A stretch of DNA of 64,000 bases from Metallosphaera tengchongensis. GTDB taxonomy: Archaea; Thermoproteota; Thermoprotei_A; Sulfolobales; Sulfolobaceae. Position numbers and translations under genes: made by a program. This document shows, piece after piece, positions 1-64,000 of this stretch (positions within the stretch are counted from its first letter, which is position 1; every line of letters starts with the position of its first letter). The notes beneath the pieces were generated by a model. It saw only the letters and a list, made by a program, of their open reading frames with translations. It ran no database searches and was not told where the DNA came from. Location of the stretch: positions 2,089,501-2,153,500 of the forward strand of contig NZ_CP049074.1 in the NCBI RefSeq assembly GCF_013343295.1. Reading direction: 5' to 3'.

Positions 1-2
1 TA

Positions 3-26
3 CTGACTGCCCCGCTGCGAGGCGCT
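3..26 (-). repeat. Solo palindromic unit (IS605-end-like), partial
   Basis: On the minus strand this reads as a CCTCGC stem half, a short loop, a GCGGGG half and a terminal GTCAG, the same pattern as the tnpB-element ends elsewhere in the window. No tnpB coding sequence can be seen next to it. It lies at the window edge, so its outer boundary is unknown. Confidence 0.5.
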
Positions 27-564
27 TTAAAGAAAGAGGATAGTGAAATAAAGGGACGCTTTAGGACCACACAGCCCTACTAGAGTGGGGAAGTGAGCAC
101 GATTTAGAATAAAATTGAATTTTATAGAGGTGGACGGGAGTGTCTTTACATGCCTAAAAGGACCAGAAGTCCTAACGCGGATCTCTTAATATCACACCTA
201 CGAGCTTAAGCGCTCGACCTTGTCATACCGAGTCTGTTTCAGACTGACGTGAAGACCCCAATGGAGGGGTTTTGGGCCTCCTGGAGGTTGACGCGAGGCA
301 TCATAGATTTCCTTCACTGTTCCCAATGCTAGCCAAGCCCTTATAGCGCGACGTAATGATACTGAGGATAGACCCGACCTAGTTGAGGCCTCCATAGCGA
401 TAACAGGTGGTTAAAGGGCCTTTAACTTCGGAGGAAAGGCATCACGACCGAGTGGACCAAATCGAGACTAGTGGATATCCATCCCAAGGCTAAGTACTGG
501 GAAGGCTTAGGAGAGACCCTTCCACTCCACTAACGCAAACGTTGCTATTCCAGCACAGATTGAT
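27..564. other. No intact gene; decayed sequence between two palindromic units
   Basis: No convincing reading frame or recognisable domain was found. A 65-codon minus-strand frame (about 198-395) is rich in Arg and Ser, matches nothing I know, and has no TATA box at the usual distance. Since a palindromic unit lies on each side in the same orientation, this may be a heavily decayed IS605-type element on the minus strand. That is only an inference. Confidence 0.35.
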
Positions 565-599
565 GTCAGACTTCCCCGCCATGGCGAGGCTTGTCCTCC
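565..599 (-). repeat. Solo palindromic unit
   Basis: On the minus strand the order is GGACAA, GCCTCGCC, AT, GGCGGGG and AAGTCTGAC. The inner CGCCATGGCG is a perfect palindrome. The left flank GGACAA recurs in other solo copies (21426-21461, 45424-45465, 51931). No tnpB sequence is attached. It lies about 130 bp upstream of the thermopsin-like gene promoter. Confidence 0.65.
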
Positions 600-730
600 C
601 TTACTCACTTTTAATTTCCTATTTTCAACCCTTGAAAGACGACCAAGTCCTTGAGTAGCTCACGTTTACCTTTTAGGTCTCTCCTTCCTGACCACCAACC
701 AATCAGACACATCGACTCCCCCAATGAAAG

Positions 731-740
731 TTTTTAAATC
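731..740 (+). promoter_or_regulatory. TATA box of thermopsin-like gene
   Basis: TTTTTAAATC is centred 25 nt before the ATG at 760. This is the usual spacing for leaderless transcripts in Sulfolobales and is the reason for choosing that ATG over the one at 724, which lies upstream of the box. Confidence 0.65.
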
Positions 741-759
741 CTCGGGCCGAGCAGACCCT

Positions 760-1902
760 ATGAGGTCTCTCCTCCCCCTGCTCTTGCTTTTCCTACTCCT
801 CCCCCTGCCCTCTTCCTCATTTTCGCCCACAAACTACGGCTACGAGTTCGGCTACGTCCCCATGGGGGGCATCCAGACGGTCGTGGTCCTTTACAACATC
901 TCCTTAGCCCTTGGTTCCCCGGACATGTCCGTCCAGCAGAACGTTTGCCTTAACGTCGGAGGGCAGGAAGTGTTTGTGCAGAACGTACTCGAGCCACTGA
1001 GCTTGACCGAGTCCGGATGGCAAACAAGCGTTTACTTCAACGGGGCATACAACGAGACCAACTCCAACCTCCAGGGCCACGTCTTCAACCTCACCACCAC
1101 TTGGTACCAACAGGGCAATTTCACCGTAATCAAGTTCTACCTGTCCAACGGGACCTTTAAGGGGGAGAGGACCTACCTCCTCCCGGGTAAGCTCTTAGAC
1201 GTGGTCTTTTCAGGTTACACCACGGGCACAGTGGTAGGCGGCTTCGGTAACGGCATCACAGCCTACTTGGGCGAGGGCTTCAACGTCTCCATGGAGTCCT
1301 TCTACCTGTTCAACGGCACTTGGTACGTACCTCCCATAGCGTGGAGCGGTTGGGTCAACACTGGTGAAAAGGCCGTTGGTGGCTCAGCTTACTACTACGA
1401 CGGTAAGGTGTGGGTAGTGTTCGGGAACTCCACCTCCCCCCAGTTGCTCTACAACGTCAGCGTCGTGGTGGTAGGTAACCAGGTGTACACTTTCCCCAAG
1501 GATAGCCTGTGGGAGGCTGGGGGGAAATACTTCGTCAACTCAACGGACTACGTAGAGGGGGAGGTCCTTAGGCCCGTGGGTACCAACTACTCCTTTACCT
1601 TGGAGAAGAAGTACCAGGTGGAGTGCTCCTGTGTAATGGACGGGGTTAAGGGTAACGCGTTCTACTTGCCCTCCCCTGAGACTGTGTACGTAAGGGAGGG
1701 AGACAGATGCGTCGCGCTCTACGTGAACTCCAGCAGGGCTCTGGGGAACTCCACTGGAGTTGGCAACACCACCAACAGCGGGGTTGGGGGCGCGGTGCCA
1801 CACTCAGGTACAACTTCCCCAATTGACGTGAGCGTGTGGATATGGTCGGCTTTAGTAGTAGCCGCCGTTATTGCAGTGTACTTCCTGATGAGGAAGCGGT
1901 GA
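760..1902 (+). CDS. Thermopsin-like (peptidase A5) secreted, membrane-anchored protein
   Basis: Predicted extracellular protein of 380 aa. It starts with a very hydrophobic signal peptide (residues 1-20, leucine-rich) and ends with a transmembrane helix followed by a basic MRKR tail, so it is probably anchored outside the cell by its C-terminus. About fourteen N-x-S/T sequons suggest heavy N-glycosylation. The central stretch with GGFGNG, a FNGTWYVP segment and then VNTGE resembles the conserved core of thermopsins, acid proteases of Sulfolobales, but the family has few diagnostic residues and a non-peptidase surface protein cannot be excluded. The start at 760 follows from the TATA box. Codons are GC-rich compared with the AT-rich genes downstream. 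It is a single gene with no operon partner. A palindromic unit lies about 95 bp after the stop codon. Confidence 0.6.
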   Translation: MRSLLPLLLLFLLLPLPSSSFSPTNYGYEFGYVPMGGIQTVVVLYNISLALGSPDMSVQQNVCLNVGGQEVFVQNVLEPLSLTESGWQTSVYFNGAYNETNSNLQGHVFNLTTTWYQQGNFTVIKFYLSNGTFKGERTYLLPGKLLDVVFSGYTTGTVVGGFGNGITAYLGEGFNVSMESFYLFNGTWYVPPIAWSGWVNTGEKAVGGSAYYYDGKVWVVFGNSTSPQLLYNVSVVVVGNQVYTFPKDSLWEAGGKYFVNSTDYVEGEVLRPVGTNYSFTLEKKYQVECSCVMDGVKGNAFYLPSPETVYVREGDRCVALYVNSSRALGNSTGVGNTTNSGVGGAVPHSGTTSPIDVSVWIWSALVVAAVIAVYFLMRKR

Positions 1903-1998
1903 TTCTTGGTGTGGACAGCGTTTTCACACGCGAGGGCTTAGAGGTCCTTTCAATGGTGGAGAAATCTACTCTAGAGTGGAATGTGATAAAAGAACGGC

Positions 1999-2031
1999 AA
2001 ACCTCGTCCTTTAGGGCGGGGAGGAAGTCAG
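1999..2031 (+). repeat. Solo palindromic unit upstream of vapB-like gene
   Basis: Order: GGCAAACC, TCGTCC, TTTA, GGGCGGGGAGG, AAGTCAG. The stem pairs GTCC/TTAGGGC imperfectly and the unit ends in GTCAG. No tnpB sequence is attached. It lies about 50 bp before the TATA box of the antitoxin gene. Confidence 0.65.
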
Positions 2032-2080
2032 AAAAGAAAACCCCCGAAAAGACGAGGCCCTCTTCTGTTAGATCGAAAAT

Positions 2081-2090
2081 TTTTATACAT
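2081..2090 (+). promoter_or_regulatory. TATA box of vapB-like gene
   Basis: TTTTATACAT is centred about 24 nt before the ATG at 2109. It is followed by the alternating run ACATACGTAGATACGTAT, which could be an operator for an RHH-type autoregulator (inference). Confidence 0.6.
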
Positions 2091-2108
2091 ACATACGTAG
2101 ATACGTAT

Positions 2109-2375
2109 ATGAAGGTTAAAGTAACGTTATCAATAGACAGTGAGATCTTAAAGAGGGCTAAAGAGATAGCTGTAGAGAGGAATACAACGTTAAGCGACAT
2201 GTTCGAACAGGCCATATCGGAACTTGATGCGTTATCAGCTATTAATTCACTGATGAAAGGTCTGGGCCTGACGCCAAGGTTAATATCATTTGAGGAAATT
2301 TCGAAAAATAAACTAGACCTGAAAGCTAATAGTCTAGTCAGGGAAATGAGAGATGAGCGTCTATCTGGACACTAG
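2109..2375 (+). CDS. vapB: Ribbon-helix-helix antitoxin, VapB-like
   Basis: An 88-aa protein. The N-terminal MKVKVTLSID strand followed by two helices (about residues 12-45) fits a ribbon-helix-helix DNA-binding antitoxin. The charged C-terminal half would wrap the toxin. The frame is open far upstream, but the ATG at 2109 is the only one with a well-placed TATA box. The gene overlaps the PIN-domain gene by 23 bp, which is typical of vapBC pairs, where VapB neutralises the toxin and represses the operon. Here the toxin is truncated, so the antitoxin may be an orphan. A decayed paralogue is seen near 49325-49440. The gene is AT-rich relative to the preceding one. Confidence 0.6.
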   Translation: MKVKVTLSIDSEILKRAKEIAVERNTTLSDMFEQAISELDALSAINSLMKGLGLTPRLISFEEISKNKLDLKANSLVREMRDERLSGH

Positions 2376-2680
2376 TGCAATAATTAAAAGATATTTCGCT
2401 GAGGAAAATAGCGATAAATTGAATGAAATTTTTGAGGGGGCGTGGCTGGGCAAGATAAAGGTCTCCTTCTCTACTTATAATGTAGGAGAAGTGGTCGGAG
2501 TAGTTGAAAGGCTTAAAAATTCATGGAGAGTCGATGAAAAGGTAATGAAAGACGTCCTAGACAAGTTCTTCAATAAGATACTACACTTATTAAGGCTTGG
2601 GACTTTAACGCTGGTCCCGATCTACACTAAGGTTATCTTTAAATCGATACCAATACTAGTAAATACAAAAGTAGGGAAAG
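2353..2680 (+). pseudogene. vapC: VapC-like PIN-domain toxin, 3' truncated
   Basis: The frame begins MSVYLDTSAIIKRYF, the PIN-domain start with metal-binding D6, and E46 lies in a NVGEVV context. PIN toxins are about 130 aa with further acidic residues near the C-terminus. Here the native reading ends around residue 105, where the left end of a tnpB element begins at about 2668, so the last codons (to 2706) are transposon-derived. The third and fourth catalytic acids are missing, so ribonuclease activity is unlikely. Confidence 0.65.
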
Positions 2681-2702
2681 CCTCGCCCTTTAGGGCGGTG
2701 AT
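2668..2702 (+). repeat. Left-end hairpin of tnpB element B1
   Basis: Order: AAAAGTAGGGAAAG, CCTCGCCC, TTTA, GGGCGG. It is followed at once by a TATA-like GTATATAAACC. The same arrangement (TAGGGAAAGCCTC, then a TATA box) is seen on the minus strand at 19655-19690 before another tnpB relic, which identifies it as the element's left end. It cut off the VapC C-terminus. Confidence 0.6.
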
Positions 2703-2819
2703 GTGAAAAGTATATAAACCGCTTTTCTCTCCCTCTTCATTATGAACAGAAGGGGGTAAAAGGAGTGGGAAAGAAATCAGAGCCACCCTCTCTATGAAGA
2801 TTTCCCCCACCGCTCCTCT

Positions 2820-3869
2820 GCTTTCCCTTGTCTCAAACTATGAGAGAGGTCTACGTTTCGTTTTAGGTTGGTCAAGGGAGAACAGGCCAAAAAGTTGTTA
2901 AAAGACATACAAAGGTGCTTACGAGACTCTGAGAGAGGAGTTGAACCTACCTCCAAGTTAACTATGGACAGGTTTAGAGATGGCATAGCGGAGTACAAGT
3001 CTGGTTGAAGAACCCTAAACGTGGTAGGCCTAGTGTATGCAAGGCCTCTGTCTGGTTAACGCCAGTACGGTCATATTCTATTGACTTCGACGAGATGGTC
3101 GCGAGGATAGCAGGAGTCGGTAAGTTACTAATACTAGGCTAACCGAGGGACCTGTCTAGGTACAAGGATTGGAAAGTGAGGGAGGTTAAGCTGTTGCCGA
3201 GGGACGGAAAAGCGTTTCTGAAGGTCTCCCTTCTTAACGAGTGGAAAGAACCATGAGCTAAGGATCAAGTAGCTGTAGACGTAAACATAGCTGAGGTAGT
3301 TGTTAGCAAAGATAACGATAAGCACGTCGGTGTCCCGACCCGTTTAGGTGACGCCCATCACTACAAGTCGCCAGTTGAGTGACCACAGAGGAAGTATGAG
3401 AGGAGGTGGAGGGAGAATAGGATCCTTAGCAGGATAAGGTCGTACCATAAAAAGGCTGGGAAAATCTTGGAGGACTCAGCAAGGAAGGTCGGGAAGTGGG
3501 TCGTAAAGGTCGCCAACTCGCTTAACACTTCTGTCATCTTCTTAGACGACTTTAACGACCTCATCAAGGTGAAGGACCTACCATCTAAGTTCAGGGATAA
3601 ACTCTACCTCATGCATTACCGTAGGCTCCAGTACTGGGTTGAGTCGCAAGCTAAAAAAACACGGACTAAAGGTAGTCTACGTAGACCCCCACTACTCCTC
3701 TACTTCATGTCCTAAATGCGGTAAAGAGATGGAGGAAGTAGGACATAGGTACTTCCGCTGTCAGTGTGGTTATGAGGACGACTGCGACGTCATCTCAGTC
3801 ATGAACTTATATGGAGTCCTCTTCCCTCTCGACTGCCCCCACATGAGAGATATAGCCCCGAGCCGATGA
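2820..3869 (+). pseudogene. tnpB: tnpB relic, type B (IS605/OrfB family)
   Basis: Decayed TnpB nuclease gene with several stops and frameshifts. Recognisable pieces in order: an N-terminal part near 2860-3000 (EQAKKLLKDIQRC-like), a middle part near 3200-3370 ending in the conserved DAHHYKS, a helical part at 3400-3640, and a zinc finger near 3700-3790 with CPKCGKEM and RYFRCQCGYE, then VISVMNLYG. TnpB is an RNA-guided endonuclease of IS200/IS605 and IS607 elements. This copy cannot encode a full protein. No transposase (TnpA) accompanies it. Similar relics occur at 18490-19600, 49720-50257 and 57236-57932. Confidence 0.75.
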
Positions 3870-3875
3870 GGGGAA

Positions 3876-3903
3876 CCCTCGCCATGGCAGGGAGGAAGTC
3901 AGT
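3876..3903 (+). repeat. Right-end hairpin of tnpB element B1
   Basis: Order: CCCTCGCC, AT, GGCAGGGAGG, AAGTCAG. It follows the tnpB stop codon by a few bases, as expected for the right end of IS605-type elements, where the 3' part of the guide RNA scaffold is encoded. Confidence 0.65.
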
Positions 3904-4006
3904 GTCTACAAGTTGAAAATTGAATCATAGTGATAATTAATGCATATTAATCAAAATATAGTGTTAATTTCTTGCTGTAAAGGCAAAAAGGCAGAAAGTA
4001 TTTCTT

Positions 4007-5647
4007 TCAACAAGTCTGTAATTTTTCCATCTTGTCTACGAACTCCTCTAGAGGTAGCAATGATATTTTGTTGCCTTCACACACTGCAGGTATAAATATT
4101 CTGAGCTTATTATATATTTTATACTTCCCTATTATACCATTCAAATCCAACAGGGCTGGTAAAGGTCTTAAGACTACCCACACCTCATTTGAACATTGCT
4201 CATACTTATTATATGCCTCATCTATCTCGTCTCTAGGCATTTTACCCATGCTCGCCTTAACGTCTACTCCAATTACCTTGCCGTTTTTGTCGTTAAAGTA
4301 GATATCAGGCACTCCACAGTCATGGACCTTTTGTTCCATGTGTATAGAATTAGGGTCTATCTTTAGGTTTTCTAATAAGTGCTTTATCACCACTGGCTTC
4401 ATCTTTCTGTGGTACTCGCCCTCCTGTCCACCTGATGGTGATGACTTATCTAAGTTAGGGTAATTTAATGTGAGCCAGTTTTGCGCATCGTCAAGTATTG
4501 TCGTAAAAGGACTCTTAAAGTTTGCTGGAGCATCATATGACGGGAAGTCAAGCTGTAACCCTGAAGCACCAAAAGCTAGCTTCTGTATCACGTCTTTGTT
4601 AACCTTATAAGTGGAAACTAACTTATGTCTGATCATGTTTGAAAGGTGCTTCAGTACGTCCTCGTCAACAAATATTCTGTTTGGTTTTCCACCTATGTTT
4701 ATTAGATACTGACTGTAGAAACAAGATGGAACTATTTGTATTGAGAATTGATAACCCATAATCTTCGTGAGTAAGTTCTCAATCTGATTAATCAGTTCTT
4801 TACGGTCCTTTACATCGCAGAGAGACTTGTCTACTTTGAACACTCCTGCACTCCCCAATAACGGTATGCTACTCGGGTTTTTCGTAGATATCTCTTGCGG
4901 TTCTACCTTAAATCCGTTGATGAGTGCTATTTCCGTTCCTAAACTTACCAGGGAGTCCTCTATTTTAGGCTTCATTTCGTCATACACAACAATGTTCACT
5001 CCAGAGGCTTTTAACAGGCTTGAGAACTGACTAAGGAAGTCATCGTAGACAGAGCTCTTGATGTAAATGTTCGTCTTTGGCTGGGGAGAGGAAACACTTA
5101 CTTGAAGGTTGGATTGAGTAGCAATTTCTTCCGAGGGCGTAAACTCCAAAGTGTACTTTTCCCTAACTTCGAGGTAGACCTCAGCATCGAGGGGGTTGAG
5201 TATAACTTGTGACGTTGTTGGGAACTGTAAAGGCTGTATCATTTCTACGTTCTTGCTAACTTTAGCTGTTAAGTAGTCTTTTAAGTCAAGCTGTAAGACT
5301 GTTACAGAGAGTGGAGAGGGGAAGTAAAGGGGTGTTATAGCTGTAGTATGCCCCTGCGAGGTAACTGAGGCTGTCAAGTAGTTATCAGTGTGTTGGCTTG
5401 AGACGCCTACTACTGGAGGGCCAGGGAACAACAGGGTTTTGATCACAGTCTTCCTCAACCGGGATTTGGGCTCCTCAACGTTAGCTGGGGCTTTCATTAT
5501 AGATGGCGGAGGAGACATAACGCTTCTGTTTTCAACCTTAATTTGAGGGGGAGTCTCCACTATATCCTCGACGTCCCCCTTAGCCTCAGTGTAATAGCTT
5601 CTACTTTCCTCAGCGGTTAAGTTTTTCTTCTCCTCTTTCTTTTCCAC
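4007..5647 (-). CDS. Unknown protein with C-terminal PD-(D/E)XK-like nuclease motif
   Basis: A 546-aa protein, second gene of a two-gene operon. I do not recognise the family. The first ~65 residues are charged and Pro-rich, probably disordered. Residues ~70-400 show no known motif. Near the C-terminus are E438, then GVPDI (P447, D448), 13 residues, then GVDVKAS (D462-V463-K464), which is the signature spacing of PD-(D/E)XK restriction-like nucleases. A strand-rich tail follows (EVWVVLRPL). The motif also occurs in Holliday-junction resolvases and in defence nucleases. The gene starts 12 bp after the upstream stop codon, with GGTGAT as a possible Shine-Dalgarno site. It is AT-rich and flanked on both sides by tnpB relics, consistent with acquisition. 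A cytoplasmic DNA-acting role is inferred, not shown. Confidence 0.55.
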   Translation of the reverse strand: MEKKEEKKNLTAEESRSYYTEAKGDVEDIVETPPQIKVENRSVMSPPPSIMKAPANVEEPKSRLRKTVIKTLLFPGPPVVGVSSQHTDNYLTASVTSQGHTTAITPLYFPSPLSVTVLQLDLKDYLTAKVSKNVEMIQPLQFPTTSQVILNPLDAEVYLEVREKYTLEFTPSEEIATQSNLQVSVSSPQPKTNIYIKSSVYDDFLSQFSSLLKASGVNIVVYDEMKPKIEDSLVSLGTEIALINGFKVEPQEISTKNPSSIPLLGSAGVFKVDKSLCDVKDRKELINQIENLLTKIMGYQFSIQIVPSCFYSQYLINIGGKPNRIFVDEDVLKHLSNMIRHKLVSTYKVNKDVIQKLAFGASGLQLDFPSYDAPANFKSPFTTILDDAQNWLTLNYPNLDKSSPSGGQEGEYHRKMKPVVIKHLLENLKIDPNSIHMEQKVHDCGVPDIYFNDKNGKVIGVDVKASMGKMPRDEIDEAYNKYEQCSNEVWVVLRPLPALLDLNGIIGKYKIYNKLRIFIPAVCEGNKISLLPLEEFVDKMEKLQTC

Positions 5648-5659
5648 TATATCATCACC

Positions 5660-6814
5660 TTACGTATTGACTTCACGTTTTGGCCTTAACCATACTACAT
5701 AGTCACTGTATTTTTCGATTTCTAGATCATAATAGAGTAAGAGGGGGATTGAAAACTCTTCAAACATTTCTATAAGGGCGTATTCCCTACTTCTATATTT
5801 ATAATAGCCAGGGCTATAGGTGTTATCACACGTTACTGTTGATGGGAGATTTGATATTGGTATTACACATTTAATTGAGCCCCACCAAGAGAAATCTAGT
5901 ACTTCGCCCAAAGTCGTTGACGTAAGGTAGCTACTGAGTAAAGACTTGTAGTCGCTCGCTATATCTCGATCCATCCTTATAAATTCTGGTTTAAATTTGT
6001 GTAAAAAGTCGTACACCATTTTTTCAAGCTCAGTAATGTAGCGACCTAAAGAGTTATTTGCGTACCCAAAAATTGCATATTTTTCATCTCTTAAGAAGTC
6101 CGCTAGACGAACTACCCCGAACCTCCTGAAAACCCTATCCCTGACGTTCTCGTTATTAAGCTTACCGTAAGCCTCTAAAAACGCCTTAAACGTGTCGCCA
6201 GTTAGGGAAGTTATAAAGAATGTCCTTGGATTATAGACCGACGAAAAGTTAACCAAAGACTCAAATAGCTCTTTAAATGTATTTAAAACTCTATCTAAAT
6301 CACCTAGGGAAACGTTTTCTACTTCCCTAGATGGAGTGAAGCCACTAGAGATTATGGTTCTCCTAGCCAAATCGTTCATATCTTTAACGTAATCTCTTAT
6401 TGATTTATGAGAAGATCCCACCTTAATTGGTTCCGTTACCATTAGCCTAATGGAAATTGGAGTATTTAGCTGAAGGGATTGTAGATAAGCATTATAATCC
6501 ATTCTTAAGCCAAAAATATCAGCATAAAACTCTGCACTACTGTTTCTTGTGTAGGCAAAGGACCCATCTTCTTCTCTTATAACTCCCCCTAGAAGTATCC
6601 TCTTCAGATTACCGTCTAGCTTATCATAAGTTGAGTTAGCATACCTCTCAGCCTGCTGAAATAAGTTGAGGACCTTTGACGTGACGTTATAAACCCTCAT
6701 TATGTCCTCTCTTATATATCGATCCCAAGTTTCGGGCGAGGCATAGTCTATGTCAACTAGGTCAGCACACATATTTACAATATTTTGTTTAGAATATAAA
6801 AATCTTTCGATCAA
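5660..6814 (-). CDS. Unknown 384-aa protein, first gene of operon with nuclease-like partner
   Basis: The 384-aa product matches no family I can name. It is soluble, with no signal peptide or membrane helix, rich in Tyr, Arg and Asp, and appears mostly helical from residue 40 to 300. The tail has a hydrophobic segment (SIPLLLYYDLEIEKY). A TATA-like TTTTTAAAA on the minus strand lies about 30 nt before the ATG, and a 12-bp gap to the next gene indicates co-transcription with the PD-(D/E)XK-like protein. Two genes of this size, alone between transposon relics, would suit a defence or mobile-element module, but there is no direct evidence. Could also be a plasmid- or virus-derived pair. Confidence 0.5.
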   Translation of the reverse strand: MIERFLYSKQNIVNMCADLVDIDYASPETWDRYIREDIMRVYNVTSKVLNLFQQAERYANSTYDKLDGNLKRILLGGVIREEDGSFAYTRNSSAEFYADIFGLRMDYNAYLQSLQLNTPISIRLMVTEPIKVGSSHKSIRDYVKDMNDLARRTIISSGFTPSREVENVSLGDLDRVLNTFKELFESLVNFSSVYNPRTFFITSLTGDTFKAFLEAYGKLNNENVRDRVFRRFGVVRLADFLRDEKYAIFGYANNSLGRYITELEKMVYDFLHKFKPEFIRMDRDIASDYKSLLSSYLTSTTLGEVLDFSWWGSIKCVIPISNLPSTVTCDNTYSPGYYKYRSREYALIEMFEEFSIPLLLYYDLEIEKYSDYVVWLRPKREVNT

Positions 6815-7025
6815 CTTGGTGCGAATTACTAGATAACAGTTTTTAAAAATGTTTTAAATATACAATTACTTTGTTTATATCGTAATAATAAGTCGGTTCA
6901 GATCACTCGAGTGTAGAGGAGAGATCAATCCCTCTGAATTTTAGAGTTTTCTCACTTGTAAGAGGCTACAAGTAATCATTGTCTAGAGTTTTGTAACGAG
7001 TGCATTATCATAAAAAACAGAGTGA

Positions 7026-7062
7026 GGAAAGCCTAACCTTTCAAGGCTGAATGGAGGTCAGT
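7026..7062 (+). repeat. Degenerate palindromic unit
   Basis: Order: GGAAAGCCT, AACCTTTCAAGGC, TGAATGGAGGTCAG. The stem is imperfect but the GGAGGTCAG end and the AAAGCCT start match the other units. It may be a decayed solo copy or the left end of the tnpB relic beginning about 500 bp downstream. Confidence 0.45.
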
Positions 7063-7194
7063 CCGCCAATCTCTAAATCATATTTTAGATAATTTATTGT
7101 CGTAGGAATTCTATGATAATTTTCTCATTAATCTAATAAGTGGGGAAAAATAGATTCGTTTAACTGGCTCCTTAACTTTTGTCCTATAGAATAC

Positions 7195-7359
7195 ATGATC
7201 GTTAATCTCTACGTCCGAGTTGATGGCTCAATTGTGAAAGTTAAATGTGAGAGAGTTGATAGTGTAAGGGATATCCTAGAAAGGTTTAAAGATAATAGCA
7301 TTGTCGAGGCTTGTAGCGAAGAGACATTAAAACCAATGTCAATATATCAAGTTACTTGA
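7195..7359 (+). CDS. Possible small protein, 54 aa, unknown
   Basis: An uninterrupted ATG-to-TGA frame that reads MIVNLYVRVDGSIVKVKCERV and then a charged helix (RDILERFKDN). It has a beta-beta-alpha look and codon use like that of neighbouring AT-rich genes. No clear TATA box was seen. It could be the remnant of a longer gene rather than a working one. Confidence 0.3.
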   Translation: MIVNLYVRVDGSIVKVKCERVDSVRDILERFKDNSIVEACSEETLKPMSIYQVT

Positions 7360-7539
7360 ACTCAGGCCCGTACTATATTGATAACATACTAAATCGATGT
7401 AAGATATGCCTTTCGCTTGATTTCTAGCAACTTTTTTCATTTACTAATATTTGAAAGTTCTTTTCTTCAGCCTCCTTCATCAAGCTCTCTAAAATCTCAC
7501 CGTCTCTGTGACTAAAGGAAGTGCTTTTACCGGTAAGTT

Positions 7540-8286
7540 AGGCAAGACCGCTATGAAATTGACGAAGAGAAACGTGTGCTCGTCCTTAAGGACTGGAAGA
7601 TGGAGATACCGTTTGCGGGGAGGTTAAGGTGGTCTGTACAAGGTAGGCTAGAGGGTACACATAGACGACAAGTCCTACGCACATATACCGGTCGACGTAG
7701 GTAGGGTTACTACAAAGAAGTCTGGTAAGCCCACGACGGAGTCCCTCATATTCCACGGTGAGAGGGATAAGATACAGATAGAGACACCTAAAGATAACAG
7801 AGTAGCTTCAATTGACTTAGGTATAAACATGTTAGCAACTGTTACCGTAGACGAGGGTGTTGTTCTGTTTTACCGTGGTCCTACCGTAAAGGCGGACTAT
7901 TTCTACTTCCAAAAGGAGGTTGCAGGGCTAGACAGACTAGAGGCTGAGGCAGAGAAAGTCCAGACTGAAGCTAGGGAGGAAGTGTTGAGAGAAAGGGAAG
8001 GACTATTTAAGAAACTAGCTCACTTCAAACATTGGGTATAATACTTCAAGGGTCTATGCCTTTTATAACGTTGTCGTTGAGAGGAAGCCTTAGGGGAGCA
8101 GTTAATTGTCCTTTAGGTCACAAGCTCCACAGTGACGTTAACGGAGCTTTAAACATGATGAAACTGGGGATAAAGAAAGTCATTAACATACTGAAAAAAT
8201 CTCTCTCTTTTCTTGTAACGCCGAACGGAGTAATTGCCATAAAGGGGAGTAACACCTTAGACCTCGGTGGAACCCTCGCCCCTTAG
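7540..8286 (+). pseudogene. tnpB: tnpB relic, type A, with internal deletion
   Basis: Decayed TnpB. The part at 7540-7800 carries the region before the RuvC-like core. At 7805-8037 the frame reads ASIDLGINMLATVTVDEG, containing the first RuvC-type aspartate, and then a Glu/Lys coiled segment. It then jumps to a C-terminal zinc-finger region (NCPLGHKLHSDVNGALN) at 8100-8160, so the central catalytic part is deleted. Copies of the same type, also decayed, are at 9700-10760 and 41203-42562 on the minus strand. The element end follows directly. Confidence 0.7.
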
Positions 8287-8303
8287 GGTGGGAAGGAGGT
8301 CAG
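8272..8303 (+). repeat. Right-end hairpin of tnpB element A1
   Basis: Order: ACCCTCGCCCC, TTA, GGGTGGGAAGG, AGGTCAG. It lies immediately before the TATA-like sequence of the endoglucanase gene. The preceding CACCTTAGACCTCGGTGGA also precedes the hairpin at 63818, so that copy is a solo right end of the same element type. Confidence 0.65.
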
Positions 8304-8304
8304 A

Positions 8305-8311
8305 CTTATTA
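8305..8311 (+). promoter_or_regulatory. Probable TATA box of endoglucanase gene
   Basis: CTTATTA is centred 26 nt before the GTG start at 8334. It directly abuts the GTCAG end of the transposon hairpin, so the region upstream of the core promoter is transposon-derived. Confidence 0.5.
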
Positions 8312-8333
8312 CACCTGGGGGTAACAGTATATC

Positions 8334-9359
8334 GTGGACCTCAAGAAGTCTCTGGGACTTGGCTTCGCAGTGGCCTTTCTCCTGGGAGTGCTTTTCCTCC
8401 ACAGTTACCTAGTCCACCTGACTAACCCTAGGAGCAGTAATGTGACGGACAGGTACCCCCAAGTGACCTCCCAGGGTACTGGGACGACTTCAGGTACTGG
8501 GAGCAAGGACGTGTTGAACCTCTCTAACCTAGGGGGCACGTTCACCGTCATTGGGAGGTACCAAAGCGACAGCAAGTACGCCTTGGCCGAGGTCTACACT
8601 CCGAATGGGTCCCTCTTCCTCTCTCCTTTCCTATGGAACCTCAAGGTAGCAAAGGGTGACGCTAACCTGACCTACGTGGGGAGCTCCCTCGAGGTCTGGG
8701 TAAACTTCACTGATTTCAAAAAGGTGTCTCCCTCGATACCAGTGGACGGATACCCTGGCGTCATGTACGGTCAGGAGCTCTGGTTCCCCTTCGCTGGAAA
8801 GTCCTTGACCTCCAGCTCACTCCCCCTGCCCATGGCCTTGGGTGAACTGCCAAACTTTTCCTCGACCCTCTCCTACTCCGTCCTAGACCGTTGGGGAGTG
8901 GTGGACGACTTCTCGTATGACGTGTGGTTAACGACTGACCCCAACGCGACCTACTTGCAGTACCCTGACGTGGAGGTCATGGTCTGGCTCTACCATAACG
9001 AGACTCCGTCCAAATACTTCCTCTACGTCGGAAACGTGACGGAGAGGCTAGTGGTGAACGACACGGTCTTAGAGGAAAACTTCTCAGTGTACGTCCTCCC
9101 CCACACAGGTTCTGCAAACGGATGGATAGGGGTATACTTCCTGAGCCAGGACCAGTTGGAGGGTAACGTCACGGTACCCCTGTCCTCCATGATAGTGGGG
9201 TCCTTCCCCTTCATCCATAAGGTCTTCCAGAAGGTCAACGCTAGCGACTACTACTTGGACGCGGTCCAGGTCGGTATGGAGTTCAATGACGTCGACGGTG
9301 ATGTGAGCTTAGGGTACGTCCTCCACAGTTGGACAATAGAGCTGCAAAACGAGAGTTGA
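8334..9359 (+). CDS. Secreted endo-beta-1,4-glucanase, glycoside hydrolase family 12
   Basis: A 341-aa secreted enzyme. Residues 6-23 form a signal or membrane-anchor helix, residues ~42-58 a Thr/Ser/Gly linker, and the rest a beta-rich GH12 domain. The GH12 signatures are present: the YDVWLT strand (195-200), VEVMVWLYH with putative nucleophile E214, and GMEFND with putative acid/base E316. Known Sulfolobales relatives hydrolyse carboxymethylcellulose and similar beta-1,4-glucans at very low pH. N-glycosylation sequons are numerous (NVT, NLS, NLT, NFT, NVT). The start is GTG at 8334, supported by the TATA spacing; no Shine-Dalgarno site is needed. It stands alone between tnpB relics and is GC-rich. 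Confidence 0.8.
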   Translation: MDLKKSLGLGFAVAFLLGVLFLHSYLVHLTNPRSSNVTDRYPQVTSQGTGTTSGTGSKDVLNLSNLGGTFTVIGRYQSDSKYALAEVYTPNGSLFLSPFLWNLKVAKGDANLTYVGSSLEVWVNFTDFKKVSPSIPVDGYPGVMYGQELWFPFAGKSLTSSSLPLPMALGELPNFSSTLSYSVLDRWGVVDDFSYDVWLTTDPNATYLQYPDVEVMVWLYHNETPSKYFLYVGNVTERLVVNDTVLEENFSVYVLPHTGSANGWIGVYFLSQDQLEGNVTVPLSSMIVGSFPFIHKVFQKVNASDYYLDAVQVGMEFNDVDGDVSLGYVLHSWTIELQNES

Positions 9360-9699
9360 CTACGGGCTGGGGACGTCATGTTAACGTGGACGTAAAAGGA
9401 GTAAAGCGCAACCGTAGGGTGTAGAAAGCGGGGGAAGGTAGGGCATGCCTCCCCTTGTCATGTGGACTGGGTGGTCATACTCTACTCGCGCAGCACAGGC
9501 CGAGGGTATGCGGTCTGGAGAAGTCACGTCAAATGTTTAGAGATGGGTTGAACATTCACAAAAGAAGAGTAACGCCCTTCACTCTGGAGTTCCGTACTTC
9601 ACTAACAGTGTCCGCGGAGGACTTTTTCCCTGCCCATGATGGTGACGTGGTGGAGTCAGTGTAGGCTACCTTAGACCTCTAAAGTCCTATATCCTACTT
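9360..9699. other. No recognisable gene
   Basis: About 340 bp after the endoglucanase. A 69-codon plus-strand frame at 9455-9664 has no promoter, no recognisable domain and unlikely composition. The right part may belong to the decayed tnpB relic that follows on the minus strand. Confidence 0.4.
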
Positions 9700-10760
9700 A
9701 TTCTCGCCTCATCGGAACACCTTCCGTCAGACCCTGGACGAGTGAAGTTGAGTCAGTTTCCTCCTTCATGACTAAGTCCTGTGCGGGATAACGATTTAGC
9801 GAGCTGAGGCCAAAGTCCTGTAGTAGTGAAGGGGCCTTTAGTCCCTTATAGCCTCTTTCCCTTCTTCCTGGCACTTCCCTAGCTCCGTTTCTTGACTTTC
9901 TCTGCTTCAGCCCTTAACCAATCTAACTCAGCAACCTCCTTTTGGAAGTAGAAGTCCGCCTTTACGGTAGAGCCAGGTAGGGCACCACGGTACCGTCATT
10001 CAAGGTAACTGTACCCAACATGTTTACACCTAGCTCAATTGAGGCTACGTTGTTACCTTTAGGCGAGGCTATTTTATCCGTCCCTCTCACCGTGGACTAT
10101 GAGGGACTCCGTCGTGGGCTTACCAGACTTCTTTGTTTTGACCCTAGGTCGACTGGTATATGTGAGTAGGGCTTGTGGTCCATGTGTACCTCTAGCCTAC
10201 CTTGAGTGGCAGACCTTAACCTCCCTGTAAAAGGCGTCTCCATCTTCCAGTCCTTCAGAACGGGCAAGTGTCTTTCCTAGTCTACTCCGTGGCGGTCCTG
10301 GCTAGCTACGAGATTAACTTCCTCTTCCCCTGTCTTCCCAGTGACCCGGTAGCGATACGTGATCGATGAAGGGCAGTAGACTGTCTTTATTCTTCGACGA
10401 CAAGAGGAGGGAAGACCGAGCCTCATTGTACTCCTGCAGTACGGCTTGTGTGTTGGCAGAGCCCGAGACACTATTGTATCCCCGTGTATTTCTCCCATGT
10501 ACCCTTCAATTCTACTCCCATCTGTTGGAAGGACTGTTGTCCCCTCTCGTAGTTTACCCCGTTGTATAGTCTAGATGAGGCGTCTCCTAAATTCCTCAGT
10601 TTCCTCAGCTGTGCCCATCTAGGGGAAGACCAGACAGTTACAGCGTGGAGACTCCCTTCAAGTATCGCGGAAGAGATCGGCTCCAGCTCCTCATATTCTT
10701 GGGGTTGACCATAAGTCAGTGCCACGGAAAAAGGAGTTAAAAACCTTACCAAGCCTTAAA
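9700..10760 (-). pseudogene. tnpB: tnpB relic, type A, minus strand
   Basis: Aligned by eye with the type-A relics at 7540-8286 and 41203-42562. The N-terminal part (from 10752) contains VNYERGQQSFQQ and TWEKY. The 9880-10150 part is the inverted match to the core segment with the Glu/Lys stretch and NMLG-type motif. Stops and frameshifts are numerous. On the minus strand the TATA-like GGTTTTTAAC lies just before the N-terminal region. The hairpin upstream (about 10755-10780, AAAACCCGCGTTTTAAGG) is only loosely preserved. Non-functional. Confidence 0.6.
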
Positions 10761-10780
10761 ACGCGGGTTTTTCCTTTTCC

Positions 10781-11072
10781 ATTTATAATCATCACGAAAA
10801 AAGGAGAAGGTACTGTCGTACAATCACCCTGATGATGTCGAGGCTATAACGGGTATGGGAGGGCGTTAGTGTGGACCGCTTTTGCTCAAGTGGAAAAGTA
10901 TTGATCGTAGGAGTGGTTTTTAACATACCATCTTCGGAGTTATTTTAGTTATCTCGTCTGATAAGTCCTCGACCGATACCCCAGACCTATAGGACTGGTT
11001 AGAGTTAATAAAGATATTTCATATATGGAGTAGAGATTTTGAAATATAGAGCCCGTTTATCTGAGTAACACT
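10781..11072. other. Intergenic, nothing recognisable
   Basis: About 290 bp of mixed composition between the tnpB relic and the 3' end of the HD phosphohydrolase gene. No frame, repeat or promoter could be supported. Confidence 0.4.
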
Positions 11073-12326
11073 TTATTTTTTCAAAAACTTTTTTTCAAAA
11101 TCATTGAAATAGTCATCCTTTGTATAACCGATAATTATCCTACGTCTCAGTGATGGCACGTTAACGTATTTACTGGCATTGGTATTACTTAAATTGATCT
11201 CTCCGTTACCGATCGAAAGTTTAACTTTATCTATGGGCATATCAACGTCCGCTATGTAGACCAATAAGTTGCCTTTTAAAGTGATTATAAAATTGTACAA
11301 CTTCTCTTCCTCCTCTTTATTCTCCATAGTACTAGCAAATGTATCGGCATGGGTGTCTTCAAGGATGAATTTCTTATATTTTTTCCTCTTCAGTAATATA
11401 TCATAAAAATTCTTATAAATTCCATCTTGGTCTTTTTTCTCTCTCAGCTTACTTAGGACGTAATCGTCAGTTAAATTAAAAAATTTTTCACAGTCCTTCA
11501 CGCCTTCAACAGGTATTGTCTGATCTTCAATCATATTCGCTAAAGTATAGGCAAGAGCTGTGTCAAAAATGCCCTTGACCGGATGGTTATATACAGCGCT
11601 GTACATGTGATACCTCGCCATTAAGAGGTGCTCCAGGTCGTCTCTCCCCTTTGTCCGGAACACGTAATTCCCATTTCTATCGATTTCCATAACTTCAATA
11701 ATTCTATCTAGAGAGATCTCTCCGTATTTGACGCCAAAATAATAAGAGTCCCTTTGCAAATAATCCAGCCTGTCCGCGTCCAAGGTAGAGCTGATTACAG
11801 CCTTTACCAACTGTTTAGATGCTTCTTTTTTAACGTAAATCTCCTCCATTAGCTTAGCCAGTCCTTCCTCCCCAACGCAATTTCTAAGGACATTAACTCC
11901 TATTAATTCGTGAAATTTAGCATTAACTTGATTTCCAATAAAGTCTCTATACATTCTTTCATCAATATATTGAAGGAATTTTAGAGAGTGCTCAAAGGTA
12001 TGAGAGAAGGGCAAATGACCTATATCGTGAACTAAAGCTAACCTGCTAATTTCATTCAGTTGATCATCGTTTACGAAACCGTTCTTTCTCAATTTCTCCA
12101 ACATGAGTTTAGCAACGTGATGTGCACCTAAACTATGCTCAAATCTTGAGTGAGTCGCTGATGGGAAGACTAAATATGCAAGACCGTTTTGTCTAATGTA
12201 TCTCAGCCTCTGAAAAAGGGGACTATCTACTAAGTTTAAATCGCTGGCTTCGACTTTTACATACCCATAAATGGGGTCTCTTATGTGCTTGCCTACTGAC
12301 ATACTATAATACTCATCATTTTTCAC
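11073..12326 (-). CDS. HD-domain phosphohydrolase (dNTPase/SAMHD1-like)
   Basis: A 417-aa protein of the HD superfamily. Metal-binding residues visible: H64 in RFEHSLG, H100-D101 in LALVHDIGHLPFSH, and an aspartate of the LDADRLDYLQRDS motif (D185/D188). The QRLRYIRQ and FPSATHSRFEHS segments near residues 39-66 are typical of the dGTPase/SAMHD1-like branch, enzymes that hydrolyse dNTPs or related phosphates. The C-terminal ~150 residues are charged and unassigned. The ATG overlaps the stop codon of the preceding small gene by 4 bp (ATGA), so the two are translationally coupled. Nucleotide hydrolysis could serve housekeeping or antiviral dNTP depletion; the sequence does not decide. The gene is AT-rich and bounded by transposon relics. 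Confidence 0.8.
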   Translation of the reverse strand: MKNDEYYSMSVGKHIRDPIYGYVKVEASDLNLVDSPLFQRLRYIRQNGLAYLVFPSATHSRFEHSLGAHHVAKLMLEKLRKNGFVNDDQLNEISRLALVHDIGHLPFSHTFEHSLKFLQYIDERMYRDFIGNQVNAKFHELIGVNVLRNCVGEEGLAKLMEEIYVKKEASKQLVKAVISSTLDADRLDYLQRDSYYFGVKYGEISLDRIIEVMEIDRNGNYVFRTKGRDDLEHLLMARYHMYSAVYNHPVKGIFDTALAYTLANMIEDQTIPVEGVKDCEKFFNLTDDYVLSKLREKKDQDGIYKNFYDILLKRKKYKKFILEDTHADTFASTMENKEEEEKLYNFIITLKGNLLVYIADVDMPIDKVKLSIGNGEINLSNTNASKYVNVPSLRRRIIIGYTKDDYFNDFEKKFLKK

Positions 12327-12667
12327 TTATATTTTTCTAAGATCTTTATAAGATCTTCCTCATCACGATTAAAATCAACTTTATCACCTGCTAATTTATA
12401 CCAAAGTTTCCTAGCTGTACTCCTAGCTGTATTCTCGATAAATGTTGGATCCGCATTAACGTTAACACATTGATCTCGACTGGAATGGTCAAAATTTCTT
12501 ATGTAGTCCACGTAGTGTACACCGTCATTAGTCGGCTCAAAACCACTTATGTCTTCTCCTCTCTGTGCCGTAATTATAAAAGCTAAAGCGTGGGCCACCT
12601 CTTCAGGATACTCCTTTTTTAAACAATTTATCAGGCTCGTGATCCTAAACCTCTCGAACGTTATCAT
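12323..12667 (-). CDS. Unknown 114-aa protein coupled to HD phosphohydrolase
   Basis: A small soluble protein, mostly helical, starting MITFERFRITSLINC, with no family I recognise. The frame is open from a GTG at 12685, but a minus-strand TATA-like GCATAAAAGC centred near 12696 lies about 29 nt from the ATG at 12667 and too close to the GTG, so 12667 is chosen. It ends in ATGA overlap with the HD gene. It may be a regulatory or structural partner of that enzyme (inference from coupling only). Confidence 0.55.
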   Translation of the reverse strand: MITFERFRITSLINCLKKEYPEEVAHALAFIITAQRGEDISGFEPTNDGVHYVDYIRNFDHSSRDQCVNVNADPTFIENTARSTARKLWYKLAGDKVDFNRDEEDLIKILEKYK

Positions 12668-12685
12668 GAAATAAATATTGGGCAC

Positions 12686-13275
12686 AGAATGCTTTTATGC
12701 GCTTAATTTCGTATTACACTATACAGAGACTTTACCGAAAGTAGACTAACCCCTTCATCAATCTAGACCGCTCGACACGTCTCTTAGCTCAGCCGTATAC
12801 TCTTGGCTAGGCAGGTTGCTAAGTACCGGGCCTGGTTCTGTCTCTCAATTGTTATGATGACGTAGACCGAAGGTAAGCTGCTGCCCTAACTTCGTCAGTT
12901 TCCCTACTTTCACGACCGTTCCTACCTCGTGTAGGGTGTCATGTGGGCACCGTCCTAAGTCTTGACTACCCTTACCTCACCCCAAATCAGCCCCAGCAGA
13001 GCCCTATAGTCTTTCCTAGGTATAAGGAACTTCTTTTGGTCAAAGTAGTCGTTCTACAACCAACTTCCAATGCATGAATCTGGCCTCCTCCCCTTCCTGC
13101 AAGGTTTGCCGTCCCTTTACCATACAGAAGTCTGAGGTCGAGAGGGGCAGGGTATCTACCGGTCAAGGATGCCCAGATCCCAATATCGTATATCTTTCAC
13201 CTTCGTGCGCGGACTAGGAAATCACATGCACTCAGCTATGGGGAAAGGGTCACATTTCGGGAAGGACGTGATCCC
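12686..13275. other. About 590 bp without an intact gene
   Basis: Contains one palindromic unit (13081-13112). On the minus strand near 12880-13020 a broken frame (RKDYRALLGLIWGEVRVV, then stops) may be a transposase remnant, but I cannot assign a family. Nothing else is recognisable. Confidence 0.4.
13081..13112 (-). repeat. Solo palindromic unit
   Basis: On the minus strand: GGCAAACC, TTGCAGG, AAGGGGAGG, AGGCCAG. The stem is weaker and the terminal GTCAG is changed to GCCAG, but the left flank and GGGGAGGAGG block match the other solo copies. No tnpB is attached. Confidence 0.5.
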
Positions 13276-13836
13276 TCAACAGAGCCCGTCTCCGTACTCG
13301 AAGTTCGCCTTGGAGTCCCTCAAGAGTGGCAGTCCCCTGTCCTTCTCCGAGAGGACCAGCCCCTCGACCCTAGGCCACTCCACCCCTACTTCTGGGTCGT
13401 CGTAGCGTATGCCCGAGTCGTGCTCCTTGGAGAACTCCCTTGTGACGAAGTAGACCACGTGCGAGTCCTCCAAGGCCAGGAAGCCGTGGGCGAAACCAGC
13501 GGGTACCCACAAGAGCTTTCCAGGGGTCAGCTCAGCGGAGACCCACCTCTTGTAACTAGGCGACCCCCTCCTAAGGTCAACAGCCACGTCATATATCCTC
13601 CCAGAGACTACAGAGACCAGCTTCCCCTGTGGTACTGGTTTCAGCTGGAAGTGGAGCCCCCTCAGTACCCCTCTCCTAGAGAAGGAGTGGTTCACCTGGA
13701 CGAAGTCGCAGGGGACGTACCCCCTGAAGTCGCTCCTCTTGTAGAGCTCCTCGAAGTGCCCCCTCTCATCCGAAAACTGCCTCGCCTCTACCAGGACGAC
13801 CTCCGGGACCTCCAAGCGCTTGAACGTGAACGGCAT
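13276..13836 (-). CDS. rmlC: dTDP-4-dehydrorhamnose 3,5-epimerase
   Basis: A 186-aa RmlC, third enzyme of dTDP-L-rhamnose synthesis, epimerising C3 and C5 of dTDP-4-keto-6-deoxyglucose in the cytoplasm. The cupin fold is evident from RGLHFQ with catalytic base H62, the GRIYDVAVDLR strand pair, AGFAHGF (H117) and the C-terminal YDDPEVGVEWP motif. Length equals the family norm. It starts 15 bp after the stop of rmlB on the same strand and is the last gene of the rmlDABC operon. GC-rich codon use matches its operon partners. The opposite strand holds long open frames that are shadows of this high-GC coding. Confidence 0.93.
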   Translation of the reverse strand: MPFTFKRLEVPEVVLVEARQFSDERGHFEELYKRSDFRGYVPCDFVQVNHSFSRRGVLRGLHFQLKPVPQGKLVSVVSGRIYDVAVDLRRGSPSYKRWVSAELTPGKLLWVPAGFAHGFLALEDSHVVYFVTREFSKEHDSGIRYDDPEVGVEWPRVEGLVLSEKDRGLPLLRDSKANFEYGDGLC

Positions 13837-13851
13837 GACCTCACCCCTCCC

Positions 13852-14808
13852 TCATCTCCAGGGTGCCTCATCCCTGAAGAACTTGTCGTCCAGCAGTGGC
13901 TCCCACCACCACCTGTTCTGTAGGTACCACTCCACAGTCCTTGAGAGCCCCTCCCTCAAGGGCATGACCTTGTACTCCAAGGAAGGCTCCATGCAGTACC
14001 TCCTGTCGTGGCCGGGCCTGTCCTCCACGAACTTCACCTTCACCTCTCTACCCATCACCTCCCCTATGGTCCTCACCAGCTCCAGGTTCGTGACGGGCTG
14101 TCCCCCGGGTAAGTTGTACACCTCACCTCCCCATCTGGCTGACCCCTCCATCACGTCAGCCATGGTCCTGACCGTGTCCTCGACGTAGATCCAGTCCCTC
14201 TCCTGCCTCCCGTCGCCGTAAATTGGGACCGGGAGCCCCGAAAGCGTCCTGATTATCACCTTCGGAATCATCTTCTCAGGGTACTGCCTGGGGCCGTAGT
14301 TGTTGGAGGGCCTCACCACAATCGCCTTCACCCCGTAAGTCCTTACGTAGGCCTTGACAAAGAGGTCCGCTGACGCCTTTGAGGCGCTGTAGGGCGAGGA
14401 GGGGTTCAGTGCCGCGTCCTCGTCTGCGCACCTTCCATCCCCGTAGACCTCGTCCGTGGACACGTGGACGTACTTGAAGTCGTACTTCCTTGAGGCCTCC
14501 AGCACGTTCAACACGCCTAAGACGTTGGTCTCCACGAACCCCCTGGGGGAGTAGATCGACCTGTCCACGTGCGTCTCAGCGGCGAAGTTCACCACCACGT
14601 CCACGTTCCCGGAGAGCACCTTGTCCAGCGCCTGGGGGTCCCTCACGTCCCCCCTCACTAACGCGTGTCCAGTCCCCACCAAGTTCTCCGTCCTACCCGC
14701 ATAGGTCAACGCGTCAAACACTGTCGGGGTGACCCCCCTCCTGTTCACCTCCCTCACGAAGGCTGAGCCTATGAAGCCAGCCCCTCCAAGGACTACAAGG
14801 TTATCCAT
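13852..14808 (-). CDS. rmlB: dTDP-glucose 4,6-dehydratase
   Basis: A 318-aa extended short-chain dehydrogenase. It shows the NAD-binding GGAGFIGS (8-15), the dehydratase catalytic triad segment STDEVYGD (T118, D119, E120) and the YSASK motif (Y140, K144), followed by VRPSNNYGPRQYPEK. It converts dTDP-glucose to dTDP-4-keto-6-deoxyglucose. The start overlaps the end of rmlA by 16 bp, so translation is probably coupled. The length is typical. No defect was seen. Confidence 0.94.
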   Translation of the reverse strand: MDNLVVLGGAGFIGSAFVREVNRRGVTPTVFDALTYAGRTENLVGTGHALVRGDVRDPQALDKVLSGNVDVVVNFAAETHVDRSIYSPRGFVETNVLGVLNVLEASRKYDFKYVHVSTDEVYGDGRCADEDAALNPSSPYSASKASADLFVKAYVRTYGVKAIVVRPSNNYGPRQYPEKMIPKVIIRTLSGLPVPIYGDGRQERDWIYVEDTVRTMADVMEGSARWGGEVYNLPGGQPVTNLELVRTIGEVMGREVKVKFVEDRPGHDRRYCMEPSLEYKVMPLREGLSRTVEWYLQNRWWWEPLLDDKFFRDEAPWR

Positions 14809-15839
14809 GAGTTCTCACCTACGACCAGCTTGTGCCACCTGTTCCCCTTCCTTATCACCGCGTTGTTACCGATCAGCGAGTCCATCAAGAAGACCCCTCC
14901 TTCCACCTTCACGTTGTCTAGGATCACGCTGTGCTCCACTTCGCTCCCCTCCACCACGCAGTTGTCCCCTATTGAGGTGTAGGGCCCCACATATGAGTCC
15001 TTGACCACGGTGTTCTCGCCCACGTACGCTGGTCCCCTGACCACCGAGTTCTGGACGAGGGCGTTCCTACCTAGGTAGACCCTCCCCTCCACGCTGGAGT
15101 TGACTAGTCTCACGTTTTCCTCCACCCTCCTCGAGACCTTGGCGTCGAGCAGGAACGCGTTGGCCTCCAGTATGTCCTTGGGCGTCCCCGTGTCTTTCCA
15201 CCACCCGTCGGCTACGTCGTAGCTCACCTCGAGCCCCCTGTCGACCAGGCCCTGGATCGCGTCGGTTATCTCCAGTTCCCCCCTCCAGCTCGGCCTCAGC
15301 CCCTCTATCACGTCGAACACGTTGTCATCGAAGCTGTAGACCCCCACTAGGGCTAGGTCGGATATCCTCTCCTTTGGCTTCTCCACCAACTTGACGAGCT
15401 TACCCTCCCTTATCACAGCGACCCCAAAGCGGGAGGGGTCCTGGACCTTCGCCAAGAGGATGGACGCGTTAGACCCGGAGGAGGCGAACTTCCCCAAGTC
15501 GTAGTTCACCACGTTGTCCCCTAGGTAGACCAGGAACCTCTCCCCCTTCACCAGTCCCCTGACCCTGTAGACCGCGTCGGCTAGCCCCCTGGCCTTCCCT
15601 TGGTAGACGTAGGTTATCCTGACCCCGAAGCGGCTACCGTCGCCGTAGTACTCCACGACCTTGTTGGGCACGTTGTCGCCCAGGATGAGGATGACGTCCT
15701 TTACCCCAGCGTCCCTTACCTGCTCCAGGGCCCACTGGGAGATAGGCTTCCCAGCTACCTTTATCAACTGCTTAGGGCCCGTGTGGGTCAAGGGCCTGAG
15801 CCTAGTACCCTGCCCCCCGTGTAGGATAACAGCCTTCAT
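14793..15839 (-). CDS. rmlA: Glucose-1-phosphate thymidylyltransferase, long archaeal form
   Basis: A 348-aa nucleotidyltransferase that makes dTDP-glucose from glucose-1-phosphate and dTTP. The N-terminal signature is GGQGTRLRPLT (8-18) with PKQLIKVAGKPI following, and YLGDN carries the metal-binding Asp. Residues ~245-345 form a left-handed beta-helix of hexapeptide repeats (GRNALVQNSVVRGPAYVGE region), which marks the long type common in archaea and actinobacteria rather than the 290-aa bacterial RmlA. The ATG overlaps the rmlD stop by 4 bp. A different NTP or sugar-1-phosphate specificity is possible, but the rml context argues for dTTP. Confidence 0.92.
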   Translation of the reverse strand: MKAVILHGGQGTRLRPLTHTGPKQLIKVAGKPISQWALEQVRDAGVKDVILILGDNVPNKVVEYYGDGSRFGVRITYVYQGKARGLADAVYRVRGLVKGERFLVYLGDNVVNYDLGKFASSGSNASILLAKVQDPSRFGVAVIREGKLVKLVEKPKERISDLALVGVYSFDDNVFDVIEGLRPSWRGELEITDAIQGLVDRGLEVSYDVADGWWKDTGTPKDILEANAFLLDAKVSRRVEENVRLVNSSVEGRVYLGRNALVQNSVVRGPAYVGENTVVKDSYVGPYTSIGDNCVVEGSEVEHSVILDNVKVEGGVFLMDSLIGNNAVIRKGNRWHKLVVGENSWITL

Positions 15840-16660
15840 GCTACCACCATGTGCTTCAGGTTCTCCTCTAGGGAGTAGAAGTCCACTGATACCAACTTCC
15901 TCGCCCTACTCACGTCCAGGGAGGAGTCGAAGGGCCTCTTCGCCACCCAACCCCTCACCTCGTCCACCTCCTTCACGTTCTTAGGCAGGTCGTAAGCCTC
16001 AGCTACCCTTAGGGCGAGCTCGTAACGCGAGACCCTCTCTCCAGCGACGTGTATGACGCCCGTCCTCCTGGTCTCCACCAGTTCCTTTATGGCCTCAGCC
16101 AGCAACTTGCCTGAGATTGGGGAGTAGTACCCCTTGAAGGCCAGGACTTCGCCACCTTTCCTAAGTGTGTTGTAGGCGTACACGGGGAAGCCCTTGTGCC
16201 TGAACACCCCAGAGGTCCTCACGACGAGCGAGTCGTCGTAGGAGAGGGCGTAGGCCTCCCCCACCAGTTTGGAGAGGCCGTAGTAGTTCACCGGGTCGGG
16301 GAGGTCGGTCTCGGCATACATCCCCTTCCCACCGTCAAAGACGTAGTCCGTACTCACGTGAAGGAGGTAAGCCTCCACGACCCTGGAGGCCCTGACCACG
16401 TGCCTCACCGCCTCAGAGTTGACCTTCATAGCCCTCTCCCTGTCCCTCTCGCAGCCGTCCACGTCCGTGTAGGCTGTGGCGTTCACCACTACGTCCGGCC
16501 TCACCTTGAGTATAAAGTCCTCAAGTACCTGGAAGTCAGTGACGTCTAGTTTGACCCCGCCTGGGACTTCGGAGGAAGAGTAAGTCCTTATGGCTTCTGG
16601 GAAGAGGCTGGAGAGCTCGATGCCCAGCTGCCCAGAGGCGCCCAGTATCAGGGTCTTCAT
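15836..16660 (-). CDS. rmlD: dTDP-4-dehydrorhamnose reductase
   Basis: First gene of the rml operon, 274 aa from the start chosen here. It shows the Rossmann GASGQLG (7-13), the STDYVFDG segment and the Y-x3-K pair in YYGLSKLVGE, all typical of RmlD, which reduces the keto sugar to dTDP-L-rhamnose. An in-frame extension to 16729 adds 23 residues that do not belong to the family. The ATG at 16660 lies 26 nt after a TATA box (minus-strand GCATTTTTATTTT, plus coordinates 16679-16691), so it is preferred. Confidence 0.92.
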   Translation of the reverse strand: MKTLILGASGQLGIELSSLFPEAIRTYSSSEVPGGVKLDVTDFQVLEDFILKVRPDVVVNATAYTDVDGCERDRERAMKVNSEAVRHVVRASRVVEAYLLHVSTDYVFDGGKGMYAETDLPDPVNYYGLSKLVGEAYALSYDDSLVVRTSGVFRHKGFPVYAYNTLRKGGEVLAFKGYYSPISGKLLAEAIKELVETRRTGVIHVAGERVSRYELALRVAEAYDLPKNVKEVDEVRGWVAKRPFDSSLDVSRARKLVSVDFYSLEENLKHMVVA

Positions 16661-16678
16661 GTCGTTTGATATCTGTAG

Positions 16679-16691
16679 AAAATAAAAATGC
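16679..16691 (-). promoter_or_regulatory. TATA box of rmlDABC operon
   Basis: The minus-strand AT-rich box is centred 26 nt before the rmlD ATG. The four overlapping or closely spaced genes downstream are probably one leaderless transcript. Confidence 0.65.
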
Positions 16692-16751
16692 TTTTCGGTT
16701 TCCCGTCGCGTTCCCCGTCGCTTTGCCATCAGGTCAAGGACCTTAAGACCA

Positions 16752-16787
16752 TGACTGGCCTCCCCACCATGCGGGGTTTTCCTTGTC
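16752..16787 (-). repeat. Solo palindromic unit
   Basis: On the minus strand: GACAAGGAAAA, CCCCGC, ATGGT, GGGGAGG, CCAGTCA. It sits between the 3' end of the membrane-protein gene and the rml promoter. Here it could also act as a hairpin at the end of the upstream transcript. Confidence 0.55.
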
Positions 16788-16792
16788 TTTTA

Positions 16793-18343
16793 TCAAGTTT
16801 TTGCTAAACCTAGGACGAAGGCTATGGACAGGGCTAGACTAATTTCATACATCAGTCCCAGGAACTCTTGCCTCCTCCCCAGCAGGTACCCGACAACAAA
16901 GACGGATATCGGCAAGAGCACCCCTAAGGGGACGTGGACACCGTATACCTCCACACCTAGAAGGGCGTAAGGGTACAGGACAGTCGCTGGGGGCACGTAG
17001 GAGAATATGGTCGGTACCTTGAACCTCTGGAGAAAGTAGGCTATTGCAGAGGAGAGGGAGGTCACGGAAAGCTCTAGGGTCGGGTGGAGTGCGGCGACCA
17101 GAATAGGTACTAAGACGACCAGGATGTTTAGCCTACTGACTAACTTGTACCCACTGATGGGTATGTAGGGGTACCTCAGGAGGAGGGAGAGCAGGACAAG
17201 GAAAAGGAAACGGAGGTAATCCTCCCTGTAGTTCAAGAGGGTGAACAGGGCCAAGGACAGCGCAAAGGCTATGTAGGCTAAGGTGTAGTAATAATAAAAC
17301 AGTACCAACACTGTAGACACTACAGTGACCCCCACTACGGCGTAGGTCGCTAACCGCATATAGTCCCTCGTAATGAACGGGATAACTCTGAAGACGTACC
17401 TAGAGGAAAGAAAAACTATTGAAGACACTATTGAAGATATTACTGAAACAAATAAAACATCATAAATACCGTTCACGAACAAGTAAATTGATAGGAACAG
17501 AAAGGTCACTGAAGAGACTAAAAGCGCCCTCTTCTCCACCTTGTAGAGGGGGAAGAGGAATACAAAGGCCGGAGGGAAAAAGTAAGAGAACGAACTTACC
17601 CCCATAGCTAACAAAGAAGATGTCAGAACCCTCGTGGATGACAGGACCCCCTTCCTCCTCAACAGGTACGGGACAACGGCCACTGGGATTAAGTACAGGC
17701 CGTACTTTACCCCCTCAGTGTAGAACATCAACCCTGAGACCACTATTGAGAACGGGAAGAACATACCGAGACCTATAGAGAGCAAGACTGAAGGTAGGGT
17801 TAAGTGTACCAAGGGGAAAACTACGGAGCCCAAGGAGAGGTAGTGCTCCCTCCTTATCTTAACCCTGGGCTCAAGGAGGGCACTGACTACACCAAACAAC
17901 AAGTAGAAATACGCAAGGTCCCCGTAGTCCACCCCAAGGGCTGAGATGAGGAGAAGCAAGACCCCAGAGACTATGGTCCCCCTATAGTCCAACCCTATGA
18001 GGAGTATTGAGACCAAGGAAAGGACATAGTAATCAAACTGTCCAAAAGGGAGGAAGGCCACGCTCAGAGAAAACAGGGCCGAAGCTATAGCCTTGTCATA
18101 TTTTGACAAAAGCGTCAAAGGGAAGAGAAAAGTTAAAAACACAGCGTTTTCCCTTACGAAGGGGAACAGGAAAGAGACGAGAAAAGCTAATCCCGACACG
18201 ACAGGAAGAACCTTCCATTCTTTCTTTAGTACGAGGAAGCCCCCAAGTATTAAAGAGAGAGGGAGAAAATATTCAAAGTGCAGTAAGGAGATACCGAACA
18301 ACGAAACAGCCAAAAGCTCTATCAGACCATGTTTTTCTCTCAC
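16793..18343 (-). CDS. Multipass membrane protein, unknown
   Basis: A 516-aa protein almost entirely made of hydrophobic helices, about 14-16 predicted by eye. No conserved motif assigns it to a known transporter, polymerase or GT-C glycosyltransferase; short loops such as RVKIRREHY and LRRKGVL carry the charges. It is on the same strand as the rml operon and close to a flippase gene, so a role in polysaccharide export or polymerisation (Wzy-like) is possible. The start is GTG at 18343, 27 nt after the minus-strand TATA-like AAATTTTATTA (18366-18376). It is intermediate in composition. Confidence 0.55.
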   Translation of the reverse strand: MREKHGLIELLAVSLFGISLLHFEYFLPLSLILGGFLVLKKEWKVLPVVSGLAFLVSFLFPFVRENAVFLTFLFPLTLLSKYDKAIASALFSLSVAFLPFGQFDYYVLSLVSILLIGLDYRGTIVSGVLLLLISALGVDYGDLAYFYLLFGVVSALLEPRVKIRREHYLSLGSVVFPLVHLTLPSVLLSIGLGMFFPFSIVVSGLMFYTEGVKYGLYLIPVAVVPYLLRRKGVLSSTRVLTSSLLAMGVSSFSYFFPPAFVFLFPLYKVEKRALLVSSVTFLFLSIYLFVNGIYDVLFVSVISSIVSSIVFLSSRYVFRVIPFITRDYMRLATYAVVGVTVVSTVLVLFYYYYTLAYIAFALSLALFTLLNYREDYLRFLFLVLLSLLLRYPYIPISGYKLVSRLNILVVLVPILVAALHPTLELSVTSLSSAIAYFLQRFKVPTIFSYVPPATVLYPYALLGVEVYGVHVPLGVLLPISVFVVGYLLGRRQEFLGLMYEISLALSIAFVLGLAKT

Positions 18344-18489
18344 GGCATCATGCTAACAGTTTAACTAATAAAATTTTAGCTTACAGCAGAGCGATAATAA
18401 GAAAGGCGAAAACCATGGACAGTAACGACTGCTCTCCTTTATAAAGAGAACTAGACTTGTCATTCTTTTTCTAGCTCCCTACTATACGT

Positions 18490-19600
18490 GATCCCCCATC
18501 AGTTAGGGTATACATCTCTTGTGTGGGGCGTGATGAGGGAAGGGAACCCAAAGCTCACTATTGGGATGACGTCATGGTCCTCATAACCACATGGACAGCG
18601 GAAGTACCTATATCCTTCTTTTTTTATTTCCTGACTTCCTCCCCGCCATGAAGGAGGCTTCTTCCATTTTGTGACCGCACTTAGGACAAGATGTAAGGGG
18701 TAGCTGGGGTCAACGTAGACTACCTTGAACCCGTGTCTTTAAACTACCGTTCAATCCTACTACAGTCTACGGTACTGCATAGGGTAAAGCTTGTCCCTGG
18801 ACCCAGGGTGTATCTTTCACATTTCTGATGAGGTCGTTGAGGTCTCAAGGAAGATACGAGACGTCCTATGAGTTAGGAACTTCGACCGCTCCCCAACTTT
18901 TCTTAAGGGATCCTCTAAGGTGTCCCTAACCTTCCTGTGGCACTACCTTATCTTGTTAAGGATTCTGTCCTCTTTCCACCTCTTCTCGTACTTCTGTAGC
19001 GACTCAACTAATCATTTATAGTAGTGGGCGTCCTCTAGTCTGGTCGGTACCCTGACGTACTTTTCGCCCCCTTTATCTAGTACGAGTTCAGCTATGATGT
19101 TGTCTACGACGCCGTCCTTAACTCCTGGTCCTTTCCAGTCCTTGAGGAAGGGGACCTTCAAGTACCATTTTCCATCCCTCAGCGACAACCTAGCCTCCCT
19201 CACTTCCCAGTCATTGTATCCTGACAGGTTTCTCGGGTAGCCTTCTATTGACAGTTCGCCAACTCCTGCTACCCTTACGCTCATCTTGTCGAATTCATTT
19301 GAAAACGATAGGGTTGGGGTCAACGAAACAGAGACGTTGCGTCACTCGAGTACCTACCACATGGGCTGTTTAACCAGGACTTATACTTTGCGATCGCATC
19401 CCTATAGCAGTCTTGAGCGACTTTAGACGGTAGACCAGACCACCTTGGTGTTTCGTAAGTACCTTTGTGTGTCTTTCAAGAACATCTTTCGCGTATCTCT
19501 CAACCAAGAGAGAACGAAACGTAAGCGTTTTTCATTCCTTTCAATTATGCTGAGCAAAGGGGCGGTGTTAGATCTCATTGACTGTAGCTCTGGCGTTCCC
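18490..19600 (-). pseudogene. tnpB: tnpB relic, type B, minus strand, interrupted by a palindromic unit
   Basis: Decayed copy of the element at 2668-3903. The best-preserved part (19012-19323) runs to DAHHYK. The zinc finger is split: the first pair (SCPKCGHKMEE equivalent, with one frameshift) lies near 18665-18700 and the second (RYFRCPCGYED) near 18575-18615. A palindromic unit of about 40-45 bp separates them. The tail TPHTRDVYPN matches the other type-B tails. The left-end hairpin is at 19655-19686. Non-functional. Confidence 0.7.
18631..18664 (-). repeat. Palindromic unit inserted inside tnpB zinc-finger coding region
   Basis: On the minus strand: GAAGCCTCCTTC, ATGGCGGGGAGG, AAGTCAGG. 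Comparison with the tnpB relic at 3690-3800 shows this unit plus a short A-rich stretch between the codons for the two zinc-knuckle halves, where the other copy has no extra DNA. This is direct evidence that the unit moves by itself or with helper proteins. Confidence 0.65.
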
Positions 19601-19654
19601 ACTCTTTTTAGCCCTTCTTCAATAAATAGAGTATAAAAAGATTTATACCCTTTC

Positions 19655-19686
19655 TCATCCCCGCCCTGTGAGGCTTTCCCTACTTT
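19655..19686 (-). repeat. Left-end hairpin of tnpB element B2
   Basis: On the minus strand: GTAGGGAAAG, CCTCAC, AGGGCGGGG, ATGAGAAAGG, then a TATA-like GGGTATAAATC. The order matches the left end at 2668-2702. Confidence 0.6.
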
Positions 19687-19922
19687 GTAACTTTAAACAT
19701 AACACTGGACCTAGATGCCAATGGAACTGCTCAATACCAGAGCCGTCATGAAGAGAACTTTGAATTAAATAAGAAAATAAAGATGAAAAGGGAAAAGAAA
19801 AAACAAAGGACTATTATTTTCATCTTTAGATAAAATCTTTAACAATTTAAGCTCCGTACTGTAGTGCCACAGTTAGCAGGGTGGAACCACGGACGTCCCG
19901 GACGAGACCACCTAGTCCTACT

Positions 19923-21332
19923 CTAGCTCAAAATTCTCAAAACTTGATATATAAACATTAACCTTCTAGGTAGGAAACCCCTTATTAACTCTACGTCGCT
20001 CCTCTCGATTATTCCCAAAAACTTGAAAATGACAGGCAAGGCCAAGAAGAGCACTACATCTAACCACTTAGGGTCTATAAAGACCTCGTAAACCCCGACT
20101 AAAGGTAAGAGAGATAGGACCACGTAGTCCTTGAGAGTCGGAAAGAAGACCTTAGTCCTTAAAGCGTAAAAAATAGTAAAGAGAGAGCTCACTATCGCCA
20201 CAATAACTTGAGAGATAGCCCCACCAATTATCCCAATCCTAGGAATGAGCAAAAATGAAGTGAACAAGACCGTTGAGGCATTTAAAAGGATGAGGACGAG
20301 GAACGGTCGTAAGTCCCTCTTGAAGGCTATAATGAAGTTAGTTAAAGAGCCAATTGGGAAAGCCAAAACAGAGGCTACGAACAATAGGACGAAGGCTGGG
20401 ATACCAGGAGCGTATTCCGGAAAGAGATGTGAAATCATTATCTCACCTAAAGGTACAGACAACACAATTACAAGCAAAGTAAGGAAAGATATAACCCTAA
20501 ATGATATAGAGCTCATCCTCCTCTCGTCCTTACCTAGGGCCTTGTAGAAGGACGCAGCGGGCAAAATGACGTTAGACAGGGAGCTTAAGAACGTTAAGGG
20601 CACTGAGGCGACCAAAGCAGAGAACTGATAGACCCCTAAGTAATAAGAGCCCAAGAGGTAAGCAGTAGTAACCCTGTCCCCCTGTGAGGACAAGAATGAA
20701 GCGGAACTGGAGAGGAACAAGGGTAGCCCCCCCCTAAACGCTCTCCCCAAGAAGTAGAAGTCGAAGTGAGGGGCGATAGGCCCCCCTAACCTCCTCGTCA
20801 AGAAGATGTAGTTGAGGGAGACTGAGACCACTCCGCCTACAGTCCATATACCTATAAACATGTAGATATCGTGTAGTAGTACTGCTATTATTGCTACTCC
20901 CCACCTAATGATGAGGAATGTGATTCCCGTTATGGCGTTCTCAGTGAACATGTCCATACCCAGCATTATTGATGACTGGACAGCTCCAAACAAGTAAAGG
21001 AAAAGGTAAGGGATGGCCAACCCCACGTAAGTCGGGAACAGGAGTAAGACGAGGAGGAAGGGTATAGCTAGGAAGGGTATAGCTAGGAACTTCGCAACGT
21101 AGGCCTTATGTTCATTTTTAGCGTAAGCGTACGCCACTTCCCTAGTGACCATGGCATTAGGGATGAAGAAGAAGACCGTGAAGACGATGACCTCCAGTAG
21201 CTGTATGATTGCCACTTTACCAAAGAACTGTGGGTTAGTAATCCTGGCTGTAATGACGAAGAAGACCAGTGCCACTATCACGTTGACCGTGGTCACGCTC
21301 AAGGACTTAAGCCAGTTCTTTACCGGGTTCAT
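19923..21332 (-). CDS. Polysaccharide flippase-like membrane protein (Wzx/MATE fold)
   Basis: A 469-aa protein with about 12-14 transmembrane helices. The N-terminal pattern NWLKSLSVTTVNVIVALVFF, with TARITNPQFFGKVAII nearby, is typical of polysaccharide-biosynthesis flippases of the MOP superfamily. The second half starts with VISFLTLLVIVLSVPLGE and has the usual repeat structure. It probably moves lipid-linked oligosaccharides across the membrane for protein or surface glycosylation. The frame is open to an ATG at 21374, but a minus-strand TATA-like CCTTAAAATC (21357-21366) lies about 29 nt before the ATG at 21332 and inside the longer reading, so 21332 is preferred. Context (rml operon and glycosyltransferases) supports the role. 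Confidence 0.75.
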   Translation of the reverse strand: MNPVKNWLKSLSVTTVNVIVALVFFVITARITNPQFFGKVAIIQLLEVIVFTVFFFIPNAMVTREVAYAYAKNEHKAYVAKFLAIPFLAIPFLLVLLLFPTYVGLAIPYLFLYLFGAVQSSIMLGMDMFTENAITGITFLIIRWGVAIIAVLLHDIYMFIGIWTVGGVVSVSLNYIFLTRRLGGPIAPHFDFYFLGRAFRGGLPLFLSSSASFLSSQGDRVTTAYLLGSYYLGVYQFSALVASVPLTFLSSLSNVILPAASFYKALGKDERRMSSISFRVISFLTLLVIVLSVPLGEIMISHLFPEYAPGIPAFVLLFVASVLAFPIGSLTNFIIAFKRDLRPFLVLILLNASTVLFTSFLLIPRIGIIGGAISQVIVAIVSSLFTIFYALRTKVFFPTLKDYVVLSLLPLVGVYEVFIDPKWLDVVLFLALPVIFKFLGIIERSDVELIRGFLPRRLMFIYQVLRILS

Positions 21333-21425
21333 TCGCTCGCCGTATTCTATTTCAGTGATTTTAAGGCTTTCCATTACTAAAGCTGTGTTTCACACATAGC
21401 TATTCCTCACCCTCTAAAGTGCTAT

Positions 21426-21461
21426 CTGACCTCCTCCCAGTCCTGCGAGGTTTGTCCTTCC
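21426..21461 (-). repeat. Solo palindromic unit upstream of flippase gene
   Basis: On the minus strand: ACAAAGGAAGGACAAA, CCTCGC, AGGACT, GGGAGG, AGGTCAG. It combines a left flank like the element left ends with a right flank like the right ends, and has no tnpB between. It lies about 60-100 bp upstream of the flippase promoter. Confidence 0.65.
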
Positions 21462-21579
21462 TTTGTCATTTGTTTTAGCTTACGCAAAACGGGGATTTTG
21501 ACTAAAGCTATCTTCTCGTTAAATTTGTTGTCCTTTTTATAGTAAAACTTTAATAATCTCATTAGTCAGTTTATCTAAA

Positions 21580-22560
21580 ATGAGGCTTATCTTACCCTTT
21601 CTCCTCTTACTGCTTGTTGTTGGCAGTATAACTACGCTGTCCTCTACTGTAGTAGTTAATTACCCCAGTAGCGCATATTTAGGGCAAGAGATCACCATAC
21701 ACTTCCAGCTCTTGAACAATCGCATCAACTCCACGGACTTTCCAATAATTTCCTCTGGCGTAGAGGTCATTCACAACGGTAGTGAAGATGCTTACACTGG
21801 GGCTTCTCCCTATGGTGGCTATTTGTTGTTTCCAGCTAACATATCTAGGAATACAACAGAACTAATCGTAACGTTTGTTGGTGAGTACCATACTAACTAT
21901 GGGAATGATCCAGGGATTGTACTTTATGGAGGTAATTTTAAACCACCCTTACCTGATGGAGATCAAAGTAACTTTAGTTCAGTACTTATTACCTTTGCTG
22001 GGAAGTTATCTTATCATATTAATGGGAGCTGGTATTACCCTTTATCTTCTTTGCCTTATTACGGTACACTTATAGACAATTGGCTTAACGTTAGTACCCT
22101 AGTAAACTATACAGTAATTTCTGAGGAACATAATGGCTACACATTTGTAAAAGATATGTTTATAAATGGTAAGGAATTTGTAATAAACTACTTGACCACT
22201 GTACCTTGGAGCTTCTCTTATGTAGGAATAAGGACGGACACGCCTAACACCTTGATAATGCCTTTAGGATTTACTCTATCTTCTCCCTTGTCACATCAGC
22301 CCTACGTAGTTTACGTTAACGGTAAAGAATACAATTCAGGCTATACAAATAATTTAAGTCAAGGCAGTATATCATTGAAGGTCTCCTCACTTCATGAAGT
22401 TATCAACATAACATTTCCTATGGCTCATGAGTATAAGATTATTACGATTAGCTCTAGTCAAGGAAACGTTAAAGTAAGCTATCCTATTTTGCCCATGACG
22501 TTGTTGCTCTCATCCGTAGTGTTAACTGTTGTGTCATTGATAATAAGAAGGAAGACATAA
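21580..22560 (+). CDS. Secreted glycoprotein with C-terminal membrane anchor, unknown
   Basis: A 326-aa protein with a signal peptide (residues 1-22, LPFLLLLLVVGSI) and a C-terminal membrane helix followed by RRKT. Between them is a beta-rich extracellular domain with more than ten N-x-S/T sequons. I do not recognise a family; its plan resembles the thermopsin-like protein at 760-1902 but no catalytic motif was seen. A TATA-like CTTTAATAA at 21548-21556 is centred about 28 nt before the ATG. It may be a substrate of the local glycosylation machinery. The base composition is AT-rich like the following island. Confidence 0.6.
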   Translation: MRLILPFLLLLLVVGSITTLSSTVVVNYPSSAYLGQEITIHFQLLNNRINSTDFPIISSGVEVIHNGSEDAYTGASPYGGYLLFPANISRNTTELIVTFVGEYHTNYGNDPGIVLYGGNFKPPLPDGDQSNFSSVLITFAGKLSYHINGSWYYPLSSLPYYGTLIDNWLNVSTLVNYTVISEEHNGYTFVKDMFINGKEFVINYLTTVPWSFSYVGIRTDTPNTLIMPLGFTLSSPLSHQPYVVYVNGKEYNSGYTNNLSQGSISLKVSSLHEVINITFPMAHEYKIITISSSQGNVKVSYPILPMTLLLSSVVLTVVSLIIRRKT

Positions 22561-22599
22561 ATACTAAATTTTCGTCTTTACTTGAAGATGGAAATAACG

Positions 22600-23720
22600 T
22601 TTGGATGGGCGGTATTCCTCTTACGGGTGGGAACTATTGCATTCTAGAGATCTCAAATAAGTTAGCAAGAAAAGGATATAACGTAAAGATTGTAACGTCA
22701 GGTCAAGAAGTCTGGTTCTATCCAAAAAAAGTAGAGATATTATAGTCTAGTGAACCTAAATTCCTTAAGATTGTTTCAAAGTTTCTGCAGTTAAAATATA
22801 AGCAAATAAAACATGATAAAGGGTTTGACTACTATCTTATACCTTCGACATTTTTTAGTAAAGTAGTTGGCAAAAGAGTAGAAATTAACGCAGACGAAGA
22901 CATGAGCAAGATAATCCCGGAGTCAGATTTAACAATAACTGGTACTCCCAAGGCTTACATCTGGAGTTTTACGTCAAAGAAGTACAAGAAGTATGCCATC
23001 CTCATACTGGCCAGAGTACACTTACTTGTATAGTAAAAACATAAGGTGGTATCTTTATCTTTTTTACGCCTTATGATTACTACATTGCGCTATCGGAAAT
23101 AGAGGCAAACCTAGTTAAGTAGACCGTAAAAAGGAAAATGAAGTTATTCATAGTCAGGGCAGGTATAGATACTCAGCTTTTCAAACCAAGAAGAAGGGAT
23201 AATGACGACGTGAAGGTCATGGCAATCCTGAGACTAGATCCCACTAAAGAGCTGAAGTGGCAATAAGCACACTAAACCTTTTGTCTAAGTATCTAGATTT
23301 TACTCCGATCTTAATAGATTACGAAGCGTTAGAGAAGTTCAGAAGCGTGATCCGCTTTAAGTACGAAGCGTATAAACTTGTAAGCCAGGAGAAATTGGTC
23401 TAACTATACAATAGTGCCTCAGTATTTCTGTTCACCTCTAAGTTAGAGGACTATACTCTAACTCCACTTGAAGCTATGGCTTGTGGAACTCCAGTAGCGA
23501 TAACAGATAACGCGGGCAGCAGGGCTTACGCAGTCAATGGATACAATGCTTTAATAGATGATACACAGTCTCCTGGAGGCTGGCAGAACTGATACAGAAG
23601 GTAATAAAGAACGAGAATCTAAGAGAAGGACTTGTAAGGAACGGCTTTGAGACCGCTAAAATGCACGACTAGGAGATAATAGTTGATAACTGGGTGGAAA
23701 TGCTTAAAGAGATAGAATGA
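22600..23720 (+). pseudogene. GT4-type glycosyltransferase relic
   Basis: Several frameshifts and stops interrupt a former glycosyltransferase of about 370 aa. The N-terminal part reads GGIPLTGGNYCILEISNKLA, typical of GT4 donor-independent domains. The C-terminal part near 23450-23560 reads LTPLEAMACGTPVAITDNAG and SRAYAVNGYNALIDD, the GT4 nucleotide-sugar-binding EX7E region. It cannot make an active enzyme. Confidence 0.7.
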
Positions 23721-24704
23721 GAGATAAAACGATGAGGCTATTGCTTTTCTTATGTGTAAAAATTCCTAAATAACTTACGCCAGCCGTTCTTTCAGTCTCC
23801 CTAACCGTACACTTATAACCTTCCTCCCTTAGCCTTTTAATCAACTTCTTGTACGAAACTCCCGTCATGAAGGCGTGGTGTTCAAAGATTATTTTCTCAA
23901 ACCCTATTTCATCGCTGTTCATTATGACGTCAACCTCCACCCCTCGCAGTCCATCTTCAGCAAATAGGGGTCTTTAACAAGCTCCCTCACCCTCTTTAGG
24001 GGGTATAATGGTTCCTCTATGTCACCCTCATCAGTAACATGAAAAACTCCGCTTTTGTCTAAATCAATGACTGAAGGTACTTTTATTGTACCGTCTTTTG
24101 ACCCTACGTCTGCATTAATTAGTGCGACCCTGTCCTCTAGCCCGTTCAGCTCAACGTTCTCTAGTGCTACCTTATACACAGAGGGGAGAAGCTCAAACCC
24201 TATAACCCTCTTTGCATCCTTCACCGCAAAAAATACAGCTGTATCACCTATGTAAGCACCTACGTCCACTACTTCCATGCCTTTAACGTCCACGTTGGAT
24301 TGTTCTTGTACTAATATCGCAAATAAAGCAACTTCATGTCCTTTCAGGAACTTTACGTCGTATTTTGGGTAGTACCAACAGTTGTTCTTCTCAATCTAAC
24401 CACTAGTGATGAGTAGTGTATTACCGATTGAGCTAGTATCTATATTATCAGATCCGTAATATACTTCATCACCTTGAATGTAAAACATGTATGAATTAAA
24501 ACGAACTGGATCGACCTGCACTAAATTAACTAATCTTTTGACGTACTCTAAACTACAAATTCCTGAGCTACCGTCCTTAAGCTCTACGTAAATTTGCTTA
24601 CTACCTTTTCTCACTTGCTGAAGCACGCTGAGCCAGTTTTTACATACCATTTGATAGGTTCTAACGCGGTTGAGAAGACCTAGTGCTTGCTGAAATTGCC
24701 CCAT
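23704..24704 (-). pseudogene. FkbM-family methyltransferase relic
   Basis: Three consecutive pieces of one gene in shifted frames. The N-terminal piece at 24396-24704 begins with a QALGLLNRVRTYQMVCKNW-like segment equivalent to the start of the intact FkbM gene at 36593. The middle piece (24400 down to 23930) carries WYYPKYDVKFLKGHE, then the SAM-binding VVDVGAYIGD and LLKMDCEG. The C-terminal piece is 23704-23940. Breaks lie near 24400 and 23930. A TATA-like ATTTTAACTAG about 25 nt before the ATG at 24704 remains. FkbM enzymes O-methylate sugars. Confidence 0.7.
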
Positions 24705-24927
24705 TGCTATTAACTGATGTAACTAGTTAAAATGTTTCCTCAAATACTTTAATACGAAGTTTAAAATTCATATGACATCAGTATAAAATCTTAAACGAGA
24801 GAAAGCTTAAAGTTCTTGCCAATTCAAAGTTTACATTTGTAAGTTAAAAAACTATCCATAATTAGACGGACTTGAGTCTAATAAAGTTTACTAGAAAACT
24901 TAAAAACTTATATCTTCTACTTTTAAT

Positions 24928-25921
24928 GTGGAAATAAAAAAAGATGATGTTGTAATTTCAGTTATAATCACTGCTCATAACAGGAGGAAATTCTTGAAGG
25001 AAGCAATAACTTCTGCACTAAATCAGGAATTTGACAGGAGTAAGCACGAGGTAATCGTGGTGAAGAACTTTGAGGACCAAGAAATAGACAGTTTCATAGA
25101 GGAGAAAAACGTCAAGTCCTTATATACTGAGGAGGAAAAGTCAGGAGGCGTGCAAAAGGTAGGAGCTGAGGAATCAAAAGGAAGCATAGTCTGCCTCCTT
25201 GATGACGACGATAAGTTCCACGAGGAGAAGTTAAGGAATGTGTGCCACTCCTTCACTAGGTATAAGGACTTAACTTTCTACCACAACAACAGGGTTGTGA
25301 TATATGATGAGGGAAAGGTCTTGCTCACTCCAGAGGTTTGAGAGGAAGAGTACACCTCTAGCTATAACGAGAAAGCCTATGCTAGCTTGATAAAGAGAAT
25401 TACTTGGTCTAACAATGGCTTCATTTGTGTCAGAAAGGACGACATTGTATTAAGTCAATTAGGGCAAATGAACCTATTGGTTGACCTTTATCTACTCTCT
25501 AGCGTATGATTAACCGTAAACTTATCCTTTCAGACCACACTCCACTCACTTACTAAAGAGTACACGGTAGTAACGCTTCCTTTGGTTTTAAGGACTTATC
25601 CACAGAATGTAAATATAGAAAGAGAGAAGTAGATAATTTGTCTAAAATTTATGAGCGGAGCAAGGACAATAAGGAATTCCCTTACGCGTTTTATTACCTT
25701 TATTTTATTGACACAAATGGAATTACGATATTCTTTGTCGGGATAAAAGGTTTGAGGTTTTAGCGGAAGGTTTGAGGATGCTGAGAAACCCTGTCTTGCC
25801 TAGTAAGTCAAACAAATATGTATCTGCATCTCTCTTGAATTTATTCCTTCATGACTTCGTGAAGAATTACTTAATTAACCTAAGATCAGAATACAATGGA
25901 AAATACCAAAATGGGTTGTAG
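24928..25921 (+). pseudogene. GT2-type glycosyltransferase relic
   Basis: The first 137 codons (24928-25341) are intact and typical of GT2: VISVIITAHNRRKFL, then LLDDDDKFHEEKL with the DxD metal site. After a stop at 25339 the same gene continues in broken frames (SNNGFICVRKDDIVL, later GLRMLRNPVLPS and LFLHDFVKNYL) to about 25921. The start is a GTG preceded by the TATA-like ACTTATATC at 24905. A related gene with one stop is at 27639-28424. Confidence 0.65.
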
Positions 25922-26099
25922 ATGTTAGGGAGAGAGGTAGTCCCTAATGCTTCATCTAAAACGTTTCATCTTTCTTGGCAAAATGAAATTTTAGCTAAGT
26001 GGATTTCTTCTTCACTTTCTCTCTTTAATCATGGAACTGGAGCTAAGCTAATCCCTATCTATGCAAGACGAGTTAATGGAGCGAATCAGAAACTCTCTC

Positions 26100-26775
26100 A
26101 TCTATGTTAGACTCATTGCTTTATCTACTGGCAACGCTTTCTTCAGACTATTAGATTACTCAAGCCTCATAGGACACTCAAGATATTGTAAATACCATCA
26201 AAGCTTTTAAAGATACAACTAACCCTATTACGTAAGCTAGCTGATTATTTTACACAGTTCGATAAGAACTACGCACTAGGTGGAGCGTATAATTACGCCG
26301 TAAAGATGGCTAAAGAGATGGGGATTGAGTACGTCATGCTCCTAGATTAAAATAGTAAGATCTTAGACAACTTTAGGCCATCTAAGGTGATCAAGGAATA
26401 TAAAGAGGCCGGAAAAAATCCTAGGAATTAGGGCACCAATTCTAAGCGTCAATTTGTCTAACACTTCAATTAAAGGTAAACTAGACTCCACCAATTTTTT
26501 TCATAACTAAGGCTGTAGTTAACGGCGGAATGATCGTAGAGACAAGCCATGGGCTATCTCGGCCCTTCCTTGAGCCTCTATTTTTAGATTGGTTCGACAC
26601 TGAGTTTTGTCATAGGGCTTCTATTTTAGGGCATAAGATCTTAGTGTATAAAGATGGAAATATAGATCATTCTCCGGGAGAAAGGAGAAAAGAGCTCTCT
26701 TCGAAATGTGGTAAAACATTATACTTAGCCTTGCGCTTACTACACCGTTCTGAACCAGATAAAGAAAAATACTAA
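26100..26775 (+). pseudogene. Rhamnosyltransferase-like GT2 relic
   Basis: Fragments of one GT2 gene remain: YALGGAYNYAVKMAKEMG with EYVMLLD near 26270-26350, and FLDWFDTEFCHRASILGHKI near 26590-26650, then a DHSPGERR segment. This order (N-A-G-x-A region, LLDxD, then WVDxEFCxR) is typical of rhamnosyltransferases. Stops occur at several places. A 62-codon frame just upstream (25922-26110) is unassigned and may be part of the same decay. Confidence 0.55.
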
Positions 26776-27638
26776 TATTATCTATATTACTCAAATTTTC
26801 TACGTTATTCCCTTGTGCTTAGAAACGATATTTATTTTATATGGAATATAAATTTCGCTTTTTGTTATCAAATCCTAGAATAGTCATAGGGAATATACTT
26901 TTGCTTTGTGAAGTATTACGTTTTAGGAAGAATCTAATTTTGGTTATGAGATCTTTTAAGTATGGATTAAGTGGTGAACTGGATGAAGGAAATAATATGT
27001 TATGGTCAGAGTTTGAGATCAAAAATAGTTATGTATAAAAAGTTTACTTGTGTCTATTCTGATCTCACTTATAGTCAGTATAGCTGTAACATGTGTGAAC
27101 AACAATCTCATCCATCTCTGTAAAATTTTTAGCTCTGCTAAATGAATTATAATTTCAAATCCTTCTTTAAGTGCACGTTTAGTAGTCTATCCAGCCAATA
27201 TAAGATGAATTTCCGTCTGAATAATGTTAAAGTCATATAAACAGTGAAGTATAATGAATAAAATGTCTAACTCTATGGAACAAGACATTGAAAGCCGAGT
27301 TGTCCTTTTGGATGGAATTATATATCGATTTATAACACTTTACTAATTTTGAAGTTAAGGTTAGGGCTATAGATTCATTAGTATACTCAAATTGTTTATG
27401 GTTATAATTAGTGGATTAAAATATGGGTGTTTTCATTAGGTTATGGTATAGATCTCTACCATATCCTTCTCTAAGATAATCAGTCATTATAGAGAGGAAA
27501 AGAAGTAACAAGTATCTCCTATGCGTACTGTATGGCTTAAACGTGTTAATGAGAAGATCTACTAGTGTTCGCCACCACTTTTCACCTCTATATCTATGGA
27601 AAAGATTGAGGTAAGCAACATGAAGCGATTTATATTAC
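26776..27638. other. About 860 bp without a recognisable gene
   Basis: Very AT-rich. Two overlapping short frames at 26837-27038 lie on opposite strands and neither has a domain or a promoter. No palindromic unit is present. Probably decayed coding DNA of the glycan island. Confidence 0.45.
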
Positions 27639-28424
27639 TTAAGCAAATTTAAAACTTGTTTTTGTAAAATACGTCATCAGCTCCCTATACGAATTTATAT
27701 ACGCTAACATTAATTCAGTACCCTTATCACTGTGAGTAATCATGGTTTTTAAAGCAGAATCGTTATGGATTCTATAAAGCACTAGTAAATCGTTAGTCAC
27801 GGTTATAACTCTAGCCTTCTCCAAGGCGCAGGGAAACCAATATATTTCTACGTTGATGCCCGCGCACTCCAAAACGCTGATACAATCAAGGGCTAGTCTC
27901 TTAGATATTGCTGTACAGCTATTATACATGTCAGGGTGGAAATTTTTTAAAATGTATTTTAAATATTTGTATTTTAAATATTTATCTCTACTGAAATAGT
28001 TTATACTACGGGTTACTCTCTTCCTCGGCGTTATATCTCTTCCTTCTTCGTCTATAAGTGAAAATCCGTTATGGAAGAAATCCATGTCGTTCCTAGAAAA
28101 AACTTCTCTAGGGATTTCCGGCTTCTCTCGTAGAAATAGATCGTCATCTTCTAGAAAGGAAATTACATCATCGTTTGCATGTATAATTCCCTTGAGGTGC
28201 TTAAAACCTAAGGAGGGAGAGGATTCTACTATTCCAGTACCTCCAATTTCTTTAATCTTCTTATCTATTCGATCATCTTAATAATCCTTAACCACTGTTA
28301 TCTCGTCCGGTGGCTCCGAGGATCTTAGAAGTGAATCTATAGCGTCTAAGATGAACTTTTTTCTTTGATGGGCAGTTATTATAATAGTCAATCTGTCCTT
28401 CGTATTCTTTACCGTTACTAAGAA
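27639..28424 (-). pseudogene. GT2-type glycosyltransferase broken by one stop codon
   Basis: Reading the minus strand from about 28424 gives DRLTIIITAHQRKKFILDAI and, after an in-frame TAA at 28280-28278, SFLEDDDLFLREKPEI and on to the end at 27639 without a shift. The A-H-x-R-K-K-F start and EDDD metal site match the relic at 24928. Apart from the stop the gene reads well, but no good start codon was found upstream, so the 5' end is also uncertain. The 148-codon piece starting at 28085 lacks the catalytic half. Confidence 0.65.
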
Positions 28425-28479
28425 AAGGAAATATTAAACCTTTATTATCACTTGCAACGTAATCAGGGTTAGGATTGAG

Positions 28480-29370
28480 ATGAAAGTTACAGTTGCAATA
28501 CCGACATATAATAGAAAAGAAAAGTTGAAAAAGCTACTTCTCTCTCTGGAAGAATCTAATTTTAGGGATTTTGAGGTTATAATTGTAGATGATGCGTCAA
28601 GCGATGGAACTGATAAGATGATAAGAGAGGAATTCCCCGATGTAAGGTACATTAGGCATGAAAAGCCTACTTTAGTTGCTAAATCTAGAAATGACGCAAT
28701 AGAAGCTAGTAAAGGAGAATATATCTTCTTCATTGATGATGATAACGTTGTTGAAGGGACAACAATTGAAAAGCTAGTTGAATTCTTAGATAACCACGAA
28801 GATGTAGGTGTTGTGGCGCCAGTTACATGTTGGTACACCTACCCTGACAAAATTATGTATGCAGGTGCCATACTATCTAAGTTTACAAGGAGAACAATAC
28901 CACTGTTTTCGGGGAGACCTTGTAAAGAACTTGAGGTAAAAGTCATAGAGGCAGATATTTTCGCTAACAGTTATGCTATAAGGAGAGAAGCGATAAACAA
29001 AGCTGGTCTGATCCCCTGGAAAAGAATCCCCTGGAACGGTGAGGACGGATATCTACACTACAAAATCAAGAAGCTAGGTTATAGAAATGTAACACTAGGA
29101 TCTGCGAGAGTATATCATGACGTTCCGATATCAGAAGGTATTAAGAGATATAATAGAATGAGACTCTACTATGCGATAAGGTCTAAGATAGTTTTTCACA
29201 AAGATCTAGATGAGGACTTACAAAAGTTAACCTTTTACTTATCCACGTCAGCGTATCTTGGTTATTATCTCTACATTGCTACAAAACTTAAGTGTGAGAA
29301 GTGTATAAAAGCAGTTCTTCAAGGTTATATTGATGGAATTTTAGACGGTAATGAGCTAAAGTATATATGA
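28480..29370 (+). CDS. GT2-family glycosyltransferase
   Basis: A 296-aa intact enzyme with the GT-A fold. VAIPTYNRKEKL (5-16), VDDASSDGT with D37-D38 binding the nucleotide, and FIDDDN (D86-D88) as the metal site are visible, followed by an acceptor region with WNGEDGYLHYKIKKLG, whose ED would be the catalytic base. No transmembrane helix is evident; the enzyme probably works at the cytoplasmic face on a lipid-linked glycan. The ATG at 28480 is preceded by AGGATTGAG, a possible Shine-Dalgarno site, so this transcript may have a leader, unlike most neighbours. Sugar specificity cannot be told. Confidence 0.82.
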   Translation: MKVTVAIPTYNRKEKLKKLLLSLEESNFRDFEVIIVDDASSDGTDKMIREEFPDVRYIRHEKPTLVAKSRNDAIEASKGEYIFFIDDDNVVEGTTIEKLVEFLDNHEDVGVVAPVTCWYTYPDKIMYAGAILSKFTRRTIPLFSGRPCKELEVKVIEADIFANSYAIRREAINKAGLIPWKRIPWNGEDGYLHYKIKKLGYRNVTLGSARVYHDVPISEGIKRYNRMRLYYAIRSKIVFHKDLDEDLQKLTFYLSTSAYLGYYLYIATKLKCEKCIKAVLQGYIDGILDGNELKYI

Positions 29371-29415
29371 TAAATATATGGAGAGATATCCTTCTCTGAC
29401 CTAGGCTTCAAATAT

Positions 29416-31515
29416 TTATATGGTGAGGAGTCTTTTTATTGCTCTTGCAAGTATTGGGATTAGTATCATGATCACGGCTATAAGCAATGTTGTTGCCAAT
29501 AACACATACCCCTCAAGCTGGTAGTAGTAGGCTGAGTTAGTGATTTTAATGTAATTAGATTTTGTTTCAAAAGCGTTAGCATAGAGAAATTGGAGGTGAG
29601 ACGTCATATTATCCGCTATCCAACTAGGGTTATATGCGTAAGTGAGAACTATATATCTATATTTTACGTTAGCTAACTCATAAATCGAAGGATTTATTTC
29701 CTTGTAGGAGATAGGTTTAAGGAGTTCAGATACGTTTTGTGTATATACATTTAGGTTAGAAAGGTTATAGTTAGTCCCTAGAAATAGCGAGGAATTCATA
29801 TTGTTCACTTCATATATGTAATATGGAGAGAAATTTGCAACTAGTCTTAAAAGACCATCTTTTTGATACTGCTGAAGAGTGTGAATATAGTTTGTTATAT
29901 TATAATTTAGTGCATCTCCCTGCAAAACAATATATCTTATATTGGTCAAGTATAGAAGGTTGTATAAGGGTAGTTCAGCTGATCTATTATAACTATAAAG
30001 ATAGTTAGACAATTCATGGTATATTTCATTAAGTTCAGGATTTGCATAATCATATCCGCCTCCTTCAAAGACTGGCTTATTTGAGCCCCAGACCAAGAGA
30101 TTTACACCAGTATACCATTTAGTATACATCCATAAGTGAGTCTCAGGAATTGCTAAAACGTTAAAGTTTCCTTCTATAGAATTGAGATAAGTAATAGTCT
30201 TCGTAAAATAATGAGGAACAGTTATCGTAGACCATACGGTTCCCTCCACAATTTGATAGCTCGATAATAATATCAATGACAAAAATACGAGTAGTAATAC
30301 TTCTTTGAGATGAGCTCTTTTTATATAACTTGACAGAGTTATTATACTAACTGGTATCAATACTGAGAATATTAACCCTTGAATCCAACCAAAGGCCACA
30401 GTCAATGTTCTAAATTCTACAAAATAAGGAACATTTAAGAAAAGATAATTGTAAACACTGCCAAATGGTGAATCAATGCCTGCGTAAAATGTAGAAACTA
30501 TAAAATATAGGATAGCCCATGGGATTAAGTGTCTTTTTCCATCTTGGCCTTTAATATTCATTAGGAGAAAAGGTATCGAGATCAAGATAACGAGGATAAT
30601 CATATTTATGATATATTTACTAGAATAGCTATAAAGTCCTAAAAATACGTAAACCCAAGGTCTAGCATTCCCTACGAAAAATTGATAAGATACCTTTAAA
30701 AAAGATTGTTGATTAACCGTAGAGATTATGACAGGTAAGGATATGTTGATCCAATACACGTTGCTAAGTAAAAAGAGGATAGGTACGGCTACTGTAAATA
30801 TTATATTAATTTTATTTCTATACAAAAAATAGTAGCCTATGGTTAACAGAATTATAAGACCAAATGTCTCACCTATTAAATAAGTGGTCGCGATTCCTCC
30901 AATTACACTGGATAATAAAATTATAACTCCGAGATATGATAATTTCCTTAAGACTTCCTCGTTCTTTAGTAGTTTTATAATATAATACATAAGTGGAGGC
31001 ATTAAGCAGTATACGAATAATTGCTCATACAATCCAGGTCCATTACTGTAATACACGTCCCAGTTAGTCATATAGGCTACTCCAATCACGAGAGTAAATA
31101 TTACTCTACGGAATGCATTCTCTTCAAAATTGCTAGATCCTACTATAATATTTTTTATTATTTTTAAAATATATGATGCCCCTATGTAGAAGATAAAAAT
31201 TACTAGTACGTATTGAGAAAAGGGAAAGGGTAGTTGATAAGTTAGCAATATAAGGCCATAATACCATAGTTGCGGTATAGCTAGTGTGGGCCCTGCAAGA
31301 AAAGGATAATTATCAAGACCATAAAAAATGTAGTTGCGGTATATTGTCGTCGAGAAATCTGGAGCCAGAGCGAAGTTTTGATCCCCCCAGTACCATGCAT
31401 TTAATTTTAACCAAATAACGGTCTGAAGAATGATATACCCTAGTAGGACAAAATATTCATAGGGAATGCTTTTTCTGGTTAAAAGCATTGATCTCTCCTG
31501 CAGACTCCTAATCAT
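29416..31515 (-). CDS. Large multipass membrane protein, GT-C-like (YfhO/arabinosyltransferase type)
   Basis: A 699-aa protein. Residues ~20-420 form about 12 transmembrane helices, residues ~420-660 an external domain with many N-glycosylation sequons, and a final helix (GYVLLATTLLIAVIMIL) is followed by a basic tail. The first external loop contains WGDQNFALAP, an acidic motif in the position used by GT-C glycosyltransferases that take polyprenyl-linked sugars. The overall plan fits YfhO or AftD-like enzymes, but no decisive motif was identified. A minus-strand TATA-like GCTTAAATATC near 31540-31548 supports the ATG at 31515. It is likely a glycan-assembly enzyme acting outside the cell. 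Confidence 0.55.
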   Translation of the reverse strand: MIRSLQERSMLLTRKSIPYEYFVLLGYIILQTVIWLKLNAWYWGDQNFALAPDFSTTIYRNYIFYGLDNYPFLAGPTLAIPQLWYYGLILLTYQLPFPFSQYVLVIFIFYIGASYILKIIKNIIVGSSNFEENAFRRVIFTLVIGVAYMTNWDVYYSNGPGLYEQLFVYCLMPPLMYYIIKLLKNEEVLRKLSYLGVIILLSSVIGGIATTYLIGETFGLIILLTIGYYFLYRNKINIIFTVAVPILFLLSNVYWINISLPVIISTVNQQSFLKVSYQFFVGNARPWVYVFLGLYSYSSKYIINMIILVILISIPFLLMNIKGQDGKRHLIPWAILYFIVSTFYAGIDSPFGSVYNYLFLNVPYFVEFRTLTVAFGWIQGLIFSVLIPVSIITLSSYIKRAHLKEVLLLVFLSLILLSSYQIVEGTVWSTITVPHYFTKTITYLNSIEGNFNVLAIPETHLWMYTKWYTGVNLLVWGSNKPVFEGGGYDYANPELNEIYHELSNYLYSYNRSAELPLYNLLYLTNIRYIVLQGDALNYNITNYIHTLQQYQKDGLLRLVANFSPYYIYEVNNMNSSLFLGTNYNLSNLNVYTQNVSELLKPISYKEINPSIYELANVKYRYIVLTYAYNPSWIADNMTSHLQFLYANAFETKSNYIKITNSAYYYQLEGYVLLATTLLIAVIMILIPILARAIKRLLTI

Positions 31516-31660
31516 TACGTTATTAACAATTATCGGGATATTTAAGCACTATCGCGTAAGTTATTCTCTAGTGTTAACATAAAGCTTATGCAAAAATCCA
31601 GATAATAATTAGGAAATTAAAAAATTCTCATTTAATAATGACTATATAAAATTTATTGTA

Positions 31661-32464
31661 TCAGTCAGTGAATATACTCAAATCCCATAACATTCTTCCT
31701 ATTAAGAATGAGCTCCCCCTTACTATATAAAGTAAATAAATCAATAGCTTACTTTCCTTGCATATCTTTCTCTTTTTTCTTGAGATGTTCAGAAAATACT
31801 CGTACTTGGTACTCTTTAATACTTTGGTGCTCTTCCCGTATCTGTAGTACTTTTTAACTATCTCTAAAAGCGTCCTATCACCATAATGATAGATCAACTC
31901 TTCCCTAATTACGTTTACGCTATTTGACAGTGAAGATGCCACATAGTATATCAGTTCGTGGTCAGGAAAAATCAATTGGTCGAACTTCTCCCCTAGATCT
32001 CTCCTTAGGATTTCAAAGGTCTTTGAGAGAAGGGGTGAAGAAATTAATCTAGGCAGAGCGAATCCCTTTATAGAGTTAGGTTCGTTACAATACATTATGT
32101 TGTCCTTGTCTAGCTGAGCCAATTTTATCCAGAAGGAGTCGCCAACTTCCCTTTCTCCAACTATTATCATATCGCTTCTATCCTTATCTGTCATCTCTAG
32201 GGCGTCTCTCCTCAAAACTCTAGTCTCGTCTAACAGAAGAGCTCTATCGCCCCTTGAATTTACGTGAGCCAAGTGCCTAGCCTTTAAGAGCTTTACCCTC
32301 TCCTTGATTTCCTTAAACCCGTACTCCTTAATAACGTCGGAAATTTCGTCGCTTCCGGAGTTCACTACTATAACTTCATAGTCTTGAAACGTCTGCTGTC
32401 TTAAGCTCTCAAAGACCTCCCTTAAATACTTACCGTGAATTACCGGAATCTCTATGGAATACAT
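31661..32464 (-). CDS. GT2-like glycosyltransferase
   Basis: A 267-aa protein. The N-terminal SIEIPVIHGKYL, followed by LRQQTFQDYEVIVVNSGS, is a typical GT2 start (S-L-R-x-Q-T). The usual DxD is replaced by LLLDETRVLRRDAL, so metal binding may rely on D-E. PDHELIYYVA near residue 170 could be the ED-like catalytic region. The C-terminus has one hydrophobic segment (LLIYLLYIV). A TATA-like AATATATATTA (minus) lies about 35 nt before the ATG. The GT assignment is good, activity less certain. Confidence 0.7.
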   Translation of the reverse strand: MYSIEIPVIHGKYLREVFESLRQQTFQDYEVIVVNSGSDEISDVIKEYGFKEIKERVKLLKARHLAHVNSRGDRALLLDETRVLRRDALEMTDKDRSDMIIVGEREVGDSFWIKLAQLDKDNIMYCNEPNSIKGFALPRLISSPLLSKTFEILRRDLGEKFDQLIFPDHELIYYVASSLSNSVNVIREELIYHYGDRTLLEIVKKYYRYGKSTKVLKSTKYEYFLNISRKKRKICKESKLLIYLLYIVRGSSFLIGRMLWDLSIFTD

Positions 32465-32829
32465 TATTGAGACTACTTGTCATTTTACCCAAGAGTAATA
32501 TATATTATTTTGATTTGAATTTTTTAGATGACCAATATCTTAACCTTAGAGTTAACTGTTGAGATGAAAACTGAGAGAAACTGATTTAAGGTACTTGATG
32601 TCTCTCATCTAAAACTCTTGAAAGATCTATTTTTAACTTCCTCCCGTTCATTAAAGAAGAAAAATGCTATAATTACCAACACTAAGGCAAATCATTTTAC
32701 TAGCTGGTTAATGGTGACTAAATAGAATGGTAAACTATTTTTGCACGTGGTTCATGAAACTAGGTATTAAATAAGTGGCTAGGTCTTCCTTGCATACAAG
32801 AAGTACAAGAGTTTTCGTATAGTCCATAT
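32465..32829. other. Intergenic, nothing recognisable
   Basis: About 365 bp, AT-rich, separating two glycosyltransferase genes on the minus strand. Apart from the promoter of the preceding gene near 32495-32505, no motif or frame was seen. Confidence 0.45.
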
Positions 32830-33939
32830 TTAGGGAAGAAGTTTCTTAACATGGGACTCCCAGCTATATTTAAGAATTACTTCTCTAATGTTGCTCTGAA
32901 GTTCGGTGTATTCATTCTCTTTCATATTTTCCACAAAAGCCTTGATCTCATCTGCATCAATATTAGATAATACTTTACCAATATTATTCTCCCTAACCAT
33001 ATAAGCGGTGCCTAGTTGGTCATTAATTATCACAGGTAAGCAGTGCCCTAATGCCTCAATTACGCCCGTTGCAAGACCATATTCTCCGAATCCAAATCTT
33101 AAGAAAAACTTACTCTTACGATAAAGCTCGGCGAGTTCACTTTCTTTTAAATTATCTCTCAAGAATACTCTATCTGTGAGGCCACGCCGTTTTATTTCGT
33201 TAATAATATCCTGCTTTAAACTTGAAATCCTCCAATTACCCGCTAATACTAACTTGTATTTCTCAAATCTCTCTGCAATATTCAGGTAAAGTTCAGGCTT
33301 CCTTCCACTATCCCAAAAGCTCACGGACAAAATTATATTCTCCCTTCTCGAAAGAGGCTCACAATCTAGGAGTTCCATACCTGGATAATTCACTTCCACA
33401 TTTAAACTATATTTTTCTTTAACTGAATTAGCGACTTTCTCTGTTACAGCTAGAACTTTATCAGCATTGTACAAGGCGTCTTTTTCTAAATTATTTGCTA
33501 ATTTTCCTAGGATCGGTATATTATAATTAGAAAGCTTTTCGTGAATGAAAACAGAGTATGGGATCCCTAATTCCCGTTTCGCGTAGTAACAACCGAGACC
33601 AGCCCATTGATCATGACATATAAGATAGTCTGCTCCTTCCTTTTTTACAATCTTTGGAACCATTCTAATAAGATCTAAGTCTACTACACTCTCTGAACCT
33701 CTATCAGGAGCAAATAACTTCGTAGCAAGGAAAAAGAAAGGTGTCAGTAAACCAGAACCGTTGCGAATAACAGTATAATCAACACCCTTTAAGAGCTCTT
33801 CATAACCTTTCGTCTTAGAGTTTCTTAGAAATACGATTTTAACTTCATGACCCAACTCCTTAAGCGTTTTATATTCGTTAATGGCTATACGCTGAGCACC
33901 GGCTGTCCAAAGGATCCTCAGTAATATCAGTATTTTCAT
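32830..33939 (-). CDS. GT4-family glycosyltransferase
   Basis: A 369-aa GT-B fold enzyme. The N-terminal MKILILLRILWTAGAQRIAI is the acceptor domain start (G-A-Q-R replacing the usual G-G-x-x). Further on, ICHDQWAGLG and the linker region SVSFWDSGRKP are seen. The donor site has GFGEYGLATGVIEALGHCLP with the EX7E pair E287 and E295. Length is normal for retaining GT4 enzymes that use nucleotide sugars. Upstream of the ATG (minus) is AT-rich but no single TATA box stands out. A truncated paralogue is at 34990-35489. Confidence 0.82.
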   Translation of the reverse strand: MKILILLRILWTAGAQRIAINEYKTLKELGHEVKIVFLRNSKTKGYEELLKGVDYTVIRNGSGLLTPFFFLATKLFAPDRGSESVVDLDLIRMVPKIVKKEGADYLICHDQWAGLGCYYAKRELGIPYSVFIHEKLSNYNIPILGKLANNLEKDALYNADKVLAVTEKVANSVKEKYSLNVEVNYPGMELLDCEPLSRRENIILSVSFWDSGRKPELYLNIAERFEKYKLVLAGNWRISSLKQDIINEIKRRGLTDRVFLRDNLKESELAELYRKSKFFLRFGFGEYGLATGVIEALGHCLPVIINDQLGTAYMVRENNIGKVLSNIDADEIKAFVENMKENEYTELQSNIREVILKYSWESHVKKLLP

Positions 33940-34659
33940 CGAATCAAATTTAAGTCTCTATCTAATATAAGCTTATTTGAAACGACTTTATCTACATTTA
34001 ATTTTAATTATTTGTTATAATGAGTTTTAGTAGAAAATTCGTAAGATAAATATATTCATCAATTCATCTTTAAAATGTCTTAAAATTTTTGTAATGTATT
34101 AGATTAATGATTTTACAGATACGATATGGGTTAGTACAAGCTAATTCTAAGCACTAGATTTACTATTTAATCGCGTAAACTATTAGTTGAGAAAAAGTAT
34201 CGTCCAGCGTAAGTTTAGCGCAAGTCGGCAAGGCATAGCTTATACTAAATTCAGTTAGAACTTTAAGCGTTCTCTTCCCTAAAATTTCATGCCTATGTCG
34301 CATAAACTTCGAAGTCTTAACTAAAGTATTTGATGAAAGTTTTAGCTGAGCACATGAGTTAATTATTATTGGGATTATTTCATCAAGCAATGCTCACTCT
34401 TACCAGAGTTCGCGTTTATCAGGGAGTATACAAAAACTAGTTTGGCATGATTCGGCGAGTGAGAAAAGTTAGCAGGAAATTCATGTCAAACTTAGGATCA
34501 GTAGCTCTGGGATTTGTAGCATCGATTGCATCATGTCATTGGTCAATTTAGTGTGGTTAGATCCAGATCGTTTTATTTCACATAAATTTCACATTCAAAA
34601 TAGCTAAGTTTATTATTAATCTGATAAAATAGATATTTTACAAAATAGACATAAACTTA
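33940..34659. other. About 720 bp without an intact gene
   Basis: AT-rich. A 75-codon minus-strand frame (34163-34390) reads like a protein fragment with a plausible helix pattern but has no recognisable motif and no promoter. It may be a leftover of a glycan gene. Nothing else is visible. Confidence 0.4.
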
Positions 34660-35020
34660 TACGAATATATGATACTCACCGTTGGTGGGTAGATTAGGAA
34701 AGACGACTATTGATATTTATCCAAAGTTCAACATAAAGTTCTTGAAAACAGACGAGTTACCTTTATTTGAAACGGTCATACAGTAGTACAAAGCAGGTGT
34801 TATGGGTAGGGAAATTATAAATGTAAGTAGTAACATAGAAGATTCACAATGTACTTTGCAGTGAAACGAGCGAAGAAAGTTGTAGGATCTGAGCCCTTGC
34901 CCCCTTTGTATAACGTCTCATTGCAGAATGTTAAGCTAGCCGGCATGGAAGACAAGGTAACCTTGACAGACGCTGGTGTTGGCTGAACAGTGTCAATGTG
35001 AGATAAGGGAAGGTTTCCAG
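34660..35020 (+). pseudogene. FkbM-type methyltransferase relic
   Basis: Fragments match the relic at 23704-24704: YPKFNIKFLKTDELPLFETV near 34715, then YFAVKRAKKVVGSEPLPPLY, the part after the SAM-binding loop, near 34850, and AGMEDKVTLTDAGVG near 34940. Several stops and shifts. The 3' end runs directly into a glycosyltransferase fragment, so this is a fused remnant of two genes. Confidence 0.55.
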
Positions 35021-35489
35021 AGTGGTACGACGAGATAGACAAAAGGTTGAAGAGTGGGAAGTCGTCATGACAGGCTCTTGGGCTGTAAAGGAGGAGATGG
35101 AGAAGTTCAAAAAGGAGTACCCTGAGGTGGTAGTGACATGGAGGTTAAGCGAGGAAAAGCTCCAGGAACTTTACGACATGGCCTCTATTGTCTTACGTTT
35201 CGGCTTCGACGAGTTAGGTCAAGGAATGGGGATCATAGAGGGGATATGTAATGGTTTGATCCCTATCGTAAATGAGGGCTTAGGCTCTAAAGAGCTTATC
35301 GTGAACGACGTCAACGGTTACGTAGTTAAGGACTATGAGGAGGCTGCAGAGAAGATAAACTACTTATTTGAGAGCCCAGATAAGCTAATCAGAATGAGAG
35401 ATGAGTTAGCCAGCTTATCGAGGGAGCTGTCTTGGGACAACCATGCCAAGAAAATAAAGCAAGAGTTGGAGAGGGCTGGTTTATTATAA
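34990..35489 (+). pseudogene. GT4 glycosyltransferase, C-terminal fragment
   Basis: Only the C-terminal donor domain remains, about 155 codons open from 35022: VVMTGSWAVKEEM, a LQELYDMASIVLRFGFDELG block, then GQGMGIIEGICNGLIPIV with an EX-type pair around the catalytic loop, and a terminal ELSWDNHAKKIKQEL. Just before 35040 a frameshift joins RFPEWYDEIDKRL to it. The N-terminal acceptor domain is lost. The same tail recurs at 37573-37752. Confidence 0.65.
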
Positions 35490-35493
35490 AGAG

Positions 35494-36240
35494 TCAGTGA
35501 AGAGCTTTTCTAGCAATAATGAACATATGAGAAGCAAGGCTAGGGAAAACATTAGAAATTAGTCTATCTATCCTTTTGATGGCACCTACAGTACCATCAC
35601 CTTCAATCCCTTTAACTTCGATGATCCTAAACCCGAAGTAATCAAGGTATTCTAACATTGCCTTAAGAGTGAACGACTTAATGTGTCCGTTTGTCTGGTC
35701 CTGAAACTTAAACCTCCCGAAACCTCTTGTGAAAGACAAATCGTGGGAAAACGGCTGATAACCTAAAAGCAACACTAATCTGTTTACCCAATGACGCTAA
35801 ATTTGCGTACTAAGGATCAGCACCCTGTCCCTTTTCAGAACCCTACATATCTCGCTTAAAACGGAGTCAAAGTCATAAAGGTGCTCTATTACCTCTTCCA
35901 TGATAACTATGTCGGCGCTATCAGATTATATTGGAATTTTATCCTTGTTAACGTCTGCTTTAATTCCTCTTATCCCACTTGAGTTTGCTTTCCGAATGGT
36001 TTCTTCAGAAATTTCTGTAGATATTAACTCAGATAGCTTAAAGTTCTCCTTAATAAAAAGTAAATTTTTCCCAGTACTACAGTCTATTTCTAACACTGAA
36101 ACCGGTTCCGATACGTATCTCCTTAAGGTCTAATATGTTAAGTCTAATCTTCTCTTATAGTGCTCAGTGAGTTCTGAGAGCTTAGCGTTCTGGCTAGCGT
36201 AAAATTCCTCTATTGGATCCTTAATCTTATTATACTTCAT
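35494..36240 (-). pseudogene. Class I SAM methyltransferase with three in-frame stop codons
   Basis: A 248-codon reading frame from ATG 36240 to 35494 is continuous except for stops at codon 37 (TAG), 105 (TAA) and 148 (TAG), with no frameshift. Recognisable parts: SVLEIDCSTGKNLLF (SAM motif I, usually G-x-G-x-G), DSADIVIMEEVIEHLYDF (post-motif II), then LKRDRVLILST and the tail after WVNRLVLLLGYQP. This fits a Methyltransf_11-type enzyme, such as a glycan methylase. Only the last part (from 35775) would be translated from a GTG. Almost certainly inactive. Confidence 0.7.
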
Positions 36241-36592
36241 AAGGATTATATAAATACGTCTGATGTATATGCATATCTCTTGAATCCTTCTATACGTAGA
36301 CTTAGGAGTAGTATAAAGTAAGTAATTTATAACGTCAATCTTGACTTAATCTTGGACTGCTTATGAGGAGATTAGAAGTAACGAGAAACTATAATTAATA
36401 TAAGCCTTTTAGAGCAGAGACTGAACCCTATAGAGGGTGTTTATAATATCTTGTTTTGGATTTAACAAATAAAATCTAAGAATTCTATCAAATTCCACGG
36501 ATCGCTTAATTTTTCCCATAGTATCATGGTTAAGAGGTCTTAAAATCCGCTATACCCCTAGGATTTTTAAGTCTTAATACACGTTTTATACT
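36241..36592. other. Intergenic with promoter of FkbM gene
   Basis: About 350 bp, AT-rich, without a gene. GATTTTTAAGTC at 36562-36573 is a TATA box centred about 26 nt before the GTG at 36593. The last ~50 bp are nearly repeated at 40570-40623 before a decayed copy of the same gene. Confidence 0.5.
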
Positions 36593-37336
36593 GTGAGAAT
36601 GAATATACCACCGCCCAAAAGATTTCTAGAGCTAATTAGGCAGTATAGAATAACCTATAGAAACTGGTATGATGTAATGTTCTCAATCTTTATTAATAGA
36701 GCACAAATCAGTTGTGTTTTAAACAATGGACAACGTATAACATTAGATCCTAAAGAGGCGGTGCTTCTGGCAGGACTTAACGTAATAAGCCTAGACATCG
36801 ATACTCTCATCTTTAACTATAAGGGTAGGAGAATGATTATAAAAGGGTGGAAATATGGCTACCCTGGGGACTCATTTAGTGATTACGTAAGACTGAACGT
36901 TAACGATAAGAGGGTCTTAGACGTTGGAGCATCAATAGGTGACTCTCCCATTTATTTTTCATTGGCTGGGGCAAAGGAGATAGTTGCTGTAGAGGTTGAC
37001 AAGAAGCGGGTGGAGCTGATGAGAGAGAACTTGAGGATAAACGGCATAAACAACGTAATGGTCATCGATAAAGGAGTAGGGACGTCGGACACCGAAAACC
37101 AGGTAAGTTATTTCACGCTAGTTAAGGATTACGGGCCATTTGATGTCGCTAAAATTGATTGTGACGGGTGCGAGAGGGCGTTAATCAAGTACGTCAAGGA
37201 AATACCGGAACTACTAATAGAGTGGGATTACACATACAATGACTTAGTCTACCAACTGAGGAGAAATGGGTATAAAGTCATGAACGAATACGCCCTCTAC
37301 AATACACTGGGGTTTTTACACGCGTGGAGAGAGTGA
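36593..37336 (+). CDS. FkbM-family SAM-dependent methyltransferase
   Basis: A 247-aa intact enzyme. The first ~100 residues are the variable N-terminal part (PPPKRFLELIRQYRITYRNW), then VLDVGASIGDSP (108-119) binds SAM, EIVAVEVDKKRVELMRENL follows, and the FkbM hallmark VAKIDCDGCE gives the I-D-x-D-G-C-E motif. FkbM enzymes transfer methyl groups to sugar or polyketide hydroxyls, so a glycan-modifying role fits the neighbours. The start is GTG at 36593 (ATG is the third codon), placed 26 nt from the TATA box. A partly duplicated, decayed copy is at 40590-41084. Confidence 0.8.
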   Translation: MRMNIPPPKRFLELIRQYRITYRNWYDVMFSIFINRAQISCVLNNGQRITLDPKEAVLLAGLNVISLDIDTLIFNYKGRRMIIKGWKYGYPGDSFSDYVRLNVNDKRVLDVGASIGDSPIYFSLAGAKEIVAVEVDKKRVELMRENLRINGINNVMVIDKGVGTSDTENQVSYFTLVKDYGPFDVAKIDCDGCERALIKYVKEIPELLIEWDYTYNDLVYQLRRNGYKVMNEYALYNTLGFLHAWRE

Positions 37337-37353
37337 CGCAGGCCAGTTTAGCT

Positions 37354-37452
37354 AAATGAGCTCTTTCACCTTATCTAGTGTCTTCGCCCAAGCTGGATAT
37401 TCACAGTGGGGTACTTTTGTCGACCCTCCAGTAGCGTCAAAGTAGACCATTT
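37354..37452 (-). pseudogene. GT4 C-terminal tail fragment
   Basis: Reading minus from 37452: MVYFDATGGSTKVPHCEYPA, then WAKTLDKVKELI and a stop. The DATGGSTKVP segment is typical of the last part of a GT4 reading. Only 32 codons remain, so the rest of the gene has been lost. Confidence 0.45.
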
Positions 37453-37572
37453 CTTCCCGTCTGACATTACTTCATTTATATCGGAAACAAGCCAAGAGCC
37501 CATACTGGTGGGGACTTTTTTGGTGTCGCTGTATTGAGCGTGAGGTAACTTATGTCACAAGTAGAGCTCATT

Positions 37573-37752
37573 TCAATCCACGTTAACGTAAAAGGCTACG
37601 AGGAGGCAGCGGAAAAGATAAACTATCTGTTTAAGAGCCCAGACACGCTGGACGGGATGAGGGAGGAGCTGAAGACCTTAGCACACGAGCTCTCATGGGA
37701 TAACCACGCTAGGAAGATAAGGGAGGAGCTGGAGAACGTTGGAATGTTATGA
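37573..37752 (+). pseudogene. GT4 C-terminal tail fragment
   Basis: KGYEEAAEKINYLFKSPDTL and HELSWDNHARKIREELENVG match the end of the fragment at 34990-35489 almost residue for residue. The first codons of the open frame (from 37552) are foreign. It is a leftover of a second copy. Confidence 0.6.
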
Positions 37753-37786
37753 TGAGTGATACGGATCATAAAATTAAAGATCTTAA

Positions 37787-38539
37787 ATGTATGATTCACA
37801 TATGGAAATCTTACTCAAGTATGGCGACTTAAAGTTACTTGTCCACAGAGAGGAAGCGTTTATTTATTATGCGACATTTATTGTGGGAGAGTACTCATTT
37901 TTAAAGATAAGAAGGGATGATGTAGTTTTAGACATTGGTGCCTCAATAGGGGACTTCACAATTCTAGCTTCAAGAAAGGCTAAAAGGGTTATAGCGATAG
38001 AGCCAAACCCTAGCTACTTAGAATTCCTGAAGAGGAACTTAGAACTGAACAACGTAAGTAACATTGAAGTATTGCCCTTTGCAGTTGGCGACATTGAAGG
38101 AAGGATGAAATTTAGGTTAAACGGTGTCGCATCGTCTTTATCTGGAGAAGGCATAGAAGTCGAGGTTAAACCTTTAGACTCTCTAGCCTCTCACGCTGAC
38201 GTAATAAAGATGGATATAGAGGGAGCTGAAAAATATGCTATAAAGAGCGACGTTGTTAAAAACGCCAGGGAGATAGTTATGGAGCTCCACGGAATGGAGA
38301 ACGTTGAGTTCATTCCACGTTACTTAAGGGAGATAGGCTTTGAAGTGAGGGAGATAACTTACAGAGACCTTCTGAAGAACGCGGTAAAGAACTCCATACT
38401 CCACCTCCCCAGCCTTCTTGACGCGGAGATAAAAACTAACTTTCATGCTACTAGAGTTTTCTTAAAAGGGAGAAGAGCATCTATCCCTTCAGTATCTCAC
38501 GAGGAGTATAAACTGATTTACGCATTTAAGGTGAGATAG
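37787..38539 (+). CDS. FkbM-family SAM-dependent methyltransferase
   Basis: A 250-aa intact enzyme. VVLDIGASIGDFT (46-58) is the SAM loop, RVIAIEPNPSYLEFLKRNLE the second strand region, and VIKMDIEGAEKYA the FkbM-type M-D-I-E-G-A-E motif. It differs strongly from the copy at 36593 in the N-terminal part and in its tail, so it probably methylates a different sugar. Upstream, CATAAAATTA and TCTTAAATG are candidate TATA boxes; with these the second ATG (codon 6, 37802) is an equally likely start. AT-rich, intact, between a GT4 remnant and the carbamoyltransferase gene on the other strand. Confidence 0.8.
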   Translation: MYDSHMEILLKYGDLKLLVHREEAFIYYATFIVGEYSFLKIRRDDVVLDIGASIGDFTILASRKAKRVIAIEPNPSYLEFLKRNLELNNVSNIEVLPFAVGDIEGRMKFRLNGVASSLSGEGIEVEVKPLDSLASHADVIKMDIEGAEKYAIKSDVVKNAREIVMELHGMENVEFIPRYLREIGFEVREITYRDLLKNAVKNSILHLPSLLDAEIKTNFHATRVFLKGRRASIPSVSHEEYKLIYAFKVR

Positions 38540-38571
38540 GATTGATAATTAATTAAAACTCTTTTCTCCTG

Positions 38572-40365
38572 TTACCTCTTATATATCACCCAGCCCTGCA
38601 TGTACATTGCATCAAAACCTCCTAATGCAAAACTCCTAATCGCATCTTGAGGGGTCTCAACTAGTGGTTCACCAGCTAAGTTGAAAGAGGTGTTCATGAC
38701 CACCCCCTCACCCTTCAAGTCCATGAAGGCTTTAATTAAATCATACCAGGTCTTGTTCGCATCCCTAGTTACAGTCTGGGGCCTAGCTGTCATGTCGACG
38801 TGGCAAGTCACTGGGACCCTCTTGCACGTCTCCTCGTCCTTATACCTATGCATCAAGATCATAAACTCGTGGGACGTGGGGTCATAGAAGTAGTTCCCCT
38901 TCTCTTCATCTAGCAAAGAGGGTGCTAGAGGCCTCCACCACTCCCTACCCTTTATGTCGTTTACTAGACGCCAGTATTCTTTTCTGGTGGGGTCAGCTAT
39001 GATCGACCTGTTTCCCAAAGCCCTAGGACCGAGCTCTGCCCTCCCCTGGTACCAGGTAACTATTTGGCCTTTAGCTACCATTTCAGCTAATACATTAACG
39101 TCTTCCCCAACGTACTCAGCCTTGAACTTGCTGTTCTGCACGACTTTCTTGATGACCTCATCGTCGTATTCTGGGCCAAAGTACACGTGCCTTAGCCTCT
39201 CCCTCTTCATCTTCCCTCCAAGTACGTGTTCGTAAACGTAGGCTGCAGCACCAAGTGGTCCTCCTGCGTCGTTTGCCGCAGGGAAGATGAACATATCGTT
39301 GAATAGATGGCTGTAATGTAGCTCCATGTTTGACTTAGCGTTTAGTGCAACTCCCCCAGCCAAGACTATCTTATCTCCGCTTACGTGGTCCTTTATCCAT
39401 TTTCCTGTAGCCAGTACAGCCTCCTCTGTGACCTTCTGTACAGCCCAAGCTATGTTTACAGCCCTCTCGTCTAGCTCACCCTTGGGGTTCCAGTTTATCT
39501 TATCACCTACTACTTCTTGAGCTATACCATGATAAATCCTATCGAATATACTCCCTTTTTTGGTTTTTATTATTTTATTGTCTATGGTGATCAAGTAAGG
39601 ATAGTCTTTAACCTCAGAGTCATATAACTTTACGTATTTCCTTAACTTATCGTAATACTCACTCAGTTTGCCGTAAGGCGCGAGGCCCATCACTTTACCG
39701 GGACCTTCTAGCCAACCGAAGTTTAGCCTTGATGAAATAAACTCATACAGCATCCCTAATGAACCAAAAGATGTATAAAGAGATAAGACGGGTTCGAATT
39801 CCCCATTTTTAACTCTCCAAACAACTGTGGACTCGTATTCCCCTGAACCATCTATTGTTAATACAACCGATGAATCGTAACCTGAGAAATAGTACGCTGA
39901 GGCAGCGTGAGTTAAATGGTGTCTAACTGGATAGATCTTAATGTTGAACGGGACTTCCTCTCCTATCTCTCTTATTGCTGTCCTAATTAACCTTTCAGCG
40001 AAGGATAAATGGTTTCCTCTTTTAATTATAGCATATAGTAAAGATTTCGGATAGTCTCTGCGGGTAAAGGTGTGATCAATGTCAGGAATCTTTTTTAATG
40101 CAGACAAATAACTCCATAACCTATCTATATAATAAAATATTGAAGGGTCATAATTTACCGCATAGGCATCTACATCTTTGGGTTTTACCCCTTTCTTTTT
40201 GAGAAAGAGAAATGCCTGTTTTAATGCGTTTAGTGGAGGTTCAAGTATTGAGTGTTTGTGTCTTGTCCACCTCTCCTCCTCCGATACAAATGTTAACCTG
40301 CCGTCCTCAATGATTGCAACAGCATTGTCATGTTCTATAGGCCAATTAAAACCAATGACGATCAT
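38572..40365 (-). CDS. Carbamoyltransferase, NodU/CmcH family
   Basis: About 597 aa. The N-terminal Kae1-like domain (MIVIGFNWPIEHDNAVAII) binds carbamoyl phosphate and ATP. HHLTHAASAYY (H149-H153 in this numbering) and LTIDGSGE are the conserved metal-site segments. The C-terminal domain has QGRAELGPRALGNRSI and MNTSFNLAGEPLVETP, hallmarks of the family. These enzymes carbamoylate hydroxyls of sugars (NodU) or antibiotics. Within a glycan island the likely product is a carbamoylated surface sugar. The frame is open to 40434, but the upstream 23 residues lie outside the family, and TATA-like AAATATTTATT near 40392-40402 favours ATG 40365. Its last 110 bp are repeated at 41088-41200. Confidence 0.85.
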   Translation of the reverse strand: MIVIGFNWPIEHDNAVAIIEDGRLTFVSEEERWTRHKHSILEPPLNALKQAFLFLKKKGVKPKDVDAYAVNYDPSIFYYIDRLWSYLSALKKIPDIDHTFTRRDYPKSLLYAIIKRGNHLSFAERLIRTAIREIGEEVPFNIKIYPVRHHLTHAASAYYFSGYDSSVVLTIDGSGEYESTVVWRVKNGEFEPVLSLYTSFGSLGMLYEFISSRLNFGWLEGPGKVMGLAPYGKLSEYYDKLRKYVKLYDSEVKDYPYLITIDNKIIKTKKGSIFDRIYHGIAQEVVGDKINWNPKGELDERAVNIAWAVQKVTEEAVLATGKWIKDHVSGDKIVLAGGVALNAKSNMELHYSHLFNDMFIFPAANDAGGPLGAAAYVYEHVLGGKMKRERLRHVYFGPEYDDEVIKKVVQNSKFKAEYVGEDVNVLAEMVAKGQIVTWYQGRAELGPRALGNRSIIADPTRKEYWRLVNDIKGREWWRPLAPSLLDEEKGNYFYDPTSHEFMILMHRYKDEETCKRVPVTCHVDMTARPQTVTRDANKTWYDLIKAFMDLKGEGVVMNTSFNLAGEPLVETPQDAIRSFALGGFDAMYMQGWVIYKR

Positions 40366-40589
40366 AGTCGCTTTATTAAAGACAATGCAATAATAAATAT
40401 TTCTGTCTTTCTCTAGATAGTCTAATATTTTCATGGAGATGGTGAGGAGTCATTCTCTAAGGGAAACCTTCTTGCTCACGATACTCATCCCCTTAAATTG
40501 CTAAAGCCACCAAAAATGTTAAGAATATTAATAACCAAGGTTCAAGCCCCTTACTTTGTTACTTAAAAGCTCTTTTTAGACCATCTTAT

Positions 40590-41084
40590 CAGCGTTTTTA
40601 AGTCCAAATATACGTTTTATACTGTGAGGATGAATATACCACCGTCCAAAAGATTTCTAGAGCTAACCAAGCAGTATAGAATGACCTATAAAAACTGGTA
40701 TGATGTAATGTTCTCAATATTTGTGGAGAGAACGAAAATTAATTGCCTTTTAAATAATGGACAACGCATAACGTTAGATCCTAAAGAGTTAGTACTTTTT
40801 ACAGGGCTTTAGGTAATACACTTAAATGCGGATATTCTTGTCTTTAACTACAGAGGTAGGAGAGTTAAAAGAGTGGAAATATGGCTACCGTGGGGAATCA
40901 TTTAGTGATTACGTAAGAATGGGTCTTAGACGTTAGGGGATCAATAGATGACTCTCCCATTTCATTGGCTGGGGCAAAGGAGATAGTTGCTGTAGAGGTT
41001 GACAAGAAGCGGGTGGAGCTGATAAGAGAGAACTTGAGGATAAACCGCATTAATAACGTGATAGACGTCAACAAAGGGGTAGCA
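40590..41084 (+). pseudogene. Decayed duplicate of FkbM gene (36593 copy)
   Basis: Starting at 40570 the sequence follows 36541-37080 closely: same promoter (CGTTTTATACTGTGAG) and MRMNIPP start, RFLELTKQYRMTYKNWYDVM, with a stop at 40810, later pieces GYRGESFSDYV and IVAVEVDKKRVELIREN in shifted frames. The SAM loop is disrupted. It ends abruptly at about 41084 where it joins an inverted piece of the carbamoyltransferase gene. Confidence 0.7.
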
Positions 41085-41087
41085 GAG

Positions 41088-41200
41088 AAACCTCCTAATG
41101 CAAAACTCGTAACCGCATCTTGAGGGGTCTCAATCAGCGGTTCACCAGCTAAGTTGAAAGAGGTGTTCAACCAGCCCCCAAGTCCATGAAGGCTTTAATT
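41088..41200 (-). pseudogene. Duplicate of carbamoyltransferase 3' end
   Basis: On the minus strand the reading NTSFNLAGEPLIETPQDAVT, with SFALGGF following, corresponds to the sequence at 38608-38740, with a small deletion. No other part of the gene is present. It bridges the decayed FkbM copy and a tnpB element. Confidence 0.65.
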
Positions 41201-41202
41201 AA

Positions 41203-42556
41203 CTGACCCCCGCCCTAAAGGGTTCGACCGAGGTCTAAGGCGTTACTCCCCTTTGTGGGAGTTACTCCGTTTGAAGAGACGGAAGGAGAGGGGCTTCCTT
41301 AACACACTTATAATTTTCTTTATTCCCAATTCGTTATGTTTAAAGCACCGTTAACGTCGCTTTGGAGCTTATGGCGTAAAGGGCAGTTAACAACTCCCAT
41401 AGGCTTCCTCTCAACGACGTCGTGGAAAGAACAGATCCTTGAAGTATTATACTGACAACTAGGAACACTATACCATACTCGTAGAGCTTACACATGATCA
41501 CCTCAATCAACTTACGGTAAGACCACATATTCACAGTAAACTTGTCACCCTTGCCCTGAGAGATGAAGTAAAGGTAACCAAGGAAACAGTTGAGACTCCT
41601 AACCCTACAACGACTTAGATAGGTGGAGTCCCTTAGTAGTGAAGGAGCCTACGGTATAGTCTCTCAAGTAGTCCCTCCCTTTCCTTTAACACTTCCTCCC
41701 TAGCTTCAGTCTCGACTTCCTCTGCCTCCACCTTTAACCTGTCTAACTCTGCGACCTTCTTTTGGAAATAGAAGTCGCTCTTGACTGTTGAACCACGGTA
41801 GAACGGCACGGTACTCTCGTCTACGGCAACAGTTGCTAACATGTTTATACCAAGTCAGTAAACCCTACCTTATTCCCTTTCGGTAAAGCTACTTGAATCT
41901 TATCCATCTCACCGTGGATGATGAGCTTCATGGGCTTACCGGACTTCTTTACCGTGACCCTACCTACGTCCACGTGGTAAGCGTAGGACTTGTCAATGTG
42001 TTCCTCTAGCCTACCTTGTGCAGACCGCCTCAGCCTCCCTGCAAATGATATTTACATCTCCCAGCCCATCGAGGACGTGCCTTTCCTCGTCAACCATAAG
42101 GGTCTTGCCAGCTACTAGGGTTAACTTCCTCTTCCCTTCTTTTCAATACCCCGGTGGTGAGACATGACGAATTGCGGTAGACTGTCCTTATCCTCCAGGA
42201 GAAGAAAGAGAACAAGCCTCGTTGTCCTCCTGTGACTGCCTGTGCGTTAGCTGAGCCTAGGACCTCCTTGTACTTCTGGTAGAATCTGTCCCAAGTACCT
42301 ACGAAGTCCACTTCCTTTCGTTGGAAGGACTGTCTCCTCTCGTAGTTGACCTCATTGTAAGGCTTGCGGAGGCATCAGCTACCTCAATTTCCTCTGTTGT
42401 GCCCCCTAGGGAAAATTCCAACGCCTACGGTACGGACGCTCTGGCATTGGGAAAGATCGGCTCCTCATCGAGGAGTTGACCAGAAGGAGTGCCACGTGAG
42501 AACGCAGGGAAAAAGAGTTTAAAGTCTTACCCCGCCTTGAAAGGTGAGGTTTTCTT
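41203..42556 (-). mobile_element. Decayed type-A tnpB element with both hairpin ends
   Basis: The right-end hairpin is at 41203-41230 (minus: ACCCTTTAGGGCGGGG, then GTCAG) and the left-end hairpin at 42526-42556 (minus: ACCTCACC, TTTCAA, GGCGGGGTAAG, then a TATA-like ACTTTAAACTC). Between them the tnpB frame is broken into short pieces: N-terminal VNYERRQSFFQQK-like part and TWDRFYQKYKEVLGSANAQA near 42090-42340, and the LATVAVDE core near 41820. The order and ends agree with those of the relics at 7540-8303 and 9700-10760. Only tnpB is present, no tnpA. Confidence 0.7.
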
Positions 42557-42562
42557 TCATGA

Positions 42563-43094
42563 ACACAAGGGAGTTTACAGTAGATACGTAAAAATATCAA
42601 AAGAGCTATAAAAATACAATGCCCCTCATGATCAGCGATGGTTATAACGTCACATCAAGGGACCGTACCACCCAGTAAACGAGGTCATGAACTCGTCAAC
42701 GAGGCTAGTCATGAGAGTAACAGAGGTAGTAAGCTTAACGCTCAAGTACGCATTTTTGAAATGGGACTACAACCACAATTTATACTTTCATGACAGAAAT
42801 ACTCAGCCAGTTGTAAAGATTAATGGTAAGGACTCAGGGCATAAGACCGTGGGTAAACCTTATGTCTACTTTAAGTAACAAACTAGTGAAAATAAAAAAT
42901 ATGTAACAGTGTCTGCAAAAACCACGTGAGTTGAAAGACAATGGATAAGTGGCATAAACCCCGGTCCAATGACCAGTGAAGCCCTGGGGAGGTGAGTAAG
43001 AGGGTAGAGGAGTTAGGGGGGACTCGAAGAGTTAGGCACAGTGGAAATATCTGACGGGGGGACCTCTAGATTAATACGTGAAGGTAGGGATTAC
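42563..43094. other. About 530 bp, no assigned gene
   Basis: A 63-codon plus-strand frame at 42687-42878 (MNSSTRLVMRVTEVVSLTL start, then NLYFHDRNTQPVVKING) reads plausibly but has no promoter or family. Nothing else is visible. It may be the end of a broken gene. Confidence 0.35.
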
Positions 43095-43440
43095 CCGCGA
43101 GTAAGTACCTATTTGACGCAAGTCCCATCATGAACCTGATGAAAAGGGGTTCTGTTACACTCTTAGCTGATGGAGGGACGTTGGACCTAGCCCTAAGGCT
43201 ATTAGTGCTACACCGAAGGAATACTCAGAGCTAAAGGTAATCAGTAAGGATTTGTCAAAGTATATTAGAGTAAAGAAAGGTGATGGAGGTAATACCTCTG
43301 AACAATGAAGGGCCTAGAGGAAGAGGCGTTTGACCTACCCACAAAGGAGGGTTTAACGGTCTATGACGCGTCTTATTTATTAATCGCTATGCGCAAGATC
43401 TTGTATTAGTAACAGACGATACGCTAAGAGTGAAGTCCCA
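43095..43440 (+). pseudogene. vapC: VapC-like PIN-domain relic
   Basis: Broken reading with KYLFDASPIMNLMKRG, typical of the PIN start with its first Asp, then ADGGTLDLALRLL, and at the far end YDASYLLIA and LVLVTDDTLRVKS, the second half of the domain with further acidic residues. Frameshifts lie between. It belongs to another subgroup than the toxin at 2353. No antitoxin gene remains beside it. Confidence 0.5.
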
Positions 43441-43589
43441 AAGTATTACTAGCATATCTACAAGTCAGCTCCTTTCTGCGCTAACTTAGGTGTACAACGT
43501 TATATGACACAACTCCTCTCTATTTTCAGTGGTCTGATGAAGAGAATGTGATCTACTCTGGCAGACGAGATGAGGGTTTAGTTGTTTTG

Positions 43590-43860
43590 ATATAGATTGA
43601 ATTTTCTTAATCTGGAAAAGTATTTTTAGGGCTATTTACTGGGCGAGAAGGTGAACGGGTCTGATTTCCCTCACCCAGACTATCTCACCCTTTTAAGCAT
43701 AGGTCTCATCCATGGACGTGGTTGTATTACCATGACGTCTTACTTGTCAAGTTTGAGGACTCGTTCCCCCACACAACCTTCCCCTAGTGTTATCGTGTTC
43801 GCTAATGTTAACGGGTCAAGACCGGTGTTAAGGACGGGACTATTCGCCCGTTGACGGGAC
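43590..43860 (+). repeat. Unidentified repeated coding remnant, copy 1
   Basis: About 270 bp resembling 45680-45935. Both begin TTGATATAGATTGAATTTTC or a close variant and carry pieces of one reading (DFPxPDYL, then ANVN). Probably a remnant of an unidentified transposable element; the family is not clear. The homology ends before the IS607-type tail that follows. Confidence 0.4.
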
Positions 43861-43889
43861 TAAGGTTCTGAGGGTTAGTGGTGAGTACT

Positions 43890-44130
43890 TATGGGGTTTG
43901 GGTTTCATAGGATCTCATACTCGATCTCAATCCTCAACCCTTGTCACGGGGGTCGAGCGGGTCTTCCTTCATCCTCCGCCCCAAGGGGTAACCCCTACCC
44001 ACCTAGATGGAATACCACCTAAGTGGGGAAACCCGCACATCTCGGGCTATGCAAGCCTTTCGGGATACATGCCCACATACGGCATTATGTAAAAATATTA
44101 GTGTGGAGTTATACAAACTTAATTCCCTTA
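43890..44130 (-). pseudogene. tnpB 3' remnant of IS607-type element
   Basis: In inverted orientation it matches the tail of the intact tnpB at 55860-56137: GGTTTGGGTTTCAT (element right end), CTCGACCCCCGTGACAAGG-like sequence, the PPKWGN region and GCATGTATCCCGAAAGG. The N-terminal part is absent. Degenerate. Confidence 0.6.
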
Positions 44131-44240
44131 CTGAAACTGCTCACCACGGCTCTTTTGTTGGAGTAAGTCGAACCCCCTTGGACAGACTTACCGTTCCCAT
44201 GTCTAATCAATACCGGAGCGTCTTGGGGTCACTCCTGTCT

Positions 44241-44642
44241 TTACTCCAAGTTTTTGCTGAGGGTCTGCCCCATACACTTCTTTTCCTTATCTCTTTCGTC
44301 GCGAATAGGAAAAAAGGTTATTATAGTAACGTCTGCCCCCTTAACTTCAGCTACAATGACGAGGACGTGGTCGTCGATTAATTGAAAACAGTAGGTCCTC
44401 CTAATACTATATGTACACCCCTCTATACACTCCCAATGATCTCCAGTTTGGCATTGAAAGCAAGAGAACTCTTCAGGCCTCTGACAGACCCTGTTGAGTA
44501 ATGAGCAGACAGGTTCTATGCTCTGTCCATATTTTTTTAACAATCGTCTTAAATCCACTAACCTTCTGCCCTCTAGATGATCTCTTTTATCCGAAGAACT
44601 AACAAATTTACAAATTATTTCACATTCGTCAAGTGAATCCAT
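44241..44642 (-). CDS. Unknown 133-aa protein, possible BECR-fold RNase-like domain
   Basis: Last gene of a three-gene overlapping operon. The C-terminal half reads TYSIRRTYCFQLIDDHVLVI, then VAEVKGADVTIITFFPI: two strands, a basic/His segment and a strand ending in T-x-F-P. This layout resembles a protein of 117 aa at 59225-59578 and, loosely, small RNase toxins of the barnase/EndoU/colicin E5/RelE (BECR) group, whose last strand often ends in ...T.YP. The N-terminal HLEGRR may supply the His and Arg. It overlaps the preceding gene by 28 bp. Several Cys (CSLLNRVC, CFQC) could form disulphides or a metal site. Role unproven. Confidence 0.45.
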   Translation of the reverse strand: MDSLDECEIICKFVSSSDKRDHLEGRRLVDLRRLLKKYGQSIEPVCSLLNRVCQRPEEFSCFQCQTGDHWECIEGCTYSIRRTYCFQLIDDHVLVIVAEVKGADVTIITFFPIRDERDKEKKCMGQTLSKNLE

Positions 44643-45016
44643 GAGACTCTCACACAGGGATATCCCAGATTGTCTCTGAGCTCTGGGTATACCAACACGC
44701 TAGTTATCTTTGGTTTAACTGTTACCTCCTTGTTATCAGCCTGTATTATCACTACACCCTCGTCAAGGACCTCTATGTCACTCGGTACTACAGGATTTGA
44801 AGACCCCATCATGTTACACTGAGGCCCCATCTTGGACTTATCCGACTCTACAGCTAACACGCCCATTACGCTAACGTTATAGCCATCCTCTTGGATTTTC
44901 ACGTATGTAGGGATGAGAAAGAGCCTGATGAAAACTATTTCGTCATTAACACTTATTCGCGCTACTAAAGGTTTTATCACCCTAACTTCATAAGAGGGCT
45001 TAAGGTTTCGGCTCAT
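44615..45016 (-). CDS. Unknown 133-aa protein, middle gene of three-gene operon
   Basis: Soluble, beta-rich protein (VRVIKPLVARISVNDEIVFI, IQEDGYNVSVMGVLAVES) with no family I can name. It overlaps the first gene by 17 bp and the last by 28 bp. The frame opens at 45031, but the ATG at 45016 (MSRNLKPSYEV) is a more usual start, preceded by TTGAGGAC. The tight overlaps suggest that the three proteins are made in a fixed ratio, perhaps as a complex. Confidence 0.45.
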   Translation of the reverse strand: MSRNLKPSYEVRVIKPLVARISVNDEIVFIRLFLIPTYVKIQEDGYNVSVMGVLAVESDKSKMGPQCNMMGSSNPVVPSDIEVLDEGVVIIQADNKEVTVKPKITSVLVYPELRDNLGYPCVRVSWIHLTNVK

Positions 45017-45296
45017 CTGAGTCGTCCTCAAATTCTATATCGATAGTACAAATTTTCCCTTGCCTATCTCTATAGATTAACACTAGAGCATCGTGGGACT
45101 CCACAGTGTAATACTCACCACTGAACTCTACAGCCAAGCCCGCCTTACCGTACTCCTCTACTTTCGCATACCTATATTGGGAATATGAAATAGACGGAAC
45201 CTCAACCGCGTTGTCAGAGGTAAAAGTAGTATTGGAGTTAGAACTGTTGAAGGTCACCTCGACCGGAAGATCCTGCGTGATCACCATCTTACCCAT
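45000..45296 (-). CDS. Unknown 98-aa protein, first gene of three-gene operon
   Basis: A small, acidic, beta-rich protein starting MGKMVITQDLPVEVTF and ending with a strongly acidic tail (EFEDDSDEPKP). No known family. It may be an immunity or chaperone-like partner of the two following proteins, as the acidic tail would suit a nucleic-acid-binding partner, but this is speculative. Upstream, minus-strand ACTTTATGGG (about 45313-45322) is a candidate TATA box, and a solo palindromic unit lies 130 bp further upstream. Confidence 0.45.
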   Translation of the reverse strand: MGKMVITQDLPVEVTFNSSNSNTTFTSDNAVEVPSISYSQYRYAKVEEYGKAGLAVEFSGEYYTVESHDALVLIYRDRQGKICTIDIEFEDDSDEPKP

Positions 45297-45423
45297 AAAG
45301 TCTCACCCATAAAGTCTATTAACTTTTCTAGAGTTTGAGCTTTAAAACCTTCTTCTCATGAGACTCCCCTCTTTCGACTTAAAGACAACGAGGAGCTTCA
45401 GCTGATCATTACAGGAGGGGGAT

Positions 45424-45465
45424 CTGACCTCCTTCTAGTCCTAAAGGGCGAGACTTGTCCTCCTT
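45424..45465 (-). repeat. Solo palindromic unit
   Basis: On the minus strand: GACAAAGGAGGACAAGT, CTCGCCC, TTTA, GGACTAGAAGG, AGGTCAG. Left flank as in element left ends, right flank as in right ends, with no coding region between them. Confidence 0.6.
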
Positions 45466-45478
45466 TGTCATGAACATT

Positions 45479-45566
45479 CATGGTTCTCTTAGCCTCTCGA
45501 CTGCCCCCACATGAGAGATGTAGCTCCGAATCGATGAGGGGGAACCCCCTAAGGGGAGGAAGTCAG
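45479..45566 (+). pseudogene. tnpB type-B tail with right-end hairpin
   Basis: About 60 bp matching the end of type-B tnpB (CTCTCGACTGCCCCCACATG, then GAGAGATGTAGC) followed by a hairpin CCCCCTAAGGGG, GAGGAAGTCAG (45547-45566). Only the last codons of the gene remain. Confidence 0.6.
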
Positions 45567-45679
45567 ATTTGACCTTGAATTTCAATTGATAAAGGAAGGA
45601 CAAACGGGAATCTGAAGGTACCTTAGATTCCGATCCCAACCCTTGTAGCCCTTTTTCGTGTGTGGATAACAATTTGGTT

Positions 45680-45935
45680 GATATAAATTGAATTTTCTTT
45701 GTTGTGGAAAAGCATTTTTAGAGTGAGGCCTAGAATAGGTTTGATTTCCCAAATTATCTCTACCCTTTTAAGCCTAGGTTTCATTCCTTGGACGAGATTA
45801 GCCTTGACGTCTTACTTGCTACTCTAAAGGACTTTATTACCTCACACTACCTTGCTTTTCACAAGTTGGCTAATGTTAATTATGAGCTTGATGTTAAGCA
45901 TGGTGATTATTTGCTCGTTGATGAGGGTTAATGGT
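45680..45935 (+). repeat. Unidentified repeated coding remnant, copy 2
   Basis: Second copy of the remnant at 43590. It carries a longer open piece: FDFPNYLYPFKPRFHSLDEI, SLDVLLATLKDFITSHYLAF, HKLANVNYELDVKHGDYLLV and a stop. No motif that I recognise. Confidence 0.4.
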
Positions 45936-46252
45936 GATTACTACTTATATATAGGCTAGTTGTATTCTTTACGCCTTAAGAGTAGATTTCACATCTATGT
46001 GATGTAAAATTAAGCTCGAGAATTGGAGGGATAAGGTTACACGATAAGGCTACAAGGAATTCTCTTGGTCTAAACACGGGGTTGAATCTTTGGCAGGAGG
46101 AGCTTAGCAAATATTCAGGGTCGAAGACTAGCAAGCACGGACTTCACATTGAACTCAACGAGGAGCACAATAACGAGGTAGCTAAAACTATTCTTCAATA
46201 TAATTTACTCTATCTAAGCATAAGTTGGAATAAAATTGGGGGTGGATGAAAT
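45936..46252 (+). other. Open coding-like fragment without start, unknown
   Basis: About 80 codons without a stop from 45980 to TGA 46250-46252: GGIRLHDKATRNSLGLNTGL, WQEELSKYSGSKTSKHG, LHIELNEEHNNEVAKT, ILQYNLLYLSISWNKIGGG. Helix-rich, coding-like composition, but no ATG/GTG start in frame. Probably the tail of a broken gene that may belong to the preceding repeat. Confidence 0.35.
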
Positions 46253-46373
46253 TGTTGTCCACACGCGAAAACCCTAAAGGACCGTTCTACAATTTCTTTA
46301 AAATTGAAATCTTGAGGTCTGTCGTTCTTTTATCAGATAGTAATTACTGAATTTTTATAAACTATTTAAAGTC

Positions 46374-46904
46374 ATGGAGAAAGTTTTTATCTTCCTTTTT
46401 GGAAGATACAACACGTGGAAAACGATGTCTGGCCCAAGTTTGCCCAACCTGGGAGTAAAAGATGAACTTGATACTTTATACTATTACGCTATTTACTTAT
46501 CGCCAGGGTTATTTGAATCTCTTATAGACGAGATGGCCGAAAGGAGAGAACTTTCAAAAGTTAAACTATTGCGAGAGATGGGGATGAGTACTGGAACGCC
46601 CTATAAGAGCCTTGGTAGAGAAGCGAGAGAGAAAATTCTAAGGGAAGCCGTTAAGATTTTAGGACCAGAATATGTTATCTCTGAAATGTTTTTCGATATA
46701 AAGTTCATCTACGAGGGGTTTGTAAACGACGTTCTACAAGCCTTAAACGCTTTAGGGACAGAGAACGTTGAGGGCCTGCGAAATACTGTGCTAAATGAGG
46801 CTGATAACATTAGAATTTTAGTACGCGATGAAAGTGGTATAAAACACAAGGTCTACACAGTACGCCAACTGAGTACTAAGGACGTTAAAAGTGCAGACGA
46901 ATAG
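46374..46904 (+). CDS. Unknown 176-aa protein
   Basis: Soluble, helix-rich protein. The segment GTPYKSLGREAREKILREAV, followed by KILGPEYVISEMFFDIKFIY, is reminiscent of a small helical regulator, and RESEGIKHK-type tail is basic, but no family can be named. TTTTATAAAC at 46352-46361 is a possible TATA box, about 17-20 nt before the ATG. It is followed after about 115 bp by a broken metallopeptidase gene on the same strand, and the two may once have been an operon. Confidence 0.45.
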   Translation: MEKVFIFLFGRYNTWKTMSGPSLPNLGVKDELDTLYYYAIYLSPGLFESLIDEMAERRELSKVKLLREMGMSTGTPYKSLGREAREKILREAVKILGPEYVISEMFFDIKFIYEGFVNDVLQALNALGTENVEGLRNTVLNEADNIRILVRDESGIKHKVYTVRQLSTKDVKSADE

Positions 46905-47020
46905 ACAGTTCCTTTGACTTCCCTTCCCGCTATTACTTTGTATATGTCCAATTCATTCCACCTGGACAGACTACGCAAAGAAAAACTATGGAAAATTATA
47001 AGGAACTAAGGCAAGGGAAT

Positions 47021-47690
47021 GATTGATAGACTGGTGAAAATATTTGACGAACTGCAAAATAGCTGAGGAATTGAACAGTGATAGCTTATCAGATAGAATA
47101 AGAAAAAACATATACAACGAAACAGTGAGGCAGTTTATATCCATCCTAGGGGTTAGTACCAGTGACATAAAGGTACAGGTTGAATTAATAAGAGCAAAAG
47201 ACGCATGATCCAGTAAGATACTAGATTGCACCGAGGTAGACTCCACTAAGGCGGTATATAAGGACAATAAAATCTACGTAATTAAAGAGAGGATGGTATG
47301 CGTCCAGAATTTACTCCATGAACTCATCCATTCTTTACAACATCCACAATGGAGCTTAGTAGATGACCTCATAAAAGAAGGTCTAATTGAATTTACATCA
47401 ACTTACTTGTTATATAAAAATAGGACTATCTTGTTTAAGATAAGGAATTAACATTAAACTTTTCGAGTGTTTCCGGTGCACTGTTAATAGACGTTTTACA
47501 CCGTGTTCGATAAGAGAAAGAATAGGATATTCTAAGGGCTATTCTCTATGGGCTACAATTTATAAGGACTATAATTTAACTTTAGATGATTAATTTAATA
47601 TACTTATTTACTTTAAAAGTACGAGATTAGAAGTACAACAATTACTAGAAAATATTAAGAAAAACGGTAGGGTAGGAGACCCATGCGATA
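47021..47690 (+). pseudogene. HEXXH-type zinc metallopeptidase relic
   Basis: Piecewise reading: MIDRLVKIFDELQNS, then EELNSDSLSDRIRKNIYNET, VRQFISILGVSTSDIKVQVE, after a TGA near 47207 AVYKDNKIYVIKERMV, and CVQNLLHELIHSLQHP with the zinc site H-E-L-I-H, followed by IKEGLIEFTSTYLLY, where E would be the third ligand. A further piece (RIGYSKGYSLWATIYKDYN) at 47530-47580 suggests it extended further. A frameshift near 47060, one stop and a shift after 47450 make it inactive. This is a gluzincin-like layout. Confidence 0.55.
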
Positions 47691-48056
47691 TTTTTCACAG
47701 AGAAGAGTTAAAACAGGAATGTAAAAATATAGAGAGCTGCTCTAATTTCATGTTTTTGAACCTAAATAATATGAGCTTTCTCTCGTTCAGTCATGGTTAG
47801 CCTTCTCCACTTTATCCAGTAGTACATCTATTGTTGATGAAACTTAGGGTATTGAGAATGACATTGCGACAAATAACTCCCTTGGGAGCTTCAGTTGGAT
47901 CTTAACCTTTTGAACAACTTCTCAAGGCTCATATCGTGTGGAGAAGACTAAAAGACAATCCATTGGTTTATTTAGCCATGCGCCCGTTTTCAGCTGAGTT
48001 TTATCAAGAACCCCTCGACGTTAGGTTCGTTAGTCCTTAAGAGGGTCAAGAAGACC
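47691..48056. other. No recognisable gene
   Basis: About 365 bp. A short stretch around 47640-47800 may be the end of the metallopeptidase relic (LEVQQLLENIKKNGRVGDP). Beyond that nothing is recognisable. Confidence 0.4.
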
Positions 48057-48096
48057 TCTGACTTCCTCCACTCCACGCGAGGCTTCCCCTACTTTG
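48057..48096 (-). repeat. Solo palindromic unit
   Basis: On the minus strand: ACAAAGTAGGGGAAG, CCTCGC, GTGGAG, TGGAGG, AAGTCAG. The left flank is that of an element left end (compare ACAAAGTAGGGAAAG at 19655-19690) and the right flank that of a right end. No coding sequence between. This is the clearest left/right chimaera. Confidence 0.65.
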
Positions 48097-48171
48097 TAAG
48101 GAGGACCTGCCCCATAGAGCGTGGAGCAGGCCAGAGAACTAGGACGACGGTCTCATTTACCGTCAGCCCCG

Positions 48172-48732
48172 TCAGACGTTTTGGGCCATGAGACTTTTGA
48201 GTGACCCTATCACTCCCTTGACCTCTCCCAAAAACCTCCCCGTCTCCTCAATCCTCCTATATTTGTACGTGACGATCAAGACGTAAGCGTCCTTTAACGC
48301 GGGGTACGGGAGCACCCTTATCGACGAGTTCTCGTCGGTCACATCAAAACCGCTTAACTCCTTACCGAGTACCTTACAGTCCAGCTTCAGTCTGCCCCTC
48401 AACAAGGTCTCTGAACTATGCTCGACGAAGTCGATTTCCCCTAGTCTAAACTCTTTAGTTATCTCCTTGAAGTCGTCGACTGCTTTAACGACGTGGTCCA
48501 GAGAAGGGGCTGAGAAGCTCATGACTCCTGAACTGTTGTTAAACTCTAGGACTACATTGTCCTTGACCCCCGTGAAATTGCCTATCAGGACAGACCCTGG
48601 GCCAGGGGTGGGTAAGTTTTGGAGTGAAAGTCTATAGCCCTTGCTCTGTACCGTACCAATGATATCTCTCAAGTCCAGTATGTAAGGGTAAGAGAACCTT
48701 ACGGTCAACCTATTAATAGACCTTAACTGCAT
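48172..48732 (-). CDS. Unknown 186-aa protein, second gene after HTH regulator
   Basis: A soluble protein with alternating strands (INRLTVRFSYPYILDLRDII, VLIGNFTGVKDNVVLEFNNS) and a C-terminal helix. No family recognised. The frame opens at 48744 but ATG 48732 (MQLRSINRL) is a more likely start. No promoter is seen, and the HTH gene ends only 76 bp upstream on the same strand, so the two are probably co-transcribed and the protein might be under its control. Confidence 0.5.
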   Translation of the reverse strand: MQLRSINRLTVRFSYPYILDLRDIIGTVQSKGYRLSLQNLPTPGPGSVLIGNFTGVKDNVVLEFNNSSGVMSFSAPSLDHVVKAVDDFKEITKEFRLGEIDFVEHSSETLLRGRLKLDCKVLGKELSGFDVTDENSSIRVLPYPALKDAYVLIVTYKYRRIEETGRFLGEVKGVIGSLKSLMAQNV

Positions 48733-48808
48733 AGCCCCGTACACCTACTTGTACAGTCGTCACATTGTTCCCCGTCTAGACTTCCTCTACCTTTAGTTCA
48801 GGTGTCCC

Positions 48809-49114
48809 CTAGTACCCTGTAACCCTTCTTTTCTCCTTATTAAGGAACTCCATATACTCGTATAACAAGTCCTCGATAAATGAGATTGCCCTTACCTTGT
48901 CTTTTTCATAAAATAGGTCCAATAACTTGACCTTATTTTCGTCGTCTATGTCCTTCACCATCTCCCATATCCAGTGGTATATTGCCCCCCTACTTATCCC
49001 TATTATCTTCGCTATTTCTGAAAGTTGCACGTTGTTCTCGTTAAGGAGAATGTCCACTATCCTCACGCAGTCAACTTTCGTGAGGAACTTCCCGAAGTCT
49101 TCCCCAAATGTCAT
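48809..49114 (-). CDS. Helix-turn-helix transcriptional regulator
   Basis: A 101-aa protein. LSEIAKIIGISRGAIYHWIW (about residues 33-52) is a clear helix-turn-helix, followed by a charged C-terminal helix with DLFYEKDKVR and EYMEFLNKEKRR. Such small archaeal regulators usually bind their own promoter. The frame is open to 49192 but the extension is derived from a transposon end; the ATG at 49114 lies 26 nt after the minus-strand TATA box TTTATAATG (49135-49143). A near-palindromic GTATAC lies between TATA box and start. The gene ends before the 186-aa protein gene. Confidence 0.7.
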   Translation of the reverse strand: MTFGEDFGKFLTKVDCVRIVDILLNENNVQLSEIAKIIGISRGAIYHWIWEMVKDIDDENKVKLLDLFYEKDKVRAISFIEDLLYEYMEFLNKEKRRVTGY

Positions 49115-49134
49115 ATGTATACCTATAGTACACA

Positions 49135-49143
49135 CATTATAAA
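49135..49143 (-). promoter_or_regulatory. TATA box of HTH regulator gene
   Basis: Minus-strand TTTATAATG centred 26 nt before the ATG at 49114. A transposon right-end hairpin (49162-49191) ends less than 20 bp upstream of it. Confidence 0.6.
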
Positions 49144-49161
49144 CACTCTCGCACACACAAG

Positions 49162-49245
49162 CTGACTTCCTCCCCTTAGGGGTTCCCTTCATCGGTCCGT
49201 AGTTACATCTATGGGGGGCAGTAGAGAGGCCTAGGGATCTCTCTC
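49162..49245 (-). pseudogene. tnpB type-B tail with right-end hairpin
   Basis: On the minus strand a short stretch (CCTCTCTACTGCCCCCCATA, GATGTAACTACGGACCGATG) equals the tail of type-B tnpB and is followed by a hairpin ACCCCTAAGGGG, GAGGAAGTCAG (49162-49191). No more of the gene is present. Confidence 0.6.
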
Positions 49246-49324
49246 CATTATAAAAAGCTTCTACCCGGCCCTAAATCGCGAGTCCTCCTGTTGTTAGATG
49301 GGTAGGACTATTTTTATACGTATA
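49246..49324. other. Short intergenic stretch
   Basis: Contains TTTTTATACGTATATTG at 49312-49328, very like the promoter and start region of vapB at 2081-2110, supporting the reading of the following remnant as a vapB relic. Confidence 0.4.
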
Positions 49325-49440
49325 TTGAGGCTAAGGTAACGTTGTGAATTGATACCGAGATTTTAAAGAGGGCTAAAAAGATATCTGAAGATGGAGAAAT
49401 AGGGGATATGATGAGAAGGCAAGGATATATATTGTTTTAA
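49325..49440 (+). pseudogene. vapB: VapB-like antitoxin relic
   Basis: VKVTL, a stop, then IDTEILKRAKKISED, matching the start of the antitoxin at 2109 (KVTLSIDSEILKRAKEI). The start codon is lost and the reading stops after 40 codons. Confidence 0.55.
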
Positions 49441-49719
49441 AATAGAGGACAACTGAGCAACAGACGACGAAGTACTAGGCGAATTAAGGAGAAGTTAGAC
49501 GAGAGCAAACTAATACATGCTTTAGACCAGATACGTGAGTCTAAGCAGAGGATTGAGATAAAGGTTGAAGCTGCCTATATCGTGTTTGAGGACTGCAGTA
49601 AAATGAGGAGCGCCGAAGAGGATGAGATATTGCTAAATGTACAAAAAGAACTTAGGATCCCCGTAAACTATGTCTGCCTAGATAGGGGAGTGGAGGAAAG
49701 AGGAAGAAATTTTGTAATG
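49441..49719 (+). other. Coding-like fragment, unknown
   Basis: In shifted frames: [31 protein letters not shown], then [40 protein letters not shown]. Helix-rich and coding-like, but without a known family. It fuses in frame to tnpB sequence at about 49720, so a 111-codon open frame (49582-49917) is a chimaera, not a gene. Confidence 0.35.
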
Positions 49720-50257
49720 ACTGCAGTTGATATTAACGTGGCTGATGTAGTCATAGGTAAAGACGATAAACAGTATGTTAGGATAACTCGTTTAGAGGAT
49801 GCTCATCACTACAAGAGCTTAGCTGAGGGCTTACAGAGGTATGAGAAGAGTGGAAAGGGAACGACAGGTCTTGGGCTAAACACTTTCACGAGAGGGCTAA
49901 AAACATGCTGGGGGTAGGTAAGTGGATTGCAGAGATGGCTGAGTCGTTTAACGTCTCGTATGCGTTCATAGAGGACCTTACCAAGATAGTTAAGAAGCTA
50001 CCAACCGAGATTGATAAACTCTATCTAATACAGTACTGGATTGAATGGTAAGCTTAAAAACAGGGGCTAAAGGTGTATGTCACCCGTACTCCTCTACTTA
50101 TTGTCCTAATTGCGGTAGTGAGATGGAGGGAGTAAGACATAGATATTTTCATTGTGCTAATTGCAGTTATGAAAACGACCATGATGTTATTCCAATCATG
50201 AACATTTATGGTCTCGACCCTTTCAACTCCCCCTCAGATGTATGTACTAACAGATGA
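49720..50257 (+). pseudogene. tnpB: tnpB relic, type B
   Basis: Pieces in order: [75 protein letters not shown], a frameshifted zinc finger with [20 protein letters not shown] and VIPIMNIYG. About half of the gene is missing and there are shifts. The right-end hairpin after it (50258-50284) is poor: AACTTCCATAAGAAGGAAGTCA. Confidence 0.65.
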
Positions 50258-50341
50258 AGGGAACTTCCATAAGAAGGAAGTCACTGACGGCTTTCAGCTG
50301 ACAGACAACAAACTTTTTATCTCTAAATCTTAAAATATTCT

Positions 50342-51539
50342 ATGAAGATAGGGATCAAGAGCATCGGCCCCATTAGAGAGGCAAATATCGACTTTCATGA
50401 TAAAGTTGTAATAGTTGGTGGGAACTCAACTGGTAAGACTTTTATCTCAACCTTAGTGTACTTTCTCGTAACTCTGCCAACTATGTTAGTTGGACCGCTA
50501 AAGTACAAGTTAGAACCCCCGGCCATTGAGGGAAACAAGGAGGTCTCCCTAGAAGTTCCAGTGAGTTTAAAGGAGTTAATTGAAGAGAACAAAGATATAA
50601 TATCTAAAATAACCAAGGAAGGGTTAAAGTCTGTATTTGGTGTAAACATTAAAGATTTAATAAGGTTTCAAGATAATGAAGGCGTCGTAGAGAACGATAA
50701 GATCAAGATTGTCTTGGCCGGGGACGACGTTGATGTTGAAACTAAAATAGATGAGACAGAGAACTTTGACGTCGCAGTAGTGAAGATCTCTACTGGCCTT
50801 CAGCCCTATAGCAGCACAAGCAGTCCAGAGGGTAAAATAGTGGTCATCACTGGGGAAAAAGTAAAGGAGTGCCTTGAAAACACATTAGCGTACCATTTCT
50901 TAGTGAAGTTCCTTATGGATCCCTCTTATTACCCTGTGGCATATTTAAGCACCGAAAGGATAGCCTCAGCGTTTTATTTACCTAACCTGAATAAGCTAAT
51001 TTTGCCCCCAGTTTCCGCAAGCTTAAGTAAACCCTTAATCGCTGATTTCTTAAAATATATAACTCCTGGCGTCAAGTTTGAGCTATTCGGTCATGAAGTG
51101 GAGGTAAACAAGGACTCCTTAATTAGGGTGTCTAAGGAGGGGAGAGGTTAACCCTTCTTTAGTGTCTACTGGAATATACCAATTCACACCAGTCGAGTTA
51201 GCTCTGAGAAACCCTATACTTAAGAGTGTCATAATAGAGGAACCTGAAATAAACTTACATGTCGACGCACAAATTGAAGTGGCAAAAAGGTTAGCTACAG
51301 AGAGCACTAAGAGGCTGGTTATAACTACCCATAGCGAGTGGATACCAATGTTCGTAGCTAAGAAAATGGTCGGCAGAACTGGAGGTTTAAGGATCTACGA
51401 GGTCGTCGACGGTGTGCTTGAAGAGAGAAAGGTAGATGAGGAAGGTTTTGTGGAGACCTTCAAGACGATCTTTCCAAAGGCAAATAAAGGAATGGAGGAG
51501 TTGCTACAGGAGGAGGGCAAGCTCAGTGAAATTAAATGA
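50342..51539 (+). pseudogene. AAA ATPase (OLD/ABC-type) with one frameshift
   Basis: Two adjacent frames make one ATPase of about 400 aa. The first (50342-51151) has Walker A GGNSTGKT near residue 28 after KIGIKSIGPIREANIDF, the start of OLD/RecF-like ATPases. The second (51162-51539, open from about 51145) has Walker B SVIIEEPEINLH and the H-loop TTHSEW. The junction is at GGAGGGGAGAGGTTAACC, where one base change would restore VSKEGRG to VNPSLVSTG. OLD-type ATPases act with TOPRIM or other nucleases. Could be a sequencing error in a G-run, so the gene may be functional. The downstream partner is truncated. Confidence 0.65.
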
Positions 51540-51657
51540 ATTTATGAGTATTGGGGATGGAGTCTTATGTATAAAATATGATAAGCTCTGTAGAGGGCAG
51601 AAAAAGAGCGTTTACGCCGTGATAAGCAGTTTCAGTGAGAGAATTAAGTTTACATAA
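51526..51657 (+). pseudogene. Truncated gene after AAA ATPase
   Basis: A reading from GTG 51526 overlaps the end of the ATPase: VKLNEFMSIGDGVLCIKYDK, LCRGQKKSVYAVISSFSERI, then a stop at 51655 coinciding with the start of an IS607-type remnant. It is probably the first 43 codons of the ATPase's partner gene, cut by the transposon piece. The identity of the partner cannot be told. Confidence 0.4.
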
Positions 51658-51895
51658 CTCCATATTGATACCTTACACGACAGAAGAGGTCTTACCCCAG
51701 ATGTGGGTATGTATCCCGAAAGGGAGTAAGATAACTTGAGATGTGCGGGTTCCCCCACTTAGGTGGTATACCGTCTAGGAGGGTCGGGGTTATCTTAATG
51801 GGGCGGAGGAGGAAGGAGAACCCGCTCGACCCCCGTGACAAGGGTTGAGGGTTGATATCAAATTATATGAGATCCGATGAGACCTAAACCCCAGG
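51658..51895 (+). pseudogene. tnpB 3' remnant of IS607-type element
   Basis: Matches the 3' part of the intact tnpB at 55860-56137: ACCCCAGATGTGGGTATGTA, GGTGGTATACCGTCTAGG and GATGAGACCTAAACCCC at the right end. Internal deletions and shifts. Confidence 0.6.
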
Positions 51896-51930
51896 AGCTT
51901 AGAGCTTTCGAAGTACATGAGTTTGACAAG

Positions 51931-52088
51931 AGGAGGACAAACCTTCCCTTTAGGGGGTGGAAAAAGTATTTTAAGTTTAAAACGCTCCCTGCAGATGAGG
52001 CTCTACACCTCTCCACTGCTTCTAAGAAAGTTCCGAATTGGTGGAACTAACGACCCGCAGAAGGGGATTCTCGTCCTTTAGGACTGAC
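51931..52088 (+). mobile_element. About 160-bp internally deleted IS605-type derivative
   Basis: Begins with a left-end type hairpin (GGAGGACAAACC, TTCCCTTTAGGGGGTGG, then AAAAAGTATTTTAAG, a TATA-like box) and ends with a partial right-end type hairpin (TCTCGTCC, TTTA, GGACTGACA). There is no tnpB between. Looks like a MITE-like deletion derivative. The right end is weak, so the extent is uncertain. Confidence 0.4.
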
Positions 52089-52103
52089 AAACCAGTAAGA
52101 AAT

Positions 52104-53363
52104 TTACACTAACTTGTCTTCGCCCAGCAACCACTTCCACATTGGTATAGCCTTAATCCCTTCTATCTCATCCTCATAGTCCCATGTTATTATTGTAGCG
52201 TTGTCAACCTTGAGCTCAGACTTAGCCTCAATGATTGCCTTGACTTCCCTATCCTCCACCTTATCTGTAGCATACGTCACTTGAATTAGAGCTATGGGAC
52301 TGAAGTTCTTAGCTACTACAAAATCCACCTCTCTCTTTCCCTTCCAGTAAAACACTTCTCTATACCCTCTCCTCAGAAGCTCTATGTATACTAAATTCTC
52401 CATTGCGTTGGATATTGAAAATTCGTAGCCTAAAGCCGTCGGATAACCGGTGTCAATTATGTATAATTTTTTCGGATTGGCTTTCCTCTTCCTCTCGCTT
52501 TTCTCAAACTCTTCTACAAAGAAGGAAAAGTAAGTCTCTTTAGCCCTATTGAAGAGCTCGATGACTGTCTCCTTCCCTATCTTAATCCCTAAGCTTCTCA
52601 TGTACTCATAGACCTTATTGATGGTCGTCGGTCTAGCGTAATTTGATATTAAATAGCTAGCAAAAAGTGAAGCAATATCAGCTTTAACTGTAGAGAAGTC
52701 CCTTACTATAATTGAATCAAAATAGGATTTCAACAGCCTTATCTTCTCGTTATTCTCATTCTCAAGAACTACAGCTGGATAGGAGCCGTAATACAGGTAC
52801 TCCCTTAGAAACGACAATATTTTGCCTCTTTCAAAGGTATATTCAATTAGCCTATTATACTCGAAACTCTTAAATCTTAAAAATTCCTTGAAGGAGAGCG
52901 GAAAAACTTCATAGTTTACGCTCCTCCCCCTCAACTCTTCGGCGATCCTTAAGGGAGTTAGTAGCGATGAAGAACCAGAGAGGAAGACTGTGGAACTAGT
53001 CCTTTTCCTAAACCAACTTCCATAGTTTTCAAGTTTTTGGACTTCATCTAGAAAAATATATCTGGGCTGTTTTCCGGTCAGTTCCACAAAAACAGTCAAA
53101 ATCTTATCTAAGTCCTCTACCTTAGAGCCCTTTAATCTATAGTCTTCAAAATCAACGTAAAGTATCTCGTCATGAGATGCTAGACCCCTCTTCATTATAT
53201 CTTGAATTGTCTGATATAAAGTGAATGTTTTACCGCTTCTTCTACCGCCAGTCACGGTTATTATGTAGTCTTTATCTAAAGGGAGTGAAACGTCTCTCCT
53301 TATGACGTTTGGGAGAGGTGAGGTGAGCCATTCCGCGATATAGCTCCTTAACCTTTCTTCCAC
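52104..53363 (-). CDS. Archaeal ATPase with DUF4143-type C-terminal domain
   Basis: A 419-aa protein. Walker A GGRRSGKTF and Walker B RYIFLDEVQKL are in the N-terminal AAA domain; SGSSS after it is sensor 1. The C-terminal domain has ELLRRGYREVFYWKGKREVD, FVVAK, the E..GKREVDF motif of DUF4143, related to the PD-(D/E)XK fold. These proteins are abundant and mobile in archaea; function unknown. The frame is open to a TTG at 53462. A TATA-like CTTATTAATAC (minus, about 53385-53395) lies 26 nt before GTG 53363 and inside the longer reading, which supports the shorter start. Adjacent to a similar ATPase disrupted by IS607. Confidence 0.8.
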   Translation of the reverse strand: MEERLRSYIAEWLTSPLPNVIRRDVSLPLDKDYIITVTGGRRSGKTFTLYQTIQDIMKRGLASHDEILYVDFEDYRLKGSKVEDLDKILTVFVELTGKQPRYIFLDEVQKLENYGSWFRKRTSSTVFLSGSSSLLTPLRIAEELRGRSVNYEVFPLSFKEFLRFKSFEYNRLIEYTFERGKILSFLREYLYYGSYPAVVLENENNEKIRLLKSYFDSIIVRDFSTVKADIASLFASYLISNYARPTTINKVYEYMRSLGIKIGKETVIELFNRAKETYFSFFVEEFEKSERKRKANPKKLYIIDTGYPTALGYEFSISNAMENLVYIELLRRGYREVFYWKGKREVDFVVAKNFSPIALIQVTYATDKVEDREVKAIIEAKSELKVDNATIITWDYEDEIEGIKAIPMWKWLLGEDKLV

Positions 53364-53693
53364 AACAATACAGTAGGAAGTTTGTATTAATAAGTCTGTT
53401 TCTGACCAGTTTAACGTTAAAACTGGTCTCTCATAGACCATATTTTTATATAAAAAGAACAATTAATATAAAATAATTTTATATCATGTTAAATAATTTT
53501 CATATATTGCAAAGATATGGCTCCCATGAGTGTACTCGACAAAGTTTGCATCCTTTGGTCGACTTATCCCTTGATAACTTTGTTTTGCTCTATCGTCGTG
53601 GGTTACTTCCCTTCTCATATAGTGACAAATTTTTCACGTTTAGCTTTCAAGCCCTGCTCATAGGCTTATATAAGGAAATTTTTAAATGGGAAT

Positions 53694-53960
53694 ATGATAG
53701 GGGAAATAGTCCAGAGAAAGGTAGATGAGAAGGGAAGAGTTTACACCCCTGAGTATAGGTCAAAAAGAGTGTACTTAGTTAACTTAGGCAATGGATATTT
53801 TATAACGGATAATGAGGAGTTAGCAGAGGCTGTGAGCGAAAGAGCATCAAGCTTCTTCAATGAGGAGTTCTTAAGGTTAGTTACTGAGCTGGACCTCGGT
53901 AATATTCATGAAAAAGCGGAGGAGGAGCTGTCTAGGAGGTTAATGAAAAGCCTAGGCTGA
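53694..53960 (+). CDS. AbrB-like DNA-binding protein / antitoxin
   Basis: An 88-aa protein. MIGEIVQRKVDEKGRVYTPE resembles the swapped-hairpin AbrB/MazE N-terminal domain (V-D-x-K-G-R-V-x-I-P), although the later positions are less typical; the C-terminal half is a charged helix (EEFLRLVTELDLGNIHEKAE). In archaea such proteins are often antitoxins for VapC, but no toxin gene follows. The start is supported by CTTATATAAG (53665-53674) 24 nt upstream. It lies between two ATPase genes, divergent from one. Confidence 0.65.
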   Translation: MIGEIVQRKVDEKGRVYTPEYRSKRVYLVNLGNGYFITDNEELAEAVSERASSFFNEEFLRLVTELDLGNIHEKAEEELSRRLMKSLG

Positions 53961-54263
53961 ATTAAATGGAGGAATAGTACTTCTTACACACAGATATTTT
54001 GGTATCTAAACAGTTCGTGAACATTAAGGAACCATTTGTACTAAGTTCAATCTCCGCTATTGAACTAACTTCTGACCCCGAGATTATTACCTCTACAAGG
54101 TCACTCTCTTGAAACCTTTTCCTCATGACCTCTAGGATCCTCGGAAAGGGCTGTCTGAGGTACCTTATCTTCTGGAACTCGTCCATAATCATTACAACGC
54201 CCTTGTCCTGCAGTTTCCGTTAACTCATAAAATTTATATTAGTTAATACTAACATACTATACA

Positions 54264-54848
54264 ATGCTGAGACCAAAGGAGGTATGCGAAAGACTGGGAA
54301 TATCCTACGCTACGCTGTGGAATTACGTCAAACAGGGTAAGATAAAGCCCATCATTCTAGAGAGCGGTAAATGGAGGTTCAGAGAAGAAGACGTAGAAAG
54401 ACTCATGGGGGTAGTAAAAAAGAAGAAAGTAGTCCTTTACGCTAGAGTATCCTCAGACACTCAGAAAGACGACCTAGCTAAACAGGTAGCTTATCTGCAG
54501 GGGAGGGTGGAGGAATACGACCTTACGATCACAGACATAGGTTCAGGGTTAAACATGAAAAGGAAGGGGTTCAAAAGACTACTGAAGATGATCCTCAACA
54601 ACGAGGTCTCTAAAGTCGTCGTTGCGTATAAGGACAGGCTAGTGAGGTTCGGCTTCGAAATACTGGAGGAAGTGTGTAGAACACACAACTGCGAGATAGA
54701 GGTGCTAGAGGAAGAGGATAAGGCACCAGAACAGGAGCTGGTTGAGGACTTAATCACTGTCCTTGTGTCCTTCAGCGGGAAACTGTACGGGATGAGGAGC
54801 CATAAGTACGAGAAGGTGAAGAAGTGTGTTGAAGAGCTTAAGGATTGA
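54264..54848 (+). CDS. tnpA: IS607-family serine recombinase (TnpA)
   Basis: A 194-aa protein. An N-terminal MerR-like helix-turn-helix (LRPKEVCERLGISYATLWNY, 2-21) is followed by a small serine-recombinase domain: VVLYARVSS with R61 and catalytic S63, then AYKDRLVRFGF with R125 and R128. This domain order is diagnostic of IS607 transposases, which integrate and excise through a circular intermediate. The upstream 45 bp contain AT-rich sequence TTTATATTAGTTAATAC that can serve as the promoter. It overlaps tnpB by 23 bp. It appears functional. A decayed copy is at 59639-59880. Confidence 0.92.
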   Translation: MLRPKEVCERLGISYATLWNYVKQGKIKPIILESGKWRFREEDVERLMGVVKKKKVVLYARVSSDTQKDDLAKQVAYLQGRVEEYDLTITDIGSGLNMKRKGFKRLLKMILNNEVSKVVVAYKDRLVRFGFEILEEVCRTHNCEIEVLEEEDKAPEQELVEDLITVLVSFSGKLYGMRSHKYEKVKKCVEELKD

Positions 54849-56124
54849 CAACTTCACGCCACCAGAGGAGTCAATCTACTTGACCTACGCCATAAAGAAC
54901 GAGAGGAGGGAAGAGACACTCCTCTTGATGACGGAGTACAAGAAACTGTTAGACAAGGCATTAGACTACTTGTGGAATAAGACAAGGATAGAAGTAAAGA
55001 GCACCACAGACAAAAGGGGAAGACATAACAAAAAGGTAAAAGTAACCCTGCCAAAAAAGAAAGAGGTATATAAGGAGTTTAGGGATCAGTTAGAAAAAGT
55101 GAACTTACTAGCTTCTCATTATGTTGACAAGGCTATAAACGATGCTTTTTCGATCTTGAAGTCGTGGAGGAAGAGGGTGTTAAAGGGTAGGGCATCCCTA
55201 AGAAAGCCTAGGGTGAAGAAACCTTATGTTAGGATAAAGTCTACGCTCAGGAAAGTTATTAATGAAGAGGTTAGGATAACTGTAAAACCTTACGAATACT
55301 TGACCTTTTCTTGGAGGAATACATGGTTCAAGGGCAGGGTTAAGGGTTTGGAGTTAGGCGAGCCAGTAATAAAGGATGATAAAGTGTATCTACCCTTCCG
55401 TTATAGAGTCCAACCACAGACCCCTTTAAACTTCTTGGCAATTGACTCAAACCTCTTCACTTTGGACGCATATGATGGCGAGAAGTTCGTGACTTTCTCG
55501 CTCAAACAGCTATACTCCCTGAAGTACGGTATGGCAAAGAAGAGAGGTAAGGTGCAGTCCTTCGCGTCAAAGCGTGGAAAGAAGGGAAAAGAGCTCTCGA
55601 GGAAGTACTCCCACCGCGAGAGGGATAGGGTCATGGACTACGTGCATAAGTTCGTAAACGTGTTGCTAGAGCTATACCCCTTTACCACCTTCGTGGTTGA
55701 GAGACTGGACAAACAGAACATGTTTAAGGACGCAAGCAACGCGTTGTCTAGGAAGGTCTCGAGGACTGTGTGGAGGACTATACACAACGTGTTAAAGTAT
55801 AAGGCTCCACTCCACGGGTCACGCGTGGTTGAGGTCAACCCATACCTCACCTCGAGGTCTTGCCCCAGATGTGGGCATGTATCCCGAAAGGTCGGCAAGA
55901 CCTTCACCTGTGAGAGGTGTGGGTTTACACTGGACAGACAGTTGAATGCATCCTTGAATATCTACCTGAGAATGTGCGGGTTATCCCATCTAGACGGTAT
56001 TCCGTCTAAGTGGGTCGGGGTTACCCCGCTAATGGGGCGGAGGAGGATGAAGGCTGGAAACCCGCTCGACTCCCGTGAAGCCCAAGGGTTGAGGGTTCAT
56101 ATCAAGTTATATGAGTTCCAATGA
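54826..56124 (+). CDS. tnpB: TnpB RNA-guided endonuclease of IS607-type element
   Basis: A 432-aa intact TnpB. The RuvC-like triad can be placed at D207 (FLAIDSNL), E292 (FVVERLD) and D370 (TLDRQLNASLNI), with the zinc finger C346, C349, C362 and C365 (CPRCG, CERCG) between the last two. The N-terminal wedge/REC part covers residues 1-200. TnpB is a nuclease guided by a transposon-end RNA, ancestral to Cas12. The guide RNA would be encoded in the 3' part of the gene and the right end, with the guide starting just after 56137. It overlaps tnpA by 23 bp; the first codons (ATG 54826) may be replaced by a later start. Confidence 0.92.
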   Translation: MLKSLRIDNFTPPEESIYLTYAIKNERREETLLLMTEYKKLLDKALDYLWNKTRIEVKSTTDKRGRHNKKVKVTLPKKKEVYKEFRDQLEKVNLLASHYVDKAINDAFSILKSWRKRVLKGRASLRKPRVKKPYVRIKSTLRKVINEEVRITVKPYEYLTFSWRNTWFKGRVKGLELGEPVIKDDKVYLPFRYRVQPQTPLNFLAIDSNLFTLDAYDGEKFVTFSLKQLYSLKYGMAKKRGKVQSFASKRGKKGKELSRKYSHRERDRVMDYVHKFVNVLLELYPFTTFVVERLDKQNMFKDASNALSRKVSRTVWRTIHNVLKYKAPLHGSRVVEVNPYLTSRSCPRCGHVSRKVGKTFTCERCGFTLDRQLNASLNIYLRMCGLSHLDGIPSKWVGVTPLMGRRRMKAGNPLDSREAQGLRVHIKLYEFQ

Positions 56125-56623
56125 AACCCAAACCCCCTTGTCCAAATCCTCAGCGATTCTTTGAGGTAAAAGCAATATATCGTCCAGTACTTCATTTGGC
56201 TTCAGTCTGTCCTGCTTGAATAATGAATATCTCTCTATGTAGATTTCTAGGTTATTCGACTTAACCCCTATACTCTTTATAGACCCGAGGAATTGGTTTA
56301 ACGACGATAAAACGTTTGTGAAGTTAAACTTAATCCTCAACTTTAAGGACTTCGCTAGGGAATCTAGGAGTAGTTTTCTGTTTAATTCATCTTCAAACTC
56401 CTCAATACTACTAATCCCTTCTATACTAAGCTTGGCTACTATATATTTATTACTAACTTTTAATTTTACAAAATTTAACAAAGAAGATTTACCAGTCCTT
56501 CTGGGGGAGGATTGCTACTGGCTGTCTATTCTCTATATAGTTTATTAGTGAGCTAACCTCCTTATCTCTATCAAAAAACTCTTCTTCCTCTGTTAATTCC
56601 CTACCAAAGATAAACTTAACCAT

Positions 56624-56999
56624 ACGATACCGTAGGGGTATCGGTACCGTAGAAAATAAACTTAGCTTATAAGAAGAAAAGGTCGCCATGAGGGATTATT
56701 GACCGCTAAGGGTGCGAAGAAAAGTTAGACGTAAAAAGAAGACCTTGCCCTGCAGGGTAACGCTTTTAACATTTGGTGCGCTCGCCTCTTCATGGAACTC
56801 CCTTCTGGTCAACTTCTCTATGAGGGACGGAGATCTGCCGCAATACCAAAAGGGTGTCGGTATTGTCACTGTTAGATTGTGCCATAGTGAGGCAAAACAG
56901 TGAAAATAAGAAAAGGGGTTAGTCAACTACCATGGTAGTTGACCAAGGAATCAGTGTTTCTACAAGGACTGTGAAGTGAGAGAGGGGTTTGGGTTTCAT
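56624..56999. other. No intact gene; holds a 22-bp perfect palindrome
   Basis: Upstream of the disrupted ATPase. Near 56630-56650 GATACC and GGTATC form a short inverted repeat that may be a regulatory site. A 63-codon plus frame (56712-56903) is unassigned. The palindrome at 56922-56943 is listed separately. Beyond it the sequence joins an IS607-type remnant. Confidence 0.4.
56922..56943. repeat. Perfect 22-bp palindrome
   Basis: The left arm GTCAACTACCA and the right arm TGGTAGTTGAC meet without a spacer. No other copy was seen in the window. A dyad of this length suggests a dimeric protein-binding site or the end of an unidentified element. Confidence 0.6.
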
Positions 57000-57235
57000 C
57001 GGGTCTCATATAACTTGATATAAACCCTCAACCCTTGTCACGGGAGTCGAGCGGGTTTTCCTTCATCCTCCTCCGCCCCAAGGGGTAACCCCGACCCACT
57101 TAGATGGGATGCCGTCTAAGTGGGGGAACCCGCACATCTTGAGCTCCATATGCAAGCCTTTCGGGATACATACCCACATCCGGCATTTTACAAAAATGTC
57201 AGTATGGAGTTATATAGTCTTAACACTCTCGATGA
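57000..57235 (-). pseudogene. tnpB 3' remnant of IS607-type element
   Basis: Inverted match to 55870-56137: GGGTTTGGGTTTCAT, CTCGACTCCCGTGACAAGG-like sequence, PSKWG region and GTATGTATCCCGAAAGG. It ends where a type-B tnpB remnant begins on the plus strand. The N-terminal two-thirds are absent. Confidence 0.65.
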
Positions 57236-57960
57236 AACTGCTTACTACGGCTAGGCTAGTAACGAAGGGCAGGAAGGTGTACCTGAAGGTCTCCCTCCTG
57301 AAGGTCTGGAGAGGACTGGAAGCTAAGGACGGCGTACCTGTAGACATAGACATGGCTTAACTCGTTGTTAATAAAGAAGACGAAAAGTACTTCAGGGTAC
57401 TCACAAGGCCTGAAGACGCCCACCACTACAAGTCACTGGCTGAATCACTACAGAGGTACGAAAAGAGGTGGAAGGAGGACAAGAGTGTCCTTTTCAGGAT
57501 AGAACCACTCAACAGGAAGGCTAGGGAAGTCTCAGAGGACTCCGCAAGACGGTGCGAAATTGGGTGTTAACACAGCTAACCCATTCGACGTTCCTGCCGT
57601 CCTCCTTGAATACCTCGACAACCTCATCAAAAATGTGAAGAAGATTCCCTCTGAGTCCAGGGACGAGCTTTATCTCATGCAGAACTATAGACTGCAGTAG
57701 GATTGAATGTCGGGCAAAGAAGCACGGGCTCAAGGCGGTCAACGTAGACCCTCACTACTCTACTTCATGTCCTAAGTGTGGGAAAGAGAAGAGGTTTCCC
57801 ATAGGTACTTCCGCCGTCCATGCAGTTATGAGGATGACCGTGACGTCACCGCAATCGTGGACTATTACGCGAGGGGTGCTCTGAGCCTCTCGACTGCTCT
57901 CACATGAGGGGTGTATCCCCGGACCGATGAGGTGGACCGCCATGGCATGGAGGAAGTCAA
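57236..57960 (+). pseudogene. tnpB: tnpB relic, type B, with right-end hairpin
   Basis: From LVTKGRKVYLKVSLLKVWRG, with AKDGVPVDIDMA and a stop, via [20 protein letters not shown], to KKIPSESRDELYLMQNY and a broken zinc finger (TSCPKCGKE). The hairpin at 57933-57960 (GGACCGCC, AT, GGCATGGAGG, AAGTCA) is the right end. Several shifts; N-terminal part replaced by an inverted IS607-type tail, showing recombination between relics. Confidence 0.65.
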
Positions 57961-58058
57961 TCACTAACGTATCCTCTTAAATAGCTGAAAACGTTTGGAA
58001 TAATCGCTACGTAATAGTTTATAACTTCTGGGGGAGAACATATATTCTGGGGGAGAAG

Positions 58059-59114
58059 TTGTTATTTGATGAAAGACCTAAAACGAGGAGACAGGAGCTG
58101 TTCGATAGGGATATAGAAATAGAGGGGATAAAGAGTAACGTAGATAGGCCTCTCCTAGTAATATCTGGAATCAGGAGAATAGGTAAGACGTCTACACTTT
58201 TAGTGGCGTTAAACGAGCTAGGGAGAGATTACGTATTAATTGACTGCAGAAAGCTAAAGGAGAATTACGGCAGACAGGACCTGTATAATCTCTTCTCAAG
58301 TAGCTTTTCCACAGTTGTGGATAAGGTAAAGGGCGTACTCTCAGGGGTTAGAGGAGTGAGCATATTAGGAAACTCAATCGAATTTAAGTGGAAAGGTAGG
58401 GACTCAGTCTCCCTCGCTGACCTGTTTGACCATTTAAACGGGAAAAGACTAATTATAGCGATGGATGAGACGCAAAAGCTGAGGGGGCCATTATCGAAGG
58501 AGGTGAGGGAGGCAATAGCCCACGCATATGATTATGACAGAAACTTGACCTTTATTTTGACAGGTTCAGAAGTTGGATTACTCTACGATTTTCTGGGCGT
58601 AGAAGATAGAGAGTCTCCACTTTACGGAAGGTACTACTATCAGATAACTCTTGACAGGTTTGAGAAGGAGAGAGCAACTGAGTTCTTAAGGAAAGGTTTC
58701 GACGAAATATCTGCGAAAGTCAGCGACGAGGAAACAGAGAAACTGGTGGAGTTCTTTGACGGAATACCAGGTTGGCTCACGTTTGGGGCTAACAGGTTTT
58801 TAGAGGGGAGAAAGATTGAAGAAGTGAGGGAGATTGCAATAGATGTAGCGTTAAACGAGATAGAGAACTTAATAGAGACTAAGAGAAGGGTGTCAGAGAT
58901 AGTAGGTAGAAGATATAAAAACGCGTTGAAGTGCTTGGCGTTAGGGGAGAACAGTTGGAGCAAACTGTCCAACTGTTTGCAGAGAGCTGAAGGAAGCACT
59001 ATGTCCAGTAGCGTTCTGGAAAACATAATAACTAACCTAGAGAAGAGTAGTATAATAAAGGACTACGAATTCTTAGACCCAATATACGGTGAGGCAAGCA
59101 AAAGATTAAGTTAA
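58059..59114 (+). CDS. Archaeal STAND-type ATPase
   Basis: A 351-aa protein of the archaeal ATPase family. FDRDIEIEGIKSNVDRPLLV leads to Walker A SGIRRIGKTSTLL (about residues 36-48), KRLIIAMDETQKL is Walker B and FILTGSEVG sensor 1, followed by a winged-helix-like C-terminal part (KNALKCLALGENSWSKL). These NTPases are proposed signal-transducing or toxin-linked switches; target unknown. The TTG start at 58059 is preceded by GGGGGAG, a strong Shine-Dalgarno site, and the TATA-like GTTTATAAC at 58017-58025, so this gene likely has a short leader. A GGGGGAGAA motif is doubled just upstream (58029 and 58047). Confidence 0.8.
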   Translation: MLFDERPKTRRQELFDRDIEIEGIKSNVDRPLLVISGIRRIGKTSTLLVALNELGRDYVLIDCRKLKENYGRQDLYNLFSSSFSTVVDKVKGVLSGVRGVSILGNSIEFKWKGRDSVSLADLFDHLNGKRLIIAMDETQKLRGPLSKEVREAIAHAYDYDRNLTFILTGSEVGLLYDFLGVEDRESPLYGRYYYQITLDRFEKERATEFLRKGFDEISAKVSDEETEKLVEFFDGIPGWLTFGANRFLEGRKIEEVREIAIDVALNEIENLIETKRRVSEIVGRRYKNALKCLALGENSWSKLSNCLQRAEGSTMSSSVLENIITNLEKSSIIKDYEFLDPIYGEASKRLS

Positions 59115-59181
59115 GTATGAAACTGACCTCTACCAAAAAAAGGAAGGTTTCCGTTTCTTCTGTTACCTACAAAGTGATGAA

Positions 59182-59213
59182 ATCCTCGCCCTCTAGGTTG
59201 GGGAGGAGGTCAG
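59182..59213 (+). repeat. Solo palindromic unit between convergent genes
   Basis: Order: AATCCTCGCCC, TCTAGG, TTGGGGAGG, AGGTCAG. It lies between the ends of the ATPase gene (plus) and the 117-aa gene (minus), without tnpB sequence. It could also function as a terminator hairpin. Confidence 0.6.
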
Positions 59214-59224
59214 TTCTCCTAGCC

Positions 59225-59578
59225 TTAAAAGTCTGCGTTGCTTCCATCACAATAATCTATCAATGTAGCCTCCTTCGACGTAGGGAACATCGTAATCACC
59301 TTCTTAGAGTTTCCTTCTACTTTAAAGACAATAACCATATACAACCCTTCAATTATTCTTTCACAATAAGAGTGTTGTACATCGTTATTCTCCACTCTAA
59401 GCTCCTTAGTGTATACAATTTGAGGTGAATTGCAAAAGTTATCTAGTATTCTTCTTATATGAGATATAATTTCTATCCCAAATCTTCTAGACTTCCTCCC
59501 TTTCCCTAAGCCTCTCATTAGCGTGACGTGTGAAAGTGCAATAGTTAATAGAGAGTCACCGTGCTTACGCTCACACAA
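59225..59578 (-). CDS. Unknown 117-aa protein, possible BECR-fold RNase-like
   Basis: Small basic protein. TIALSHVTLMRGLGKGRKSR supplies a His followed by Arg/Lys-rich residues, EIISHIRRILDNFC a helix, and QHSYCERIIEGLYMVIVFKV, then KKVITMFPTSKE a pair of strands ending in T-M-F-P. This layout is like that of the protein at 44241-44642 and of BECR-type small ribonucleases (H-x-x-R, R on strands, T-x-Y-P end). The similarity is by eye and low. The start is a TTG at 59578 and is uncertain; the ATG near 59518 (MRGLGKGRK) would lose the His. It is convergent with the ATPase gene. Confidence 0.4.
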   Translation of the reverse strand: MCERKHGDSLLTIALSHVTLMRGLGKGRKSRRFGIEIISHIRRILDNFCNSPQIVYTKELRVENNDVQHSYCERIIEGLYMVIVFKVEGNSKKVITMFPTSKEATLIDYCDGSNADF

Positions 59579-59638
59579 GGAGCACCGAAAACGTCCCTAT
59601 AGGTTGGATATATGGCTATGTTAGTTATGCCGTTGTCA

Positions 59639-59880
59639 GCAGTTTCCGTTAACTTGTAAAATTATATAATTCCATATCAATATCTTACACAGTGCTGAGA
59701 GTAAAGGGAGTGTGCGAGGGACTAGGAATGTCCTACACTACTCTTGGACTTACGTCAAACAGGGTAAGGTTAAGCCTGTCGTCCTGGAGAGAGGTAAATG
59801 AGGTTTAGGGAGGAGGACGTGGAGAGGTTAGTGGGCGTGGTGAAGAAGAGGGAGGTTCCTATTTGCGAGTTCTGCACCTC
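59639..59880 (+). pseudogene. tnpA: IS607-type tnpA 5' remnant with left end
   Basis: Begins GCAGTTTCCGTTAAC as in the intact element at 54210, then VKGVCEGLGMSYTTL-like and WRFREEDVERLVGVVKKREV, i.e. the HTH of TnpA, with a frameshift near 59745 and a stop. The recombinase domain is absent and the sequence joins a type-A tnpB tail. Confidence 0.7.
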
Positions 59881-60124
59881 TAGTCTCTGAGCTTTCCATG
59901 ACGTTCCCGTTGAAAGGGAGCCTAGGGAGTTGCTAACTGCCCTCTAGGTCAAAGCCTCCACAGTGACGTTAATGGAGATTTAAACGTAAAGAAATTAGGG
60001 ATAAAGAGGACTGTAACCCTATTAAAGAAGCTCTCTTCCTCGTAACGACTAACGGAGTAACTCCGGCGAAGGGGAGTAACACCTTAGACTTAGCGGAACC
60101 CTTTAGGGCGGGGAGGGGGTCAGT
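59881..60124 (+). pseudogene. tnpB type-A tail with right-end hairpin
   Basis: Corresponds to 8070-8303: GTTGAAAGGGAGCCTAGGG, the zinc-finger tail region, then GGGGAGTAACACCTTAGACT and the hairpin at 60096-60124 (CGGAACCCTTTAGGGCGGGG, AGGGGGTCAG). Frameshifted throughout. Fused to an IS607-type tnpA remnant. Confidence 0.65.
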
Positions 60125-60232
60125 CACTACGAGAAGTAGTTAACACTGTTATCGTCCGAACCCTAGACGACGTTCCTCTCTACCTAAAAAGACGAGTAGT
60201 AAGGGGCAAGCACCTCACGCTCCTAAAAAAGT

Positions 60233-60589
60233 TCAATGGTGGTGATGTTCTCCGTGTGTGGGCTTGTCTGTCTCCTTCAGCTTCCCTTCCACCAGCATCC
60301 TTACCGCTTCTTCCGCACTGGTGTTAGGCTCCGCTAAGAACACCTTAGCCTTCCCTTGAAGGAACCTTATCCCCGGTGGGCCTATCTCCACCAAGATGAA
60401 GGTCTTAGCCCCCCTCTCCAGGGCTGACTTTAGCATGTGCACCCCTCTAGCGTAGTTAGCTGTCAACGCTGGGTTATCGTACTCCTCCACCAACTTAGCC
60501 TCCATACCCTCTACCTCGTATATCCTGACCTTCTCTCCTTCTCCCGGCCCATCGACGAGGCCGTTAGTCACAGGTACTGCTACCTTCAT
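60233..60589 (-). CDS. NifX/NifB-like (dinitrogenase iron-molybdenum cofactor family) protein
   Basis: A 118-aa protein of the Fe-Mo cofactor-binding family. MKVAVPVTNGLVDGPGEGEK is the typical start, and GAKTFILVEIGPPGIRFLQG, AKVFLAE, then EEAVRMLVEGKL the usual core and helix. It ends in GEHHHH, a possible metal-binding tail. Stand-alone members in non-nitrogen-fixing archaea are thought to handle metal clusters or metals. The ATG overlaps the stop codon of the PadR-type regulator gene by 4 bp, so the pair is an operon under that regulator. GC-rich. No other nif gene is near. Confidence 0.75.
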   Translation of the reverse strand: MKVAVPVTNGLVDGPGEGEKVRIYEVEGMEAKLVEEYDNPALTANYARGVHMLKSALERGAKTFILVEIGPPGIRFLQGKAKVFLAEPNTSAEEAVRMLVEGKLKETDKPTHGEHHHH

Positions 60590-61032
60590 TTTGACACCAG
60601 CTCGTCCAGTCTTTTGGCTACCTCCTTTAGCTTCCCCCTCATTTTCTCAAACCCCTCCGGTTCGCTCTTCTTCAGGTCCTCCAGGTATTCCACTAGGAAC
60701 TCAATCTGCTCCCCGACGTCTTCTCCTCCAGCAGGTACCCAGTTTAGCCTCCCTATTACCGAGTCTATCCACTCCTTCCCTTCGTCGGTCAGCTCGTACT
60801 TTCCGTCGCCCCTGTTCCTTATCAGGCCCTCCTCCGTCATCCTCGCCAGCATCGGGTATAGGGATCCAGGGGAGGGGACCCAGCCCATCCCCTTCTCTAT
60901 GCTCCTCATTATCTCAACACCGTTCTTTGGTCCCTCCCTCAGTGACGTCAGTATGAGGAACCTCAGCCCCCTCCTATGCCTTGAGCGGAACCCGTGGTGT
61001 CCGTGAACCCAGTTCATACCACATCTCACCAT
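60586..61032 (-). CDS. PadR-family transcriptional regulator
   Basis: A 148-aa winged-helix protein. GLRFLILTSLREGPKNGVEI, then GWVPSPGSLYPMLARMTEEG with SLYPML, and YELTDEGKEWID are PadR signatures; the C-terminal helix is charged (LKKSEPEGFEKMRGKLKEVA) and likely dimerises. His-rich N-terminus (VHGHHGFRSRHRRG) could bind a metal. Its start ATG 61032 lies about 31 nt after TATA-like GCTTTTATAT (minus, 61061-61070), and two palindromes separate them, pointing to autorepression of this regulator and the NifX-like gene. Confidence 0.82.
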   Translation of the reverse strand: MVRCGMNWVHGHHGFRSRHRRGLRFLILTSLREGPKNGVEIMRSIEKGMGWVPSPGSLYPMLARMTEEGLIRNRGDGKYELTDEGKEWIDSVIGRLNWVPAGGEDVGEQIEFLVEYLEDLKKSEPEGFEKMRGKLKEVAKRLDELVSK

Positions 61033-61062
61033 ATCTAAATTTAGATATCGGTTTTCCGATAT
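61031..61062 (-). promoter_or_regulatory. Two overlapping palindromic operators in padR promoter
   Basis: ATATCTAAATTTAGATAT (61031-61048, perfect 18-bp palindrome, next to the start codon) and ATATCGG, TTTT, CCGATAT (61045-61062) share four bases. They lie between the TATA box and start codon of the regulator gene, the usual position for repression by a dimeric regulator. Confidence 0.65.
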
Positions 61063-61084
61063 AAAAGCTTACCTCAGGGTCTAA

Positions 61085-61310
61085 AGTCGGTTGTAGTAGG
61101 GAAGCGGTCTGGTTTCCAGGGTATTCATAACACTTGAAATGAATTCTCAAACCTGAGGCCCACGGGAGGCGACTAGTCTTCTCAGAGGGAGTAACCCCGT
61201 GATGGGGAGTGATGCCCAAGACCCAAGTGGGATCAGGGTAGGCAAGAGCTCAGACGTATATGCTCCTACATCTACTATAAAGTCTCCTTATGACCGATCT
61301 CTTTATAGAT
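61085..61310 (-). pseudogene. tnpB 3' remnant, IS607/IS605 type
   Basis: The minus-strand reading HHGVTPSEKTSRLPWASGLR with IHFKCYEY resembles the tail of the tnpB at 54826 (EAQGLRVHIKLYEFQ). Upstream (to 61310) little can be aligned. Only a fragment of the tail remains. No hairpin is evident. Confidence 0.45.
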
Positions 61311-61811
61311 TGTGGGGACAACCCTCCTCTATATCAGACACCTTAGCTTATAGCGCTATTCTCTCGTTAACAATACCCATAACTTCTGGACGTCTTTCTC
61401 TGGACTGCCACTCGTCACCCTACCTCACGACTGGCGTTACCTTACCCCTTCTGACCTAACTGAGCTATATGACACGATATAACTTAACAGTCTGGCTGAA
61501 ACTGCTGATGAGAGCCAAAATAACACCTAGTTAGAACATTGTTGTTAAGCTTTAAAGCTCCTTCTCAGCGCACTCGTCATGGTTTAATAATGTACATACC
61601 TAGTCATCGAGGGATCCATTTGACGAGCTTCAATAAGTTTTCACCGTAATCCTTGGTAGGGTTAAGGACGGTATTTATTCACGTAGTTATAGGTCACTTG
61701 ACCTCTAATCTCTGGGTAACAGATTTTATGAATATGTGGACCTTCCTGGACTTATAACGAATATCCTTAAACAAACTATACAGCCATATCAGTAACTGAT
61801 AAAAAGAACAG
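61311..61811. other. About 500 bp without a recognisable gene
   Basis: An 86-codon plus frame (61199-61459) has no promoter and looks like a shadow of the transposon tail. No domain, repeat or promoter can be supported before the palindromic unit at 61812. Confidence 0.45.
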
Positions 61812-61842
61812 CAAACTCTCGCCGTGACTGGGAGGAGGTCAG
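61812..61842 (+). repeat. Solo palindromic unit at the 3' end of a GT4 gene
   Basis: Order: GCAAACTCTCGCC, GTGACT, GGGAGG, AGGTCAG. Its end overlaps the stop-codon region of the convergent GT4 gene at 61839. Its loop GTGACT is shared with the unit at 63818. Confidence 0.6.
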
Positions 61843-62900
61843 TTGTCAAGGAATCTAGACAAGTAATCCCATAACCTCCTCTTGAAAGACGAGGCTGAGA
61901 ACCCCATCGCTATCTCGTGCACCCTTTCCCTCATATCCTCCCTTAACAGATCCCTCAGTTTCGATGACGCTTCCTCCAAAGTGTTATACCCCAACTCCTT
62001 AGGTACTACCTCATACGCTCCGCTCTGGACTGGTACGAGAGGTGTGAGCCCAGACGCCATAGCTTCTACCACTGGTATCCCAAAGTGTTCCCCTATCGTA
62101 GGGTGGAAGTAGACCTTTGCCCTACCCATCACCTTGATCATCTCCCCCTGGTCAACGTCATGGTAGATCTCCACGTTTGCATGGTGTTTGTCCCTGATCC
62201 TCTTAAGCTTCTCCAGGTAATCCCTCTCCACTAGGGAACCCATGATCACGCCCTTTACCCCCGTCATAGCAGACAGGTAGATGGCGTTTTCCAACATCTT
62301 ACCCCTCTCTATTCTCCCTATAGAGATGAACATGTCTTCCCTGTCCCTGTGTTTATACACCTCGCCGAACTTCTCCACCTCCACTGGTGGGTATACCACG
62401 TCGGGTTCACTGACGTTATAGACTTCACTTATAGCCTTAGCTGAGAGCCGGGAGTTAGCTATGAAGATGCACTGCCTAGCCTCCCTCCTCAGCGTAGGTA
62501 AATATAGACGGAAGGGGAGTAGGTAGACTCTCCATATCCCCTTATACTTGGAGGGGAGGGAGGATAGTGCCGGGGCACCAGCGTAGACCACGTGCGGAGC
62601 TATCTTGGAGAGAGGTATGGGGACTCCAGAGAGGTTGAGGAATACCTTTGGTATTACCCTAGACGCAGGGAGCTTCACGAGTATCCTCTGGTACTTGTCC
62701 AGTTTAGGTAGGGAGAAAGGGAGGAAATAAACTGCGTTAGTCCTTTTAGGTTTAGCGAAGGATATAGGGGTGAAGGAGACTCCCCTCTCCCTCAACATCT
62801 CGAAGGATGTGAGATATACTTTCCCCTCTCCGCTTGAGACCTCCTTGACCCCTAACCCGTGAGCTATGACCCCTACATCAACGTTTTTAATTGAAGGCAC
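61839..62900 (-). CDS. GT4-family glycosyltransferase
   Basis: A 353-aa GT-B enzyme. The N-terminal NVDVGVIAHGLGVKEVSSGE and APHVVYAGAPALSS belong to the acceptor domain; ISIGRIERGKMLENAI is the linker to the donor domain; PTIGEHFGIPVVEAMASG contains the EX7E pair (E-H-F-G-I-P-V-V-E). This looks like an ALG11-type GT4, which adds mannose from a nucleotide sugar on lipid-linked glycans, but specificity is unknown. It is GC-rich. The start is a GTG at 62900, 26 nt from a TATA box that lies inside the divergent gene. The two genes are 12 bp apart. Confidence 0.82.
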   Translation of the reverse strand: MPSIKNVDVGVIAHGLGVKEVSSGEGKVYLTSFEMLRERGVSFTPISFAKPKRTNAVYFLPFSLPKLDKYQRILVKLPASRVIPKVFLNLSGVPIPLSKIAPHVVYAGAPALSSLPSKYKGIWRVYLLPFRLYLPTLRREARQCIFIANSRLSAKAISEVYNVSEPDVVYPPVEVEKFGEVYKHRDREDMFISIGRIERGKMLENAIYLSAMTGVKGVIMGSLVERDYLEKLKRIRDKHHANVEIYHDVDQGEMIKVMGRAKVYFHPTIGEHFGIPVVEAMASGLTPLVPVQSGAYEVVPKELGYNTLEEASSKLRDLLREDMRERVHEIAMGFSASSFKRRLWDYLSRFLDN

Positions 62901-62930
62901 GAGAATATCTTGATGCCTGAGGTTTTAATT
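62883..62930. promoter_or_regulatory. Interlocked divergent promoters
   Basis: GTTTTTAATT (62883-62892) is centred 25 nt before ATG 62913 of the plus gene and lies within codons 3-6 of the minus gene. GGTTTTAATT (62921-62930), read as AATTAAAACC on the minus strand, is centred 26 nt before the GTG at 62900 and lies within the first codons of the plus gene. The arrangement fits leaderless transcription from both. Confidence 0.65.
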
Positions 62931-63809
62931 CCAGTGGGTCCTGGAGACAGAGCCGAGTGGGTGGAGAGGACCTTGACCTCTGCCGTCGCTATCTCTGATA
63001 AGGTCACAGTCTATGACAACAGTGAGAGGGAGGACTTGAGGGGAATAATTGAGAAGTTCAACGTGAAGCATGTGGTTGACAGACGCATGAGGAAGGTCAA
63101 CATGGCTATGCTTAGGAACAGGTTACTCTCTCTCGCAACTGAGGATTTGGTCATCATGATGGACAGTGACGTAGTCATAAAGTCAGCCAAGTCTCTCTTG
63201 AGTAGGGTAGCAGAGCAAGGCTACGCATATACGTGGATGCACTACGCCTACACTGAGGAAGAGCTCGGGAGGCCCAGATCTCCTGGGGAGGAGAACCCGA
63301 ACCTGGGGTGTGCAGCAATAAACTTGAAAGATGTGAAGGAAATAGGTATGTTTGACGAGAAGTATGAGAGAGACGAGGACATCTGGCTGTACTCTAAGCT
63401 CAAACACAGCGGGAAGAGGGTCGGGCCAGTGGAGGAGAGGTGTCTCCACCTAAACACGTCGCATTTAAGGAAGGACCTCTCATCTTCCCTCAGGGAGGCA
63501 AGGAGAAACCTATGGAGGAGCAAGTATGATATGATGATGGTCTTCGACGGATTGGCCGACTTCACTTTCCTCACAGGTTACAGTTACTTCGGGTCGTACT
63601 ACGTAATAGGCCTGTTGTCAGCTCTCATCCCGCTGGCCTCGCTCCTCTACATACCTGTTATAGGGTATGGGGTAAAGTACTACGGAGGAGTGAAGGAGTG
63701 GGCCTACAATCTCATCCCTGGGCTAGCGTTGGCAATATCCCTCCCCTACGGGCTTTGCTGGAACTTACTGAAGATGAGGAGTAGGAGAAAGGGTGGAGTG
63801 ACGCCTTAG
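62913..63809 (+). CDS. GT2-like glycosyltransferase with C-terminal membrane helices
   Basis: A 298-aa protein. Residues 1-10 (MPEVLIPVGP) and the segment DLVIMMDSDVVIK give a GT-A fold with a D-S-D metal site near residue 90; GMFDEKYERDEDIWLYSKLK carries the acidic catalytic-base region (E-D). Two hydrophobic helices (GLLSALIPLASLLYIPVIGY, LIPGLALAISLPYGLCW) and a basic tail anchor it in the membrane. The plus-strand frame opens at a TTG at 62910, but ATG 62913 is chosen on TATA spacing. It is divergent from a GT4 gene; the two may build one glycan. GC-rich. Confidence 0.75.
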   Translation: MPEVLIPVGPGDRAEWVERTLTSAVAISDKVTVYDNSEREDLRGIIEKFNVKHVVDRRMRKVNMAMLRNRLLSLATEDLVIMMDSDVVIKSAKSLLSRVAEQGYAYTWMHYAYTEEELGRPRSPGEENPNLGCAAINLKDVKEIGMFDEKYERDEDIWLYSKLKHSGKRVGPVEERCLHLNTSHLRKDLSSSLREARRNLWRSKYDMMMVFDGLADFTFLTGYSYFGSYYVIGLLSALIPLASLLYIPVIGYGVKYYGGVKEWAYNLIPGLALAISLPYGLCWNLLKMRSRRKGGVTP

Positions 63810-63848
63810 ACCTCGGTCGAACCCTCGCCGTGACTGAGAGGAGGTCAG
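63798..63848 (+). repeat. Solo right end of type-A tnpB element
   Basis: TGACGCCTTAGACCTCGGT, GGAACC-like sequence, then the hairpin CCCTCGCC, GTGACT, GAGAGG, AGGTCAG. The part before the hairpin equals the sequence before the right-end hairpin at 8272. It overlaps the last codons of the preceding gene, so those codons and its stop may derive from the element. It ends a few bases before the TATA box of the next gene. Confidence 0.6.
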
Positions 63849-63852
63849 AAAA

Positions 63853-63862
63853 GCTTAATACA
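63853..63862 (+). promoter_or_regulatory. TATA box of partial glycosyltransferase gene
   Basis: GCTTAATACA is centred 25 nt before ATG 63883 and directly follows the GTCAG end of the solo right end. Confidence 0.55.
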
Positions 63863-63882
63863 CTAATGCTCTCGGGTTCCCT

Positions 63883-64000
63883 ATGAAGCTCGGCGTCGTC
63901 AACAGCGGCATCCTGTCGCCCTCCTTTGGCGGTGGAGGGGCCGTTCACACCCTCGAAGTTCTTACTAGGCTGAAGGACAGGTTCCAGATAGTCCTGTTCC
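63883..64000 (+). CDS. GT4-like glycosyltransferase, partial at window edge
   Basis: The 39 codons present read MKLGVVNSGILSPSFGGGGA, then VHTLEVLTRLKDRFQIVLF. The G-G-G-G-A-V-H pattern is the start of the GT4 acceptor domain. The rest lies beyond the window. The start is supported by the TATA box. Confidence 0.6.
   Translation, partial: MKLGVVNSGILSPSFGGGGAVHTLEVLTRLKDRFQIVLF

Follow-up and report, generated by a model that had tools for sequence, protein, structure and literature searches.

Genes A and B of the window, the stretch of 64,000 nucleotides analysed here (bases 2089501-2153500 of a single-contig genome of 2.177 Mb), are best explained as a two-subunit nuclease module that is mobile in Sulfolobaceae and probably defensive, with roughly even chances that it serves against viruses or plasmids. 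It is strongly supported that the two genes belong together and are under selection, and A is likely, with considerable confidence, to be a PD-(D/E)XK-type nuclease. The nuclease superfamily is known; the A-B pair is undescribed in the databases and literature searched. Though short of a demonstrated antiviral system, it is a good and testable candidate for a new one.

Organization of the operon

Gene A occupies 4007-5647 on the minus strand, starts with GTG and encodes 546 residues, while B, which leads the operon, lies at 5660-6772 on the same strand, starts with ATG at 6772 and encodes 370 residues. The first-pass annotation had located both reading frames correctly apart from the start of B, which it set at TTG 6814; this is wrong, since the close orthologues of B all begin at MCADLVDIDY-type residues, corresponding to the ATG at 6772. 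Transcription runs from B to A across an intergenic distance of 12 nt, and a Shine-Dalgarno motif recognizable from the sequence, GGTGAT (5654-5659, minus strand), directly follows the stop codon of B, 6 nt upstream of the GTG of A. The earlier description of the pair as promoter-equipped is borne out by a TATA box, TTTTATAT, at 6794-6801 (minus strand; -29 to -22 relative to the ATG of B), and nearly all of the Sulfolobaceae copies inspected have a comparable element before B. As the box lies only 22-29 nt before the ATG, the sequence implies a leaderless message for B. The pair had also been called AT-rich, which is right in direction, however the bias is mild (40.1 % GC versus 43.2 % for the window).

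Transposon relics flank the operon on both sides, as the annotation had it. These are a degenerate C-terminal fragment of OrfB/TnpB (IS200/605-type) with a zinc-ribbon motif at approximately 3467-3869 (plus strand), and a degenerate IS element at 7537-8307 (plus strand) with a TnpB-type C-terminus at 8032-8286, of which about 10 copies are found in a congener. No repeats were found bounding the pair, and no CRISPR array was found within the window.

Nuclease signature and domains of A

E438, P447-D448 and D462-V463-K464, previously read as a restriction-like nuclease signature, are indeed present in A at these positions. A loose form of the motif (E-x5-25-PD-x8-25-[DE]xK) also occurs in 25 % of random shuffles of A, and its occurrence in one protein is therefore not evidence; what sustains the reading is conservation across the family together with a predicted helix-strand-strand-strand-helix order. 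When the C-terminal domains of 36 relatives, gathered from whole genomes and sharing 16-63 % identity, were aligned, the only three invariant columns were K417, E438 and D448, with H413 nearly invariant, and the relatives carried (D/E)462-x-(K/E)464, in the order of PD-(D/E)XK enzymes. The putative catalytic stretch conserved in these relatives (4256-4423, minus strand) comprises E409-H413-K417, E438, P447-D448 and D462-V463-K464. Motif lines in Sulfolobaceae read ESxxHxxLK, VE, PDIYV and IDxKTS, whereas in A proteins from outside this family the last line is VEVETLYGTG, in which E-x-E replaces D-x-K. This conservation holds across copies in operons and solo copies.

Three parts can be distinguished in the protein, namely a fast-evolving N-terminal region (residues about 1-195) with LxFPxPxxVxVxxLD-like repeats, a middle domain (about 200-395) that appears Rossmann-like, and the putative PD-(D/E)XK-type C-terminal domain (about 400-546). 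Structure prediction and structure search, which the first-pass annotation had proposed, left the fold unconfirmed. AF2 models of A (residues 195-546) and of B were built from an input of two sequences only and are weak. In the model of A, a helix (411-426), three strands (436-441, 447-452 and 458-462) and a further helix (472-485) fit the alpha-beta-beta-beta-alpha-beta order of the nuclease core, however at low confidence, with pLDDT of 60-73 at the motif only and 41 overall, and Foldseek retrieved no match to the model at E<=0.001. EcoT38I, at rank 3 of the Foldseek search with an E-value of 0.04, was set aside as evidence, and matches of the middle domain to AraC-type Rns were judged to be due to chance.

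As a conserved E...(P)D...(D/E)-x-K set in consecutive elements is present in the A family, A is placed by this sequence signature in the PD-(D/E)XK superfamily, and in no named family. The likeness to the superfamily, of which CoiA_nuc (PF06054) and HSDR_N_2 (PF13588) are weakly matched, extends to a glutamate on helix 1, another at the strand ahead of those that bear D and (D/E)-x-K, which follow one upon the other, and a W/V-rich trailing strand; A differs in its length of 546 residues, with middle and N-terminal parts of its own, and in the E-x-E of its distant class. No significant profile match to A was obtained among curated PD-(D/E)XK families (CoiA_nuc, HSDR_N_2 and others) or in PDB, and a search for the CoiA family across the phylum gave nothing above the cut-off. 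Single relatives of A give isolated, weak sub-threshold matches to HSDR_N_2, CoiA_nuc and an EC869-like CDI nuclease.

The partner protein B

B is predicted to be mostly helical with a beta C-terminus and shows no catalytic signature. It had been described as having no known domain, and this applies to A as well, as neither protein has a significant family match in Pfam, PADLOC, PHROGs or PDB (NCBIfam lay outside the search), and neither matches any defence model of PADLOC-DB 2.0.0 at E-values up to 10. Profile matches of B in PDB to F-BAR and designed coiled-coil proteins were rejected as artefacts of helix composition. Tandem B genes are observed at three loci (L208, 5641-7960; L076, 1201-3442; L077, 3547-7032; all minus strand), those of L208 and L076 deriving from two different B clades, which suggests that B forms a heteromer in some lineages.

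Pairing and selection

Co-directional pairs in the order B to A were found at 38 loci across the sampled genomes of Thermoproteota, mostly spaced by -30 to +30 nt; the order A before B was seen at none of the loci compared. Outside the host order (Sulfolobales), all 12 loci with both genes have B followed by A. Tree distances of A and B from 32 pairs are correlated (Mantel r 0.67; none of 5000 permutations as high). Amongst 122 near-complete genomes of the class, B is present in 23 of the 26 with A versus 12 of the 96 without it (Fisher p 4e-13, uncorrected for kinship). As for the three genomes with A and no B, two hold only fragments or a broken A, and the A of the third (L069) is a long variant that is intact. 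The 38 paired loci and correlated histories thus answer in the affirmative the earlier question of whether the pair is conserved together.

The suggestion that the pair is under selection is likewise upheld, as dN/dS against the nearest relative is about 0.27 for A and 0.33 for B, indicating purifying selection. Within A, the N-terminal part (dN/dS about 0.55-0.94) changes more rapidly than the nuclease part (0.23-0.30), and in the related genomes of L063 and L064 the dN/dS of B approaches 0.6-0.9. Such fast-evolving parts would suit a role in recognition.

Operonic and solo copies

Operonic copies in Sulfolobaceae are patchy and often decayed (L057, L058, L060, L062 and L073), and an intact copy of the pair is found at L053. 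At L057, A is intact, whereas a frameshift together with a TGA disrupts B; at L065, A is again intact and B is interrupted by an in-frame TAG. The pair at L082 is also flanked by IS200/605-type relics. On comparison with congeners, the flanks of the pair in the window had IS sequence alone in common, and the empty-site comparison failed. No relatives of A or B were detected in IMG/VR or in phage and plasmid collections.

Solo copies show a different pattern. Solo B occurs throughout an Ignisphaera-like genus, a second genus (f8) and Aeropyrum-like genomes, with surroundings conserved within each genus, and Pyrodictiaceae-like genomes carry solo A and solo B, unlinked, in fixed surroundings. 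The solo B of these four groups falls mostly into separate clades, and the solo clades found in f7/f8/f2 and f9 do not include the operonic copies; four genomes (G109, G110, G162 and G167) contain solo and operonic copies together. The conserved housekeeping surroundings of solo A and B imply a core role for some of its members. The family probably consists of a core branch, itself probably housekeeping, and a patchy operonic branch to which the pair in the window belongs. Homologues in housekeeping contexts, whose consistent occurrence the annotation had named as refuting its reading, are found for the solo clades (Pyrodictiaceae-, Ignisphaera- and Aeropyrum-like), but the operonic copies are patchy and have defence-type neighbours.

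In the f8 genus, solo B adjoins a conserved Cas4-like nuclease with cysteine residues (L149-L151 and L175), which may serve the B family as another nuclease partner. Like the putative nuclease A, this Cas4/RecB-like nuclease (PF12705) is of the PD-(D/E)XK type and has a B-family gene next to its own; it differs in its length of about 210 residues and its cysteines, and is not a full-length homologue of A. When A is aligned with the Cas4-like profile, D448 and D462-x-K464 fall in register, but the match does not reach significance. The distance from B to a NucS-like nuclease gene further downstream is 317 nt at L075.

Genomic neighbourhoods and known systems

Among 133 proteins neighbouring module loci, 326 PADLOC models were matched, versus 19 where the 120 proteins around solo core copies were compared. 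The contrast is no more than suggestive, as it sets accessory against conserved regions unmatched for genome variability and a single protein may be matched by many models. Matches at module loci include Csm3, Csx1, CARF-PIN, a type I specificity subunit and AriA-like ATPases, and Csm, type I restriction-modification and HEPN/MNT genes lie near some operonic loci.

In a few relatives, the genes appear to be joined to further components. At the Ignisphaera-like locus L068, a 958-residue GHKL ATPase with a NOV_C domain, matching models of the defence protein Tiamat (TmtA), itself a GHKL ATPase, begins 1 nt past A; this likeness to Tiamat is seen at one of the 38 pair loci and is absent from the window. 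One strand of L208 encodes, in a row, a STAND-like ATPase, B twice over, A, an Ntn hydrolase that resembles proteasome subunits, and a conserved protein of small size. Most pairs, including that in the window, are without a sensor ATPase. The Ntn hydrolase (about 270 residues; sub-threshold match to Pfam Proteasome) flanks A at L208 (2944-3762, minus), L205 (11912-12733, plus), L081 (6090-6884, plus), L069 (10591-11406, minus) and L233 (6627-7097, minus). Its family is found in 10 of the 211 genomes of the host order and elsewhere usually occurs without the pair. It was rejected as an obligatory partner: it lies beside the module at at least five loci, is absent from the host genome, and in 7 of the 10 carrier genomes of the order has no adjacent module on the stretch read.

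Multi-gene nuclease systems of defence such as Gabija and Septu combine a nuclease with an obligatory partner in one operon and are patchily distributed. The A-B pair shares this nuclease-and-partner arrangement and patchy spread, however no ATPase or helicase domain is recognized in either protein and neither matches PADLOC. The operon encodes no methyltransferase such as would accompany the nuclease of a restriction-modification system, and literature searches gave no description of the pair.

Possible function and alternative explanations

In the explanation we favour, A would be a metal-dependent endonuclease and B its recognition or activating subunit, with B and the variable N-terminal region of A deciding when or on what A acts. 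The operon of Sulfolobaceae, that of the host genome included, would be an accessory, horizontally exchanged module among IS relics, which most likely cuts DNA (or RNA) to counter viruses or plasmids. The guess of a defence role in the first-pass annotation is favoured by the patchy spread, the decay, the defence-type neighbours and the fast-evolving parts, and weakened by the solo clades of A and B in housekeeping neighbourhoods. The pair may further be an effector cassette attachable to different sensors, and its joining in relatives to a GHKL/Tiamat-like or STAND-like ATPase or a proteasome-like hydrolase is what would be expected of such a cassette. In its fullest and more tentative form, which we rate as possible but short of an even chance, B-A would be an innate immune effector cassette, apparently confined to Thermoproteota, in which the helical partner gates the nuclease, used alone in Sulfolobaceae and elsewhere with interchangeable ATPase sensors or a proteasome-like protease, and either arising from a core nuclease complex of crenarchaea or feeding into it.

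Rather unlikely, though to be taken seriously, is the explanation that A and B are proteins of DNA repair or chromosome maintenance, the operonic copies being accessory paralogues of a housekeeping nuclease complex with no role in immunity. Solo B and solo A in the fixed surroundings described above argue for it, and there is a precedent in an archaeal OLD-family ATPase, of a family known from bacterial defence, which a recent study found to serve the cell cycle, apparently with no part in defence (PMC12796447). Since the solo copies lie in housekeeping neighbourhoods, the original role of the family may indeed have been other than defence, but the operonic copies fall outside the solo clades of f7/f8/f2 and f9, are patchy and decayed in several genomes, and lie near IS elements and Csm, type I restriction-modification and HEPN/MNT genes. 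That A should be a structural or regulatory protein without nuclease function, resembling PD-(D/E)XK enzymes by coincidence, is quite improbable. The frequency of the loose motif in shuffles, the want of a significant curated family and the low-confidence models would permit this, however the positions that never vary within the domain are those of the motif itself, with the expected spacing and strand order, and they are kept between the operonic and solo classes.

A toxin-antitoxin module, with A as toxic nuclease and B as antitoxin, would agree with a two-gene operon led by the putative antitoxin, a mobile distribution and other toxin-antitoxin genes nearby. We consider it improbable, as two independent lineages (L057 and L065) retain A intact beside a broken B, a state that should not be tolerated were A a free toxin, an intact A occurs without detectable B at L069, solo B copies exist without A, and both proteins are large for such modules. 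Intact A beside broken B in two lineages instead points to B activating or directing A, and B is probably an activator or guide rather than an antitoxin. Very improbable is that the pair is cargo serving a virus, plasmid or transposon: IS200/605-type relics do flank it here and at L082, but bounding repeats and relatives in viral, phage or plasmid collections were not found, and the relatives are chromosomal in many families.

A survey detected little non-CRISPR defence in Thermoproteota (PMC12988326). With A/B genes in about 20-30 % of the near-complete genomes of the class, the module that we favour is a testable candidate for part of this gap.

Other genes near the pair

A small family of proteins starting with MPSW..H, which has an HD-like signature and no Pfam family, adjoins the pair at four loci (L203, 10442-11251; L204, 6393-7454; L208, 2275-2805; L159, 12193-13107). 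In the window, 11073-12326 (minus strand) encodes a SAMHD1-type HD phosphohydrolase with HD_assoc_2, for which PADLOC has a dGTPase model, and overlaps the gene of a 120-residue protein of no known family at 12323-12685 (minus strand). The two recur together at L073, near remnants of A and type III CRISPR genes, and the phosphohydrolase cluster is also found near B at L075. On the other side of the operon, an RHH/DUF6364 protein followed by a short ORF with a sub-threshold PIN domain (1836-2706, plus strand) is probably a truncated VapBC-type pair.

What the first reader, a model, noticed from the sequence alone, without database searches (positions are those of the whole stretch)
53962..56623. 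IS607-type element splits an ATPase at Walker B with a 9-bp flanking repeat
CCCTTGTCC occurs at 54200-54208 and 56135-56143. Removing the element and one copy restores DKG-VVMIMDEFQK without a gap. IS607-family serine recombinases are generally reported to insert without a target duplication, so a 9-bp repeat is unexpected. It may be a chance match between target and element end, or a real duplication.
Basis: partly seen in the sequence, partly recalled or inferred. Interest (0 to 1): 0.55.

Follow-up and report, generated by a model that had tools for sequence, protein, structure and literature searches.

The report
Jumping gene with coincidental flanking repeat
A common kind of archaeal jumping gene sits in an already broken ATPase gene, and the short repeat on either side of it is mostly the jumping gene's own end resembling the place it landed, rather than a true copied target, with one small unexplained oddity left over.

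Summary
In detail: CCCTTGTCC lies at 54200-54208 and 56135-56143, and joining the flanks with one copy restores DKG-VVMIMDEFQK. The element is an IS607-family insertion (TnpA 54264-54848, TnpB 54826-56124), probably in a Sulfolobaceae genome. The repeat is not an ordinary target-site duplication. In 61 curated left-end/right-end pairs of the family (this copy included), left ends typically read G|CC GTTGTC A[A/G]CAGTTTC and right ends CC[A/G]AACCCC|. Beyond the shared CC exchange dinucleotide, tip and right flank agree over 0 nt in 52, 1 in 4, 2 in 3, 3 in 1, and 7 only in this copy. So the left copy is best read as CC plus the element's own tip (TTGTC), the right copy as CC plus target DNA. 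Relatives of the ATPase in six loci run through the site without a gap there. A second insertion has gapless empty sites in four relatives. What remains odd is that this left tip departs from its family just where the changes make it match its own flank. Chance plus drift fits; repair that copied flank DNA into the tip is not excluded. Ordinary overall; interest 0.2.

The parts
54199..54201 (+). Left target base G followed by the CC exchange dinucleotide (GG on the other strand)
   Evidence: G precedes the dinucleotide in 60 of 61 curated insertions; first C in 61, second C in 59 of 61
54202..54209 (+). Atypical left tip CTTGTCCT; usual family tip here is GTTGTCA
   Evidence: C at first tip position in 1 of 61; spacing from CC to CAGTTTC is 9 nt here, 8 nt in 58 of 61
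54210..54263 (+). Rest of left end (GCAGTTTCCGTTAACTC...) up to tnpA
   Evidence: conserved in relatives
54264..54848 (+). tnpA, IS607-type serine transposase, 194 aa
   Evidence: Pfam Resolvase E 9.5e-21, HTH_17 2.8e-13, MerR 2.9e-7
54826..56124 (+). tnpB, RNA-guided nuclease family, 432 aa
   Evidence: Pfam Cas12f1-like_TNB 4e-21, OrfB_IS605 4.5e-13
55972..56136 (+). Right end, putative guide-RNA (reRNA) scaffold; ends AAACCCC
   Evidence: matched at many places in the own genome, most ending at the same base; covarying helices on a chosen set
56135..56136 (+). Right CC exchange dinucleotide
   Evidence: right ends of relatives end CC[A/G]AACCCC and then diverge
56137..56143 (+). CTTGTCC of the right copy: read as target DNA (Asp-Lys codons of the ATPase)
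   Evidence: restored frame; six relatives have no gap at the site, but none carries CTTGTCC itself; the closest reads TTTGTTT
53962..54208 (-). Downstream remnant of the ATPase pseudogene (matches to residue 214 of 363), with Walker B
56144..56623 (-). Upstream part of the ATPase pseudogene, with a frameshift at Walker A

Best explanation
An IS607-family element inserted by its serine transposase at a GCC target (exchange over the 2-bp CC, GG on the other strand) inside an ATPase gene, duplicating nothing beyond that shared dinucleotide. The left copy of CCCTTGTCC is CC plus the element's own left tip, which in this family typically reads GTTGTC; the right copy is CC plus target codons. The target happened to carry TTGTC in register, and this copy's tip has drifted at the neighbouring positions (G to C; A to CT), which lengthened the match to 7 nt. 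Shown: the family ends, the near-absence of repeats in the other insertions, the gapless empty sites. Inferred: the circular route of transposition, and that the tip changes were drift.
For: 61 curated pairs: agreement beyond CC is 0/1/2/3 nt in 52/4/3/1 and 7 only here; no leftward extension in any. Typical left end G CC GTTGTC A[AG]CAGTTTC in own genome and relatives. Related left ends L024, L046 and L130 (a G010 contig) read GCCGTTGTCAGCAGTTTC; the two full-length 78% copies read GCC-TTGTCAG (L002) and GCCGTTGTCAA (L003). These two copies, at 2029007 and 1334299, restore open frames with exactly one CC; the first has gapless empty sites in 4 of the 5 other genus genomes. Relatives of the ATPase align through the site without a gap there in 6 loci. 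Published IS607 exchange at GG without duplication (PMC6188088, passages; GG overlap dinucleotide in PMC4058570, passages).
Against: The match is an outlier: next best is 3 nt. In 20000 permutations of flanks a maximum of 7 came up 344 times, about the 1 in 61 rate at which this tip meets its own flank again; no other of the 61 flanks reads CTTGTCC. The tip's departures (C at tip position 1, 1 of 61; C at position 7, 1 of 61; one base longer) go towards its own flank. None of the six ATPase relatives carries CTTGTCC at the site, so that the target had it before insertion rests on the reading frame. No sibling of the same lineage with an unchanged tip was found; the closest copies that include a left end are 82% identical over 279 bases (G010) and 78% over the whole length.
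Confidence: 0.7

Rival explanations
1. The left tip was overwritten with target DNA during repair. After excision or TnpB cutting of the empty site, the broken left end kept a few bases of the right-hand target (CTTGTCC) and was rejoined to the left end at (T)GCAG, perhaps helped by the TTGTC shared by tip and target. The 7 extra bases would then be a genuine short copy of target DNA, made by repair and not by the transposase.
For: The departures of this tip from its family move it towards its own flank; spacing to CAGTTTC is 9 nt against 8 in 58 of 61 pairs, and two other pairs (L041, L043) also have abnormal spacing. TnpB matches its Pfam domains, and its expected guide would begin with this same flank (inference).
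Against: None of the other 60 pairs shows it; identities between tips and own flanks without this copy are 83 of 360 against 89.8 expected by permutation. The two other abnormal tips do not match their flanks beyond 1 nt. No repair product or intermediate was seen.
Confidence: 0.22
2. A true target-site duplication of 9 bp made at insertion.
For: Two perfect copies flank the element and removal of one restores the frame.
Against: It would require that the element lost its usual tip; no other pair of 61 repeats more than 3 nt beyond CC; IS607 exchange is reported over 2 bp without duplication (PMC6188088, PMC4058570, passages).
Confidence: 0.04
3. Exchange took place inside TTGTC instead of at CC, so that part of the right copy is the element's tip.
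For: The observed junctions can be written that way, and no ATPase relative carries CTTGTCC to show otherwise.
Against: The other curated pairs place the exchange at the CC position (CC in 59 of 61, CT in 2).
Confidence: 0.04

Closest known systems
ISSis5 (IS607 family) on Sulfolobus islandicus plasmid pYN01, NC_012624.1
   Same: Same two genes in the same order, 71.0% DNA identity over 96% of the query; left end CCGTCGTCAACAGTTTCC, right end CCCAAACCCC (L100, taken to be the same record because the match coordinates agree)
   Different: Typical left tip; no agreement of tip and flank beyond CC
IS607 and ISC1926 as studied in PMC6188088 (passages read)
   Same: Serine transposase with N-terminal DNA-binding domain, GG exchange dinucleotide, no target duplication
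   Different: This family has G before CC in 60 of 61; this copy carries an extra 7-nt match
IS607-derived MITEs of the same genome
   Same: Same left and right ends and mostly G|CC targets
   Different: 257-306 bp, no genes; keep the right-end sequence

Membership tests
IS607 family | tnpA: serine recombinase catalytic domain with N-terminal MerR-like/HTH domain | tested here: met
   Pfam Resolvase at residues 56-188, HTH_17 at 1-48
IS607 family | tnpB (OrfB) downstream | tested here: met
   Pfam OrfB_IS605 and Cas12f1-like_TNB; start overlaps tnpA
IS607 family | Ends and target share a GG/CC dinucleotide | tested here: met
   CC at 54200-54201 and 56135-56136; CC at the left junction in 59 of 61
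IS607 family | No target-site duplication beyond the dinucleotide | tested here: inconclusive
   Met as a family property: 60 of 61 pairs agree over at most 3 nt; this copy agrees over 7 nt, with the left copy lying at the place of the element's tip
IS607 family | Transposition through an excised circle | not testable with these tools
   no reads or PCR data
Elements with fixed-length target duplication (DDE transposases) | Regular duplication of target at each insertion | tested here: not met
   0 nt beyond CC in 52 of 61 pairs; gapless empty sites of a second insertion in 4 relatives

The most novel reading that the evidence does not exclude
The left tip of this element was rewritten with target DNA by repair of a break at the insertion site, most likely a TnpB cut of the emptied site, leaving a footprint that imitates a target-site duplication; RNA-guided maintenance of IS607 elements would then slowly edit their ends towards their flanks.
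Probability: 0.15. Interest if true: 0.45.

Novelty: new member of a known kind. Interest (0 to 1): 0.2.

Why it matters
It examines a possible exception to the rule that IS607 elements leave no target duplication: 60 of 61 curated insertions obey the rule to within 3 nt, and this exception is best read as overlap between tip and target. If the tip was really rewritten by repair, it would be a visible scar of TnpB-directed repair, which could be looked for in resequenced strains.

Tried and rejected
A 9-bp duplication as part of the mechanism was rejected on 61 pairs and on the gapless empty sites of a second insertion. General target preference for tip-like sequence was rejected: tip/flank identities in the other 60 pairs are not above permutation (83 of 360 against 89.8). 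Sibling copies of the same lineage were sought in the own genome, 6 genus genomes, 31 family genomes (at most 10 candidates scored per genome and the list was cut), plasmids, genome contigs by TnpB and viral contigs by TnpA (none): no copy with a left end closer than 82%. The exact left-end variant was sought in 214 genomes of the order with one mismatch allowed: 13 genomes hit, the own genome included, and only the window's own site is exact; the reversed control pattern hit 5 genomes, so the one-mismatch hits look like chance. Exact hits in 45 viral stretches come from a pattern too short for so large a collection; among the loci BLAST found left-end context only in the window's own. Rfam gave nothing at gathering level in 51500-60500; two sub-threshold matches there are probably chance.

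How pairs were chosen: the script paired 76 left-end/right-end candidates. I kept those whose left end fits the motif and whose right end has at most one mismatch, plus one two-mismatch pair (L029 at 510) by hand; 15 were dropped, all with two right-end mismatches. Most look like chance pairings, but L087 has a good left end. 61 remain, this copy included. Many are not independent as elements (for example several copies in G014), although their flanks differ. Copies with a diverged end are not among the 61: L003 and L046 were looked at by eye (L003: tip GTTGTC, flank TTCTAC; L046: right end altered). The count of GCC sites (3814, of which 15 are followed by NTTGTC and 2 by CTTGTCC) was made on overlapping loci and includes the element's own left ends, so it is only an upper bound.

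This weakens the evidence that the target carried CTTGTCC before insertion; that now rests on the reading frame. I left the odds as they were because the argument rests on the 61 pairs.

Right-end RNA: RNAalifold alone did not find the hairpins; I drew them by hand and counted, so the test leans towards the drawn structure. I gave that alignment 27 of the 35 right ends listed; the 8 left out include four (L029 at 622, L039 and both of L041) that lack most of one hairpin arm, so the omission favours the structure.

Full report
What is there. The window is part of a single-contig genome of 2.18 Mb. By TnpB the named relatives are Metallosphaera yellowstonensis and a Sulfolobales archaeon, and by DNA a Sulfolobus islandicus plasmid; I infer a Sulfolobaceae archaeon, perhaps Metallosphaera, but no tool named the genome. 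The repeat CCCTTGTCC is at 54200-54208 and 56135-56143 and nowhere else in the window. Between the copies lies an IS607-family element with tnpA (54264-54848) and tnpB (54826-56124). The exchange dinucleotides are 54200-54201 and 56135-56136, so the element with both is 1937 bp.

What the ends look like in relatives. The own genome holds 55 BLAST matches to the element, two nearly full-length at 78% identity and many short right ends. In a genus search 4 of 6 genomes, and in a family search 23 of 31, have matches (both counts include the own genome). Left ends typically read G-CC-GTTGTC-A[A/G]CAGTTTC with variation in the tip; right ends read CC[A/G]AACCCC and then diverge. From 76 script-made pairs, 61 were kept. 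In these, G precedes the dinucleotide in 60, the first tip base is G in 54 (C only in this copy), the second is T in all 61, and the spacing from CC to CAGTTTC is 8 nt in 58.

Is anything duplicated? Counting how far tip and right flank agree beyond CC gives 0 nt in 52 pairs, 1 in 4, 2 in 3, 3 in 1, and 7 in this copy; no pair agrees to the left of CC. The full copy at 2029007 restores an open frame with one CC and aligns without gaps to empty sites in 4 of the 5 other genus genomes (0 gaps over 254-264 bases each); the fifth, G004, gave only a shorter, weaker match. The full copy at 1334299 restores an open frame with one CC as well. This agrees with the published exchange at GG without duplication (PMC6188088 and PMC4058570, passages).

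The target. Relatives of the ATPase run through the site without a gap there in six loci of other genomes, 62-83% identical in protein. The closest, G010, 82-83% identical, reads CTTTTGTTT where the window has CCCTTGTCC; the other five differ more, and none carries CTTGTCC. That the right copy is target DNA therefore rests on the restored reading frame and on the position of the right end in the other insertions. The window's ATPase also has a frameshift at Walker A and no match beyond residue 214 of 363; whether this came before the insertion is unknown.

Why the repeat is 9 long. Two bases are the CC shared by nearly every member. Five more (TTGTC) are the family's usual tip meeting a target that has the same five letters. 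The last two (the C on either side of TTGTC) exist only because this tip differs from the family there. Related left ends L024, L046 and L130 read GTTGTCAG; the two full 78% copies read TTGTCAG (L002) and GTTGTCAA (L003). So the tip of this lineage probably changed from about GTTGTCAG to CTTGTCCTG. Changes in such a tip are not rare in a family 20-30% diverged, but that they go towards the flank is unexplained. I judge drift plus chance at 0.7 and repair-made rewriting at 0.22.

Mechanism. Inferred from the family: TnpA excises a circle joined at CC and inserts it at a GCC target; TnpB with a guide taken from the right flank would cut emptied sites that keep the left GCC. IS607 TnpBs of bacteria are reported as RNA-guided nucleases with AG-rich motifs next to the left end (PMC11061315, passages); the G before CC seen here in 60 of 61 could be such a motif or a transposase preference. 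This was not tested.

In passing. Of the 24 own-genome pairs, 22 are short elements without tnpA and tnpB, 257-306 bp, with the same ends; three lie in this window. They keep the right-end sequence and, in many, a piece of the tnpB zinc-finger region. A hand-drawn three-helix structure is paired in 90.0% of 530 cells over 27 right ends, with 18 doubly changed cells against 4.8 in shuffles and at most 9 when slid. These 27 are a chosen part of 35, and RNAalifold alone gave a different, weak structure. This fits a kept guide-RNA scaffold but does not prove one. Three literature searches did not show archaeal IS607 MITEs with guide RNAs (listings only), which is weak evidence that they are undescribed. 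A S. islandicus genome paper reports only two MITE classes there, SMN1 and SM3A, tied to other transposases (PMC3718332, passages).

Noticed in passing
43893-44149 (-), 51617-51892 (+), 56984-57250 (-), and other places in the genome: Short IS607-derived elements without tnpA and tnpB (22 of 24 curated own-genome pairs) that keep both ends and a right-end sequence with covarying helices on a chosen set; each may supply a guide RNA for a TnpB acting in trans.
   Followed up: partly
53962-56623: The ATPase is a pseudogene apart from the insertion: frameshift at Walker A near 56508 and no match beyond residue 214 of 363 of a relative with an open frame.
   Followed up: partly
59639-59849: A left-end fragment of a related IS607 element, 77% identical, with the usual GCCGTTGTCAGCAG tip.
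   Followed up: no
L048, about 1410-1441: In a related genome (G005) a copy sits just after what looks by eye like the 3' end of a tRNA gene; ARAGORN finds no tRNA in this locus, so it may be a fragment, an intron-bearing gene or a misreading.
   Followed up: partly
58059-59114: A second, distantly related ATPase gene (about 25% identical to the relative's ATPase) lies next to the broken one.
   Followed up: no
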